Below are positions 1 to 46,845 of a stretch of 46,845 bases of DNA, in pieces. The translations under genes were made by a program, and so were the position numbers. The DNA comes from Streptomyces sp. NRRL S-350. GTDB taxonomy: Bacteria > Actinomycetota > Actinomycetes > Streptomycetales > Streptomycetaceae. Each line of letters opens with the position of its first letter. The first letter of the stretch is position 1. The stretch is taken from positions 1-46,845 of the forward strand of contig NZ_JOHO01000055.1 in assembly GCF_000719705.1 (NCBI RefSeq). Direction: 5' to 3'. The notes under the pieces were generated by a model. The model searched no databases. It saw only the letters and a list, made by a program, of their open reading frames with translations, and had not been told where the DNA came from.

Positions 1-318
1 GATGACCGTCACGGGCCACCCCCGTCCGGCGCCCGCCGAAAGGCGATCCAGCTCACATCGCGGTGACTTTCCGTAACGATCGATGGCGCCGACGACGGGC
101 CCGGCCCTGACGCTCGGACTCCCTGATCGAGGCCACGCCCTCCGGGCCCCGGGCGCCGGCGTCCGCACACCGTCGCTGCTGCGCCCCGACCGGATCGGCA
201 GGCGCCCAGGGGTGCGGCCGGGTGCGGAGCCGAGCGCTCCGCGCGGTCGCCGAAAGGAACCCCGGGGCGGCGGGTGGGGCGCCGCGTGGGCGCGGGGGCG
301 CCGGGCGGAGCCCTCGGC
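1..318. other. No gene recognised at left edge
   Basis: The stretch before the first gene holds no reading frame that looks like a real protein on either strand; the open frames here are low-complexity Arg/Pro/Gly frames typical of GC-rich non-coding or antisense sequence. It lies downstream of the minus-strand oxidoreductase, so it is that gene's 3' side. No convincing terminator hairpin was seen. Confidence 0.5.
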
Positions 319-1212
319 TCAGACGACCAGGACCCGGCGCCCCCGGGTGTGGCCGGCCCGGCTGTCGGCGTGCGCCGCCGCGGCCTCGGTGAGCGGGTAC
401 GACTTCTCGACGGGGATGTGGAGCCCGCCGCGGGAGATGAGGTCGACGGCCTCGGCGAGCGCGTCCGGCACGCTCCCGGCCACGCCGGAGAACCGGACGC
501 CCAGCTGCGGTGCGGTGAGGTCGGCGATGGAGACGACCTTGCGCGGATCCCCGGTCAGCTCGACGAGCTCGCGGATCACGCCCGAGCCGGCCAGGTCGAG
601 GGCCGCGTCGGCCCGGCCGAGTCGCCGCACCCGCCCGGCCCAGCCCGGGCCGTAGGTCGTGGCGAGGGCGCCCAGGCTGCGCAGGTAGTCCTGGTTCGCG
701 GCCCCGGCCGTGCCGATCACCGTGATGCCGCGGTCGCGGGCGATCTGCAGCACCGCCGACCCGACTCCGCCGGACGCGCCGCTGACCAGCAGCGTCTGCC
801 CCGGCTGCACGCCGACCTCGCGGATGATGCGCAGCGCGGTCTCCACCACGGAGGGGTATCCGGCCGCCTCCTCGAAGGTCAGGCCCTCGGGCATGCGGGC
901 CCAGGCCGACAGCACGGCGAGTTCGGCGTACGTGTCGGTGCCTTCGCCGAACACGCGGTCGCCGACCTCGACCCCCTCGACGCCCTCGCCGACCTCGTCC
1001 ACCACCCCGGCGGCGTCCAGCCCCACTCCGGAGGGCAGCTCGACCGGATGGGCTCCCAGGACCTGGCCCTCCCGGAGCCGCCAGTCGACGGGGTTCACGC
1101 CCGCCGCCCGTACGGCGATGCGTATCCGGCCGGGGCCCGCGTGGGGCTCCTCGGCTTCCACCAGGTGCAGGACCTCGGGACCGCCGAACTCGGCGAAGCT
1201 CACTTTCCTCAT
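319..1212 (-). CDS. NADP-dependent quinone oxidoreductase-like MDR protein
   Basis: Zinc-independent medium-chain dehydrogenase/reductase of 297 aa. The N-terminal GroES-like part contains the family pattern AAGVNPVDW and the run LPSGVGLDAAGVVDEVGEGV; the Rossmann part has the nucleotide-binding stretch SGASGGVGSAVLQIAR, and the protein ends in the usual RGKVVL-like RRVLVV. Such enzymes reduce quinones or enones with NADPH in the cytoplasm. The reading frame is open for a further 34 codons upstream, but the ATG at 1212 giving MRKVSFAEFG matches the family N-terminus and leaves a 70-bp divergent promoter. The gene is divergent from a TetR gene at 1283 and shares a palindrome with it (1231-1254), so it is probably that regulator's target. 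The substrate is unknown. Confidence 0.9.
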   Translation of the reverse strand: MRKVSFAEFGGPEVLHLVEAEEPHAGPGRIRIAVRAAGVNPVDWRLREGQVLGAHPVELPSGVGLDAAGVVDEVGEGVEGVEVGDRVFGEGTDTYAELAVLSAWARMPEGLTFEEAAGYPSVVETALRIIREVGVQPGQTLLVSGASGGVGSAVLQIARDRGITVIGTAGAANQDYLRSLGALATTYGPGWAGRVRRLGRADAALDLAGSGVIRELVELTGDPRKVVSIADLTAPQLGVRFSGVAGSVPDALAEAVDLISRGGLHIPVEKSYPLTEAAAAHADSRAGHTRGRRVLVV

Positions 1213-1230
1213 GCGGCCGAAGATAACAAC

Positions 1231-1254
1231 AACCGTTAGTGTTTCACAACGGTT
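1231..1254. promoter_or_regulatory. Candidate TetR operator in divergent promoter
   Basis: A perfect 7-bp inverted repeat, AACCGTT at 1231-1237 and AACGGTT at 1248-1254, is separated by 10 bp in an otherwise AT-richer 70-bp gap between the MDR gene (start 1212) and the TetR gene (start 1283). Position and symmetry fit an operator through which the regulator represses itself and the oxidoreductase. Binding is inferred, not shown. Confidence 0.6.
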
Positions 1255-1282
1255 ATGGATCCGTACCTGATAGTGTCCGGGC

Positions 1283-1858
1283 ATGACCGAGCCGCCCGGA
1301 CGCCGGGAACGCAAGAAGGCCGCGACCCGTCAGAAGATCGCCGACACCGCGCTGCGGCTCTTCCTGGAGCGCGGATACGACGCCGTGGGCATCCGGGACG
1401 TGGCGGCCGAGGCCGACGTCGCCGTCACCACGGTCTTCTCCCACTTCGCCTCGAAAGAAGCCCTGGTGTTCGAGCGCGACCACGACTTCGAGCAGCGCCT
1501 CACGCGGGCGGTCACCGACCGGCAACCGCACGAGCCGCTCATCCCGGCGCTGCGCCGTCAGGTCCAGGCCCTGGTGCGGCACTGCACGGCGGAGGGCAGC
1601 GCCCCCGTCCGGCGCATGATCGAGGGATCGCCCGCCCTGCGGGAGTACGAGGAGTCGATGAGCCTGCGTCACGCGCAGGCGCTGGCAGCGGCGCTGGCCG
1701 CCGACCCCCACCTGTCCCGAAGCGCGACGGCCTGCCGGGCGACCGCCCGGTTCGCCATCGACGCCTACGCGCTGGCCTGCAAGGCGGACGATCCCGACGC
1801 CACGGTGGACGAGGTCTTCCGGATGATCGAGGCGGCCTGGGAAGCCACCGCGCCCTGA
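1283..1858 (+). CDS. TetR-family transcriptional regulator
   Basis: 191 aa. The N-terminal helix-turn-helix covers about residues 14-60, with TRQKIADTALRLFLERGYD, the recognition helix region DVAVTTVFSHFASKEAL and the typical F.SKE turn. The C-terminal ligand-binding half (about 75-190) is not assignable to a subfamily from sequence alone. The gene is transcribed away from the MDR oxidoreductase with a 70-bp shared promoter carrying a palindrome, the classic arrangement of a local repressor and its target. Downstream is a gap of about 260 bp before the permease gene, so no operon is implied on that side. Confidence 0.9.
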   Translation: MTEPPGRRERKKAATRQKIADTALRLFLERGYDAVGIRDVAAEADVAVTTVFSHFASKEALVFERDHDFEQRLTRAVTDRQPHEPLIPALRRQVQALVRHCTAEGSAPVRRMIEGSPALREYEESMSLRHAQALAAALAADPHLSRSATACRATARFAIDAYALACKADDPDATVDEVFRMIEAAWEATAP

Positions 1859-2120
1859 GGGCTGGTGCGCGGCGGGTGGACGGCACGACCGCCGCGACCG
1901 ACGGCTCACGGACCCGCACCGGCCGGCGCTGCCGGACGCCCCGGTGCCTCCGGGAGGCGGCGCACCGCGGCCGACGGGCACCCCGCACCCCGGTCGGCGG
2001 GCACCCCGCACCCCGGTCGACGGGCGTCCACGCCTCGGTCGGACCGGCCGGAGGGCTTGATCACGAAGGGCGGTCCGGGCCAGGATCTCCTCCGGTTGGA
2101 TCACAACGGGGGGAGCCGTG

Positions 2121-3770
2121 ATGTCCGAGGACCGGTCGGTCAGTCGTGGGCTGAGACAGCGACACATCGCCATGATCGCGCTGGGCGGTGCGATCGGAGC
2201 CGGGCTGTTCGTCGGCTCCGGCGTCGGCATCGCCGCGGCGGGGCCCGGGATCGTGGTGTCGTACGTGGTGGCCGGGGTGCTCACGGTGCTGGTCATGCGG
2301 ATGCTCGGCGAGATGTCCGCCGCCCGCCCCGGCTCCGGGTCGTTCGCCGCGCACGCCACCCGCGCTTGGGGGCCGTGGGCCGGGCTGCTGGCCGGCTGGA
2401 TGTACTGGGCGCTGCTGGTGGTGAGCGTGGCCGCGGAGGCGATCGGGGCGTCCCGGATCGTGGCGGGCTGGCTGCCCCAGGTGCCGGCCTGGGTGTGGGT
2501 GGCGGCGTTCATGGCGCTGTTCACCGCGACGAACCTGGCGGGCGTGCGGCACTTCGGCGAGCTGGAGTTCTGGTTCGCCGGGGTGAAGGCGGCCTCGATC
2601 TGCGCGTTCATCCTGCTCGGCGCCGCCGCCGTGCTCACCGGCCGGACACCGGCCGCGGAGAATCTGACCACGCACGGCGGGCTGCTCCCGCACGGCTGGC
2701 ACGGGGTCGCGGTGGGCACCATCGCGGCGGTGTTCGCGTACGGCGGGCTGGAGACGGTGACCATCGCCGCCGCCGAGTGCGAGGACCCGGTGGCCGCGGT
2801 GCGCCGGGCGGTGCGCACGGTGCTGTGGCGGGTGGCGCTGTTCTACGTCGGCTCGATGGCGGTGATCGTCGCCGTGGTGCCGTGGGACGACCCCGCGGTC
2901 GCCGGCGGCCCGTACGCGGCGGCGATCGGCCGGATCGGGGTGCCGGGCGCGGCGCAGCTGATGAACGCCGTCGTGCTGGTGGCCCTGCTGTCCGCGATGA
3001 ACGCCAACATCTACGGCTCCTCGCGGATGCTGCACGCCCTCGCCGCCCGCGGCGACGCCCCGCGCCTGCTGACCCGCCGCGGCCGGCCGACCGACCGCGG
3101 CCACGGCGGCCCGAACGGTGTGGACGGCGCGAACGGCGCGAACGGCGCCAACGGTGTGGACGGCGCCTCCGCTGCCCCGACCGGCACCGGCCGTGCCGTG
3201 CTCGCCTCGGCCGCGTTCGGCTTCGCGTCGGTGGTGCTCAGCCTGGTGTGGCCGCGGACCGTCTTCCCGTTCCTGCTGAACTCGATCGGGACGGCGATCC
3301 TGGTGGTCTGGATCCTGATCGCCGCCTCCCACCTGCGGCTGCACGGCCGGCGGCAGCGCGCGCACGGGCCGGAGCGGCAGCCCGGGCCGCAGCGGGAGCG
3401 CGGGCCGCAGCAGGCGCCCCCGATGTGGGGCTTCCCGTACCTGGGCTACCTGGCGCTGGCGGCGATGGCCGGGGTGCTGGTGTTCATGCTGGCGGACCCG
3501 GGCAGCCGCAGCCAGGTGCTCTGCACCGGCGCGTGGACGGCGGCGCTGCTGCTGGTGGCGGGGCTGCGGCGGCGCCGTCGCGGGCCGGACGCCGATCCGG
3601 CCGCGGCACCGACCGCTCCGACGGCCGCGACGCCGACCGCTCCGACGGCCGCGACGGCGTCGGCGGCTGCTGCTGCGGCCGTGACGGCTGCGCCGGACGC
3701 CGGGTTCGCCGCCGCCGCGGTCACTGCTGCCGCGCGTACCGCGCCAGGAACAGGTCGACCCCGGAGCTGA
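2121..3770 (+). CDS. Amino acid permease (APC superfamily)
   Basis: 549 aa integral membrane transporter related to the GABA / D-serine-D-alanine-glycine permeases. The first helix carries the APC signature MIALGGAIGAGLFVGSG, followed by GPGIVVSYVVAG and MLGEMSAARPGSGSF; roughly 12 membrane segments can be followed to about residue 480. A strong Shine-Dalgarno run (GGGGGGAG, 2108-2115) sits 5 bp before the ATG at 2121; a GTG lies immediately upstream at 2118. Two oddities: a cytoplasmic loop (about residues 330-350) contains a GAN tripeptide repeated three times, and the C-terminal tail after the last helix is an Ala/Thr/Pro-rich run encoded by a short tandem repeat. The last 50 bp overlap the convergent TetR gene. 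Substrate is not predictable beyond amino acids. Confidence 0.9.
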   Translation: MSEDRSVSRGLRQRHIAMIALGGAIGAGLFVGSGVGIAAAGPGIVVSYVVAGVLTVLVMRMLGEMSAARPGSGSFAAHATRAWGPWAGLLAGWMYWALLVVSVAAEAIGASRIVAGWLPQVPAWVWVAAFMALFTATNLAGVRHFGELEFWFAGVKAASICAFILLGAAAVLTGRTPAAENLTTHGGLLPHGWHGVAVGTIAAVFAYGGLETVTIAAAECEDPVAAVRRAVRTVLWRVALFYVGSMAVIVAVVPWDDPAVAGGPYAAAIGRIGVPGAAQLMNAVVLVALLSAMNANIYGSSRMLHALAARGDAPRLLTRRGRPTDRGHGGPNGVDGANGANGANGVDGASAAPTGTGRAVLASAAFGFASVVLSLVWPRTVFPFLLNSIGTAILVVWILIAASHLRLHGRRQRAHGPERQPGPQRERGPQQAPPMWGFPYLGYLALAAMAGVLVFMLADPGSRSQVLCTGAWTAALLLVAGLRRRRRGPDADPAAAPTAPTAATPTAPTAATASAAAAAAVTAAPDAGFAAAAVTAAARTAPGTGRPRS

Positions 3771-4395
3771 TCATCCGGCGCATTCCGGCCTCGTCCAGTT
3801 CGGCCTCCGGGCGGAACGTCCGCACCAGCTGCGGTACGCCCACCGTGCAGGCGACCAGCTGCTGCACGGCCAGCGCCGGGTCCTCCACGGCGAGCACGCC
3901 GCGGCGGTCCAGTTCGGCGAAGGCCTCGATCAGCGGGCCGTTGTTCATGTCGTAGCTGACCCGGTACCAGAGCTGGCCGAGCTGCGGGAAGCGGTCGATC
4001 TCGCCGATCACCAGCCGGCGCAGCGACATGATGTCGGGTCGCAGCAGGATGCGGGTCCAGTCGAGGGTGAGCGTGATCAGCGCGGAGCGCAGGTCGTCGG
4101 CCTCGGCGATGGTGGAGTTCCACGGCTTGAGGTCCTCGTAGGTGGTGGGCAGGACGCCTCCGATCACCGCGAGGAAGAGCCGTTCCTTGTTCCCGAAGTG
4201 CTTGTAGATGGTGGCCTTGGAGACGCCGGAGCGCGCCGTGATGGCGTCCATCGAGGCGGCGGAGTAGCCCTCCTTCAGGAACTCGACCAGGGCCGCGTCG
4301 ATGATCGCCTGCCGCTTGCGCTGGGCGGCGTCGACCGGGCTCGGGATGATCGGGATGCCGAACTCGTCGATCGGCCCGGGGTTGTCGGCGGCCAT
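3721..4395 (-). CDS. TetR-family regulator, likely of pirin-MFS operon
   Basis: 224 aa. HTH around residues 28-76 with RQAIIDAALVEFLKEGY, SGVSKATIYKHFGNKERLF; the C-terminal half resembles the TetR_C type found in AefR-like regulators (WTRILLRPDIMSLRRLVIGE). Start at 4395 is preceded by GAGGAG at good spacing. Its own promoter contains a near-palindrome CTGAACGGTTCGGTCAG at 4449-4465, and closely related CTGAACCGT elements occur upstream of the pirin gene (6752-6796), so it probably controls itself and the pirin-MFS pair. The gene is convergent with the permease and its 3' end overlaps the permease 3' end by 50 bp. Confidence 0.9.
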   Translation of the reverse strand: MAADNPGPIDEFGIPIIPSPVDAAQRKRQAIIDAALVEFLKEGYSAASMDAITARSGVSKATIYKHFGNKERLFLAVIGGVLPTTYEDLKPWNSTIAEADDLRSALITLTLDWTRILLRPDIMSLRRLVIGEIDRFPQLGQLWYRVSYDMNNGPLIEAFAELDRRGVLAVEDPALAVQQLVACTVGVPQLVRTFRPEAELDEAGMRRMISSGVDLFLARYARQQ

Positions 4396-4448
4396 CGGGG
4401 TTCTCCTCGGAGTGTTCGGGGGGAGACGGTACGGGCCAGTATAGGGAA

Positions 4449-4465
4449 CTGAACGGTTCGGTCAG
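4449..4465. promoter_or_regulatory. Candidate TetR autoregulatory operator
   Basis: CTGAACGGTTCGGTCAG is a 17-bp imperfect palindrome (outer CTGA/TCAG, inner GAAC/GTTC) located 54-70 bp upstream of the minus-strand TetR start. The same ACTGAAC-SGTT core recurs in the pirin promoter. I infer it to be the operator of the TetR encoded at 3721-4395. Confidence 0.55.
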
Positions 4466-4576
4466 CGCCGCCTGGCGCCGGGCACGCGAGCGTGCCGGAC
4501 ACCCCGGCGACGCTCTGCGATGCGCCCGGTCGGTGCGCCGGGGGGCGGTGCGCCGGCGGGGCGGTGCGCCGGCGGG

Positions 4577-5824
4577 TCAGCGCGCCAGCGAGGCGAGATG
4601 CGGGCCCAGCCCGGCGATCCGCGCGCCGGACGTCGCCAGGAGCGGGGCGAGCGCCGCCAGCTGGGGGCCGAGCGCCGCGCCGAGCAGGAACACCAGGTTG
4701 AACAGCCCGATCGCCTCCGGCCGCCGCGGCGGCGCCACGGCCTCGGCGGCGGCGCCGGTCAGGACGCCCTGGCCGCCCGCGTTGACGCAGGCGCTGGCCC
4801 CGGCGCCCAGCAGCACCAGCGGGGCCCAGGGGGCGAACGCGGCGAGCGCGAGCGCGGCGAAGGAGACGCCGAGCAGCAGGCCGGCGGTCCGCCGCAGGCC
4901 CAGCCGGGGCGCGGCGCGCACCAGCGACCAGGAGAGCAGCGCCCCGGTCAGGGTGGCGAGCGAGCCGACGGCGCCGGTCTGGACGGTGCTCCAGCCGGTC
5001 AGCGCGACGGCCCGCCGCGGCGCGCCGTACACCAGGCCGAAGTTGACGGTCGCCAGGACCAGCATCACCGCCGCGACGGCCCGGAAGCGCGGCACTGCCA
5101 GGGCGTCCAGGCCGAGGAACGAGCGGCGTGCCGCCTCCCCGTCCGCGCCGGCCTCCCCGTCCGCGCCGGCCTCAGCATCCGCATTCGCGCCCGGCGCCGG
5201 CTCCGGTCCGGCGCATCCGCGCAGTGCGACCGGCAGCACCGCCAGGGTCAGCACCGGCAGCACCAGGCAGGCACGCCAGCCCAGGCCGGCCGCCACCGCC
5301 GCGCCGATGAACAGCCCGGCGGTGCCGCCCGCCGCGCTGCCGATCGCGACGACCCCGGAGGCGCGTCCGTCCGGTTGGCGCGCGGCCAGCTGGAAGGCGG
5401 CCACGTTGAACCCGGCCGCACCGACGGCCAGCAGGGCGCGCCCGGCGACCAGCGGGCCGAGGGCCGTCCCGGCGGCGAGCGTGACCAGCACGCCGAGCAG
5501 CAGCGCCCCCGCGGAGGCGAGCAGCAGCGCCCGCGGGCCGCGCCGCCCGGCGGTGCCGGTGAGCAGCGGGGTGCCGAGCATCATGCCGAGCCCGTAGCCG
5601 CTCATCAGCCAGGCGGCGGAGTCGAGGCCGGTGTGCAGCTCCCGCGCGATGGCGGGCAGGACGAGGCTCGGACTGGAGAGCCCGGCCGCCCCGGGTGCGG
5701 CGACCGCCGCGAGCAGCAGGCCGGTGCGGAGCGACCCCCGTACGCCCCGGCCGGCGCTGTCGGCCGACGGCTCCGCCGGGTGCGCGCCCGCCCCGGCCGC
5801 CGGGTTCAGCACTCCCGGGCTCAT
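4577..5824 (-). CDS. MFS transporter
   Basis: 415 aa major facilitator protein with about 12 hydrophobic segments and the motif-A-like loop GTPLLTGTAGRRGPRALLLAS between helices 2 and 3. A central hydrophilic loop (about residues 220-245) is expanded by a small repeat, GADGEA twice. The frame stays open far upstream, but the ATG at 5824 overlaps the stop of the pirin gene (ATGA), giving MSPGVLNPAAG, and is the natural translationally coupled start. Co-transcription with pirin and the shared TetR motif suggest a small detoxification or efflux operon. The protein ends HLASLAR, without extension. Substrate unknown; the drug-H+ antiporter group is the closest resemblance. Confidence 0.85.
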   Translation of the reverse strand: MSPGVLNPAAGAGAHPAEPSADSAGRGVRGSLRTGLLLAAVAAPGAAGLSSPSLVLPAIARELHTGLDSAAWLMSGYGLGMMLGTPLLTGTAGRRGPRALLLASAGALLLGVLVTLAAGTALGPLVAGRALLAVGAAGFNVAAFQLAARQPDGRASGVVAIGSAAGGTAGLFIGAAVAAGLGWRACLVLPVLTLAVLPVALRGCAGPEPAPGANADAEAGADGEAGADGEAARRSFLGLDALAVPRFRAVAAVMLVLATVNFGLVYGAPRRAVALTGWSTVQTGAVGSLATLTGALLSWSLVRAAPRLGLRRTAGLLLGVSFAALALAAFAPWAPLVLLGAGASACVNAGGQGVLTGAAAEAVAPPRRPEAIGLFNLVFLLGAALGPQLAALAPLLATSGARIAGLGPHLASLAR

Positions 5825-6714
5825 TCCGGGATCCTCCCGAACTTTCCGTTCGAGAAGTCGAGTTGGGCCTGCCGGAGTTCGGCCGCGGTGTTCATCACGA
5901 ACGGGCCGCCGCGGGCCACCGGCTCGCCGATCGGCTCGCCGGCCAGGACCAGCACCTCGGCCGGGCCGTCCGGCGCGGCGACGGCGATCCGCTCGCCGTC
6001 GTGCGCCAGCACCGCGAGCCGGCCGTCCGCCAGCGCCGCGTCGGGCAGTTCGACGGCGCCGGAGAGCACGTAGACGGCGGCGTTGTGGCCGACCGGCACG
6101 GTGAACTCGGCCCGCCCGCCGGCGGCCAGCACGGCGTGGGCGAGCAGGACCGGCACGTGCGTCTCGAAGGGTCCGGCCACGCCGTGGCTGCGGCCCGCGA
6201 TCACCTTGATCCGGCTGCCGTCCTCGGTGTGCACCACCGGGATGGTGTCGGGCCCCTGGTTCTGGCTGCGGGCCGGGAGGTCCTTCAGCCGGGCGGGCAG
6301 GTTCACCCAGATCTGGAGCATGTGCTGGCGGCCGCCGTGGGCGAGCAGTTCGGCGGTCGGCTCGTTGGAGTGGACGATGCCGGCGCCGGCGGTGAGCCAC
6401 TCGACCTCGCCGGCGACGCTGGTGCCGCGCCGGCCGGTGGAGTCGGCCCAGTCCATCGAGCCCTCGATGAGGTAGGAGACGGCCTCGAAGCCGCGGTGCG
6501 GGTGGGCGGGGGCGCCCTTGGCCTCGCCGGGGGCGAGCAGCAGCGGACCGGTCTGGTCGACCATCAGGAACGGGTCGAGCATCGGGAGTTCGGCCACCGG
6601 GAACGGGCGGCGGACGGGGAAGCCGGCGCCCTCGAAGGTGTGCACGGGATCGATGACGGTGGTGGTCGAGCGGAGGGCGGCGGCCTGGGCCGCGGCGAGC
6701 TGGGTCGTCGTCAT
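5821..6714 (-). CDS. Pirin family protein
   Basis: 297 aa bicupin of the pirin family, some members of which have quercetin 2,3-dioxygenase activity. The N-terminal cupin has the metal-binding pattern HPHRGFE (about residues 72-78), then VEWLTAGAGIVHSNEP with the third His, and a Glu in the same block; this is the full iron-binding set. The C-terminal cupin (about 175-285) is the degenerate second domain. Its stop codon overlaps the start of the MFS gene by four bases, so the two are translationally coupled. The promoter carries several TetR-like repeats (6720-6796). Confidence 0.92.
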   Translation of the reverse strand: MTTTQLAAAQAAALRSTTTVIDPVHTFEGAGFPVRRPFPVAELPMLDPFLMVDQTGPLLLAPGEAKGAPAHPHRGFEAVSYLIEGSMDWADSTGRRGTSVAGEVEWLTAGAGIVHSNEPTAELLAHGGRQHMLQIWVNLPARLKDLPARSQNQGPDTIPVVHTEDGSRIKVIAGRSHGVAGPFETHVPVLLAHAVLAAGGRAEFTVPVGHNAAVYVLSGAVELPDAALADGRLAVLAHDGERIAVAAPDGPAEVLVLAGEPIGEPVARGGPFVMNTAAELRQAQLDFSNGKFGRIPE

Positions 6715-6719
6715 GCCGA

Positions 6720-6796
6720 GAACTGAACTACACGATTCAGTTCAGAGTCAAGACTGAACCGTCTCGTTGACGCATTGAACTGAACCGTTTAGGTTC
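6720..6796. promoter_or_regulatory. Cluster of TetR operator-like repeats upstream of pirin
   Basis: Three elements lie within 80 bp: a perfect inverted repeat GAACTGAA (6720-6727) / TTCAGTTC (6736-6743); AGACTGAACCGTCT (6751-6764), symmetric at AGAC/GTCT; and GAACTGAACCGTTTAG (6777-6792), whose CTGAACCGTTTAG is nearly palindromic. The shared core matches the site in front of the TetR gene at 4395. The region is AT-rich relative to its surroundings, as expected for a promoter. Confidence 0.6.
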
Positions 6797-6830
6797 TTGG
6801 GGGTACTCCCGAGGCCGAGGTCACGGACGG

Positions 6831-6877
6831 CGAGCCCCGCGGGCCTGCCGGGGGAGGAGGCAGGGCCGCGGGGCTCG
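6831..6877. terminator. Long hairpin, likely terminator
   Basis: GAGCCCCGCGGGCCTGCC at 6832-6849 pairs with 6859-6876 over 18 positions with one mismatch, plus a closing C-G pair (6831/6877), around a 9-nt loop. It sits 18 bp past the stop of the minus-strand MFS remnant at 6895, in the expected place for that gene's rho-independent terminator. There is no T-tract, which is normal in streptomycetes. Confidence 0.65.
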
Positions 6878-6894
6878 TGCGGACGGTCACGGGC

Positions 6895-7257
6895 TCACCG
6901 GGCGCTCGCCGGCAACTGCTCGGCTTCCTCGGGCAGCACGCTCGGGCCCGTCCGCAGGGCCCAGCTCGTGGTCGGTACGGCCGCGAGGCCGGCGGCGAGG
7001 ATCAGGGCGCCGAGCAGGACCCATCCGGCGAAGCCGACGTCGAGGCAGAGCAGCGTCGCCAAGGACTGCGAGACCACCCGCCCCACTCCCGATCCCATCG
7101 AGAACACGCCCTGGTAGCGGCCCTGCGACTCGGCCGGGGCCAGGGCGAAGCTCAGCTCGAAGCTCGCCGCGGAGTACCGGATCTCGCCGAAGGTGTGGAC
7201 CACCATGGCGAGCAGGACCGTGCCGTGGCGTGCGGCTGGCTGGCTGACCGACCGCAC
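6895..7257 (-). pseudogene. MFS transporter remnant (C-terminal third only)
   Basis: About 120 codons remain of an MFS protein: the run HTFGEIRYSAASFELSFAL, then QGRYQGVFSMGSGVGR and a last hydrophobic helix pair (GWVLLGALILAAGL) are typical of the C-terminal helices of Streptomyces MFS exporters of about 400 aa. Upstream of 7257 the sequence abruptly stops resembling a transporter and the next gene (APH) follows, so the first nine helices are missing. Its downstream hairpin (6831-6877) is still present, suggesting a fairly recent deletion. A GTG at 7257 could in theory start a short protein, but function is unlikely. Confidence 0.7.
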
Positions 7258-7385
7258 GTCGAGAGCGCCTGGTCAACGCCAATGGCCGAGAAAGTAATGG
7301 TTCTTGATGGCATATCGGGCCGAAATCGGGGGAGGAAGCCGGCACCGGTCCGCCGCCGGTGCCGGAATGCGCCCCGTGTGCGGGA

Positions 7386-8294
7386 CTACATTCGGCCGGT
7401 CGAATTCGCGAGAATCCACTCGGCGCGGGCGAGGCTCGCGGCGCGCACCCGGGGGGCGGCGTCGCTGACCGCCAGGCCCCATGCGGCCACCGCGAGGGTG
7501 CGTGCCGTGACGAGCAGGTCCAGCAGCGGATCCCGGGGGTCGGCTCCGTAGGCGCGCACCGCCGCGTCGGCCCAGTCGGCGCCGTAGCCGCGTTCGCCGG
7601 TGCCGAGCGCGCGGGCCCGGGCGGCGAGGCAGGCGAGGTCCCACAGCGGCGGGCCGGACGCCACGTCCTCGAAGTCCGTCCAGACCAGCCCGCGCGGAGT
7701 CGACATGATGTTGGCCGCGTGGGCGTCGCCGTGCAGCGGTTGGGAGGCGAAGGAGGCGTCGGTGATGGCCGCGCGGACCTCGTCGTAGCGGTCGGAGAGC
7801 CGTCGGAGCTGACCGTCCGTCAGGCCGCACCCGGCGGTCAGCCCGCGCAGCCAGCCGCGTCCCTCCTCGACCAGGCCGAGCACCGGCAGCGGCACCGGCA
7901 GGTCGCGGAGGTTGGCGTGCAGCCGGCGCAGGGACCGGCCCACCTCGCCGGGGTCGAGCGTCGCCGCCGGATCCGGGTGCTCGAGTGCCGCGAAGGTGAG
8001 GACGAGTCCGTCCCGGTGGTGCGGTCCGGGCGGCAGCGGCGGGGGGCAGGGACGCGTCGCATCGCGGCCGTCCAGGTGCGCGAGGACGGCGACGTCGCGT
8101 GCGAGCCACTGCCCGGTCCCGTCGCGCAGGGCGGCCATCAGCCCGCCGACACGGGCGACGACGGGCAGCGGGTCGAGCCGCACGAGGACGTTGCTGGCGT
8201 CACGCAGCACGACGGGCCGCGTGACGCCGAGGCCGTGCTCGGCCGCGACGGCCACTGCCGCGCGGGTGGCCCGGTCGGCCTGGTTCTCGGTCAC
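7386..8294 (-). CDS. Aminoglycoside phosphotransferase-family kinase
   Basis: 302 aa member of the APH/choline kinase fold. The catalytic loop LHGDAHAANIM (His188, Asp190, Asn195) and the metal-binding block VWTDFEDVASGPPLWDL follow the APH pattern; an N-terminal lobe with a short ATP-binding region precedes them. The GTG at 8294, giving VTENQADRATRAAV, is preceded by GAGAGG at suitable spacing; the frame extends 23 codons upstream without a better start. APH-like proteins phosphorylate hydroxyl groups of antibiotics or metabolites; nothing here identifies the substrate, and most chromosomal Streptomyces members are not proven resistance genes. Neighbouring genes do not form an operon with it. 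Confidence 0.88.
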   Translation of the reverse strand: MTENQADRATRAAVAVAAEHGLGVTRPVVLRDASNVLVRLDPLPVVARVGGLMAALRDGTGQWLARDVAVLAHLDGRDATRPCPPPLPPGPHHRDGLVLTFAALEHPDPAATLDPGEVGRSLRRLHANLRDLPVPLPVLGLVEEGRGWLRGLTAGCGLTDGQLRRLSDRYDEVRAAITDASFASQPLHGDAHAANIMSTPRGLVWTDFEDVASGPPLWDLACLAARARALGTGERGYGADWADAAVRAYGADPRDPLLDLLVTARTLAVAAWGLAVSDAAPRVRAASLARAEWILANSTGRM

Positions 8295-8607
8295 CGGTTG
8301 ATCCTCTCGTTCGGCGCGGGGCCGTTGGGACGCGTGTCGGGGCGGTCCGCCCCGACCCTCCACCCTGTCACGGCAGCCGGGGCGGACGGCCCCGGGCCGG
8401 GCCGGGGGACGGGCACCTGCCGTCGCAGCGGTCTCACACCCAAATGGAAACGCGTCCCAATACGCAGGTCAGCGCCGTGGGACGCACCCCGGAGGCCGAT
8501 GTGACGTCTGGGCACCTCCCGGACGGACGGCGCAGTGAGGCACAGTTCTGCCACCACTCAGTGATCACCAGCCGACACCCGAGACCGCTCCCTGGGAGGG
8601 ACACTCC
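8295..8607. other. Divergent intergenic region, no gene seen
   Basis: This 313-bp gap separates the minus-strand kinase from a plus-strand group of secreted proteins and should carry promoters in both directions. I found no clear operator palindrome, no reading frame with protein-like composition and no recognisable riboswitch. A locally AT-richer patch lies around 8440-8475. Confidence 0.4.
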
Positions 8608-8775
8608 GTGAGCCTCAACTCCCGTACCGCCAAAGCCGCCACCGCCACCGACGTCGCCGGCGCCGCCCTCCTCACCCTGGTCGGGCCCGCCGCCGCCGGC
8701 CCCGGCGCCCCGGCCCTCGGCGACGGCTACGACGCCTACTGCCGGCAGTACATCGCCACCACCTACGGCCCCTGA
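8608..8775 (+). CDS. Small secreted-like protein, 55 aa
   Basis: A GTG at 8608, seven bases after a strong GGGAGGG, opens a 55-codon frame: a short basic start (SLNSRTAKAA), a hydrophobic Ala/Leu/Val stretch at about residues 17-35 and a short tail ending YDAYCRQYIATTYGP. The pattern is that of a very small exported protein, with a single Cys in the mature part. It is followed after 25 bp by another secreted protein gene and probably shares its transcript. It could instead be a degraded copy of a longer neighbour. No family recognised. Confidence 0.5.
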   Translation: MSLNSRTAKAATATDVAGAALLTLVGPAAAGPGAPALGDGYDAYCRQYIATTYGP

Positions 8776-8800
8776 TCACCCCTCACCCCGGGAGCGGGAC

Positions 8801-9193
8801 ATGACCACGAAGACCCTCGGCCGCGCCATGGTGGCCATGGCCGTGTGCGGCGCCGCGCTGCTGGGCCCGGCGGGCTCCGCCGGCGCGTCCGACACCGCCG
8901 GCTACATCGGCGACAACCAGCCCGACAACCCCCACGGCGTCTGGTGCGTCCAGCACCTGATCAACGACGTCGCCCGGCAGAACAACCGGGCGACCGTCGA
9001 CGAGGACAGCACCTGGGGCCCGCGGACCAAGGACCAGGTCCTGTGGTTCCAGAACTTCGTCCACGTGCAGCCGGACGGCATCGTCGGCCCCTTCACCGGC
9101 GACAACATCCTCTACCGCGGTGACAAGACCTACGGCGGGACGACCGGCTACTGCTTCGCCTACGTGCCCAGCGACTCGGGACTGTTCGAGTAG
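8801..9193 (+). CDS. Secreted peptidoglycan-binding-like protein
   Basis: 130 aa with a clear Sec signal peptide (residues about 1-30: TLGRAMVAMAVCGAALLGPAG...ASA-type cleavage at AGA-S). The mature part resembles one peptidoglycan-binding module: WCVQHLINDVA, TVDEDSTWGPRTKDQVLWFQ, VQPDGIVGPFTGDNIL match the helices and DG.xGP turn of that fold. Two Cys residues could form a disulfide. It is 25 bp behind the small secreted gene and 184 bp before the NlpC/P60 gene, which contains two modules of the same type. It probably binds cell wall; it lacks any catalytic domain. Confidence 0.75.
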   Translation: MTTKTLGRAMVAMAVCGAALLGPAGSAGASDTAGYIGDNQPDNPHGVWCVQHLINDVARQNNRATVDEDSTWGPRTKDQVLWFQNFVHVQPDGIVGPFTGDNILYRGDKTYGGTTGYCFAYVPSDSGLFE

Positions 9194-9199
9194 CACCCG

Positions 9200-9304
9200 C
9201 ACGTCGAGCGCATCGAGCACGTCGAGCACACGCCGAGCGCATCGAGCACGTCGAGCACGTCGAGCACACGCCGAGCGCATCGAGCGCGCATCGAGCACGT
9301 CGAG
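9200..9304. repeat. Degenerate 9-bp tandem array (CACGTCGAG/CGCATCGAG)
   Basis: Eleven or so units built on NNCGTCGAG or CGCATCGAG run head to tail, with a longer repeated block (CGCATCGAG, CACGTCGAG then CACACGCCGAG) present twice. The array starts just after the stop of the 130-aa protein and ends about 70 bp before the NlpC/P60 start. It contains no spacer structure and is not a CRISPR. In any frame it would encode a repetitive peptide, but no start or ribosome site supports translation. Confidence 0.8.
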
Positions 9305-9376
9305 CGCCAGGGGCAGGGCGAAGCACCGTCCTCTCCCGTCCCCCTGGCGAATCATCACGGATCCGGAGACCCTCCT

Positions 9377-10474
9377 GTGAACACCCTCTTCCCCGCCCGA
9401 CGCCGGTTGTCGCTGGGCCTGGCCCTGGCCGCCGTGCTGACCGGCGTCGGCGCGTACACCGCCGCGGCCGCGGCCGCCGCGACCGCGCCGACCCCGGTAC
9501 CCCTCACCTCCGCGGCCTGCCCGGCCGTCCTCCAGCAGGGCGAGGCCGACGGCTGCGTCACCCAGCTCCAACTGGAGCTCAACCGCACCGGCGCGACCCT
9601 CACCGTGGACGGGCAGTTCGGGCCCGCCACCGGCACCGCCGTGCGCACCTTCCAGGCCTCGCACGCGCTGAGCGTCGACGGCATCGTCGGCCCGGCCACC
9701 AAGTCGGCGCTCGACGCGGCCGCGGCCTCCGGCACCGGCACCGGCACCGGCACCGTGGACCTGCGCACCCAGTGCGGCACCCTGCAGACCGGCGCGAGCG
9801 GCCCGTGCGTCACGACCCTGCAGACCATGCTGAACACCTTCAACGCCGGGCGCCTCACCGTGGACGGGCAGTTCGGGCCCGCCACCGGCACCGCCGTGCG
9901 CAACTTCCAGGCCGCCCACGCCCTGACCATCGACGGCATCGTCGGCACCGCCGTCAAGAACGCCCTCTACGCCGACACCCCCACCCCGCTGCCCAGCGGC
10001 CCGGTCGACCCCGCCAAGGTCCTGAACGCGGCGAAGTCCTACCTGGGCGTCCCGTACGTGTGGGGCGGCGGCCACTCGCTGCGCGGCGAGGGCGCCGGCC
10101 CGTCGCTGGGCACCTGCGACGGCTACACCGGCTCCATCCAGCCCTGCCCCGCCGACACCACCGCCGGCCTGGACTGCTCCGGCCTGGTGCGGGCGGCCTT
10201 CTGGTTCGGCGCCGGCATCGACCTCGCCAACGGCGGCGACACCACCGACCAGACCCTCGACAAGCACCTCACCCCGATCACCGAGGCCCAGCGCCGGCCC
10301 GGCGACGTCGAGTACTTCGGCACGGACGCACACACCACCGTCCACGTCGTGCTCTACGCCGGCACCGACCCCGCCACCGGCACGGACATGATGTACGAGG
10401 CCAAGGAGACCGGCACCGACGTCCACTACGTTGGCCTGCGGACCGGCGGTTACTGGTACCACGTCACGGCCTGA
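9377..10474 (+). CDS. Secreted NlpC/P60 peptidoglycan hydrolase with two PG-binding domains
   Basis: 365 aa. A signal peptide (about residues 1-32) precedes two peptidoglycan-binding modules (about 48-118 and 128-198), each with TVDGQFGPATGTAVR and a DGIVG turn, almost identical to each other. The C-terminal NlpC/P60 domain (about 215-365) has the catalytic Cys in LDCSGLV (Cys267) and His in VHVVLY (His323). The GTG at 9377 lies 8 bp after GGAG. Such enzymes cut gamma-D-Glu-diamino acid bonds in stem peptides outside the cell. The long insert between the YVWGG motif and the catalytic Cys, with two further Cys residues, suggests a disulfide-closed loop. Confidence 0.93.
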   Translation: MNTLFPARRRLSLGLALAAVLTGVGAYTAAAAAAATAPTPVPLTSAACPAVLQQGEADGCVTQLQLELNRTGATLTVDGQFGPATGTAVRTFQASHALSVDGIVGPATKSALDAAAASGTGTGTGTVDLRTQCGTLQTGASGPCVTTLQTMLNTFNAGRLTVDGQFGPATGTAVRNFQAAHALTIDGIVGTAVKNALYADTPTPLPSGPVDPAKVLNAAKSYLGVPYVWGGGHSLRGEGAGPSLGTCDGYTGSIQPCPADTTAGLDCSGLVRAAFWFGAGIDLANGGDTTDQTLDKHLTPITEAQRRPGDVEYFGTDAHTTVHVVLYAGTDPATGTDMMYEAKETGTDVHYVGLRTGGYWYHVTA

Positions 10475-10479
10475 CCACC

Positions 10480-10716
10480 CCACGCCCGGTCGCGGGCCGG
10501 ATCCGGGTCGGAACCAGGTGGGAGTTCCCGGTCGCACCCGGAACCCACCAGGTGCGCGTCTCCTGGTGGGCCGGGATCGGCAGCGCCCCGCTGGTCCTCG
10601 ACGTGGAGCCCGGCATCTGCCACCTGCTGCTGGTCCGGAGCGCCGGCCTCCGGGAGGCGCGCTGGCGGTTGGGCCGTTCGATCAGTCTCACCGAGCTCTC
10701 CTCGTTCGAGGCCTGA
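10480..10716 (+). pseudogene. 5'-truncated remnant of a small beta-sheet protein
   Basis: After the NlpC/P60 stop, an overlapping frame reads GRIRVGTRWEFPVAPGTHQV, RVSWWAGIGSAPLVLDVEPG and ends SSFEA. The V.PGTH.V.V...G...L.V..G pattern resembles small Streptomyces proteins with a PEGA-like beta-sandwich, and composition is protein-like. No ATG, GTG or TTG start with a ribosome site exists in the part that resembles the family; the frame is only open upstream because it runs antiphase through the hydrolase gene. I read it as the 3' part of a gene whose start was lost. Confidence 0.35.
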
Positions 10717-11003
10717 CGGACGACGCAGCCGGTCCGCGAGACCTCCTGACCACCCCGGGTGCGGACCGGACGGCCCCCCGGACAGCCCGGGCCCGGGTTC
10801 CGGCAAGGGCTGGATCCGGCCAACCTGCCTGACCAGGGCGTGTGTTGTCCGGCCGGGGGCCGCATACTGATCGGTACTGGCAGCAGCGGCCTTCGACCCG
10901 CAGACGCAGAAGGCGCCGACGCAGAAGGTGCGGAAGGCGCGCCGGCGCGAGGAATCCGCCGGTGCGGACCGTGGGCCGCTCCTCAACGATGGAGTGAGCG
11001 CGC

Positions 11004-12731
11004 GTGCGTGAGGAAAAGAAAGCCGACCGCGGCGGTGCCGTCGCCGAGCGGCAGCAGGCCCGCAGGCCGTCCCCGGCCGCGGCCGGAGCCGCGGCCGGCC
11101 TGCTCGGCCTCCAGGCCTCGGTGGGCAACGCGGCGGTGGTCCAGATGCTCCGCCGCGAGGGCGCGCACACCGGGCACGCGCACCGGGACGAGGAGCCCGC
11201 CGTCCAGCGCTCCGCCGTGCACCAGGTGCTGCGCGGCACCGGACGGCCCCTGGACCAGGCGTCCCGCGCGGACATGGAGGCCCGGCTGGGCGCCGACTTC
11301 AGCGACGTCCGGGTGCACACCGGCCCCGCCGCGCGGGCGTCCGCCGCCGAGATCGGCGCCCGCGCCTACACCAGCGGCAACCACGTGGTGCTCGGCGAGG
11401 GCGGCCTCGACCGGCACACCCTCGCCCATGAACTCACCCACGTCGTCCAGCAGCGCCGGGGCCCCGTCGCGGGCACGGACAACGGCAGCGGCCTGCGGGT
11501 CTCCGACCCGTCGGACCGGTTCGAACGCGAGGCGGAGGCCAACGCCACCCGGGTGCTGCGCGGCCCCGCCCCCGCCCCGCAGACGCACGAGGCCGAGGAC
11601 ACCGGGGCCGCGTCCGGGCCGGCCGCCGTGCAGCGCACCACCATCGGGCAGGCGATGCCGGGCCGCGTCGTCCCGGCGGAACGGATGCAGGCCTTCCAGG
11701 ACCTGGCCCGGCAGGTCTGGCAGGGAGCGGACCGGGACCTGGTCCAGGAGACCTGGCGGGGATTCTTCCGGAGCCTCGGCTCGGAGCAGGCCGTCCAGGA
11801 GTTCTGCGAGCAGAACCGCACCGCCTTCCAGCCCCCGCTGCCCGACGCGCTGCCCGCCGCGGGGCAGCTGATCGACCTCGCCGTCAACTCCCTGCCGGCC
11901 AACGCGCCGTTCCCGCACCGGGACGGGGCCGACGCCCTCTACTGGTACCTGCTGGACATGGTCCTCGACCCGGCGTACGGCTTCGAGGACACCATGGACC
12001 TCGCCGCCGAGATCGGGCCCGACCTGCTGCGCCGCGACATCCTCGACCCGGTCAACTTCGCCTCCTGCTACCCGACGGCCGAGCACCTGTTCCCGATCCT
12101 GTCCGGTGTCACATCCCAGCAGGGCGAGAGCCGCGAGGCGCTCTCGCGCCGCGCGGCGAACGAGGCCGCGGCCCAGGGCCCGGGCAACGACCGGGACATC
12201 ACCGAGAACGCCGCCGCCTTCCGCACCGCCGTCGCCGGGCTCACCAACGCGATCCGCTCGGCCGCGGGCCAGGGCGGCGAAGCCGTCTTCCGGATCGAGT
12301 TCGCCGGGCACGGCTTCACCCTGGTGCTACGGCGCCCCGACCCGGCCCAGCCGGCCCTGCACATCGAACTGATCGAGAGCCTCGCGCACGCCGCCTCCCT
12401 GGACTCCTCCCTCAAGCGCCCGGGCATGCCGGTGGAGGCCGTCTGCCAGGCCCTGACGCAGATGGCCGACGACGACTGGCAGGTCCGCCAGCAGGGCGCG
12501 GGTACGCTCGGCTGGAACTCCCACGCCCTGTTCCTGCACGACGCGGGCCAGCCGGGCGCCCCCGACTACCCGCGGTCCTCCTACCCCAGGCAGGCCAACG
12601 CGACCGAGGGCGAGTACTTCCCGCGGACGAAGATGAAGTGGTGGGCGAACCCCCTGCACCCCGACGGCGTGGAGAACTGGGCGGCCCAGGGCCGTGACCG
12701 CCTCGGCCGACTGGAGCAGGCAGGCCTGTGA
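11004..12731 (+). CDS. DUF4157 (HELTH zinc-binding) protein with candidate C-terminal effector domain
   Basis: 575 aa. Residues about 68-160 form a DUF4157 domain: MEARLGADFSDVRVHTG, the conserved AYTSGNHVVLGEG and the zinc-protease-like motif HELTHVVQQ (His142, Glu143, His146). DUF4157 is common in toxins and in effectors of extracellular contractile injection systems. An N-terminal Ala-rich run holds LGLQASVGNAAVVQML, which recurs in such proteins. The C-terminal half (about 330-575) is unassigned, but Cys355 (FASCYPTAEH) and His436 (AGHGFTLVL) followed by an acidic LIESLAH stretch resemble the Cys-His-acid order of papain-like toxin domains; this is inference. GTG at 11004 has GGAG nine bases upstream. 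No signal peptide and no injection-system genes nearby. A strong terminator follows directly. Confidence 0.8.
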   Translation: MREEKKADRGGAVAERQQARRPSPAAAGAAAGLLGLQASVGNAAVVQMLRREGAHTGHAHRDEEPAVQRSAVHQVLRGTGRPLDQASRADMEARLGADFSDVRVHTGPAARASAAEIGARAYTSGNHVVLGEGGLDRHTLAHELTHVVQQRRGPVAGTDNGSGLRVSDPSDRFEREAEANATRVLRGPAPAPQTHEAEDTGAASGPAAVQRTTIGQAMPGRVVPAERMQAFQDLARQVWQGADRDLVQETWRGFFRSLGSEQAVQEFCEQNRTAFQPPLPDALPAAGQLIDLAVNSLPANAPFPHRDGADALYWYLLDMVLDPAYGFEDTMDLAAEIGPDLLRRDILDPVNFASCYPTAEHLFPILSGVTSQQGESREALSRRAANEAAAQGPGNDRDITENAAAFRTAVAGLTNAIRSAAGQGGEAVFRIEFAGHGFTLVLRRPDPAQPALHIELIESLAHAASLDSSLKRPGMPVEAVCQALTQMADDDWQVRQQGAGTLGWNSHALFLHDAGQPGAPDYPRSSYPRQANATEGEYFPRTKMKWWANPLHPDGVENWAAQGRDRLGRLEQAGL

Positions 12732-12736
12732 CACGC

Positions 12737-12770
12737 CGGGCAGGGCCCGCACGGCAGCGGGCCCTGCCCG
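12737..12770. terminator. Perfect 14-bp hairpin terminator
   Basis: CGGGCAGGGCCCGC (12737-12750) and GCGGGCCCTGCCCG (12757-12770) are exact complements around the loop acggca. The hairpin begins five bases past the stop of the DUF4157 gene, making it a near-certain transcription terminator for that gene and possibly for the convergent DUF6924 gene. Confidence 0.88.
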
Positions 12771-12948
12771 CCGATGACACCGGAGGCGCGGCAGGGGACC
12801 GGGGTGAGGGGCATGATCGGCTTCCGTCCGGCCCCGCCCGCCCGCCGACGGCCCGGCCCGCGCCCGCCGACGGCCCGGCCCGGCCCGGTGAGGGCCCGGC
12901 CCGCGCCCGGTGAGGGGCACGTCCTGGCCGACAACGCCGCCGGCCCTC

Positions 12949-13416
12949 TCAAAAGGACCGGAAGACACCGGCGGGGTCGGCCCGGGCGGCCTCGACGACG
13001 TCTCCGAAGCCCAGATTGGCGATCATCAGGTTCGCGTGGATGTGGCCGATGCCGGCGGGGACGGTCCGGACCGATCCGCTGTCGGCCTCGAACTCCTCGT
13101 CGGTCTCGCACTCCTCCCTGGTGAGCACGGCCACCGCCAGCAGCGCGTGGTCGTGATCGGCCATGGTGACGCGGTCGGCCAGGTAGACGACGCCCGGTTC
13201 CCCGTCCCCGGAGAGCGCGGCGATCACGGCGTCGGCCGTTGCCCCCGCCCAGGCCGGATCATCGACGACGTGGAGGTAGGGATCGACCTCGTCATCGTCG
13301 AAGTCCCACGGCTTCGCCAACTCCGCCAGCACGGCCTGCCAAGCCTCCTCGTCGCCGAAGTCGGTTCTGATGACCAGCGCAGCGGACTCATCGCGGTCGG
13401 CAAGGGCGGGCAGCAT
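12949..13416 (-). CDS. DUF6924 domain protein
   Basis: 155 aa cytoplasmic protein. The pattern SAALVIRTDFGDEEAW near the N-terminus, GVVYLADRVTMADHDHALL in the middle, and the end HANLMIANLGFGDVVEAARA..GVFRSF match the small actinobacterial family DUF6924 as I remember it. The function of the family is unknown. The frame is open a further 24 codons, but the ATG at 13416 (MLPALADRDES) fits the family N-terminus. It is convergent with the DUF4157 gene and well separated from the membrane protein gene upstream, so it appears monocistronic. Confidence 0.75.
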   Translation of the reverse strand: MLPALADRDESAALVIRTDFGDEEAWQAVLAELAKPWDFDDDEVDPYLHVVDDPAWAGATADAVIAALSGDGEPGVVYLADRVTMADHDHALLAVAVLTREECETDEEFEADSGSVRTVPAGIGHIHANLMIANLGFGDVVEAARADPAGVFRSF

Positions 13417-13621
13417 CCTCGGGCTCCAGTCTCCACAGCGGTCTGTGTACCGCGCCCACGATGCCGGCCCCCGCCGACAGCCGGTCAAGCCCCGCTGCGC
13501 CGCGGGTCTGCCCGTCGGGTGGTGTGAGTGCCGGGGGCGGCCGTCAGGCGTCCCGGAGGTTCGGCTCCAGGAGTCGTCCGGGGACGGGTCGGTGCGGTCT
13601 GGTGCTGTCGCGTTCCGGTGC

Positions 13622-13828
13622 TCAGGGGGAGGGAACGAAGGTCGCGCTGCAGATGACGTTCGCGCCCGAGCAGGGATCGGAGAAGGGCCGAACGGGCGAC
13701 GGGCGGAGGTTCGGCGGGGGCGCGGGCGACGGAGTCTCGGTCCCGTGGTCGAGGAAGAACGTCAGCGCGGCGCCACCGGCCACCAGCACCACCCACATGA
13801 TCGCCGCACGGCGCTGCCACTGCTTCAC
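13622..13828 (-). CDS. Small single-pass membrane protein
   Basis: 68 aa. A GTG at 13828 is preceded by GGAGGGG at ideal spacing and gives VKQWQRRAAIMWVVLVAGG, i.e. a basic N-terminus and one membrane helix (about residues 10-27), followed by a Pro-rich extracellular part (SPAPPPNLRPSPVRPF) ending with two Cys residues (SDPCSGANVICSATF) that may form a disulfide. No family recognised. It could be a membrane-anchored or cleaved secreted peptide. Confidence 0.6.
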   Translation of the reverse strand: MKQWQRRAAIMWVVLVAGGAALTFFLDHGTETPSPAPPPNLRPSPVRPFSDPCSGANVICSATFVPSP

Positions 13829-14037
13829 GTCGGTCCCCTCCGCGCCCCACCCGGCCGCGCACACTGTATCCGGCCGGCAGGCAGGCAGGCAGGCAGCGAC
13901 AGCGGAGCAGCGGCCCGTGCCGCCCGTCGACGGACAACTCTGCGGCCCGGGCCGTTTCCGGGCAGCTTGGCGCCCTGCCGCGCCTGCTGTCGCGGCCGGG
14001 CCGCCACCGCGGTCGCCGTTTCAGGTCGGCCGACAGG

Positions 14038-14328
14038 CTAGTCCACGCGACGCAGCCAGCTGGCCGCGATGTGGCCCAGGAACAGATAGACAACGGCGGG
14101 AATGCCGTAGTTGAGCAGGGTCCGCAGCCATCCCTGGGAGGGCGTGAACAGGTCGTGGGCCCACGTGGACAGCCAGTCGGCCGCCTCGTGGACCCAATGG
14201 GCCAGGTCATTGGAAGGGTTGGCGTTCAGCACGTACAGGACGACCCACAGTCCCAGGATGCCTGCGACGATGTCGGTGAGGACCACGACCGCGCGGGCCG
14301 TGTCCGCCCCTCGGTATCTGCCTTTCAT
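14038..14328 (-). CDS. Small membrane protein with two TM helices
   Basis: 96 aa, MKGRYRGADTARAVVVLTD at the start. Hydrophobic helices at about residues 12-34 (AVVVLTDIVAGILGLWVVLY) and 70-90 (YGIPAVVYLFLGHIAASWL) flank an amphipathic Trp-rich segment (LAHWVHEAADWLSTWAHDLF). Similar conserved membrane proteins of unknown function are widespread in Streptomyces. The ATG at 14328 is the only good start. Isolated gene, with 660 bp of apparently empty sequence upstream. Confidence 0.75.
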   Translation of the reverse strand: MKGRYRGADTARAVVVLTDIVAGILGLWVVLYVLNANPSNDLAHWVHEAADWLSTWAHDLFTPSQGWLRTLLNYGIPAVVYLFLGHIAASWLRRVD

Positions 14329-14988
14329 GCCTGACGTGTAGCCGGTATCGGCGCGGGCAAACCGGCGAGGACATCAACCGCGTTGTACGGCAACGGAGTT
14401 GATCAAAGCGTGTCGGCTCCGAGTCGCCGTGCGTCCCGCTGCGCCCCCGGAGCGGTTGGCCGCCCGTTGGGTGTGGGCGGCTTCCGGCGGCGAGTTGCGT
14501 AGGTGGGCAAGCCGGTTCGCCCCTGCGGCCGCCGGTACGGCTGACTGCTGGTCATCCGGCTCATCCGTGTGCACCGCCAAGGACGGTGCCGGCCTCCACG
14601 CGCTGACCGGCGGCGACCACCAGGCGGTTCGCGATCTCACCCGCGACCTCACCCGCGACCTCGTACCGCCGTGGTGCGCCGGGTCGTGAGCCGGCCGGCG
14701 CGTACCCGCGCGGCCCTCGCTTGACGGGGACGCGTCCCGGGTCAAGATCCGCTCGGTCACGGGTCTGTCCCAGCGGGCGACGGCCGTGCCGGGGCAGTGG
14801 GAGAACAGTGAGAACCGGTGTGCCGCCTGGGCTCGGGGCCGTTTGGCGGGGATAAGGAGCCCGTCGTACCCGCTCCTTCGTGTAACAGCACTGTCCTGGC
14901 GTCAGGTTGGGCGGAACGGTTCCCCCGGCGGGGTTGTCCTGCTCACCAGAAACCCGGCAACTGCCACCCCGAACCCGAGGAAGAAACG
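14329..14988. other. Long intergenic stretch without recognised gene
   Basis: This 660-bp gap lies between a minus-strand membrane protein and a plus-strand lipoprotein. Frames exist on both strands (for example 14399-14689 plus, 14374-14760 minus) but have random-looking, Ala/Arg-rich composition and no ribosome site. A short repeat of CTCACCCGCGAC (three times near 14636-14663) and several CG-rich small inverted repeats are present. The lipoprotein promoter should lie near 14850-14970. Confidence 0.5.
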
Positions 14989-15639
14989 ATGCGCGTTCAG
15001 AAGCTGACCCTCGCCACCCTGGTCGTTGCCGCCGGTCTTTCCCTCACGGCCTGTCAGAACGACGACCTCGACAGCCCGACGGCGGCGAGCACGCCGACCG
15101 CCACCACCGCGCCCACCAAGGCCGCCCCGGGCGGTAACTCGGCGCCGGCCCCGGCGAGCCCGGCCGGCGGCGGGAAGGCCACGACCGGCGGGACCGGCTC
15201 CACCGACGCCGGCAAGGGCGGCAAGTGCCGGACCGACGACCTCACGATCACGGCCGCCGACCACACCATCGACGGCGACGCCCAGCGCACGGTCGTGGTC
15301 GAGCTGAAGAACCACAGCGGCCACGACTGCTCGATCAGCGGGTACGCCGGTGTCGACCTGAAGACCAACGCGGGCTCGATGTCGGCGCAGCGCTCCGGCG
15401 AGCCGGTCGTCCCGGGCGTCCTCAAGAACGGGAAGTCGACCTTCTTCGGCATCAGCTACCCGGCCAACAACACGGGCGGCACCGGCCTGCGCCTCACCGG
15501 CCTCGTCGTGACCCCGCCGGACGAGACCAAGTCCGTCACCCTCCAGTGGCCGGGCGCCGGCTCACTGCCCGCCACCGACACCCCCGGCAACCCGGTGAAG
15601 GTCGGCCCGATCGGCAGCGCCGGCCAGGGCGGCCAGTGA
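14989..15639 (+). CDS. Lipoprotein with DUF4232-like domain
   Basis: 216 aa. Signal peptide with lipobox LTAC (Cys22), then a Thr/Pro/Ala/Gly-rich linker (about residues 25-80) and a C-terminal domain with CRTDDLTITAADHTIDG, LKNHSGHDCSISGYAGVDL, NGKSTFFGISYPANN, which matches the DUF4232 pattern of secreted actinobacterial proteins. The protein is exported and anchored to the outer face of the membrane; function unknown. ATG at 14989 follows GAGGAAG at good spacing; the frame opens earlier but only this start produces the signal peptide. Cys residues in the domain likely form one disulfide. Confidence 0.87.
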   Translation: MRVQKLTLATLVVAAGLSLTACQNDDLDSPTAASTPTATTAPTKAAPGGNSAPAPASPAGGGKATTGGTGSTDAGKGGKCRTDDLTITAADHTIDGDAQRTVVVELKNHSGHDCSISGYAGVDLKTNAGSMSAQRSGEPVVPGVLKNGKSTFFGISYPANNTGGTGLRLTGLVVTPPDETKSVTLQWPGAGSLPATDTPGNPVKVGPIGSAGQGGQ

Positions 15640-15889
15640 CCGGCGCGCGCCGCGCCGCCCGGCCCGCCGACCCGCCGCCGGCGTGGGGAAACCTGGTCGT
15701 GGAGGGCAGGCGGTCCGGGCCAGGCGGCGGGAGCGGGGCGCCCGGCCGGTGGCGGCCGCGGCTCACCCGTCCCGGGTAATTCTCCGCCGCGTCCGGCGGC
15801 CGGTCGCGGCCGGGCGGGCCGGGGTGTGGCAGGCAGGAGGGCGGTGGGCGCCCGGCCCGCCGCCGCACGCCGATCGAACGGAGTCCCCG

Positions 15890-17914
15890 ATGCGCCGACG
15901 CTGTGGCGTCCTGCTGACCGCCGCCCTCCTGGCCCAGCTCGCCGCCGGGCCGTCCCACGCGGCGTCGGGCGCGGCGTGGGAGCGGGAGCCGGCCGGGCAG
16001 TGCGGGGTGGTGCGCAGTGGTGACACGCCGCTCGGCGGGGCGCTGGTGACGCTGTACCAGGCCGGGGACGGCCCGGGGGCCCGGCCGCGGGTCCTGGCCA
16101 CGGCGCGCAGCGCGCAGGACGGGCGGTTCGCCTTGGACTACCGGCCGCCGCAGGACCCGCGTGCCGTGCTGTACGTGCTGGCCGATCTCGCGGGCTCGCA
16201 GGCGGGTCCGGGCGACCGGCCCCGGCCGGAGGGGCCCGTGACGCTCGCGGCGGTGGTCAGCGGAGCGGAGGCGCCGCCCGAACTCGTCGTCAACGAGCGG
16301 ACCACGGTCGCCGCGGCTTACGCGCTGGCCCGCTTCACGGGCCCGGAGGGTGTCGCCGGCACCTCCCCCGGGCTGCAGAACGCCGCCACCGTCGCGCACA
16401 ACCTGGCCGACACCGGCACCGGCGGGATCGCCGCCCTGCTGGCCGCGCCGCCGAACGGTGCCCTCACCTCGACGATGGCCGAGTTCAACACCCTGGCCAA
16501 CCTGCTCGCCGCGTGCGTCACCGGCGACGCCTGCGACCAGCTGTTCGACCTGGCCCGCAGCCCGGGGCGGGAGCGGCCGCGCACCACCTGGCAGGCCGCC
16601 GTGGACATCGCCCACGACCCCGGCCACAACGCAGCCGCCCTGTTCGCGCTCGCCGACACCACCCGCCGCTACCGGCCCGCGCTGCCGGCCGCCCCCGACG
16701 CCTGGACGGTGGCCCTGCGCTACGAGGGCAACGGCCATGAGCTGGACGGCCCCGGCAACCTCGCCTTCGACGCCGACGGCAACGCCTGGGTGACCAACAA
16801 CTACCGGTACGGCGCCGACCCGACCGTGCCGGTCTGCGGCGGCCGTAGCGTGCTCAAATTCACCCCGGCCGGCCGCGACGCCCCGGGAGCGCCCTACCGC
16901 GGCGGCGGCGTGTACGGTGCCGGATTCGGCATCACCGTCGATGCCGGAGGCAGCGCTTGGGTGGGCAACTTCGGCTTCCAGGGCCGCGGTTGCCCGATCG
17001 ACCCGGCCCCGTTGGAGCGCAGCGTCTCCCAGTTCGCGCCGGACGGCACCGCACTGTCCCCGGCCGAGGGCTGGCGTGGCGGCGGCATCGTGCAGCCGCA
17101 GGGCATGGCCGCCGACCGGGCCGGCACCGTGTGGGTGGCCGACTGCGGCGGGGACGCCGTGACACGGATCCCGGACGGCGACGCCACCCGCGCCCGGGAG
17201 GTCGCCACGCCCGCGCTGCACAAGCCGTTCGGTGCCGCCGTCGACCCGGCCGGCCGGCTGTGGGTCAGCGGAAACGGCAGCGACAGCGTCCAGGCCCTGG
17301 GGCCCGACGGGGCCCTCGGGCCGTCGGTCTCGGGCGGGGGCCTGCGCCGGCCCCTCGGCGTGGCCACCGACAGCCGGGGCAACGTGTGGGTGGGCAACAG
17401 CGGCGTCCTGCCGGTGCCGTGCGGCAACGACGGCACGGGCGACCCGGCGGGTGACTTCGCGGCCGCCGTCGGCAACGGGGACGACGACGCGACCGGTCCG
17501 CGGCCGGGCGCCTCGGTGACGCTGATCGGGCCCGACGGGACACCGGCGCCCGAACCGCTCACGGGCGGCGGCCTGTTCCTGCCCTGGGGCGTGGCCGTCG
17601 ACGGGGACGACACGGTGTGGGTCGCCAATTTCGGGGGCCACCGCGTCGCCCGGTTGTGCGGGGTCGACCTCGCCGCCTGCCCGCCCGGTTTCCGCACCGG
17701 GCAGCCGATCTCCCCGCCCGACACCGGCTATTCGAGCGACGCCCTGGAGCGCAACACCGGCGTCCAGATCGATCCCTCGGGCAACGTCTGGCTGGTCAAC
17801 AACTGGCGGACCGTCCCGGTGCAGACGAACCCGGGCGGGCACGAGCTGGTGGTGCTGGTGGGCGCGGCGGCGCCGGTGGCGGCGCCGCGCCTCGGCGGGG
17901 GCGGCCACCCGTGA
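15890..17914 (+). CDS. Secreted NHL-repeat / beta-propeller protein
   Basis: 674 aa exported protein. Signal peptide MRRRCGVLLTAALLAQLAAG ending in HAA/S, an N-terminal carboxypeptidase-regulatory-like sandwich (CGVVRSGDTPLGGALVTLYQ, RSAQDGRFALDY) and, after a helical stretch, a C-terminal propeller built from repeats of the type G.A.DA.GNAWVTN, VDPAGRLWVSGNGSDSVQAL, GVATDSRGNVWVGNSG, GVAVDGDDTVWVANFGG. These NHL/Vgb-lyase-like repeats form a six- or seven-bladed propeller used for binding or lyase chemistry. Start at 15890 has GGAG six bases before it. No catalytic assignment can be made. A bidirectional terminator separates it from the convergent SDR gene. Confidence 0.82.
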   Translation: MRRRCGVLLTAALLAQLAAGPSHAASGAAWEREPAGQCGVVRSGDTPLGGALVTLYQAGDGPGARPRVLATARSAQDGRFALDYRPPQDPRAVLYVLADLAGSQAGPGDRPRPEGPVTLAAVVSGAEAPPELVVNERTTVAAAYALARFTGPEGVAGTSPGLQNAATVAHNLADTGTGGIAALLAAPPNGALTSTMAEFNTLANLLAACVTGDACDQLFDLARSPGRERPRTTWQAAVDIAHDPGHNAAALFALADTTRRYRPALPAAPDAWTVALRYEGNGHELDGPGNLAFDADGNAWVTNNYRYGADPTVPVCGGRSVLKFTPAGRDAPGAPYRGGGVYGAGFGITVDAGGSAWVGNFGFQGRGCPIDPAPLERSVSQFAPDGTALSPAEGWRGGGIVQPQGMAADRAGTVWVADCGGDAVTRIPDGDATRAREVATPALHKPFGAAVDPAGRLWVSGNGSDSVQALGPDGALGPSVSGGGLRRPLGVATDSRGNVWVGNSGVLPVPCGNDGTGDPAGDFAAAVGNGDDDATGPRPGASVTLIGPDGTPAPEPLTGGGLFLPWGVAVDGDDTVWVANFGGHRVARLCGVDLAACPPGFRTGQPISPPDTGYSSDALERNTGVQIDPSGNVWLVNNWRTVPVQTNPGGHELVVLVGAAAPVAAPRLGGGGHP

Positions 17915-17978
17915 CGCACCGAGCCCGCCCGGCCGGTCGTGTGCCGCCGGTCGTGTGCCGCCGGCCCTGACACGCCGT

Positions 17979-18009
17979 GCGGCGCCGGTGACGAGGTGAC
18001 CGGCGCCGC
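17979..18009. terminator. Bidirectional hairpin between convergent genes
   Basis: GCGGCGCCGGT (17979-17989) and ACCGGCGCCGC (17999-18009) pair exactly around a 9-nt loop. It lies between the ends of the NHL-repeat gene and the minus-strand SDR gene and could stop transcription from both sides. Confidence 0.7.
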
Positions 18010-18057
18010 CGGGCGTGCAGCGGCTGTCTTCGCGGCGGCGTCCGCCGGGCCTGCGGC

Positions 18058-18861
18058 TCACGCCTGCATGCCGCCGTCAACCGGGAGCACCGCCCCGGTC
18101 ACATAGGAGGCGCGGTCGCTCAGGAGCCAGGCCGCAGCCTGGGCGATCTCGTCGGGGTCGGCCGCACGGCGCAGCGGGGTGCGCGCGTTGAGCTGGTCGA
18201 CGACGCCGGGTGACAGGTCGTTCCATGCCCGCACCATGTCGGTCAGTGTGGTGCCGGGAGCGATGGCGTTGACGCGGATACCCTCCGGGCCGTAGGTGAT
18301 GGCGGCCGACTCGGTGAGGCTGTTGACCGCCCGCTTCATCGCCCCGTAGGCGGGCAGCACGGGATTGCCCGCCAGGCTGCCGACGGACGAGTTGTTGACG
18401 ATCGCCCCCGTGCCGGCGGTGGCCCTGATGGCGCTGACCTCGGCGGTCATGGCCAGCCACGCACCCCTGAGGTTCACGGCGTAGACGTGGTCGAAATCCG
18501 CCTCGGGCACGTGGTCCATCGGGGCCGGCGGCACGCTGGTCGCCGCGTTGTTGAAGGCGACGTCGAGCCGGCCGTACAGGTCGACGGCGCGGCCGACGGC
18601 GGCACGGACACTGGCTCCGTCGGCCAGGTCGCACACTGCGTACCCGGCGGTGCCGCCGGCCGCCCGGACTTCCTCGGCCACCGCCTCGAGCTGGTCCTGC
18701 GTGCGGGCCGCGAGGAACACCCGGGCGCCCTCCCGGGCGAACAGGCGCGCCGCGGCGGCGCCGATACCGCGACCGGCACCGGTGACGAAGGCGACCTTGC
18801 CGGCCAGCAGGCCCGTGGCGGCCGGGTCGGAGGTGACGGCGGTCTGTGCGTTCTCGTTCAT
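18058..18861 (-). CDS. Short-chain dehydrogenase/reductase
   Basis: 267 aa classical SDR. It has the cofactor loop TGAGRGIG (residues 27-34), LDVAFNNAATS, the catalytic Ser in NNSSVGSLAG, the YGAMK pair (Tyr/Lys) and the C-terminal family end YVTGAVLPVDGGM. The Arg after the first Gly of the loop suggests NADP(H) preference. The start ATG at 18861 (MNENAQTAVTSDP) is inside a longer open frame; upstream codons fall in the palindromic promoter. It is divergent from an MmyB-type XRE regulator across an 87-bp gap filled by a large palindrome, so it is almost certainly that regulator's target. The substrate is unknown. Confidence 0.93.
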   Translation of the reverse strand: MNENAQTAVTSDPAATGLLAGKVAFVTGAGRGIGAAAARLFAREGARVFLAARTQDQLEAVAEEVRAAGGTAGYAVCDLADGASVRAAVGRAVDLYGRLDVAFNNAATSVPPAPMDHVPEADFDHVYAVNLRGAWLAMTAEVSAIRATAGTGAIVNNSSVGSLAGNPVLPAYGAMKRAVNSLTESAAITYGPEGIRVNAIAPGTTLTDMVRAWNDLSPGVVDQLNARTPLRRAADPDEIAQAAAWLLSDRASYVTGAVLPVDGGMQA

Positions 18862-18880
18862 GGCAGCGAGCCTGCGTCCG

Positions 18881-18929
18881 GCCGCGGGGCCGATCCAGGC
18901 ACCAGCGGTACCTGGATCGGCCCCGCGGC
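18881..18929. promoter_or_regulatory. 49-bp near-perfect palindromic operator
   Basis: GCCGCGGGGCCGATCCAGG (18881-18899) and its exact complement CCTGGATCGGCCCCGCGGC (18911-18929) flank an 11-nt centre in which ACC/GGT also pair. It fills the middle of the 87-bp divergent promoter between the SDR and the XRE regulator. This is far longer than a typical dimer operator; it may bind two dimers or also fold as a leader hairpin. It is the likely binding site of the regulator at 18949. Confidence 0.75.
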
Positions 18930-18948
18930 ACCCGCGCACACTGGGGGC

Positions 18949-19800
18949 GTGGACAGACGAGAACTGGCGGGCTTCCTGCGCAGCAGGCGTGAGCGCATCA
19001 CCCCTACCGACGTGGGTCTGCCCGCCGGGCCGCGGCGCCGTACCCCGGGGCTGCGCCGCGAGGAGGTGGCGCACCTGGCGTTCATCTCGACCGAGTACTA
19101 CACCCGGCTGGAGCAGGCGCGGGGCCCGCGCCCCTCACGCGAGGTCATCGCCGGCCTGGCCCGGGCGCTGCGCCTGTCGGACGCCGAGGGCGATCACCTG
19201 CACCATCTCGCCGGCGCCCCGCCCGGCCCGCCGGCCGGGCCCTCACGTGACGTGCGGCAGAGCATCCTCGACCTGCTGCGGCGGCTGCCGCACGCCGCCG
19301 CGATCGTGCTGTCCGCGACCTACGAGGTGATCGCCTGGAACGACCTGGCGGCAGCTCTCCTGGAGGACTTCTCCGCGCTGCCCCGGCGCGAGCGCAACCT
19401 CGTGCGCCGTGCCTTTCTCGTACCGCCACCGGGGGAGCGGCCGCCGTACGACCCGTCCGAGGCGGAGGCGTTCGCCCGTGCCGCGGCCCGACACCTGCGT
19501 GCCACCGCCGCCCGCTACCCGGACGATCCCGAGGTGACGACGCTGGTGGACGACCTCCTCGCAGGCAGCGCGGAGTTCGCCCGGCTGTGGGCCGCCCACG
19601 ACGTCAGCGCCCAGCCCGCCCTGCGCAAGACCGTCCACCACCCGCTGATCGGCCCCGTCACCGTCAACTGCGATGTCCTCGACATCACCGACCGGGACCA
19701 ACACGTCGTGATCTACACGGCCGAGCCCGGCTCTCCCGCCGAGGAGGCGCTACGGCTGCTGTCGGTGATCGGCACGCAGCGCATGGACGTCCCGGGCTGA
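18949..19800 (+). CDS. XRE-family regulator with MmyB-like ligand-binding domain
   Basis: 283 aa. N-terminal helix-turn-helix (about residues 5-75): LAGFLRSRRERITPTDVGLP, GLRREEVAHLAFISTEYYTRLEQARG. The C-terminal PAS-like MmyB domain (about 105-275) includes PHAAAIVLSATYEVIAWNDLA, a RNLVRRAF block and the closing HVVIYTAEPGSPAEEALRLL. Members bind a small hydrophobic ligand and usually regulate an adjacent oxidoreductase. Start GTG at 18949 gives VDRRELAGFL; the frame continues upstream but into the operator. Divergent from the SDR gene. A paralogue of the same type lies at 21047. Confidence 0.92.
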   Translation: MDRRELAGFLRSRRERITPTDVGLPAGPRRRTPGLRREEVAHLAFISTEYYTRLEQARGPRPSREVIAGLARALRLSDAEGDHLHHLAGAPPGPPAGPSRDVRQSILDLLRRLPHAAAIVLSATYEVIAWNDLAAALLEDFSALPRRERNLVRRAFLVPPPGERPPYDPSEAEAFARAAARHLRATAARYPDDPEVTTLVDDLLAGSAEFARLWAAHDVSAQPALRKTVHHPLIGPVTVNCDVLDITDRDQHVVIYTAEPGSPAEEALRLLSVIGTQRMDVPG

Positions 19801-19879
19801 GCCGAGCCGGGGGCGCTCCCGCAGTCGGGCGCCGGGCCGCGAGAGGGAAGGGCAGGACGGGGAGCAGGGCCGCGCCCAC

Positions 19880-20139
19880 GTCAGGCGTGTGAGCAGGCCG
19901 GCGGCGAAGGCTCCGAGCAGGGTGTCGAGGCCGGACGCGACGGACAGTCCGAGCATGGCGGCGAGCCGCAGCATGACCAGGCGGACCGCGAACTGTCCGC
20001 TGGTGTGCAGCGTGGTGGCGACGATGCGGGCGAACCACGGCGGGCGTGGACGCATCGCCCGGTAGACGGCGCCGGCGGTCACCGCGGCGAAGGCGGCTCG
20101 GCTCGGTCCGGACCGACCGCGGCGGCGGGTGGACGGCAT
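19880..20139 (-). pseudogene. Cation:proton antiporter remnant
   Basis: On the minus strand an open frame reads ARIVATTLHTSGQFAVRLVM, then LAAMLGLSVASGLDTLLGAF and AAGLLTRL, which closely resembles the helix region (HTS.QLPVRL...LGLDVLLGAFAAG) of Kef-type Na+/H+ or K+/H+ antiporters. Only about 85 codons match; an ATG at 20139 precedes non-transporter sequence, and beyond 19880 the resemblance ends. Intact proteins have about 400 residues, so this is an internal fragment of a decayed gene lying between the XRE regulator and the hemerythrin gene. Confidence 0.5.
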
Positions 20140-20223
20140 GACCTGACTGTCGATGACCGGGCGAGGGCCACTAGGCTGCGGGGCCCCGGAATGATCACCG
20201 TTCCCGCACAGAAGTGGACCCCG

Positions 20224-20922
20224 ATGCCCACCACCGACGGTCCGTCCACCGCCGACAAGCGTCTGGACCCGCAGGAGATGGTCGTCCTGCACCGTGTCTT
20301 CCGCCGCGAGATACCGCTCCTGGCCGACCTGGTCGAAACCGCCGTCCCGGGGGACCGGCGGCGTACCGCCGTGCTCGCCGACCACCTCGACCTGGTGCTC
20401 GGCGCCCTGGGCGAACACCACGAGGGCGAGGACGACCTTCTGTGGCCCAAGCTGCGTGAGCGTGCGGCCCCCGGTGACAGCGTCGTGGCGCGGATGGCCG
20501 ACCAGCACGAGGCCATCGCCGCCGCGCTCGCCGCAGCCACCGACCTGTCGCACCGCTGGCGCGGCCGGGCCGACCGCGACACCGCCCTGCGCCTTGCCGA
20601 AGCCCTGCGCGCACTCGACCGGCATGCCGTCGCCCACATGGACGACGAGGAGGCGCACCTCCTGCCCCTGATGGCCGACCACATCACCGCCCGGGAGTGG
20701 TCCGAGGTCGGCGAACGCGGACGCCGCAGCGTCCCCAAGTCCAAACTCCTGGTCTTCCTCGGCGCGATCCTCGAGGACGCGACCGCACAGGAACGGCAGC
20801 TGTTCCTCTCGCACATGCCCGCCCCCGCCCGCCTCCTGTGGCGCACGCTCGGCATCCGCCTCTACCGGCGCACCACCACCCGCGTCCGCCGAACCGACGC
20901 CGTGGTCCCCCCGGCCGCCTAG
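20224..20922 (+). CDS. Hemerythrin-like (HHE) domain protein
   Basis: 232 aa. A four-helix-bundle HHE domain spans about residues 15-160, with the ligand set LHRVF, ADHLDL, GEHHEGEDDLLWP, ADQHEAI and DRHAVAHMDDEEAHLLP; these His/Glu/Asp residues bind a di-iron centre. The rest (to 232) is a basic helical tail. Such proteins sense or bind oxygen or NO, or store iron, in the cytoplasm. The start is uncertain: ATG 20224 (MPTTDGPSTADK) has GGA at proper spacing and matches relatives, while ATG 20191 is in frame 11 codons upstream. It is probably monocistronic. Confidence 0.87.
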   Translation: MPTTDGPSTADKRLDPQEMVVLHRVFRREIPLLADLVETAVPGDRRRTAVLADHLDLVLGALGEHHEGEDDLLWPKLRERAAPGDSVVARMADQHEAIAAALAAATDLSHRWRGRADRDTALRLAEALRALDRHAVAHMDDEEAHLLPLMADHITAREWSEVGERGRRSVPKSKLLVFLGAILEDATAQERQLFLSHMPAPARLLWRTLGIRLYRRTTTRVRRTDAVVPPAA

Positions 20923-20958
20923 GACTCCTGCGGTCGACTTCCTGCGCGGGTGCGGGGC

Positions 20959-20990
20959 GGGTGGCCGCAGTCCCGGGTGGCCGCAGTCCC
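20959..20990. repeat. Tandem 16-bp direct repeat upstream of XRE gene
   Basis: GGGTGGCCGCAGTCCC occurs twice back to back (20959-20974 and 20975-20990), followed by GGGTGGGTGCACCACACCC. It lies 57-88 bp upstream of the XRE start at 21047, in the right place for an operator or activator site. Function is inferred from position only. Confidence 0.55.
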
Positions 20991-21046
20991 GGGTGGGTGC
21001 ACCACACCCACGCCCCGACCCCTGAGGCGGGTCTAGCGTGGCGGCC

Positions 21047-21886
21047 ATGGAAAGCGACAACGGGCTCGGTGCGTACCTGCGTGCTCGCCGTGCGATCATC
21101 ACGCCGCGGGACGTCGGGCTGCTCGACGGCGGGGACCGGCGGGTGCCGGGACTGCGGCGGGACGAGGTGGCGCTGCTGGCCGGGGTGAGCACGGACTACT
21201 ACATCCGTCTGGAGCAGGGCCGTGAGCGCAACCCGTCCGAGCAGGTGCTCCGGGCGATCGCCGCGGCACTGCGGCTGGACGGCGCCGCGGCGGGGCACCT
21301 GTTCCGGCTCGGCCTGCCCGTCTTCGCCGCGGCGGCCGCGGCACCAGCCGTCGCCCCGGAGTTGGTGCGTCTGATGCACGGCATGCGCGACGTGCCGGCC
21401 TTCGTGGTCGGCGCGGCGCAGGACGTGCTGGCCGCCAACGCGATGGCGTGCGAGCTGTACCGCGGGTTCGCCCGGTACGACAACCTGCTGCGAATGATCT
21501 TCCTCGACCCGTTCGCGCGGGAGTTCTACGTCGACTGGGACAAGGCCGCGCACACCGCGGTGGGCAACCTGCGGGCGTCCTCCTCGCAGTTCCCCCAGGA
21601 CGAGCGGATCGAGCGGATCGTCGGCGAACTCGGCGTGCGCAGCCCCGCTTTCGCCGGCCTGTGGGCCCGTTACGAGGTCCGCCCCCGCGTGCAGGAGGAC
21701 AAGCACTTCCGGCACCCCCGGGTGGGCGAGGTGCGGCTGCACTTCGAGGCACTGGCCGTCACCAGCGCCCCGGGCCAGCACCTGTCCGTCTACAGCGCGG
21801 AACCCGGCAGCGCCAGTGCCGACGCCCTGGCCCTGCTCCGCCGACCGGCCGAGCAGGGACCGGCCCCCACCGTTCAGGAAGCCTGA
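21047..21886 (+). CDS. XRE-family regulator with MmyB-like ligand-binding domain
   Basis: 279 aa, the second regulator of this type in the window. HTH at about residues 5-75 (LGAYLRARRAIITPRDVGLL, LRRDEVALLAGVSTDYYIRL, EQGRERNPSEQVLRAIAAAL) and an MmyB PAS-like domain at about 105-275 (VVGAAQDVLAANAMACELYR, YDNLLRMIFLDPFAREFYVD, HLSVYSAEPGSASADAL). The ATG at 21047 gives the family N-terminus; a GTG lies in frame at 21038. The next gene downstream on the same strand, after 155 bp, is an alpha/beta hydrolase that may be its target. Tandem 16-bp repeats upstream are candidate binding sites. Confidence 0.92.
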   Translation: MESDNGLGAYLRARRAIITPRDVGLLDGGDRRVPGLRRDEVALLAGVSTDYYIRLEQGRERNPSEQVLRAIAAALRLDGAAAGHLFRLGLPVFAAAAAAPAVAPELVRLMHGMRDVPAFVVGAAQDVLAANAMACELYRGFARYDNLLRMIFLDPFAREFYVDWDKAAHTAVGNLRASSSQFPQDERIERIVGELGVRSPAFAGLWARYEVRPRVQEDKHFRHPRVGEVRLHFEALAVTSAPGQHLSVYSAEPGSASADALALLRRPAEQGPAPTVQEA

Positions 21887-22041
21887 CCGGCCCCAGCTCC
21901 CGTCGACGTCCTGGACCACCACGCCCGCCCCCGGCCTCGGCCCGTCCCCCGGGCGCCGGTGGCTGCGGCCGCTTCCCTGCGCACCGGCCGGCCCGCCCCA
22001 CCCACTCACCCGCCCACTCACCGAAGAAGGCACTTCACGCC

Positions 22042-22845
22042 ATGCTGCTTCCCTCCACCGAGGCAGGCCGGGGACGGCCCGTCGTCCTGCTGCACGCCCG
22101 CCCCACCGACCGCACCATGTGGGACGCCCACCTCCCGCTGCTCGCCGAGGCGGGCCTGCGGGCCATCGCCCTGGACCTGCCCGGCCACGGCGACGCGACC
22201 GTGCCCGACCGCCGCGAGGCGGCCCCCTGGTCCGACGTGCTCGACACGCTCGACCACCTCGGGGCCGACCGCTTCGTGCTCGCCGGGAACTCGCTGGGCG
22301 CCCTGGTGGCACTCCAGGCCGCCGTCACGGCACCCGAGCGGGTGGAGGGCCTGGTCCTGGTCGGATACCGGCCCCACGACCAGCCCGCCTCCCCACGTCT
22401 GGACGCCGCCTGGCAGGCCGAACGGACGGCGCTGGCCGCCGGCGACCTGGACGCCGCGGTGCAGGCCGGCGTCCAGGCCTGGACCTGGGCCGGGGCCGCC
22501 GAGGAGGTACACGCGCACGCCGCCCGCATGCTCCACCGCCGGCTGGCCGAACAGCCCACCCACGGCGAACCGCCGCAAGCGGCGGATCCCCTCGGCACGG
22601 GCCCGGCGGCGCTGCGCACGCTCAGGGAGGTGCCCGCTCTGGTCGGCGTCGGCGAGTACGACATGCCCGACTTCCACGAGGGCGGCGAGGCTCTGGCCCG
22701 CGACCTCGATGCGGGGCGGACCACCGTCATCCCCGACGCCGGCCATCTCGCGCCGCTGGAACAGCCCGTGGCGTTCTGCGCCCTGCTCCTGGACTTCGTC
22801 CGCCGCCTCCCGCAGCGGTCGTTGCCCGCGCACCGGTACGCGTAG
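22042..22845 (+). CDS. Alpha/beta hydrolase
   Basis: 267 aa. The fold is marked by VVLLHARPTDRTMWD, the oxyanion region IALDLPGHG and the nucleophile elbow AGNSLGA (Ser84); the rest of the triad is Asp207 (GEYDMPD) and His235 (PDAGHLAPLE). The unusual HARPTDRTMW, in place of the HG motif, is found in a branch of Streptomyces hydrolases. Substrate unknown: an ester, lactone or similar bond in the cytoplasm. The ATG at 22042 follows GAAGAAGG. It lies 155 bp behind the XRE regulator and is followed by a GC-rich tandem repeat. Confidence 0.9.
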   Translation: MLLPSTEAGRGRPVVLLHARPTDRTMWDAHLPLLAEAGLRAIALDLPGHGDATVPDRREAAPWSDVLDTLDHLGADRFVLAGNSLGALVALQAAVTAPERVEGLVLVGYRPHDQPASPRLDAAWQAERTALAAGDLDAAVQAGVQAWTWAGAAEEVHAHAARMLHRRLAEQPTHGEPPQAADPLGTGPAALRTLREVPALVGVGEYDMPDFHEGGEALARDLDAGRTTVIPDAGHLAPLEQPVAFCALLLDFVRRLPQRSLPAHRYA

Positions 22846-22888
22846 GCCTTCCGCCACCCGCGTCTCTCGCGGCCCGTACCGGCCATGG

Positions 22889-22954
22889 CGCGAGGGCGCC
22901 CCCGGGCGGGACGCGAGGGCGCCCCCGGGCGGGACGCGAGGGCGTCCCCGGACG
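22889..22954. repeat. 23-bp tandem repeat, about 2.8 copies
   Basis: Units starting CGCGAGGGCGCCCCCGGGCG at 22889 and 22912 are identical over 23 bp; a third, diverged partial copy starts at 22935. The array lies between the convergent hydrolase and TetR genes. Each unit contains self-complementary GC stretches (GGGCGCCC, CCCGGGCG), so the array can fold into hairpins and may serve as a terminator region. Confidence 0.7.
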
Positions 22955-23029
22955 CCGCTTCCCCGCCCCGGGGTTGATGCGGATCCGCCCGCGTACGTCA
23001 CGTCGGTGACGGCGCCCACCCGAGCTGCC

Positions 23030-23695
23030 TCACCGCGCCGCGAGGCGGGCCGCGACCTCCTCGGCGGGACGGCCGGCGTGGAGGCCGAGCACGTCGGCGA
23101 TCAACGCGTCGAGCGGCGGCCAGGGCAGCTCGCCGTGGTCGTTGTAGAGCACGACCAGGCCGTGCAGTGCCGTCCAGAGCAGCAGCCCGTCCTGCCACTG
23201 CCGGGCAGGGGCGGGCTGCTCGCCGCCGTGCTGCCGGACGGCGGCGAGGGAGGCGATGACGGAGCCCAGCAGGGCCTCGCCGGCGTCGCCGGCGCCGTGG
23301 TCCTGGGGGAGGGCGAGGTCGGCGGGCATCCGGCCGCCGAAGAGCGTGCGGTACTCGCCGGGGTGCTCGACCCCCCAGCGCACGTAGGCGGCGCAGCGGC
23401 CGGCCAGGTCGTCGAGGGGGTCGGCGGCCGGTGCGGCGGCCTCGTCCATCAGGCGGGCGAGTTCGGCGTAGCGCAGGCGCAGCACGTGCCGGACCAGCGA
23501 GCCGAGGTCGGGGAAGTGGCTGTAGATGCTGGCGGGCGCGACCCCGACCTCGCGGGCGACCTGCCGCAGGGTCAGCGTCTCCGGCTGGTCGAGGGTGGCC
23601 AGCAGGTGGGCCGCGGCCGCGACCAGCTCGGCCCTGAGCACCTGCCCCTGCCCGCGGGGGTTGCGTCGGCGGCGCGGGGCCTCCTCACCGCCCAT
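23030..23695 (-). CDS. TetR-family regulator (WHG-type C-terminus)
   Basis: 221 aa. HTH at about residues 18-66 (TLTLRQVAREVGVAPASIYS, HFPDLGSLVRHVLRLRYAEL). The C-terminal part with YVRWGVEHPGEYRTLFGG matches the WHG class of TetR ligand domains. It is divergent from the NmrA-like/amidohydrolase pair, and the shared 189-bp AT-rich gap holds two identical 17-bp repeats with internal AACA-CC-TGTT palindromes. It is the obvious candidate repressor of that pair. The start ATG at 23695 is the only reasonable one. Confidence 0.92.
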   Translation of the reverse strand: MGGEEAPRRRRNPRGQGQVLRAELVAAAAHLLATLDQPETLTLRQVAREVGVAPASIYSHFPDLGSLVRHVLRLRYAELARLMDEAAAPAADPLDDLAGRCAAYVRWGVEHPGEYRTLFGGRMPADLALPQDHGAGDAGEALLGSVIASLAAVRQHGGEQPAPARQWQDGLLLWTALHGLVVLYNDHGELPWPPLDALIADVLGLHAGRPAEEVAARLAAR

Positions 23696-23830
23696 TCCCG
23701 GATCCTCCCCTGTCGGCGACGGAAGATCACTTTACCGTTCGGCGTCGCGCGGCCGCCCCGGTCGTGCGCGGTGGACCTCGGTCCGGCGCGGCGCAGGGCC
23801 GGGGATCGCCCGGGCCGGCCTTGACACCCG

Positions 23831-23870
23831 TAACCAACACCTGTTCACTCAACTAACCAACACCTGTTCA
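23831..23870. promoter_or_regulatory. Two 17-bp direct repeats, candidate TetR operators
   Basis: TAACCAACACCTGTTCA is present at 23831-23847 and again at 23854-23870, 23 bp apart, i.e. about two helical turns. Each copy contains the symmetric core AACACCTGTT. A TTGACA -35-like hexamer precedes them at 23821-23826. The repeats end 14 bp before the ATG of the NmrA-like gene, so bound regulator would block transcription of that operon. Confidence 0.7.
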
Positions 23871-23884
23871 GTTACGGAGTCGTC

Positions 23885-24502
23885 ATGCGCATCGCAGTCC
23901 TCGGCGCGACCGGGCGGGTCGGCCGCCTGGTGGTGGAACAAGCGCTCGACCGGGGCCACCGGGTCGTCGCCCTCGTCCGCAGTCCGCAGCAGTACGACCC
24001 GCCCGCGCGGGGCCGGGTCGAGGTCCGGCGGGCGGACGTGACCCGGCCGCAGGAGTTCCCGGAGCTGGGCGACGTGGACGTGCTCGTCTCCGCGCTCGGC
24101 ATCAGCAAGGGCGACGGCCCGGGCACCCTGCTCGCCGGCGCGCGACTGCTGGCGGCCCTGCCGGTCCGCACGCTCTGGCTCGGGGCACTCGGCTCGGGCG
24201 CCTCCACCGGCGCCGGCGGCCGGATCTACCAGAGCGTGATGAGGATGTTCGTCGGCAAGGAGCTGGCGGAGAAGGGCGCGGCCGACACGATCGTGCTGGC
24301 CGGCGGCGCCACCGTCTTCCACGCACCCGACCTGTGGGTCGGCGAGCCCCGCGCGGCCCGCCGCAACGTGCCCCTGGCGCAGTACCCCAAACCGCTGCTG
24401 CCGCCGCACGCCTCCCGCGCCACCGTCGCCGCGCTCATGCTGGACGAGGCCGAACTGCCCACGGCCGGAGCCGGCATCCTCGTCCCGACGGCGGGCGCGT
24501 GA
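23885..24502 (+). CDS. NAD(P)-binding NmrA/SDR-like oxidoreductase
   Basis: 205 aa atypical short-chain dehydrogenase. It starts with MRIAVLGATGRVGRLVVEQA, whose GATGRVG is the nucleotide-binding loop, then HRVVALVRSP with an Arg that suggests NADP(H), and VDVLVSALG. There is no Tyr-x3-Lys pair, as usual in the NmrA group, which either reduce small substrates or act as redox sensors. The stop overlaps the ATG of the amidohydrolase gene by one base (TGATG), so the two are translationally coupled. It is divergent from the WHG-type TetR. Confidence 0.85.
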   Translation: MRIAVLGATGRVGRLVVEQALDRGHRVVALVRSPQQYDPPARGRVEVRRADVTRPQEFPELGDVDVLVSALGISKGDGPGTLLAGARLLAALPVRTLWLGALGSGASTGAGGRIYQSVMRMFVGKELAEKGAADTIVLAGGATVFHAPDLWVGEPRAARRNVPLAQYPKPLLPPHASRATVAALMLDEAELPTAGAGILVPTAGA

Positions 24503-25467
24503 TGGCGGGCTACATCGCGATCGAGGAGGCCATCGCGATCCCGGGCCTCGCCGAGCGCCGCCCCCCGTTCCCCGTGCCGGACGGCCTGGACCCCGCCTTC
24601 GTCGCCGACGTGACCCGGCGGCTGCCTGACGTCACCGGCCTGAGACTGCCGGACATGGACGCCCACGGCATCGCCGTCCAGGTGCTGTCGCTGACCGTCC
24701 CCGGCATCGAGGCGGACCCGGACCCGGCACGCGCGGTGGCCAACGCCGGCTACGTCAACGACTCGCTGGCCGCGATCGTCGCCGCGCACCCCGACCGGTT
24801 CGCCGCCTTCGCCGCCCTCCCGCTGCAGGACCCGGCCGCCGCGGTCGCCGAACTCCGGCGCGCGGTCGGCGAACTCGGCTTCAAGGGCGCCCTGGTCAAC
24901 GACCACGTCCAGGGCAGGTACCTCGACGACCCCGCCTTCGACGCCGTCTGGGCCGCCCTGGTCGAGCTCGGCGTCCCGCTCTACCTGCACCCGGGCATGC
25001 CGCCCGCCGACTCCTGGCACGTGCTGTCCGGGCACCCGGAGATGAACGGCGCCCTGTGGAGCTGGCAGGCGACGACAGGCGGGCACGCCCTGCGGATCGT
25101 GCTCTCCGGGGTCTTCGACCGCCACCCCCAGGCCCGGATGATCCTCGGCCACGCGGGGGAGTTCCTGCCGTTCCAGCTGTCCCGGTTCGACTCCCGGTAC
25201 GCCACGCTGAGCGTCCCCACGCCGCTGCTGCGCAGCCCGTCGCAGTACTTCGGCAGCAACGTGCTGGCCACCACCAGCGGCGTGCACTCGCCGGCCGCGG
25301 TCGAGGCGCTGGTGCACGTACTCGGCCCGGAGGCGGTGCTCTTCGCCGTCGACTACCCCTACGAGAAGACCGGCGCCGCGGTCGCCGCCCTGGAGCGGAC
25401 CGCCCTCCCGCCGGAGGTCAAGCACCGCATCGGCTCGGCGAACGCCCGCGCCCTGCTGCGCCTCTGA
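24502..25467 (+). CDS. Amidohydrolase family 2, 2,3-dihydroxybenzoate decarboxylase-like
   Basis: 321 aa TIM-barrel protein of the ACMSD-like decarboxylase group. The N-terminus IAIEEAIAIPG corresponds to the metal-ligand Glu of this group (EEAFA in 2,3-dihydroxybenzoate decarboxylases rather than EEH); further metal or catalytic residues are in LYLHPGMPP, ILGHAGEFLPFQLSRFDSRY and the Asp of FAVDYPYEKTG. These enzymes remove CO2 from aromatic or orsellinate-type acids; the exact substrate is unknown. ATG 24502 overlaps the previous stop, so it is coupled to the NmrA-like reductase, suggesting a two-step conversion of an aromatic compound. Confidence 0.9.
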   Translation: MAGYIAIEEAIAIPGLAERRPPFPVPDGLDPAFVADVTRRLPDVTGLRLPDMDAHGIAVQVLSLTVPGIEADPDPARAVANAGYVNDSLAAIVAAHPDRFAAFAALPLQDPAAAVAELRRAVGELGFKGALVNDHVQGRYLDDPAFDAVWAALVELGVPLYLHPGMPPADSWHVLSGHPEMNGALWSWQATTGGHALRIVLSGVFDRHPQARMILGHAGEFLPFQLSRFDSRYATLSVPTPLLRSPSQYFGSNVLATTSGVHSPAAVEALVHVLGPEAVLFAVDYPYEKTGAAVAALERTALPPEVKHRIGSANARALLRL

Positions 25468-25841
25468 CCGCCCGCCGGACCGCGACGCCGCGGCCCCGGC
25501 CGCACCTCCGGCCCGGTGCCGCAGTTGCGCTCCTTCGGGGGGCCGCGAGGCTGCTGCGCCGCCTCCGGGAAGTCGTCGAGTTCCTGGAGCGCGTGCTCGC
25601 CAACGCCCCCACGCCGGTCGCCGGGGCGCTGCGCGGCATCCCGATCGGCCGCCGCGACGAACACCGCCTGCCCGCCACGGTCGACGAGGTGCCCGCGACC
25701 GGAGCGACGAGGCGGCGCCGCGCATCCCCGGCTTGCACATCACGGCAGGGCCCGTCCGCACCGACGCCCTGCTCTGAGCGTCCCGGGGCGGAATCACGCC
25801 GACACCGAACCGCAGCCCGTGGATTGCGCGACGGGGGGGCG
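25468..25841. other. Intergenic stretch with possible decayed coding sequence
   Basis: This 374-bp gap lies between the convergent amidohydrolase and LysR genes. One plus-strand frame reads LREVVEFLERVLANAPTPVA then GALRGIPIGRRDEHRLPATV (about 25560-25690), which has protein-like composition but no start, no ribosome site and no family I recognise. It may be a relic of a lost gene; nothing else is visible. Confidence 0.4.
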
Positions 25842-26756
25842 TCAGGAGGCGGTCGGTGGTGCGAACAGTGCCTGGACGGTTTCGGTGGCCAGGTCTCGCA
25901 GCCAGGCGTGGGCGCGGTCGTCGTCGTAGCGTTGGTGCCACAGCAGGTACAGGGGGACCTCGGGCAGCGGGAGCGGCAGCGGCAGTGTGGCCAGGCCGAG
26001 TTGTTCCCGGGCCGCGCGGGTGACCGCGTCGGGGAGGGTGACGACCAGGTCGGTGTGGCGGGCGAGTCGGAGGGCGAAGGCGGCGGTGGGTCCGGCGGCG
26101 ACGACGTGCCGTTGGAGGCCGTGGGTGGCCAGGGCGTCGTCGATCGGGTCGCGCAGGCTTCCGCGTCGCGAGACGGTGAGGTGTTCGGCGGCCGCGTAGC
26201 GCTCGGTGCTCAGCCGGCCTTCGGTCAGGGGGTGGTCCGGCCGGACGGCGACGACCAGCCGGTCGCTGCCGACGAGGCGGTGGCGGATGTCGGGGAGCGT
26301 CGAAGCGCTGGAGCCCGATTCGAGGTCGACCTCGCCCCGGCGCAGCTCGGCGTCGTCCGTGCCGGGTTCGGCCGACAGGCGCAGTCGGACGCCGGGGGCC
26401 TGGCGGTGGACGGCGGTGGTCAGGGCGGTGCCGCAGGCGGTGGTCAGGGCGTCGTGCCAGCGCACGGTGAACACCCGGTCCAGGGCTGCCAGGTCGAGTT
26501 CCTCCTGCGGGGACAGGAGGTGGTGGGCCTGCTGGACGAGGGCGTGGACCTGGGCGCGCATGGTCAGGGCGCGGGTGGTGGGGACCATGCTGCGGCCGGT
26601 GCGCACCAGGATCTGGTCGCCGGTGACCTTGCGGAGGCGGCCCAGGGAGCGGCTCATCGCCGGGGCGGTGACGTGGAGGCGTGCTGCGGCGCCGGCGACG
26701 CTGCCCTCTTCCAGCAGGGCGTCCAGGGCGGTGAGCAGGTTCAGATCCAGTTGCAT
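25842..26756 (-). CDS. LysR-family transcriptional regulator
   Basis: 304 aa. Winged helix at about residues 3-62 (LDLNLLTALDALLEEGSVAG, AAARLHVTAPAMSRSLGRLR) and a periplasmic-binding-like effector domain (about 90-300) with SDRLVVAVRPDHPL. ATG 26756 gives MQLDLNLLTALD; nine further in-frame codons upstream are unlikely to be used. It is divergent from the IMPase-like gene, and an exact inverted repeat containing a T-N11-A element (26769-26791) lies just before its start, as is usual for LysR proteins that activate a divergent gene and repress themselves. Confidence 0.93.
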   Translation of the reverse strand: MQLDLNLLTALDALLEEGSVAGAAARLHVTAPAMSRSLGRLRKVTGDQILVRTGRSMVPTTRALTMRAQVHALVQQAHHLLSPQEELDLAALDRVFTVRWHDALTTACGTALTTAVHRQAPGVRLRLSAEPGTDDAELRRGEVDLESGSSASTLPDIRHRLVGSDRLVVAVRPDHPLTEGRLSTERYAAAEHLTVSRRGSLRDPIDDALATHGLQRHVVAAGPTAAFALRLARHTDLVVTLPDAVTRAAREQLGLATLPLPLPLPEVPLYLLWHQRYDDDRAHAWLRDLATETVQALFAPPTAS

Positions 26757-26768
26757 GGCAGTAACTCT

Positions 26769-26791
26769 ACAAGTGAACAGCATGCACTTGT
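26769..26791. promoter_or_regulatory. LysR-type regulator box
   Basis: ACAAGTG (26769-26775) and CACTTGT (26785-26791) are exact complements around 9 bp and include a T-N11-A motif, the LysR recognition pattern. The site sits 13 bp upstream of the minus-strand LysR start and about 80 bp upstream of the IMPase-like gene. Confidence 0.65.
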
Positions 26792-26872
26792 TGTTAATGG
26801 TTGGTGGGGCCTACCGTCGACGTGCCGGAGCGGGACGAGCCGCCCGCACCCATCGCACCCAGGGAGTCCGCC

Positions 26873-27685
26873 ATGAGCACCGCCATGCCTTTCGCCGCCG
26901 AGACGACGCTGCTGGCCGAGGTGACCGCCGCGGTGAGGACCGCGGGCCGCACCCTGCGCGAGCGCCACACCCCGCACGCCCGGGGCGTGAGTCTGGACGA
27001 GGTCGTCGCCGAGATCCACGCCAACGACGACGCCGTGCTGGACGTGCTGCGCGAGCCGCTGCTGCAGGCCCGGCCGGGGTCGCAGTGGGCCGAGGACGAG
27101 CTGGCCGGCGGTGCGCTGCCGCCGGGGGAGTGGTGGGTCGTCGACCCCGCCGAGGGCAACATCAATCACGTCCACGGCATGGAGGACTGGGCCGTGACCG
27201 CCACCCTGGTCCGCGACAACCGGCCGGTGCTCACCGTCGTCCACCTGCCGCTGAGCGGCGACACCTACACCGCGGTCGCCGGCGGCGGTGCCCGCCTCAA
27301 CGGCCGGCCCCTGCAGGCGTCCGCCAAGACCGATCTGGGCGCCGCGCTCGTCGGCACCGGTCAGGCCAGGCCCGGCGAGGACGAGCGCACCTTCCGGCGG
27401 ATCGGCGACTCCGTCACCGCCATGCTCGTCAACGGCCTGGTCGTGCGCGTGTCCGTTCCCGCCACCATGCAGCTCATCCACGTCGCGGCCGGACGCACGG
27501 ACGCCTTCTGGCAGTTCTCCGACGTCCGCTCCGGCCTGGTCGCCGGTGCGCTGCTGGTCTCCGAGGCCGGAGGCACCGTCACCGACCTGACGGGCGCGCC
27601 CTGGAACACGGGCAGCCGCGACTTCCTGGCCGCCGCCCCCGGCATCCACACCGCCGCCCTCACGGTCCTGTCGCCGATCGCCTGA
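26873..27685 (+). CDS. Inositol monophosphatase-family protein with altered metal motif
   Basis: 270 aa. The fold is recognisable from WAEDELAGG (the E-D of the first metal site), the second site WVVDPAEGNINHVHGM, AGGGARLNGRPL and the final SGLVAGALLVSEAGG-type run near residue 230. In canonical enzymes the second motif is DPxDGTxNF; here Asp is replaced by Glu and Thr by Asn. A distinct Streptomyces branch with DP.EG..NH appears to exist, so the protein may act on a different substrate than inositol phosphate. It is the first gene of a two-gene unit with the F420-reductase-like gene and is divergent from LysR. Confidence 0.82.
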   Translation: MSTAMPFAAETTLLAEVTAAVRTAGRTLRERHTPHARGVSLDEVVAEIHANDDAVLDVLREPLLQARPGSQWAEDELAGGALPPGEWWVVDPAEGNINHVHGMEDWAVTATLVRDNRPVLTVVHLPLSGDTYTAVAGGGARLNGRPLQASAKTDLGAALVGTGQARPGEDERTFRRIGDSVTAMLVNGLVVRVSVPATMQLIHVAAGRTDAFWQFSDVRSGLVAGALLVSEAGGTVTDLTGAPWNTGSRDFLAAAPGIHTAALTVLSPIA

Positions 27686-27782
27686 CCGCGCACCCGCACC
27701 CCACCCCCCTCACACCGCCCCCCGCACCCCGCACCCCGCACACCGCACACCGCCCCCCTCACCCCTCAAGGAGCACCACCCC
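27686..27782. repeat. C-rich low-complexity spacer
   Basis: The 97-bp gap between the IMPase-like and F420-reductase-like genes consists almost entirely of CACCC, CCGCACCC and CACACCG words. The complementary strand is G-rich with several runs of three or more G and could form a quadruplex. It ends in AAGGAG, the ribosome site of the next gene. Confidence 0.55.
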
Positions 27783-28427
27783 ATGACCAGCATCGGCATC
27801 CTGGGCGCCGGCCGGGTCGGCGCCAACCTCGCAGGCAGGCTCTCCGCCGCCGGACACCACGTCACCCTCGGCGTCCGGAACCCGGAAGGGAGCGCGGCCC
27901 CCGCCGCCGGCCCCGCCCCGCGGATCGCCTTCGCCGACCAGCGCACCACCGCCCGCACCGCGGACGTCGTCATCAACGCGACGCCCGGCGACACCTCCCT
28001 GGACCGCCTGGCCCGCCTGCGCACCGAGCTCGCCGGAAAACTCCTCGTCGATGTCTCCAACGCCACCCGCGACGCCGATGACGGCCTGCCCGGTGACCTG
28101 TGCTACCCCGGCAGCAGCCTCGCCGAGAAGCTCCAGGCCGCCCTCCCCGACACCCGCGTGGTCAAGACCCTCAACACCATGCTGTTCATGGTCATGACCG
28201 CTCCCGAAACCCTGGCCACCCCACCGACCGCCTACCTCTCCGGCGACGACCAGGACGCGAAGAAGACCGTCACCGGCCTGCTCGGCGACCTGGGCTGGCC
28301 GCCCGCATGGATCGAGGACCTCGGCGGCATCACCACGGCCCGCGCCACCGAGGCCATGGTCCTCGTGGTCCCCCACCTCCTGCGCCGACACGGCTTCGAG
28401 CCCTTCGCCGTCTCCCTCGCCCGCTGA
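27783..28427 (+). CDS. NADPH-dependent F420 reductase-like protein
   Basis: 214 aa. The Rossmann fold begins at MTSIGILGAGRVGANLAGRL and continues with HHVTLGVRNPEG and ADVVINATPGDTSLDRLARL; RVVKTLNTMLFMVMTAPETL is the conserved core of the NADP oxidoreductase, coenzyme F420-dependent family (also found in short 'NAD(P)-binding' relatives that do not use F420). The cofactor partner is therefore uncertain. ATG 27783 follows AAGGAG. It is likely co-transcribed with the IMPase-like gene and controlled by the divergent LysR. Confidence 0.87.
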   Translation: MTSIGILGAGRVGANLAGRLSAAGHHVTLGVRNPEGSAAPAAGPAPRIAFADQRTTARTADVVINATPGDTSLDRLARLRTELAGKLLVDVSNATRDADDGLPGDLCYPGSSLAEKLQAALPDTRVVKTLNTMLFMVMTAPETLATPPTAYLSGDDQDAKKTVTGLLGDLGWPPAWIEDLGGITTARATEAMVLVVPHLLRRHGFEPFAVSLAR

Positions 28428-28503
28428 CCACGAACGACTCCGTTCCCGTGGACGGGAGCCGGTCTCGGGTCTCCACCATGCCGTCCCGGCCGGGCGCGGC
28501 CGC

Positions 28504-29457
28504 TCAGGTGTGCTCGCTGCTGCGGAAGGCCGCGCGGTAGCGGTGCGGGCTGGTGCCGGCCACCCGCTTGAAGCGCTCGCGGAAGGCGGCCGAGGAACCG
28601 AACCCGACCTGGCCGGCTATGCGCTCGACGGTGTGGTCGGTGTTCTCCAGGAGGAACTGCGCCCGTCGGATCCGGGCCCGCAGCAGCCACTGCAGCGGCG
28701 TGGTGCCGGTCTGCTCGCGGAACCGTCGGCTGAAGGTGCGCCCGCTCATGCCGCTGTGCCGGGCCATGAGGTCGAGCGTCAACGCGTCACCGAGGTGCTC
28801 CTCCAACCAGACGAGCACCGGTTCGAGGGTGGCGCCCTGCGGGACGGGCGGCTGCGGATGGACGATGAACTGGGCCTGGCCCCCTTCGCGTTCCAGCGGG
28901 GTGACGGCCAGCCGGGCCGCCTGGGCGGCGACCGCGGAGCCGAAGTCGCGGCGGATCATGTGCAGGCACAGGTCGAGCCCCGCGGAGGCGCCCGCGGAGG
29001 TGAGCAGTCGCCCGTTGTCGACGTAGAGGACGTCGGGGCGCACCTCGACCGCGGGGAAGCAGCGGGCCAGAGCGGGGGCGGCGGCCCAGTGCGTGGTCGC
29101 CGCCAGCCCGTCGAGCAGGCCGGTCAGGGCGAGGTCGAAGGCGCCGGCGCAGATCGAGGCGACCCGGGCGCCCCGGGCCGCCGCCTGGCGCAACGCCTCC
29201 AGCACCTCCGCGCCCGGCGGGGGCGCGCCCTCCGCACGGCCGGGGACGATCACGGTGTCGGCGTCGGCCAGCGCCTCCAGGCCCCAGGGGATGGTGATCA
29301 CGAATCCGGCCGCCGGTACCTGCGCACCGGGGCCGCACACCCGCACCTGATAGGGCCGGCGCCCGTCCGGCAGCCGGACCCGGGTGAACACCTCCAAGGG
29401 AGTGGCGAGGTCGAACGGGATGACCCGGTCGAGGGCCAGGACCGCGACGGTGTGCAC
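28504..29457 (-). CDS. GlxA-family AraC-type regulator
   Basis: 317 aa. The N-terminal DJ-1/PfpI-like domain (about residues 1-180) includes VASICAGAFDLALTGLLDGL with the conserved Cys of that fold; the C-terminal AraC DNA-binding domain (about 210-310) has two HTH motifs (LTLDLMARHSGMSGRTFSRR, ERIAGQVGFGSSAAFRERFK) and the closing GTSPHRYR. Such regulators often control nearby oxidative or nitrogen metabolism genes. It is divergent from the HD-domain gene at 29721, with a 263-bp gap, so that gene is a candidate target. Confidence 0.93.
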   Translation of the reverse strand: MHTVAVLALDRVIPFDLATPLEVFTRVRLPDGRRPYQVRVCGPGAQVPAAGFVITIPWGLEALADADTVIVPGRAEGAPPPGAEVLEALRQAAARGARVASICAGAFDLALTGLLDGLAATTHWAAAPALARCFPAVEVRPDVLYVDNGRLLTSAGASAGLDLCLHMIRRDFGSAVAAQAARLAVTPLEREGGQAQFIVHPQPPVPQGATLEPVLVWLEEHLGDALTLDLMARHSGMSGRTFSRRFREQTGTTPLQWLLRARIRRAQFLLENTDHTVERIAGQVGFGSSAAFRERFKRVAGTSPHRYRAAFRSSEHT

Positions 29458-29720
29458 CGACGTCTCCTCAACTTCGGACGGGCCAGGACGACTTTCTTCG
29501 TGCCCTACGGTTTCACGACGGCGCAGGCGGAAGGAGCGGCGGGTCTGCCGGCCGCCCCGCCGGTACCGGAGCGCCCCCTTCGATGCCCCGGCCGATCGCT
29601 CGGCGGTACGGGCCCGGTGGCGAGAACCAGAGGGTTCCGGTCGGTTTCCCCGCTGTTCGCCGCGCCGGCCCGGTTCGTAGCCTCCCCGTATCGACCCCCG
29701 ACGACAGGAAGGCTCATCAC

Positions 29721-30536
29721 GTGAGCGACCAGAACGACGAGGCGCGCGCCGCCACCCGCCGCACGGTGCTGCGGCGCGGCGCCGGAATCGCCGTCGGCGC
29801 GGCGTCCGCCCTCTCCACCACAGCGTTCACCGCGCCCACTGCCGTGCAAGGCCCCCGGCCGACGCCCGGCCGCGCCTCGACCCCCCGCAGCGGCGGCCTG
29901 CCCGCGAGCGTGGCCGGGATCCGCATACCCGACACCCGACTGGCCCGCGAGACCGTGGCGTTCGCACGCGGTACGTGCCCCGAAACGCTCTTCAACCACG
30001 TCATGCGGACGTTCCTCTTCGGCGCCCTGCTCTTCGAACAGCGCGGAGCCCGGTACGACCACGAACTCGTGTTCGTCGCCGCGCTCCTCCACGACCTGGG
30101 ACTGGTCGAAGCGTTCCGGACGCCCACCGAGCGTTTCGAGGTCGACGGCGCCGACGCGGCGCAGCGGTTCCTGGAACAGCGGAAGGTGACCCCTCCGCGC
30201 GTGGCGCTGGTCTGGGACGCCATCGCCCTGCACACCACCGTGGGCATCGCCGCCCGGAAGAGGCCGGAGATCGCCCTGATCTCCGTCGGCTCCGGACTCG
30301 ACTTCACCGGGAACGGCCTGGAGAAGATCCCCGCCGACGCCCGCGCCGACGTGCTGTCCGCCTTCCCCCGCGCGGGATTCAAGCAGGCGGCACTCGACCA
30401 CATCCTGTCGCTGTGCCGGACGAAGCCGATGGCGGAGGTCATGCACCCGTTCGCCGAGGTCGGCCGGCGCCACCTCCCGCACTTTCCCGCACCCACCGTG
30501 GAGGACCTGCTGCTCGCCTCGCCGTTCGAGGAGTGA
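29721..30536 (+). CDS. TAT-exported HD-domain phosphohydrolase-like protein
   Basis: 271 aa. The N-terminus TRRTVLRRGAGIAVGAASAL is a twin-arginine signal, then HD-domain residues appear in ETLFNHVMRTFLFGALL (His), VAALLHDLGL (His-Asp) and WDAIALHTTVGIA (His), with ARKRPEIALI. The arrangement corresponds to the HD proteins related to cyanamide hydratase and other metal-dependent hydrolases; catalytic residues look intact. GTG 29721 lies eight bases after AGGAAGG. Export of an HD hydrolase by TAT is notable: folded, metal-loaded enzyme would act outside the membrane. Substrate unknown. Confidence 0.82.
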   Translation: MSDQNDEARAATRRTVLRRGAGIAVGAASALSTTAFTAPTAVQGPRPTPGRASTPRSGGLPASVAGIRIPDTRLARETVAFARGTCPETLFNHVMRTFLFGALLFEQRGARYDHELVFVAALLHDLGLVEAFRTPTERFEVDGADAAQRFLEQRKVTPPRVALVWDAIALHTTVGIAARKRPEIALISVGSGLDFTGNGLEKIPADARADVLSAFPRAGFKQAALDHILSLCRTKPMAEVMHPFAEVGRRHLPHFPAPTVEDLLLASPFEE

Positions 30537-30838
30537 CACGGCCGGTCGGCGGCAGGCATGCGCTTCGCGGCCCGGGCCGCGAACCGCCGTCCGGGGCACA
30601 GGACCGCCATGACACGGCGGTACCCGCAGAGCGAGATCGCCCGGCTCGCCGCCGCCGTCGGCACGCCCGCGACCGCGACGCGGCGTCAAGGTCGAGCCCC
30701 GATCAGGATCGTTCCGTCCCGCCGGACGAGTGAATGCGACCCGCGAGGTGCGCGGCGCCCGCCGGGCCCGTCCCGGGCCGTCGAATACTCGCGCGGTGGG
30801 GCGGACGGCCGCCCCCGCCCGGACGAGGGAGGACCCAG
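30537..30838. other. Intergenic stretch, no gene supported
   Basis: The 302-bp gap before the serine hydrolase contains an ATG at 30609 giving MTRRYPQSEIARLAAAVGTP in a frame that soon becomes Arg/Pro-rich and lacks a ribosome site. It may be the beginning of a decayed gene. The promoter of the lipoprotein gene must lie here; no operator was recognised. Confidence 0.4.
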
Positions 30839-32512
30839 ATGCACCGCCACGGCGCAGCCCGCCGCACCGCGACCCGGCCCCGGCCGCACTGCGCCGCGCC
30901 CCTGCTGGCCGGCCTGCTGCTCGCCGGGTGCACCTCCGCCGCCGCCACCGACCCGGCCGCCGCTCCCACCGGCCCCACCTCCGGCTCCACCTCCGCCCCC
31001 GCCACCGCACCGCCGGCCCCGTCACCCCAACTGACCGACCAGCAGGTGAACTCCGCCGTCGACCGGATCGACGCCTACGTCCAGGACGCCATGCGCAAGA
31101 CCGGCGTGCCCGGACTCGCCCTCGCCGTCGTCCACAAGGACAAGGTCGTCCACGCCAAGGGCTTCGGCGTGCGCGAACTCGGCAAACCGGACGCCGTCAC
31201 CCCCGACACCGTCTTCCAACTCGCCTCCGTCTCCAAGCCGATCGCCTCCACCGTCGTCGCCGGAGCCGTCGGCGGGAAGACCGTGAAATGGGACGACCCC
31301 ATCGCCGCCCACGACCCCGGCTTCACCCTCGCCGACCCCTGGGTCGGCGACCACGTGACGATCGCCGACCTCTTCTCCCACCGCAGCGGCCTGCCCGACC
31401 ACGCCGGCGACCTCCTCGAAGACCTCGGCTACCCGCGCGACTACATCCTCCAGCACCTGCGCGACCAGCCCCTCGCCCCCTTCCGCGCCAGCTACGCCTA
31501 CACCAACTACGGCCTGACCGAGGCCGCCGTCGCCGTCGCCAAGGCCAAGGGCGTCGCCTGGGAGGACCTCGCCGCCGACACCCTCTACAAACCGCTCGGC
31601 ATGAACTCCACGAGTTCGCTGCGCTCCGCCTACGACACCGCCGCCAACAAGGCCGTGCCCCACGTCCACAACGGCAACGGCAACGCAAGCAGCGGCAGCA
31701 CCGGCTGGCAGGTCAGCGCCACCCACAACCCCGACCCGCAGTCCCCGGCCGGCGGCGTCAGCTCCACCGTCCAGGACCTCGCCCGCTGGATGCGCCTGCA
31801 GCTCGCCGAGGGCACCTACGAGGGCCGGCAGGTCATCGACCGGGCGGCCCTGAGCGAGACCTGGCTGCCCCACAGCCTCTCCAACCCGCCCGCCGCACCC
31901 GCCGGCAACCCGGGCCAGTACGGCCTCGGCTGGAACGTCAGCCGCGACAACGGCGGCCGGCTGCGCCTCAACCACTCCGGCGCCTTCGAACTGGGCGCAT
32001 CCACCGTCGTCACCCTGCTGCCCGCCGAGCAGCTCGGCATCGTCGTGCTCACCAACGGCCAGCCGACCGGCCTGCCGGAGGCGGTGGCCGAGGAGTTCTT
32101 CGACCTCGCCGAGGCGGGCCACGAAACCGTCGACTGGCTCACCTTCCTCGGCAAGGTCGTCCCCGCCGCCGCCCTCACCGGCGTCTCGCCCACCGACTAC
32201 ACCAAACCCCCGGCCGGCGCCGCCCCCGCCAAACCCGACGCCGCCTACGTCGGCACCTACGCCAACGGCCACTACGGCCCGCTGACGGTGAGCACCGGCA
32301 ACGCGGGAGGCCTGACGATGAGCCTGGGCCCGAACGACCTGCAGTTCCCGCTCCAGCACTACGCCGGCGACGTCTTCAGCTTCCAGACCCGCGGCGAGAA
32401 CGCGGTCGGCCTCTCCGGCGTCACGTTCACCGTGGGCGCGGACGGGCGCGCCACGAAGGTCACGGTCGAACAGCTCGACCACGACGGCCTGGGCACCTTC
32501 ACCCGCAGCTAA
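30839..32512 (+). CDS. Lipoprotein serine hydrolase (class C beta-lactamase / DD-peptidase fold)
   Basis: 557 aa. Lipobox LLAGC (Cys31), a Ser/Thr/Pro/Ala-rich linker to about 62, then a penicillin-binding-type catalytic domain: SxxK in QLASVSKP (Ser130, Lys133), YxN in AYTNYGL (Tyr221, Asn223) and HSG (NHSGAF, about residue 380) in place of KTG. After it is a C-terminal domain of about 130 residues with the YVGTYANGHYGPLTV start typical of the DUF3471-like tail in these hydrolases. ATG 30839 has GGGAGG at good spacing. It works on the outer membrane face, as esterase, peptidase or D-amino acid hydrolase; beta-lactam resistance is not implied. Confidence 0.9.
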   Translation: MHRHGAARRTATRPRPHCAAPLLAGLLLAGCTSAAATDPAAAPTGPTSGSTSAPATAPPAPSPQLTDQQVNSAVDRIDAYVQDAMRKTGVPGLALAVVHKDKVVHAKGFGVRELGKPDAVTPDTVFQLASVSKPIASTVVAGAVGGKTVKWDDPIAAHDPGFTLADPWVGDHVTIADLFSHRSGLPDHAGDLLEDLGYPRDYILQHLRDQPLAPFRASYAYTNYGLTEAAVAVAKAKGVAWEDLAADTLYKPLGMNSTSSLRSAYDTAANKAVPHVHNGNGNASSGSTGWQVSATHNPDPQSPAGGVSSTVQDLARWMRLQLAEGTYEGRQVIDRAALSETWLPHSLSNPPAAPAGNPGQYGLGWNVSRDNGGRLRLNHSGAFELGASTVVTLLPAEQLGIVVLTNGQPTGLPEAVAEEFFDLAEAGHETVDWLTFLGKVVPAAALTGVSPTDYTKPPAGAAPAKPDAAYVGTYANGHYGPLTVSTGNAGGLTMSLGPNDLQFPLQHYAGDVFSFQTRGENAVGLSGVTFTVGADGRATKVTVEQLDHDGLGTFTRS

Positions 32513-32674
32513 CACCTGTCTGCTGACCGCGCGCTTCGCCCAGCCCACAGGCCGGGTCACGGACGGGACATCCGTCCTCGTCCCGGACCACGGCGCAGCC
32601 CGTGACCTCGTGCTCGCCGGGCCGGCACGCCATGCCCCTTTCGCCCGGCGTCCGGGTTCGCCACACTGGCCGCC

Positions 32675-33289
32675 GTGTCTCGAACAGCCATCGCCAGGAC
32701 TCCCGCACAGGTCCGCCGGCTCACCACGGCCGCCTTCTTCGGGCCGCCGCTGATCGTCGCGTCCTCACTGCTGATCGCCAACCCCGACTGGGAGGCGTAC
32801 GGGATCGTCGGCGGGACGCTGGCCCTGATCGCGACGCTGACGCTGGTGGCGATCGCCGCACCCGGCGCCTGGCTGACGGCCGGCGGGGCCGTGCTGGGGA
32901 CCGCGGCCCTGGTGGCGCCCGGGTTCGTGCTGCACGGGGAGGTGCTGGCACACCAGGGGCAGAAGGTGGACGTGCGGGTCACCTCGGTCACCGTGGGGCA
33001 CGGCAGGAACGGGCAGCCCGCGGACACCTGCCACCTGGCCCGGGTGGACGGCAAGCCGCTGAAGCACGCCTGGATGGACGGCGACTTCTGCGACGGCCCC
33101 GGCACGGTCGGGGAGACCGAGCAGGTCCTGGTCGACCCGTACGGGTGGTCCTCGCCGCAGCCGGCCGACACGGACTACGGCGGGATCGACGTCGCCGCCG
33201 GGGCGGCTGCGGCGGTGCCGCTCCTGCTCGGACTGGTGATCCGACGCGCCCGGCGCAACGGCCTGCGCCGGACCGCCGCCGCCGGCTGA
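32675..33289 (+). CDS. Membrane protein of unknown function
   Basis: 204 aa. Four hydrophobic segments at about residues 17-38, 43-64, 67-85 and 175-193, with a soluble external part between the third and fourth (QKVDVRVTSVTVGHGRNGQP, DTCHLARVDGKPLKHAW) containing two Cys that may pair. A GTG at 32675 opens the frame. The topology is that of small Streptomyces membrane proteins with an extracytoplasmic beta domain. No family recognised; the gene is isolated from its neighbours by more than 150 bp on each side. Confidence 0.7.
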   Translation: MSRTAIARTPAQVRRLTTAAFFGPPLIVASSLLIANPDWEAYGIVGGTLALIATLTLVAIAAPGAWLTAGGAVLGTAALVAPGFVLHGEVLAHQGQKVDVRVTSVTVGHGRNGQPADTCHLARVDGKPLKHAWMDGDFCDGPGTVGETEQVLVDPYGWSSPQPADTDYGGIDVAAGAAAAVPLLLGLVIRRARRNGLRRTAAAG

Positions 33290-33732
33290 CCGAGGGCACC
33301 ACCCGCCACCACCCGCCGTCGCGTCGAGCCCAGCCGTGACCGCTCCCTGCCGTAAGGCCGTCGCACACCGTGACGGACCGAACGCAACCGGGATCCGTCC
33401 TCGACGTCCCGGCCGTCCTCGACGTCCGGTCGGCCTCGACCCGGCCGCCGAGGACGCCCGGCTTGGCCCGTCGCCCGCCGGTGCGCCCCGCTCGGCCCCG
33501 CCCCCGACGAGGCGAAGGTGCCGGGCCCTAACGGTTCGGCGGCCGAATTCGGTTCACGAATTCAGGAAATTTCCCCATCATTTCTCGGGAAGGCGGGGCG
33601 AACCGGACATCCGGCGGGTCGCGGGACTTCTACCCGAACAGCCCGTTGACAGCAGCGCCGAAGGGGAGATTTACTGGCGCCCAGCGCACTGAATTTCCGA
33701 ATTCAGGCATTCGTTTCATGGAGGTGACACGC
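33290..33732. promoter_or_regulatory. AT-rich leader and promoter region of the RiPP locus
   Basis: The 443-bp gap before the precursor gene changes sharply in composition at about 33535: EcoRI-like GAATTC words recur, with CCGAATTCGG (33543-33552) palindromic and CGAATTCAGG repeated exactly at 33557-33566 and 33698-33707. A TTGACA at 33646-33651 followed after 16 bp by GATTTA (33668-33673) is a plausible housekeeping promoter, giving a leader of about 50 nt. Low GC suggests horizontal acquisition or selection for easy melting. Confidence 0.55.
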
Positions 33733-33813
33733 ATGAAGATTCTGTTTGCGATCCGCAACACGCTGAGCGGTCAGGAAAGCCTCAAGAAGAAGGCCTGGTA
33801 CTTCTGGTACTAA
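33733..33813 (+). CDS. Tryptorubin-like (atropopeptide) RiPP precursor peptide
   Basis: 26 aa: a 20-residue leader (MKILFAIRNTLSGQESLKKK) and a C-terminal hexapeptide AWYFWY directly before the stop. Tryptorubin A, the first atropopeptide, has the core AWYIWY and is made from a short precursor by a P450 that installs C-C and C-N crosslinks between the aromatic residues; this core differs at one residue (Ile to Phe). GGAGGTGA (33720-33727), an almost ideal Shine-Dalgarno, lies 5 bp before the ATG at 33733; an in-frame ATG at 33718 overlaps it and is less likely. The gene has about 49 percent GC against more than 70 percent around it. Two P450 genes follow. It was found by reading the DNA; gene finders would miss it. 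Confidence 0.88.
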   Translation: MKILFAIRNTLSGQESLKKKAWYFWY

Positions 33814-33822
33814 GCCGAGGAA

Positions 33823-33851
33823 TTCGTCCCCGCCCCCCGGGCGGGGACGAA
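33823..33851 (+). terminator. Perfect 13-bp hairpin after precursor, probable attenuator
   Basis: TTCGTCCCCGCCC (33823-33835) and GGGCGGGGACGAA (33839-33851) are exact complements with a 3-nt loop, starting 10 bp after the precursor stop and ending 59 bp before the first P450. In RiPP operons a partial terminator in this position keeps precursor transcripts in excess over enzyme transcripts and protects the 3' end of the precursor mRNA. Confidence 0.82.
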
Positions 33852-33910
33852 CCCGGCATCCTTCCCTTCCGACCGACGACCCGTCAGCCCTGCCGGCCCC
33901 GGAGACCGCC

Positions 33911-34969
33911 ATGCCGCTCACCGCCAGCTCGCGCACCCGCACCACGGTGTTCGCGCCGCGCCTCGCTGCCCTGATCCGGGACCACCTGGGCCGGGACGTG
34001 TTCCGCCTGGAGCCCGACACCATCGGAGTGGCCGGCCCCGAGGCCATGGACCGCATCCTGGCCGCCCGCCGCGCCACCGAGACCGAGCGGCCCACCTTCA
34101 AGCCGCTGCACGGCCGCTCGATAGGCCGCCCCGAGGCCGCCGAGATCATGCGGACCATCGGCGCCGACGTGCGCGCGGCCCTGAAGAACCCCATTCCGGA
34201 GAATACCGACCTGAGCGGCCCGTGGCCGATCACCGGCCATTTCTTCCTGCGCGACCTCATTCTCGGGAATGACCCGTACCGGCTCCGGCTGCTGATGAGC
34301 CGCTATCTCGAATTGACGCCGAAACTCACCTGGTCGGTCATCGCGGCCGGCGCCGCACTGCCCCGGCGCCCCCGACGGGACGACCGGCTGACGGCCCTGG
34401 CCGGCCTCTTCACCGACGCCGCCGACTACCAGGACCGCCGCTATGCGATGGGGATGTACCGGCGCGCCGCCGCCCCCGTCTGCTTCACCGTCTCCACCCT
34501 GGTCGCCAACGCGCTCTGGCTCGGTGCGCCGTTCGACGAGGACGTCTCCAACCGCAACCTCATCCACGAGTCGGCCCGACTGCTGCCGCCGTCCTGGAAC
34601 ATCCTGCGCTACGCCTCCCCGGAGTACCCCGCCATCGACCAGCGGATCGGGCCGGCCGACGACGTGCTGGTCCTCCCGCTGCTCTCGCACCGCGACCCCG
34701 CCCTGTGGGACGCCCCGGACACGTTCATCCCCGAGCGCTGGGACTCGATCGACCCGGACACCGCCCCCGGCTACCTGCCGTTCGGCCACAACTCCGAACG
34801 CTGCTGGGGCCGCCACATGGTGATGCCGCTGGCCGAACTCCTGCTCGACCTGATCCGGCGCCAGGGCCTGACCGTCGACCCGCAGCAGCAGCGGGCCAAG
34901 GTGCCGCTGGTCGGACTGCTCGGCGTGGAGGAGGTCCGACTGGTCGGGGGCCGGCATGGCCGCCGCTGA
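33911..34969 (+). CDS. Divergent short cytochrome P450, probable peptide crosslinking enzyme
   Basis: 352 aa, about 50 shorter than usual bacterial P450s. The K-helix ExxR is ESAR (Glu220, Arg223) and the haem loop is FGHNSERCWGRH with ligand Cys298; the PERW meander is present (IPERWDS). The I-helix AGxxT pattern for oxygen activation is not visible: the stretch before the K-helix reads APVCFTVSTLVANALW. The haem loop also replaces the usual second Gly (FGxGxHxC) by Asn. By position directly behind the precursor I infer it to be the crosslinking enzyme, as in tryptorubin biosynthesis where one P450 suffices. GGAG lies six bases before ATG 33911. Its 3' end overlaps the next P450 by 14 bp. 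Confidence 0.85.
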   Translation: MPLTASSRTRTTVFAPRLAALIRDHLGRDVFRLEPDTIGVAGPEAMDRILAARRATETERPTFKPLHGRSIGRPEAAEIMRTIGADVRAALKNPIPENTDLSGPWPITGHFFLRDLILGNDPYRLRLLMSRYLELTPKLTWSVIAAGAALPRRPRRDDRLTALAGLFTDAADYQDRRYAMGMYRRAAAPVCFTVSTLVANALWLGAPFDEDVSNRNLIHESARLLPPSWNILRYASPEYPAIDQRIGPADDVLVLPLLSHRDPALWDAPDTFIPERWDSIDPDTAPGYLPFGHNSERCWGRHMVMPLAELLLDLIRRQGLTVDPQQQRAKVPLVGLLGVEEVRLVGGRHGRR

Positions 34970-36203
34970 GCCGACCGCCCCGTCGCCCGGGTCCGCCGCC
35001 GCAGCCGCCGCTGAGCCACCCGTCACCGAACCGGCGCCGATCGGCGCGGAGTTCTTCGCCCACCAGCACCAGGAGTACCGGCGCTGGCGCGAACAGGGCG
35101 TCGTGCGCCGGGTCCGGTTCGGCGAGCCGGTGCCCATCGAGGGCTGGCTGGTCACCGGCCACGCCGCCTGCCGCGCCGCGCTGGCCGATCCCCGGCTGAG
35201 CAAGGAGGGCGCCGCCGAGCGGTACGGCGCGCTGCTCGGCAACACCGAGGGCCCCGGCGCCGGCCTGATGCACCACATGCTCAACACCGACCCTCCCCAC
35301 CACACCCGGCTGCGCAGACTGGTCCAACAGGCCTTCACCACCCGCCGGGTGGCCGAGCTGCGCCCCCTGGTCGAAGCCCGGGTCGACCGCCTGCTGGACG
35401 CCCTGGCGGGCCGCGCCGAGGCCGACCTGATCGCGGACTTCGCACTGCCGCTGCCCCTCGGGGTGATATCCGACCTGATCGGCGCACCTGCGGACGGCCG
35501 CACCGCCCTGCAGGTGCGAGGCAACGCCGAGGCCGAGGGCGACGGCGAAGTCTCGGTGCCCACCGCCGAGTCGATGCTGCGGCACATCCAGGAGCTGCTG
35601 GACCACAAGCGCGAGCACCCGGCCGACGACCTGCTCAGCGGCCTGTTGGCGGCCCGCGACGGCGACGACCGGCTGACCGGTGCGGAGATCACCTCGATGT
35701 GCTTCCTGCTGGTGCTGGCCGGCCACCAGACCACCGTCAACCTGATCGCCAACGGCTTGCTCACCCTGCTCGACCACCCGGAGGAGCTCGCCGCACTGCG
35801 CGCCGACCCGGGCCTGATGGCCGGTGCCATCGACGAAATGCTGCGCTACGAGAGCCCGTTCGCGATCGCCTCGCTGCGCTACACCACCGAGCCGGTAATC
35901 ATCGCCGGCACCCGGATCCCGGCGGGGGAGTTCGTGCAGCTCGGCCTGCTGGCCGCCAACCGCGACCCGGCCGCCTTTCCGGACCCCGATCGGTTCGACA
36001 TCACCCGGGACGGTACCGGGCACCTGGCGTTCGGCCACGGCATCCACCACTGCCTGGGCGCGCCGCTGGCCCGGCTGCAGGCCGAGGTGGCGTTCGGCCG
36101 GATCCTCCGCCGCTGGCCCGCCCTGCGGCTGGCCGAGCGGCCGGTGTGGCAGGAGAACCCGAGGCACCACGGACTGCTGCGCCTGCCGGTGCTGCTTGGC
36201 TAG
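34956..36203 (+). CDS. Canonical class I cytochrome P450 (CYP105/107-like)
   Basis: 415 aa. I-helix AGHQTT (255-260), K-helix ExxR EMLR (294-297), haem-binding FGHGIHHCLGAPLAR with ligand Cys366; also NTDPPHHTRLRRLVQQAF (C-helix). It starts with an Ala/Pro-rich extension of about 25 residues. The start ATG lies inside the previous gene, so translation is coupled. It is soluble and needs ferredoxin and ferredoxin reductase supplied from elsewhere, as neither is encoded nearby. Role inferred: extra oxidation or crosslink of the peptide made from the precursor at 33733, or a hydroxylase of the product. Known tryptorubin-type clusters as I recall them need just one P450, so this is an unusual addition. 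Confidence 0.93.
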   Translation: MAAAEPTAPSPGSAAAAAAEPPVTEPAPIGAEFFAHQHQEYRRWREQGVVRRVRFGEPVPIEGWLVTGHAACRAALADPRLSKEGAAERYGALLGNTEGPGAGLMHHMLNTDPPHHTRLRRLVQQAFTTRRVAELRPLVEARVDRLLDALAGRAEADLIADFALPLPLGVISDLIGAPADGRTALQVRGNAEAEGDGEVSVPTAESMLRHIQELLDHKREHPADDLLSGLLAARDGDDRLTGAEITSMCFLLVLAGHQTTVNLIANGLLTLLDHPEELAALRADPGLMAGAIDEMLRYESPFAIASLRYTTEPVIIAGTRIPAGEFVQLGLLAANRDPAAFPDPDRFDITRDGTGHLAFGHGIHHCLGAPLARLQAEVAFGRILRRWPALRLAERPVWQENPRHHGLLRLPVLLG

Positions 36204-36220
36204 TGCCCGGAAGGAACCGC

Positions 36221-36274
36221 CCGATCCCGATCCCGATCCCGATCCCGATCCCGATCCCGATCCCGAGCCCGAGC
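36221..36274. repeat. CCCGAT hexamer microsatellite
   Basis: Seven exact CCCGAT units from 36221 to 36262 are followed by two CCCGAG variants. The tract starts 18 bp after the second P450 stop. One frame through it codes for Pro-Asp repeats and continues, open, to a stop at about 36351 (ending TGFDATGVLAVET), but has no start of its own. It can slip during replication and would be length-variable between strains. Confidence 0.8.
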
Positions 36275-36434
36275 GCGATGCCGAGCCGGCCCGCAGCGGG
36301 CACGTGTTCACGGGTTTCGATGCCACCGGGGTGCTCGCCGTCGAAACCTGACGGCGCGCACCTGCCCCGCCCCTTCGAATTCCCGACCGAAACGTCTTGC
36401 GTTGGAGCGCACTTCACGTCCTAGGTTCGGAAGC

Positions 36435-37445
36435 ATGCGATACGTCAAACTCGGAGCGACCGGACTGGAAGTCTCCGCCCTCACCCTCGGCTGCATGAGC
36501 TTCGGCGAGCCGGACCGGGGCGGCGAGCCCTGGTCGCTGGGCGCGGACGCCAGCCGGGACATCATCAGGCAGGCCCTCGAGGGCGGCGTCAACTTCCTCG
36601 ACACGGCCAATGGGTACAGCGCCGGAAGCAGCGAGGAGATCGTCGGCCAGGCGGTCAAGGACTTCACCCGGCGCGAGGAGGTCGTTCTCTCCACCAAGGT
36701 CTGGATGCGGATGCGCCCCGGCCCGAACGGCGCCGGGCTGTCCCGCAAGGCGATCTTCGCCGAACTCGACGCCTCCCTGGAGCGACTGGGGACCGACTAC
36801 ATCGACCTGTACCAGATCCACCGCTGGGACTACGACACCCCGATCGAGGAAACCCTCGAGGCGCTGCACGACGCGGTCAGGTCCGGGAAGGTGCGCTACA
36901 TCGGGGCCTCTTCCATGTACGCCTGGCAGTTCGCCAAGGCCCTGTACCTGGCCGACCTGAACGGCTGGACCCGGTTCGTGTCGATGCAGGACCACTACAA
37001 CCTCATCCACCGGGAAGCGGAGCGGGAGATGCTCCCGCTCTGCGCCGACCAGGGCATCGGCGTGATCCCGTGGAGCCCGCTGGCGCGGGGCAGACTGACG
37101 CGGCCCCGGGACGCCGCCACGGCGCGCGCCGAGACCGACGAGGGCGGCACGATCCTCTACCGCGACGAGGACCAGGCAGTGGCCGAGCGCGTCCACGAGA
37201 TCGCGGGCAAGCGGGGTCTGTCCGCGGCCCAGGTCGCCCTGGCCTGGGTCATGCGCAACCCGGTGGTGACCTCGCCCATCGTCGGGGTCACCACGCCGGC
37301 CCAGCTGGCCGACGCGCTCGCCGCGGTGGACGTCGAACTCGACGACGAGGAGGCCGCCTACCTGGAGGAGCCCTACCAGCCGCACGAGGCCGCCTACCTG
37401 GAGGAGTCCTTCTACAAGCCGCGCCCCGTGGCGGGCTCCCGGTAG
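36435..37445 (+). CDS. Aldo/keto reductase
   Basis: 336 aa AKR of the Gcy1/YdhF-like group (aryl-alcohol dehydrogenase-like). The catalytic tetrad is visible: Asp and Tyr in FLDTANGYSAGSSEE, Lys in VLSTKVWMR, His in LYQIHRWDYDTP; the NADPH-binding end GVIPWSPLARGRL and AWVMRNPVVTSPIVGVTTP follow. The last 30 residues are odd: EAAYLEEPYQPH is followed by a second, diverged EAAYLEESFYKP, matching a 36-bp tandem duplication at DNA level (21-bp exact repeats at 37350 and 37386), so the C-terminus is longer than usual. It lies 230 bp after the P450 pair and could, but need not, belong to that pathway. Confidence 0.92.
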   Translation: MRYVKLGATGLEVSALTLGCMSFGEPDRGGEPWSLGADASRDIIRQALEGGVNFLDTANGYSAGSSEEIVGQAVKDFTRREEVVLSTKVWMRMRPGPNGAGLSRKAIFAELDASLERLGTDYIDLYQIHRWDYDTPIEETLEALHDAVRSGKVRYIGASSMYAWQFAKALYLADLNGWTRFVSMQDHYNLIHREAEREMLPLCADQGIGVIPWSPLARGRLTRPRDAATARAETDEGGTILYRDEDQAVAERVHEIAGKRGLSAAQVALAWVMRNPVVTSPIVGVTTPAQLADALAAVDVELDDEEAAYLEEPYQPHEAAYLEESFYKPRPVAGSR

Positions 37446-37849
37446 TCCGGGCCGGCGCTCGTACGGTCGCCGCTCGTCGCCACGCGCTCGCAGGCCCTGG
37501 CCGTGCTCCCCGGCCGCCAAGGCTGATCCCGCCTACCCCGTGGCCGCCGCCTCGGCCGCGTGGACAGGGTCCTGCCCCACGGCGGCTCGCTCCCACGACG
37601 GGCCACGGCCGGGGGACCAGTGCCGCTGGGACCGGGCCGGCGCCCCCCTGGCACCGCCCCGGACCAATCCGGGCGGCATCGCGGCGCCCGCCCGCGGACA
37701 CTGGAGGGGCCGGTCCGCGTCCGAACCCCCGAGCGGGCAGCGGACCGGCCCCCGGAGCCGGCGTCAGCGCCGGGTCACCCCGGCGTGCCGCCCGGCGACG
37801 TCCGCCGCCGGGCCTCCAGGCCGGCGCCCGCCCCGAGTCCGACTCGAGG
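37446..37849. other. Convergent intergenic region, nothing recognised
   Basis: This 404-bp stretch lies between the ends of the aldo/keto reductase and the minus-strand secreted protein. Its frames are low-complexity Arg/Pro/Gly. No convincing hairpin, repeat or family match was seen. Confidence 0.45.
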
Positions 37850-38236
37850 TCAGCAGGAGTCGCCCACATCGATGCGCAGGCCCGTGATGGTCGGCGAGCC
37901 GATCGTGGACGAGTACATCTGAGCGTTGGGGCTCACGCAGGTAGTGAACGAGTTGCCGTTGGCCGTGTACTGGATCTCGACGCTGTCCTGATTGCGGGTG
38001 TTGATGACGCTGAACGGGGTCCTGGGGCTCACGTACTGGAAGTAGCCGGTCTGGTCCTTGTACGCCGCCGCCGGGCTCCCGCTGGTGGTGTTGTTGCTGT
38101 AGATGCACACGTACGGGTAGGGGCACGAACCGTAGCTGGTGGCACTCGCCGACTGCGCCGCACCGATCACGGCCAACGGTGCCAGGAGTACGCCCGCGAC
38201 AACCGCCCCGACTGCCCGCTTGTTCACGTTCTTCAT
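37850..38236 (-). CDS. Small secreted protein, possible inhibitor I36-like fold
   Basis: 128 aa with a strong signal peptide (MKNVNKRAVGAVVAGVLLAP, cleavage near SASA-T) and a mature domain of about 95 residues: CPYPYVCIYSNNTTSGSP, AAAYKDQTGYFQYVSP and VEIQYTANGNSFTTCV. Four Cys residues (two near the start, two near the end) can form disulfides. The Cys-P..YVC-Y-N opening resembles secreted peptidase-inhibitor I36-like and similar streptomycete exoproteins, but the match is weak. GGGAGG lies 5 bp before ATG 38236. Its codons are less GC-biased than its neighbours (many Asn, Tyr, Ser), which fits a highly expressed secreted protein or a foreign origin. Confidence 0.8.
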   Translation of the reverse strand: MKNVNKRAVGAVVAGVLLAPLAVIGAAQSASATSYGSCPYPYVCIYSNNTTSGSPAAAYKDQTGYFQYVSPRTPFSVINTRNQDSVEIQYTANGNSFTTCVSPNAQMYSSTIGSPTITGLRIDVGDSC

Positions 38237-38826
38237 CGTTACCTCCCTGGAGCGCGGCCGACCTCGGCCCGCGCATGATGATCTTGATGTCTTGCGTATC
38301 CGTAGCCTGCGCCGGGGCCCGCTACGTGGTCCTGGAACAATCCCTCCGCCCCCGACGGCCGGAAGATCCTGCGCCGGCGCAACGCCGACGCCCGCCCACC
38401 CCGGCGTCCCGGCCGCCCAATGACGCGAACGCGCCCCCGCCCGCAGCGAGCAGGTCATCCGCCGGGGGCAGGCCCCTCCCCGCTGCCGGATCATCACCCT
38501 AGGACGGCCCGGGGCCCCCACCGCACGCCACAGGCCGTCCCACCGGGCGCCGGTCCCGTCCCACGCCGCTGACCTGCGCAGTGGGACGCTGGTCGGGCGA
38601 AATCGGAGACGCCCGGGGATCCCAGCGGAGCCGCGTACTACGAGCTGCCCTGGGCGCGGCCGGCCCCGGACCGAGCGACCGCACCCGCAAGGGACACTGT
38701 TCGACGGCCTCGACCTCCCGGGCCACCACCGGAGAGACCGGGAGGAGCACGCCCAGCCGCGCCGCCCCCGCGCGGTCGACGACCACGCGGGCCGCCAGGT
38801 CGAGCCGCTGTCGGTGCAACCTGGCA
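38237..38826. other. Long divergent intergenic region
   Basis: Up to 590 bp lie between the minus-strand secreted protein and the plus-strand DUF6461-like gene. The first 100 bp carry its promoter and an AT-richer segment (38270-38310). A long open frame on the plus strand covers 38581-38826 but is Ser/Arg/Thr/Ala-rich and is more probably untranslated. Nothing else is recognised. Confidence 0.4.
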
Positions 38827-39459
38827 GTGTCACCGGCCACGAACGCCGAATCGCCGCCCGCCCGCTCCTGGCTCCGGGACTTCCATGGCGGTCACCTGCT
38901 CGAGGGCTACACCCTGACCTTGGTCCGCGGACTGTCGCCGCGCGAGTACCTCGGCCGCATCGGCGCAGAGGAACGGGGAGACATCGACGGCTTCGACGCC
39001 TTCATTGCCCGGGACCGGGAGTTCCAGGACGGCGAGGCCGAATGGGGCGACAACATGTTCGTCGGCACCACCCTCGTCCACGGCGAAGACGCCGACTGGG
39101 TTCTGGCAGTGGAGATCAACGGCGGCATCGAGATACAGACCGACGCCATGGAACACGCCACCCTCGGCACCCGGGGCGTTTCCCACTTCCGCAGCCCCAA
39201 CGCCATGTCCCTCTTCTCCTGGTGGGAGGACGGTGAGTTGCGCACCCGCTTCGAGGGCCCCCTCCACCGGGAGGGCAGGACACCCGACGACCTCCTCGAC
39301 CTCATGCACCACGCCGGGTTCGACTTCGCAAGCGGCGGCCATGACCTCGAGCACTACGTCGCACTCGCCACGATGCTCACCGGCGTCCACCTGACCCCGA
39401 GCACGCTCGAAACCAGCGCCTACTCCACCGGCATCGTCGAGATCCCCGCCCAGGACTGA
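38827..39459 (+). CDS. DUF6461-like protein
   Basis: About 210 aa. The core reads EGYTLTLVRGLSPREYLGRI, then NMFVGTTLVHGEDADWVLAV, VSHFRSPNAMSLFSWWEDGE and HDLEHYVALATMLTG, matching the small actinobacterial family DUF6461 as I recall it; the role is unknown, perhaps an immunity- or SMI1-like fold in view of the W/acidic pattern. The true start is uncertain: the frame is open from 38581, but the GTG at 38827 (VSPATNAESPPARSW) begins where protein-like composition begins. The predicted protein is soluble and cytoplasmic. Confidence 0.65.
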   Translation: MSPATNAESPPARSWLRDFHGGHLLEGYTLTLVRGLSPREYLGRIGAEERGDIDGFDAFIARDREFQDGEAEWGDNMFVGTTLVHGEDADWVLAVEINGGIEIQTDAMEHATLGTRGVSHFRSPNAMSLFSWWEDGELRTRFEGPLHREGRTPDDLLDLMHHAGFDFASGGHDLEHYVALATMLTGVHLTPSTLETSAYSTGIVEIPAQD

Positions 39460-39549
39460 TCCCGCCCAGGACTGATCCCGCGGCACGGGGCGCCACCGGG
39501 ACCCCACGGACCCGGCCGTCCGCCTCGGACCCGCAGTCGCCGACAGGCC

Positions 39550-40017
39550 TCAGGGGCCCGCGGTGGCCGTCCGGTTGAGCGTGGTGTGCAGCCGACGCAC
39601 CGCGCGTTCGGCGTCGGCGAGTTCCTCCGGGGTCGGCACGACAGTGCCGAACGACCGCGGCGGGTCCGCGGGCAGGGCCCGCCAGTGCAGGACGGGCGTG
39701 AACACCGTGCTGGCCCGGGAGAGGAACCAGGCCAGCTGGCCGTGGGTGCGGGCGGTGCCGATGGCCAGGACGGCAAGCACCTCGCGAAGACGCTCCAGAC
39801 GGTCGATGACCGCCAGCCGCTCCTGCTCGGCGGCCGGACCCACCTGCTCCGCGAGACCCTCCGCGGTCTTCCTGGCCAGCGTGGTCTCCGGAGGCGCGAG
39901 CTCCCACAGGCCACCGCGGACCTGCTGTTCGGCCTCCGCGGCGAGGACCGCCACCTGGCTGCACAGGGAAAGACGCGGCGGCGGGGAGCCGGCCGGCTGA
40001 GCTGGATACGGGGTCAT
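39550..40017 (-). CDS. Hypothetical cytoplasmic helical protein
   Basis: 155 aa. ATG 40017 is preceded by GGGAGGG at ideal spacing. The sequence is mostly helical (LVQVAVLAAEAEQQVRG-type opening, ERLAVIDRLERLREVLAVLA, PEELADAERAVRRLHTTLNR) and has no membrane segment or recognised motif. The frame runs much further upstream through the antisense strand of an AraC gene, which is not coding. Convergent with the DUF6461-like gene and divergent from AraC. Function unknown. Confidence 0.7.
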   Translation of the reverse strand: MTPYPAQPAGSPPPRLSLCSQVAVLAAEAEQQVRGGLWELAPPETTLARKTAEGLAEQVGPAAEQERLAVIDRLERLREVLAVLAIGTARTHGQLAWFLSRASTVFTPVLHWRALPADPPRSFGTVVPTPEELADAERAVRRLHTTLNRTATAGP

Positions 40018-40236
40018 GGCGGCCCTCCCGGAGCGCACGGCACCCCGGGACGGGTGCTCCCTCCACCCTCGTCCACCCCGGCACCCGCCCACAGCTGCGG
40101 GAGCGAAGCATCGACCCCCGCCGAGCCGCCAGAACGAAACCCGGGAGTTTCCCGTCAGACGACGGTGCGACGTAACGTCGGCAGACCAGGACAGGGACAC
40201 CGGACACTGCGCCGAGGGGCCGACGGAAGGGTGGGT

Positions 40237-41199
40237 GTGGTGGTCGAATCGTTGTCGTTCGACAGTGCGAGCATGGAGGCCACGGAGGAATTCCTCTCCA
40301 CCGCCTACACCCCGATGCGCATCGGGAAATCGGTGGCGGACGCCAGGGCGCGGATCAGCCGCCAGGCGGCGGGCCCGCTCAGCGCAGACCGGCTCTCCTT
40401 CGGGTTCGACATGGCCTACGACGCCGAGAGCCTCGGCCGGGTGTGCCTGATCAGCCTGCACGCGGGCACGCTCGTGGACCGCACGGGAGGCGAGGAGACG
40501 GTGTTCGGGCCCGGGGAGACCTTTCTGATCGCCCCGCCGGACGCACCGTACCGGGGGGAGGTCCGCAGCGCCCGGTACACCATCGCCATGTTCGACAGCA
40601 GCCTGCTCGACGCGGCCGGGGCCCGCGAGGTCGACACCCGGGGAAGGGCGCCGCTGCGCCTGACCGGGCTCCGCACCGTCGACGAGGCGGCCAACCGGCA
40701 GCTGGGCGCGGCGGTCGCCTACGTGCGCGACCACGTCCTCGACAACCCGGCCGCCTGCGAGCACGACCTGCTCCTCACCACGGCGGCCCAGCATCTCGCG
40801 GCCGTGACCCTGGCCACCCTGCCGCACACCGCCCGCACGGGCCCGGCCCCGGCCGACCGCACCGACGCCACCCCGGTCACGCTGCGCAAGGCCATCGGCT
40901 TCATCGAGACCAACGCCGAGCGGGACATCTCGCTCGCGGACATCGCCGCCGCCGCCTTCGTCACGCCGAGGGCGCTGCAGTACGCCTTCCGCCGCCACCT
41001 CGACACCACACCGCTGGCCTACCTGCGCCGGGTGCGCCTGGACGCCGCCCACCGGGCGTTGCTGGCCGCCGACCCCAGCACCACCACGGTGACCGAGATC
41101 GCCATGCGCTGGGGCTTCGCCCACCCGGGGCACTTCGCGGGCCTCTACCGCGACGCCTACGCGCGGACACCGGGCGAGGCGCTGCGCCTGCAGGCCTGA
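40237..41199 (+). CDS. AraC-family transcriptional regulator
   Basis: About 320 aa. The N-terminal AraC-binding-like domain (about residues 5-190) includes FLSTAYTPMRIG and GETFLIAPPDAPYRGEV; the C-terminal AraC domain (about 215-318) has both HTHs (DISLADIAAAAFVTPRALQY, TVTEIAMRWGFAHPGHFAGL) and the closing YRDAYARTPGEALR. Several GTG codons compete as start (40231, 40237, 40240); GGAAGG at 40225-40230 favours 40237 or 40240. It stands alone, divergent from the hypothetical gene and convergent with the Ser/Thr kinase, so its target is not evident from context. Confidence 0.9.
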   Translation: MVVESLSFDSASMEATEEFLSTAYTPMRIGKSVADARARISRQAAGPLSADRLSFGFDMAYDAESLGRVCLISLHAGTLVDRTGGEETVFGPGETFLIAPPDAPYRGEVRSARYTIAMFDSSLLDAAGAREVDTRGRAPLRLTGLRTVDEAANRQLGAAVAYVRDHVLDNPAACEHDLLLTTAAQHLAAVTLATLPHTARTGPAPADRTDATPVTLRKAIGFIETNAERDISLADIAAAAFVTPRALQYAFRRHLDTTPLAYLRRVRLDAAHRALLAADPSTTTVTEIAMRWGFAHPGHFAGLYRDAYARTPGEALRLQA

Positions 41200-41271
41200 G
41201 CCACCCGGAGCCCGCACCGACCGCCCGGATCCCGGCTACGCCGTCCCGCGCTCACGGCCCTGCCGAGGCGG

Positions 41272-43026
41272 CTACTGCGGACCGGCGAGCAGCTCCTTCA
41301 TCACGTCACCGGCGGTGGCGGCCACGGCGTCGTCCCGCAAGCTCGGGTCGTGCGGGATGTACACCCGCAGGACCCGGTCGGCGGTGACGGTGGCCAGACG
41401 GTAGTCCCGTGCGGACAGAGCGCTGTCGTCCTTCGTCGACTGGAAGGCCTTCTCGCCGAGCGCGACGGGAGGCTTGGACACCGTCCCGGTGTCGTTCTTC
41501 TGCCAGTCCGCGTAGAACTGCTGGGCCCGCTCGGGGGTTCCGAAGGTCAAGGTGTCGAAGCTGACGGGGGTGTCGGCCCTGGCGCCACCGGCGAACCAGA
41601 GGGTGCACGACTGCGAGGAGAACGTGTCCGCGGAACCGGCGTTGTACTGCTTCGCCTCCCCCTCGGGCGCCCGCGACTGCCTGCCGAAGAGCTGCGCCAG
41701 CTTTCCGCTGTCGATGTCCTTGCACTCGGCGGGCACGGGCCAGCCGGACGTCGAGGCGGCGCTCGAGGCGGTGCGTGCGGCGGCGCTCGGGCCGGCGGGA
41801 GCGGCCGTGGGGACGGGGGAGGTGTTCCGCGGGACGTCCTGCCCCGAAGCGCTCTTCCCCGCCCCGGGGGACAGCACCACGGCCGCCGTGGCCACCGCTG
41901 CGGCCACCACGACCGCCGCCCCGGCGACCAGCGCGTTGGTGCGCCTGCCCGGCGCCGGTGCGAGCGCCGGGTCCTGCGGCAGCATCGTCGGCTCCGGCAC
42001 CGTCGGCTCCGGCACCGTCGGCTGCGCCACCGTGGGGGCCGGCGCCGAGGGCTGCGCCGGCACGGTCGGGGGCGGCACGGTCGCAGGGGGTGCGGGCGGC
42101 GCCGGGTCCTCCGTGCGCTCCGGTGCCGCGTCCAGGTTGAGCAGCTCCACCGTCCGCCGGCTGATCTGCGCCATCAGCGGTGCGGGGAGCCAGCCGGCCG
42201 CGACCAGTTCGGCGGCCCCGCCGGGGGCGAGCCGGGCCGCGACCTCCTGCGGGGTCGGCCGGGCGGCCGGGTCCTTGGCCAGGCAGGCCTGCGCCACCGC
42301 GCGCAACTCGCCGTGCAGGCCGCCCAGTTCCGGTTCACCGTGGGCCACCTTGTAGAGCAGCGCGGCCGCGCTGTCCGCACCGAACGGCGACCGTCCGGTG
42401 GCCGCGAACGCCAGCACCGCGCCGAGCTGGAACACGTCCGAGGCCGGACCGAGCGGTCGGTCCTGCACCTGCTCCGGCGACATGTAGCCCGGTGAGCCCA
42501 CCACCACCCCGGTACCGGTGAGCGAGGACGTGGCGAGGCTGTCCATCGCCCGCGCGATCCCGAAGTCGATCAGCACCGGACCGTCCGGCGACAGCATCAC
42601 GTTCGACGGCTTGAGGTCGCGGTGGATCAACCCCAGCCCATGGACGGCCGCCAACGCCTCCGCGAGACCGGCCACCAGCGCCCGCCCCCCGTGCCCGGGC
42701 AGCGGCCCGAACTGCGCCACCGCCTCGGCCAGCGAGGGCCCGGCGACGTAGCCCGTGGCCACCCAGGGCTCGGGCGATTCGGTGTCCGAATCGAGCACCG
42801 GCGCCGTCCACGCGCCCCCGACCTGCCGCGCCGCGTCCACCTCGCGCCGGAACCGGGCCCGGAAGCCGGCGTCCGCCGCCAGCTCCGGCCGCACCACCTT
42901 CACCGCGACGGTGCGGCCCCCCACCGTCCGCCCCAGGTAGACGCAGCCCATCCCGCCCGCGCCCAGCCGCCCGAGCAGCCGGTACGACCCGATGACCGAC
43001 GGATCCTCGGCCAGCAACGGCTGCAT
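41272..43026 (-). CDS. Membrane serine/threonine protein kinase
   Basis: 584 aa PknB-type kinase. The N-terminal domain (about 15-270) has the glycine loop GAGGMG (22-27), Lys43, the catalytic HRDLKPSN, DFG (IDFGIAR), and GSPGYMSPEQ activation-segment end. A Pro/Thr linker with repeated PTVPEP follows, then one membrane helix (about 368-392) and an extracytoplasmic domain of about 190 residues with no PASTA repeats (GWPVPAECKDIDSGKLAQLF, ARADTPVSFDTLTFGTPERA) that probably senses a ligand. ATG 43026 begins MQPLLAEDPS, the family start. Divergent from the erythromycin-esterase-like gene with an exact CGGGGGGT-T-ACCCCCCG palindrome between them. Confidence 0.93.
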   Translation of the reverse strand: MQPLLAEDPSVIGSYRLLGRLGAGGMGCVYLGRTVGGRTVAVKVVRPELAADAGFRARFRREVDAARQVGGAWTAPVLDSDTESPEPWVATGYVAGPSLAEAVAQFGPLPGHGGRALVAGLAEALAAVHGLGLIHRDLKPSNVMLSPDGPVLIDFGIARAMDSLATSSLTGTGVVVGSPGYMSPEQVQDRPLGPASDVFQLGAVLAFAATGRSPFGADSAAALLYKVAHGEPELGGLHGELRAVAQACLAKDPAARPTPQEVAARLAPGGAAELVAAGWLPAPLMAQISRRTVELLNLDAAPERTEDPAPPAPPATVPPPTVPAQPSAPAPTVAQPTVPEPTVPEPTMLPQDPALAPAPGRRTNALVAGAAVVVAAAVATAAVVLSPGAGKSASGQDVPRNTSPVPTAAPAGPSAAARTASSAASTSGWPVPAECKDIDSGKLAQLFGRQSRAPEGEAKQYNAGSADTFSSQSCTLWFAGGARADTPVSFDTLTFGTPERAQQFYADWQKNDTGTVSKPPVALGEKAFQSTKDDSALSARDYRLATVTADRVLRVYIPHDPSLRDDAVAATAGDVMKELLAGPQ

Positions 43027-43241
43027 CGCCGCGCACCCCCCGATAAGCCTTCGCCTCCCGGCCACGGCACCCCGAAGCCGCCCAGAGCCTAGCGGTATCC
43101 CCCGGGGGCTCCTACGGCCCGCTCGACCTCGGCCCTCCTTCGAACGGGCGGCAGCGCGAGGACCGGCTGCGCGTCGGCAGGACCGGGCCGGTAACGGCCG
43201 GCGGGCCGCCGGCGGCCGGGGGGTCGACCGCCGAATCCGGG

Positions 43242-43258
43242 CGGGGGGTTACCCCCCG
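43242..43258. promoter_or_regulatory. GC palindrome in divergent promoter
   Basis: CGGGGGGT and ACCCCCCG flank a single T at 43250. The 17-bp palindrome lies between the kinase and esterase-like genes, 110 bp before the esterase start. It could be an operator or part of a hairpin; a CCCCCGGGGG palindrome lies at 43099-43108 too. Confidence 0.4.
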
Positions 43259-43367
43259 TGAAGACGGCGGCCCGCCCCAGCGCGCGGCGGGCTGCGCCCA
43301 GGTGAAGATCGACTCACCGAACGCCGCGGGCCGCGGTGTTGCGTCGAGTCGAGGAGTGATCACAACG

Positions 43368-44744
43368 ATGGCAGGCACCAAGGGGATCGGGCGGCGCGGA
43401 CTGCTGACGGCGGTGGTGGCCGCCGCGGCCGCACTGGTCCCGGTGGCGGCGGTCGCCGCGCCGGTGACGCCCGGGGCGGCCACCGCAGCCGCGGACCCGG
43501 CCGCGTCGCAGCGTTCCGCCGTGGTGCGCGCACTGGACGGCGTCGCCCAGCCGTTGCGGACCACCGAACCGGGCGGCCGCACCACCGACCTGCGCGCCCT
43601 GGGCGCGATGATCGGCGACGCCAAGGTGGTCGGCCTGGGCGAGGCCACCCACGGTTCGCACGAGTTCTTCGCGATGAAGCAGCGGCTGTTCCGCTACCTC
43701 GTCGAGGAGAAGGGCTTCACCGCCTTCGCCCTGGAGACGAGCTGGAGCAGCGGCCTGCAGATCGACGAGTACGTCCAGGGCGGGCCCGGCGACGCGCGGC
43801 AGATCGTCAAGGACGCCCTGGGCAAAAGCCCCTGGGACCGCGAGGAGTTCGCCGATCTGATCGCCTGGATGCGCGAGTACAACCGGAGCCACCCGCAGAA
43901 CCCGGTCCACTTCGTGGGCGACGACCTCGGCCTGCCGAGGCTCGGCGACCGGATCTTCGACCAGGTCACCTCGTACGTGCGCGGGGCCCGCCCCGACGTC
44001 CTCCCGCAGCTCGACGGCCTCTACGCGGGCCTGCGGCCGCTCGACGACGTCATCGCCTACCTGAAGAAGCCGCTCGCCGAGCGCCGGGAGAACGCCGCCA
44101 AGGCGCAGCAGGCGCTCGACCTGGTCACCGCGAGCGGCGCCGGCGCCTCCGACGACGCCCACGCGTGGGCGGTGCAGCACGCCCGGAACATCGCCGAGAC
44201 CTTCGCCTTCGCGACCCTGGACATGTCCGACCGGGACTCGGTCTCCGCCGCGGAGCAGCTGCGCGACCGGGCGATGGCGGACAACACCGCGTGGTGGCAG
44301 CGCCACACCGGCGGCAAGGTCCTGCTGTCCGCGCACAACGGGCACGTCGGCTACCTGGCCACCGACACCTTCCTGTACCCCGAGCCGCAGGGCGCACGGC
44401 TGCGCGACACCTACGGCCGCGACTACACGGCGATCGGCTTCACCTTCGACAGCGGCTCCTTCCTGACCAACGACGCCGTCCTGACGGACGATTGGAAGAC
44501 CGTCACGGTGCCGGCGGCCACACCGGACATGAACGAGTACACCCTCGACCGGGTCCGCTACCGGGACTACTACGTCGACCTGCGCACCGCACCCCGGGCG
44601 GCCCGCGACTGGCTGGACACCTCCCGCCCCACCTACGAGGCGGGCTCGGTCTACATCAGCGACCCGAAGCCGCAACTCGCACTCGGCCGGGCCTACGACG
44701 TCCTGATCCACCTGCACCAGGTCACCCAGGCAGAGAAGTTCTGA
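43368..44744 (+). CDS. Exported erythromycin esterase-family hydrolase
   Basis: 458 aa. The twin-arginine signal GIGRRGLLTAVVAAAAALVP (residues about 6-26) shows export of a folded enzyme. The Ere core starts at about 90 with VVGLGEATHGSHEFFAMKQR (the catalytic His and Glu of the EreA/EreB family), FALETSWSSG, then WMREYNRSHPQNPVHFVGDD and VLLSAHNGHVGYLA, which fit this family of metal-independent or carboxylate-based esterases that can open macrolide lactones. Whether it acts on a macrolide is not known; other homologues degrade unknown esters. ATG 43368 gives MAGTKGIGRRG; a GTG four codons earlier is possible. A large terminator follows the stop. Confidence 0.92.
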   Translation: MAGTKGIGRRGLLTAVVAAAAALVPVAAVAAPVTPGAATAAADPAASQRSAVVRALDGVAQPLRTTEPGGRTTDLRALGAMIGDAKVVGLGEATHGSHEFFAMKQRLFRYLVEEKGFTAFALETSWSSGLQIDEYVQGGPGDARQIVKDALGKSPWDREEFADLIAWMREYNRSHPQNPVHFVGDDLGLPRLGDRIFDQVTSYVRGARPDVLPQLDGLYAGLRPLDDVIAYLKKPLAERRENAAKAQQALDLVTASGAGASDDAHAWAVQHARNIAETFAFATLDMSDRDSVSAAEQLRDRAMADNTAWWQRHTGGKVLLSAHNGHVGYLATDTFLYPEPQGARLRDTYGRDYTAIGFTFDSGSFLTNDAVLTDDWKTVTVPAATPDMNEYTLDRVRYRDYYVDLRTAPRAARDWLDTSRPTYEAGSVYISDPKPQLALGRAYDVLIHLHQVTQAEKF

Positions 44745-44757
44745 CCCCGCGGACCAC

Positions 44758-44820
44758 CCGGGGCGTCCGTCCGGTGCTGCCCCAGCCCCCGCCGGGGCAC
44801 GCACCGGACGGACGCCCCGG
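44758..44820. terminator. 20-bp perfect-stem terminator
   Basis: CCGGGGCGTCCGTCCGGTGC (44758-44777) is the exact complement of the 20 bases at 44801-44820. The 23-nt loop contains a further TGCCCC/GGGGCA stem. It begins 13 bp after the esterase-like gene's stop. Confidence 0.88.
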
Positions 44821-45290
44821 ACGGCGGCCACGAGACCGCCCGCACCACCGCGGCCGACCGGCTCGCCGAATGACAGCGCGCACCCGGCCACACCGCCGAG
44901 ACCGGGGCCGAGCGCGACGACCCCGACCGCGGCCGAGGCCAAGCGGCGCCGGCCTGGATGCCGCCGCCCCCGCCGAGACGATCGCCGGCGAGGCGTTCCT
45001 CGAATTCGCGGACTGCCGGGACGTCGTCCTGCGGTGTCCGGTGAGCGTTCCGCTTGGCCGCTCCGAGCACCACGGGTCGCTGCCCCGCCGTGCCGGGATG
45101 AATGCTGGCGCGCCGGTCGCCGACCGGGGTCCGGCTCGCAGGGCAGGCGCGCCTCGGTGCCGCGCGCTCACGGGTTGTACACGGTGATGGGTGTGCGTGG
45201 GGGTCGGCGTCAGGCCTTCGGACCCTGGGATGCCTTCGGACCCTGGGATGGTGTGACCTCGCAGGATCGATGGCCACCGAGGACCCCGGA
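44821..45290. other. Intergenic region with 18-bp tandem repeat
   Basis: Between the terminator and the convergent MarR gene are about 470 bp without a supported gene. GCCTTCGGACCCTGGGAT occurs twice in tandem (45214-45231 and 45232-45249). Frames here are low-complexity; a short run (AETIAGEAFLEFADCRDVVL, about 44975-45035 plus) is protein-like but has no start. Confidence 0.45.
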
Positions 45291-45752
45291 TCATTTCTCC
45301 AAGGCTGCCGCGATGAGGTCGAGGTCGGTGAGCAGCGCGGCCATCCGCTGGGGCGGGATCGCCTCCACCATGCGCCCTTCGACGGCGTAGACGGCGGCTT
45401 GGACCGCGGCCAGGCGCCTGTGGCCTTCCTCGGTGAGGTGGGCGGGCCGGACTCGGCCGTGGTCGGCGGTGGTGGGGCGAGTGATCAGTCCCGCTTCCTG
45501 CAGGCCCCGCAGGACGACGTTTCCGGACTGCCGGGTGACGAAGGTCGCGCGGGCGAGGTCGGAGTTGGACATGCCGGGGTGCAAGGCCAGGAGTTCGAGA
45601 GTGGCGTACTGCGGCACGGTCAGTCCGTGCTCGCGCAGGACCTTGTCCATGGCGCTGCGCAGGGCGGCCTGAGCGCGTTTGAGCAGGTAGCCCACATGGT
45701 GGGTGACGTCCTTGGCGGGGTGGGGCGGCTCGGCCCACGGGCTCTCCATCAT
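45291..45752 (-). CDS. MarR-family transcriptional regulator
   Basis: 153 aa winged-helix dimer. Hallmarks: HVGYLLKRAQAALRSAMDKV, LTVPQYATLELLALHPGMSN, the recognition helix SDLARATFVTRQSGNVVLRG and the wing RPTTADHGRVRPAHLTEEGH. There are two adjacent ATGs (45752, 45750-49), and the first lies within one of two identical ATGTCA-N6-TGACAT operators, so it must repress itself. It is divergent from the VOC protein gene. MarR proteins usually respond to phenolic or other small ligands and derepress a neighbouring resistance or degradation gene. Confidence 0.94.
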   Translation of the reverse strand: MMESPWAEPPHPAKDVTHHVGYLLKRAQAALRSAMDKVLREHGLTVPQYATLELLALHPGMSNSDLARATFVTRQSGNVVLRGLQEAGLITRPTTADHGRVRPAHLTEEGHRRLAAVQAAVYAVEGRMVEAIPPQRMAALLTDLDLIAAALEK

Positions 45753-45813
45753 GTCAGCATTTTGACATGTGGTTCTCGGGATCCTAGTCTCCAGTATGTC
45801 AAAGTCCTGACAT
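45751..45813. promoter_or_regulatory. Two identical MarR operators
   Basis: ATGTCA-N6-TGACAT occurs at 45751-45768 and again at 45796-45813. The half-sites match exactly in both copies; only the 6-bp spacers differ. Centre-to-centre distance is 45 bp, about four helical turns, so two MarR dimers would sit on the same face of DNA. The first overlaps the marR start codon and the second ends 19 bp before the VOC gene. Confidence 0.87.
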
Positions 45814-45832
45814 CAAGGATCGAGGAGCACCC

Positions 45833-46204
45833 ATGCCTGCCACCATCGACGGCCCCGACTTCGTCGCCCTGCAAGTACGCGACGTGCAAGCGGCAGCAGC
45901 CTTCTGCGAACAGCACCTGGGCCTGCGCCGGGCCGCCGTCTCGCCGCCCCACGCGGTCGTGTTCGACACCAGGCCGACCCCGTGCGCCGTCCGCGAACTC
46001 CTCCCGGGCGTCGACCTCGCCGACACCGCACACCCCGGCCTGGGCGTGGCGCTCTGGTTCCGAACCACGGACGCCCACCGGCTCCACGACCAGCTCACCA
46101 CCGCCGGGGTCAGGATCCTGACCCCCATGACGGACAGCCCGTTCGGGCCGATGTTCTCCTTCGAGGGCCCCGAAGGCTACACACTCACCGCCCACGGAGA
46201 CTGA
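45833..46204 (+). CDS. VOC (glyoxalase/bleomycin-resistance-like) protein
   Basis: 123 aa, a single VOC unit with two beta-alpha-beta3 modules: FVALQVRDVQAAAAFCEQHL, LGVALWFRTTDAHRLHDQLT, SPFGPMFSFEGPEGYTLTAH. Glu in PEGY and the Thr/Leu pattern near the C-terminus fit the metal- or ligand-binding edge; the N-terminal His normally present is absent, so it may be a ligand-binding protein instead of an enzyme. ATG 45833 follows GAGGAG at good spacing. It is the target of the divergent MarR, with two identical operators in between; the inducing compound is unknown. Confidence 0.92.
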   Translation: MPATIDGPDFVALQVRDVQAAAAFCEQHLGLRRAAVSPPHAVVFDTRPTPCAVRELLPGVDLADTAHPGLGVALWFRTTDAHRLHDQLTTAGVRILTPMTDSPFGPMFSFEGPEGYTLTAHGD

Positions 46205-46697
46205 CCTGGACTGGACCTCCCCCTCCCTCACCCCCGCCGGGGCCCCACACAGCGGACACCCCCTCCCGCCTCGGCCCGCAGCACCAGGAAGTCGGCTACG
46301 TCTCCGCTCTCTCTCCCAATCTGCGCGCCCCAGCGGAGCGCGGCACATCGACTGAGGCCGCACCGGCCAAGCCCCCGCGACACCGACAATCCGCGGCTTC
46401 CACGGACTTCTGGCCCTCTACCGCGCACAGCCCCAAGTGGCCAGCTCCGTAAGGCGATTGCCCCTGGGCCCCTTCTGGAGGTTGCTACTCAGGGCTGCAC
46501 CAGGCGGTGCCCCACGAAGCGGTGTCCACACAGCCCAGCGCCCCTCGGTCCACAGATCGACGGGTGCCGACCACCTCTCCCCGGACCCCTGGCGGTGCCA
46601 GGTGAAGTCCAGACGGGCGGCGATGCCTACAAACCCGCCCGTTCGCCCGCACCTGAACGGAGCAACGGGCGGCGCTCACCTGCCGCCGCCCCAAACC
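46205..46697. other. Intergenic stretch without recognised gene
   Basis: Nearly 500 bp after the VOC gene carry no convincing coding frame on either strand; base composition is somewhat less GC-biased than in the genes. No clear hairpin, repeat or operator was seen. Confidence 0.45.
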
Positions 46698-46845
46698 ATG
46701 CGCCAAGCCAGCGCTCGGCCTTCACCCCAGCTCTGCGCCGGGACCCTGGCCAACCGGCAGCAGGCCGTCGCGGAGCTGTCCGCCGACTGCTGGTGCGGCC
46801 GGTGGTGCCGGGAGGTCCGCGACGACAACGACGACGGGTGGCGCG
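46698..46845 (+). CDS. Possible start of a Cys/Trp-rich protein, cut by window edge
   Basis: An ATG at 46698 opens a frame that is uninterrupted to the end of the window. After about 10 residues the composition becomes protein-like: LANRQQAVAELSADCWCGRW then CREVRDDNDDGW. The CWCGRWC cluster is unusual and might bind a metal. There is no obvious ribosome site, and the true start may be elsewhere. Family not recognised. Confidence 0.3.
   Translation, partial: MRQASARPSPQLCAGTLANRQQAVAELSADCWCGRWCREVRDDNDDGWR

Follow-up and report, generated by a model that had tools for sequence, protein, structure and literature searches.

Atropopeptides are defined in PMC11450843 by three features, a class-defining P450 encoded beside the precursor, a leader motif of the KSLK type, and a tryptophan at core position 2, and more than 650 clusters are reported there for AtropoFinder. 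ESLK is among the leader variants given in the same paper, and the motif position stated, 17–20, includes two alignment positions that are filled in few peptides (PMC11450843). The described system of most relevance here is the lau-type cluster of Streptomyces laurentii and Streptomyces sp. MMG1121, in which the precursor and the first P450 are sufficient for tryptorubin B, while the Trp-Tyr ether of laurentirubin B needs a second P450, LauB2 (PMC11450843). The locus described below has the same composition. It lies in a stretch of 46,845 nt, the whole of which is called the window, and it probably specifies a two-P450 atropopeptide with phenylalanine at core position 4.

Gene layout, borders and upstream elements

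The locus is a three-gene cassette on the + strand. A 26-codon precursor gene (33733–33813) is followed by the genes for P450_1 (352 aa, 33911–34969) and P450_2 (415 aa, 34956–36203), which overlap by 14 bases and both match Pfam PF00067. The distance from the precursor ATG to the P450_2 stop is 2471 bases. A Shine-Dalgarno sequence, GGAGGTGA (33720–33727, +), can be read five bases before the ATG at 33733, in agreement with the initial annotation, which had described a 26-codon gene with such a site, an AWYFWY C-terminus, and a position directly 5' of two P450 genes. The span proposed there (33543–36203) was accurate in gene content but generous at its left end, as similarity to the same-genus genome G001, the nearest relative with long flanks compared, extends from 33643 to 36209. 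In a nucleotide comparison with a 49-kb stretch of G001, the only matches of more than 150 bases were 33643–34945 and 35028–36209, and the shared stretch runs from just before a TTGACA motif to six bases beyond the P450_2 stop. Two further genomes of the genus share 33643–34973 (G016, where the contig ends soon after) and 33723–34945 (G005, which has one additional shared stretch, 512–1149, at 67%). Judged from these sequences, the locus is real, intact and conserved in other genomes.

The downstream aldo-keto reductase gene was considered as a cluster member and rejected, because the G001 similarity ends at 36209 and its relatives are few and distant (31–37%, in six others of 121 loci). Starting 17 bases past the P450_2 stop is a CCCGAT tandem repeat of 10.8 copies (36220–36284). 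Upstream of the cluster, and outside the stretch shared with G001, lies a gene for a beta-lactamase-family serine hydrolase with a DUF3471 domain (30734–32512), and a predicted erythromycin esterase family protein (Pfam PF05139) is encoded at 43302–44744.

A promoter-like pair, TTGACA (33646–33651) and TTTACT (33670–33675), separated by 18 bases (33646–33675 in all, +), precedes the precursor gene and is kept in the same-genus loci, with TTGAC and TT-x-ACT invariant across four of them. Of 86 loci, 23 have a loose promoter-like pattern 5' of the precursor, a count made without a background control, and a strict sigma-70 scan of 33400–36500 returned no sites. Between the promoter-like pair and the ribosome site is an inverted repeat, CTGAATTTCCGAATTCAG (33689–33706, no strand assigned), which is formed by a GAATTC box; no other site of this type occurs in the window, where 0.01 would be expected. 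Its strict form occurs in 2 of 86 loci, those of the window and L145, and it is a possible operator. Boxes of GAATTC occur around the precursor at 33545, 33558, 33698 and 33820.

Precursor, core and P450_1

The translated precursor, MKILFAIRNTLSGQESLKKKAWYFWY, has 26 residues, comprising the leader MKILFAIRNTLSGQESLKKK and the C-terminal core AWYFWY. It matches the NCBIfam tryptorubin family, NF038372, over its full length (2e-13, 50.4 bits, curated cut-off 33), and in a whole-genome search, where it scored 47.7 bits, it was the one NF038372 gene of its genome. Matches above the cut-off were found in 14 of 70 same-genus genomes, that of the window included, in 48 of 394 genomes of a family sample, 41 of 392 of a genus sample around G302, and 30 of 391 of an order sample, these samples overlapping one another; the 14 control genomes gave none. 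The features that define the class are all present: the P450 next to the precursor is of the class type, judged by homology to the P450_1 relatives, ESLK occupies leader residues 15–18, and core position 2 is tryptophan (A-W-Y-F-W-Y). With tryptophan at core positions 2 and 5, the peptide also has the pattern of the bitryptide (xWxxW) subfamily as PMC11450843 describes it.

A scan of a species-genome collection gave 90 confirmed relatives of P450_1, of which 80 were kept (54–87% identity), and in 76 of the 79 named loci a precursor can be recognised next to them. An alignment of 56 rows, chosen from 89 and excluding L100 and L102 because of stops, shows no variation at E220, R223 or C298. In the haem loop, 56 of the 57 loci examined have FGHxxERCW, the exception being FGP in L117, and this loop is a constant departure of the family from the usual P450 form. 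The structure model is confident (mean pLDDT 87.8, pTM 0.88) and has a long helix at 173–205. Its matches in the PDB are P450s, with TM-scores of only 0.43–0.59 among the 50 matches listed, and the best solved structure found by sequence is a weak match (35.9 bits). That P450_1, at 352 aa, might be truncated was rejected, as the match extends over about 327–354 residues in 79 of the 80 relatives and the model is confident; the remaining relative, L121, is cut and represents half a gene. Relatives at 66–68%, with AWYIWY or AWYLWY precursors, occur in records of Collimonas humicola (L091), Dyella marensis (L098) and Burkholderia multivorans (L104), and a relative in Xanthomonas cucurbitae (L100, 6001–7020) is interrupted by a single stop within the part that matches and has an adjacent precursor with the core SWYIWY.

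The family match, the P450_1 relatives and the invariant P450_1 residues all agree with the earlier description of the locus as tryptorubin-like, and a genome search with the precursor and the first P450, which had been proposed as a check, found the small gene conserved, with like peptides beside the P450_1 relatives. On these comparisons, the locus adds one more member to the atropopeptides, a family already known.

As a core sequence, AWYFWY is common among public genomes. Where a core could be recognised, in 76 named loci, it was AWYIWY in 22, AWYLWY in 21, AWYFWY in 14, SWYIWY and AWYGWI in five each, AWYHWY in four, VWYLWY in two, and TWYLWY, AWYVWY and AWYAWY in one each. The initial annotation had called AWYFWY a new core, an overclaim corrected here since 14 of 76 loci carry it; within the genus it is found in 2 of the 14 NF038372 hits, the window and G001. 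Core position 4 is variable in tryptorubin-family precursors, and AWYFWY is its Phe allele. The description as an unreported variant holds for the product, in so far as none with this core was found by string match and titles in the literature searched (the core lists of PMC11450843 stand in figures and supplements, outside that scope), but not for the core, which is present in public genomes. The product of the locus is probably uncharacterised.

P450_2 and the predicted product

P450_2 is full-length in the window, has the haem motif FGHGIHHCLG, and finds its best solved matches by sequence among PikC-type P450s. A search that scored 8000 candidates gave 6385 relatives. Among the best 120, one protein comes from Streptomyces sp. 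MMG1121 (67%) and four belong to S. laurentii (64–66%), with Kitasatospora sp. NPDC001159 supplying the nearest (95%). A tree of 42 proteins places all 23 P450_2 rows of atropopeptide loci, including that of the window, together with these five proteins in one clade of 35 rows at 100/100, which also takes in Nonomuraea and Catenulispora proteins known there from protein sequence alone. Within it, the MMG1121 and S. laurentii proteins belong to a starred set of 11 together with five AWYFWY loci, and the window protein groups with that of G001 and three from Kitasatospora in another starred set, of five. By the identity of 64–67% and the shared clade, P450_2 is likely to be a close relative of LauB2, which is equated here with the S. 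laurentii proteins, as is its counterpart with that of MMG1121, by organism name and clade. The initial annotation rightly recorded two P450 genes but left the second uninterpreted, so missing the relationship to LauB2, which alters the predicted product. More distant relatives of P450_2 are encoded 5' of P450_1, in the reverse orientation to it, in Kutzneria sp. 744 (L115, 4473–5623, 52–57% in two pieces) and in Nocardia pseudobrasiliensis (L117, 4466–5587, 43%).

We consider it likely, with good though not high confidence, that the locus is a two-P450 cluster of laurentirubin type, in which the AWYFWY precursor is cross-linked by P450_1 and then by P450_2. By analogy with characterised relatives, the leader would dock the peptide on P450_1, which would install a Trp2-Trp5 C-C bond, a Trp2-Tyr3 C-N bond and a bond of Trp5 to the backbone (C-N), with a net loss of 4 H. 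P450_2 would then add a Trp5-Tyr6 aryl ether, which costs a further 2 H, and the leader, often together with Ala1, would be removed by a host peptidase encoded outside the cluster. Since P450_2 is related to LauB2, the likely product is predicted to be a Phe-4 analogue of laurentirubin, a rigid cage of linked aromatic rings. The predicted [M+H]+ values after loss of 6 H are 929.3617 (hexapeptide) and 858.3246 (pentapeptide); if P450_2 does not act they become 931.3773 and 860.3402, respectively. Applied to an Ile core, the same rule gives 895.3773 and 824.3402, against published lau ions of 895.3760 and 824.3401 (PMC11450843). Losses of 4 or 6 H had been anticipated in the initial annotation, rightly so, because varsorubin B1, with three bonds, lacks 4 H and the lau products, with four, lack 6 H (PMC11450843). 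Bond number can differ, because a P450 of the atropopeptide class makes fewer bonds on some cores: scabrirubin and varsorubin B2a each carry one bond (PMC11450843). For a four-bond atropopeptide that is probably uncharacterised, these values provide exact mass targets.

The alternative that survives best, although an unlikely one, is that an atropopeptide is made but that the chemistry of P450_2 is something other than the LauB2 ether, such as hydroxylation of the cage or bonding of Phe4. Identity to the proteins of S. laurentii and MMG1121 is moderate, the window protein sits in a separate Kitasatospora set, and a Phe-4 core is found in 12 of the 17 unpicked loci that have P450_2. Against this, the P450_2 clade also serves five AWYIWY loci, one AWYVWY locus, and lau itself (WYIWY product; PMC11450843), so that its activity does not depend on Phe4, and the residues common to the cores served are Trp5 and Tyr6.

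The co-occurrence of Phe4 and P450_2 was counted in the unpicked set of named loci, where P450_2 lies downstream in 12 of 14 AWYFWY loci (the copy in L059 being a remnant) and in 5 of the remaining 60 (Fisher p = 2.2e-8, a value that ignores kinship). Left out of this count were L121, which is half a gene, L042 and L045, which lie too close to contig ends, and L087, L103 and L115, for which no core was recognised. The unpicked set was preferred over an extended table (19 of 21 versus 6 of 63), which adds the window and nine picked loci, six chosen for AWYFWY, one for a P450_2 start that had been seen, and two from the same genus; L150, L155 and L156 were omitted as repeats of loci already counted. 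On the P450_1 tree there are only four independent contrasts on starred branches (P450_2 with Phe 2.0, against 0.1, on average), and the joint change is not significant, a level that four contrasts cannot reach. The association is a hint, and shared ancestry may explain it. It is a speculative and rather doubtful idea that Phe4 and the LauB2-type P450 were co-selected, P450_2 being recruited for, or reshaped by, WYFWY, with Phe4 packed against or bonded to the Trp5-Tyr6 bridge. Such a pair would build a ring system without counterpart in Ile-core atropopeptides. Clusters in which core and tailoring enzyme tend to co-occur could reveal how a second P450 comes to fit a peptide cage that is already folded.

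A second alternative, which we regard as improbable, is that P450_1 acts alone and P450_2 is silent or works on another substrate, giving a plain Phe-4 analogue of tryptorubin that lacks 4 H. Relatives of P450_2 are indeed decaying in two loci, L148 (which matches only residues 32–152) and S. monashensis L059 (7043–7654, a remnant of residues 313–414 in a frame that starts with a repeated peptide), and the AWYFWY loci L065 and L077 have no P450_2. The window copy, however, is full-length, with its haem motif and the overlap with P450_1, and it lies inside the stretch conserved in G001, where the copy is also full-length. Finally, that the small frame is a chance ORF beside P450s of another pathway has a negligible likelihood, for short as the gene is, and with no Pfam model matching the peptide, the full-length family match at 2e-13 and the like peptides in the same place next to P450_1 relatives rule it out.

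Comparison with related and described clusters

The arrangement of a precursor gene followed by two P450 genes is repeated in other AWYFWY loci, for example those of S. katrae (L056), S. alanosinicus (L061), S. endophytica (L066) and G001, which have the core, P450_1 and a downstream P450_2 as in the window. They differ from it by several residues in the leader, and their P450_1 and P450_2 proteins are 75–89% and about 63–76% identical, respectively. A plasmid locus of Streptomyces clavuligerus (L162) likewise has a precursor upstream of a P450_1 relative (74% identity, 94% query coverage); unlike the window, it has no second P450 among its annotated neighbours, and an identical core was ruled out, as that of S. 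clavuligerus is AWYIWW. Clavorubin is presumably the name of the product of this plasmid locus.

The trp/try cluster of tryptorubin A/B shares the NF038372 family with the window, and the cores differ at one residue, Ile4 versus Phe. Tryptorubin needs only the precursor and one P450 (PMC11450843), whereas the window has a second. Closest in composition is the lau cluster of S. laurentii and MMG1121, which, like the window, consists of a precursor, a class P450 and a second P450, and spans 2437 bases compared with 2471; the two differ at core residue 4, which is Phe in the window but Ile in the lau peptide (product WYIWY; PMC11450843).
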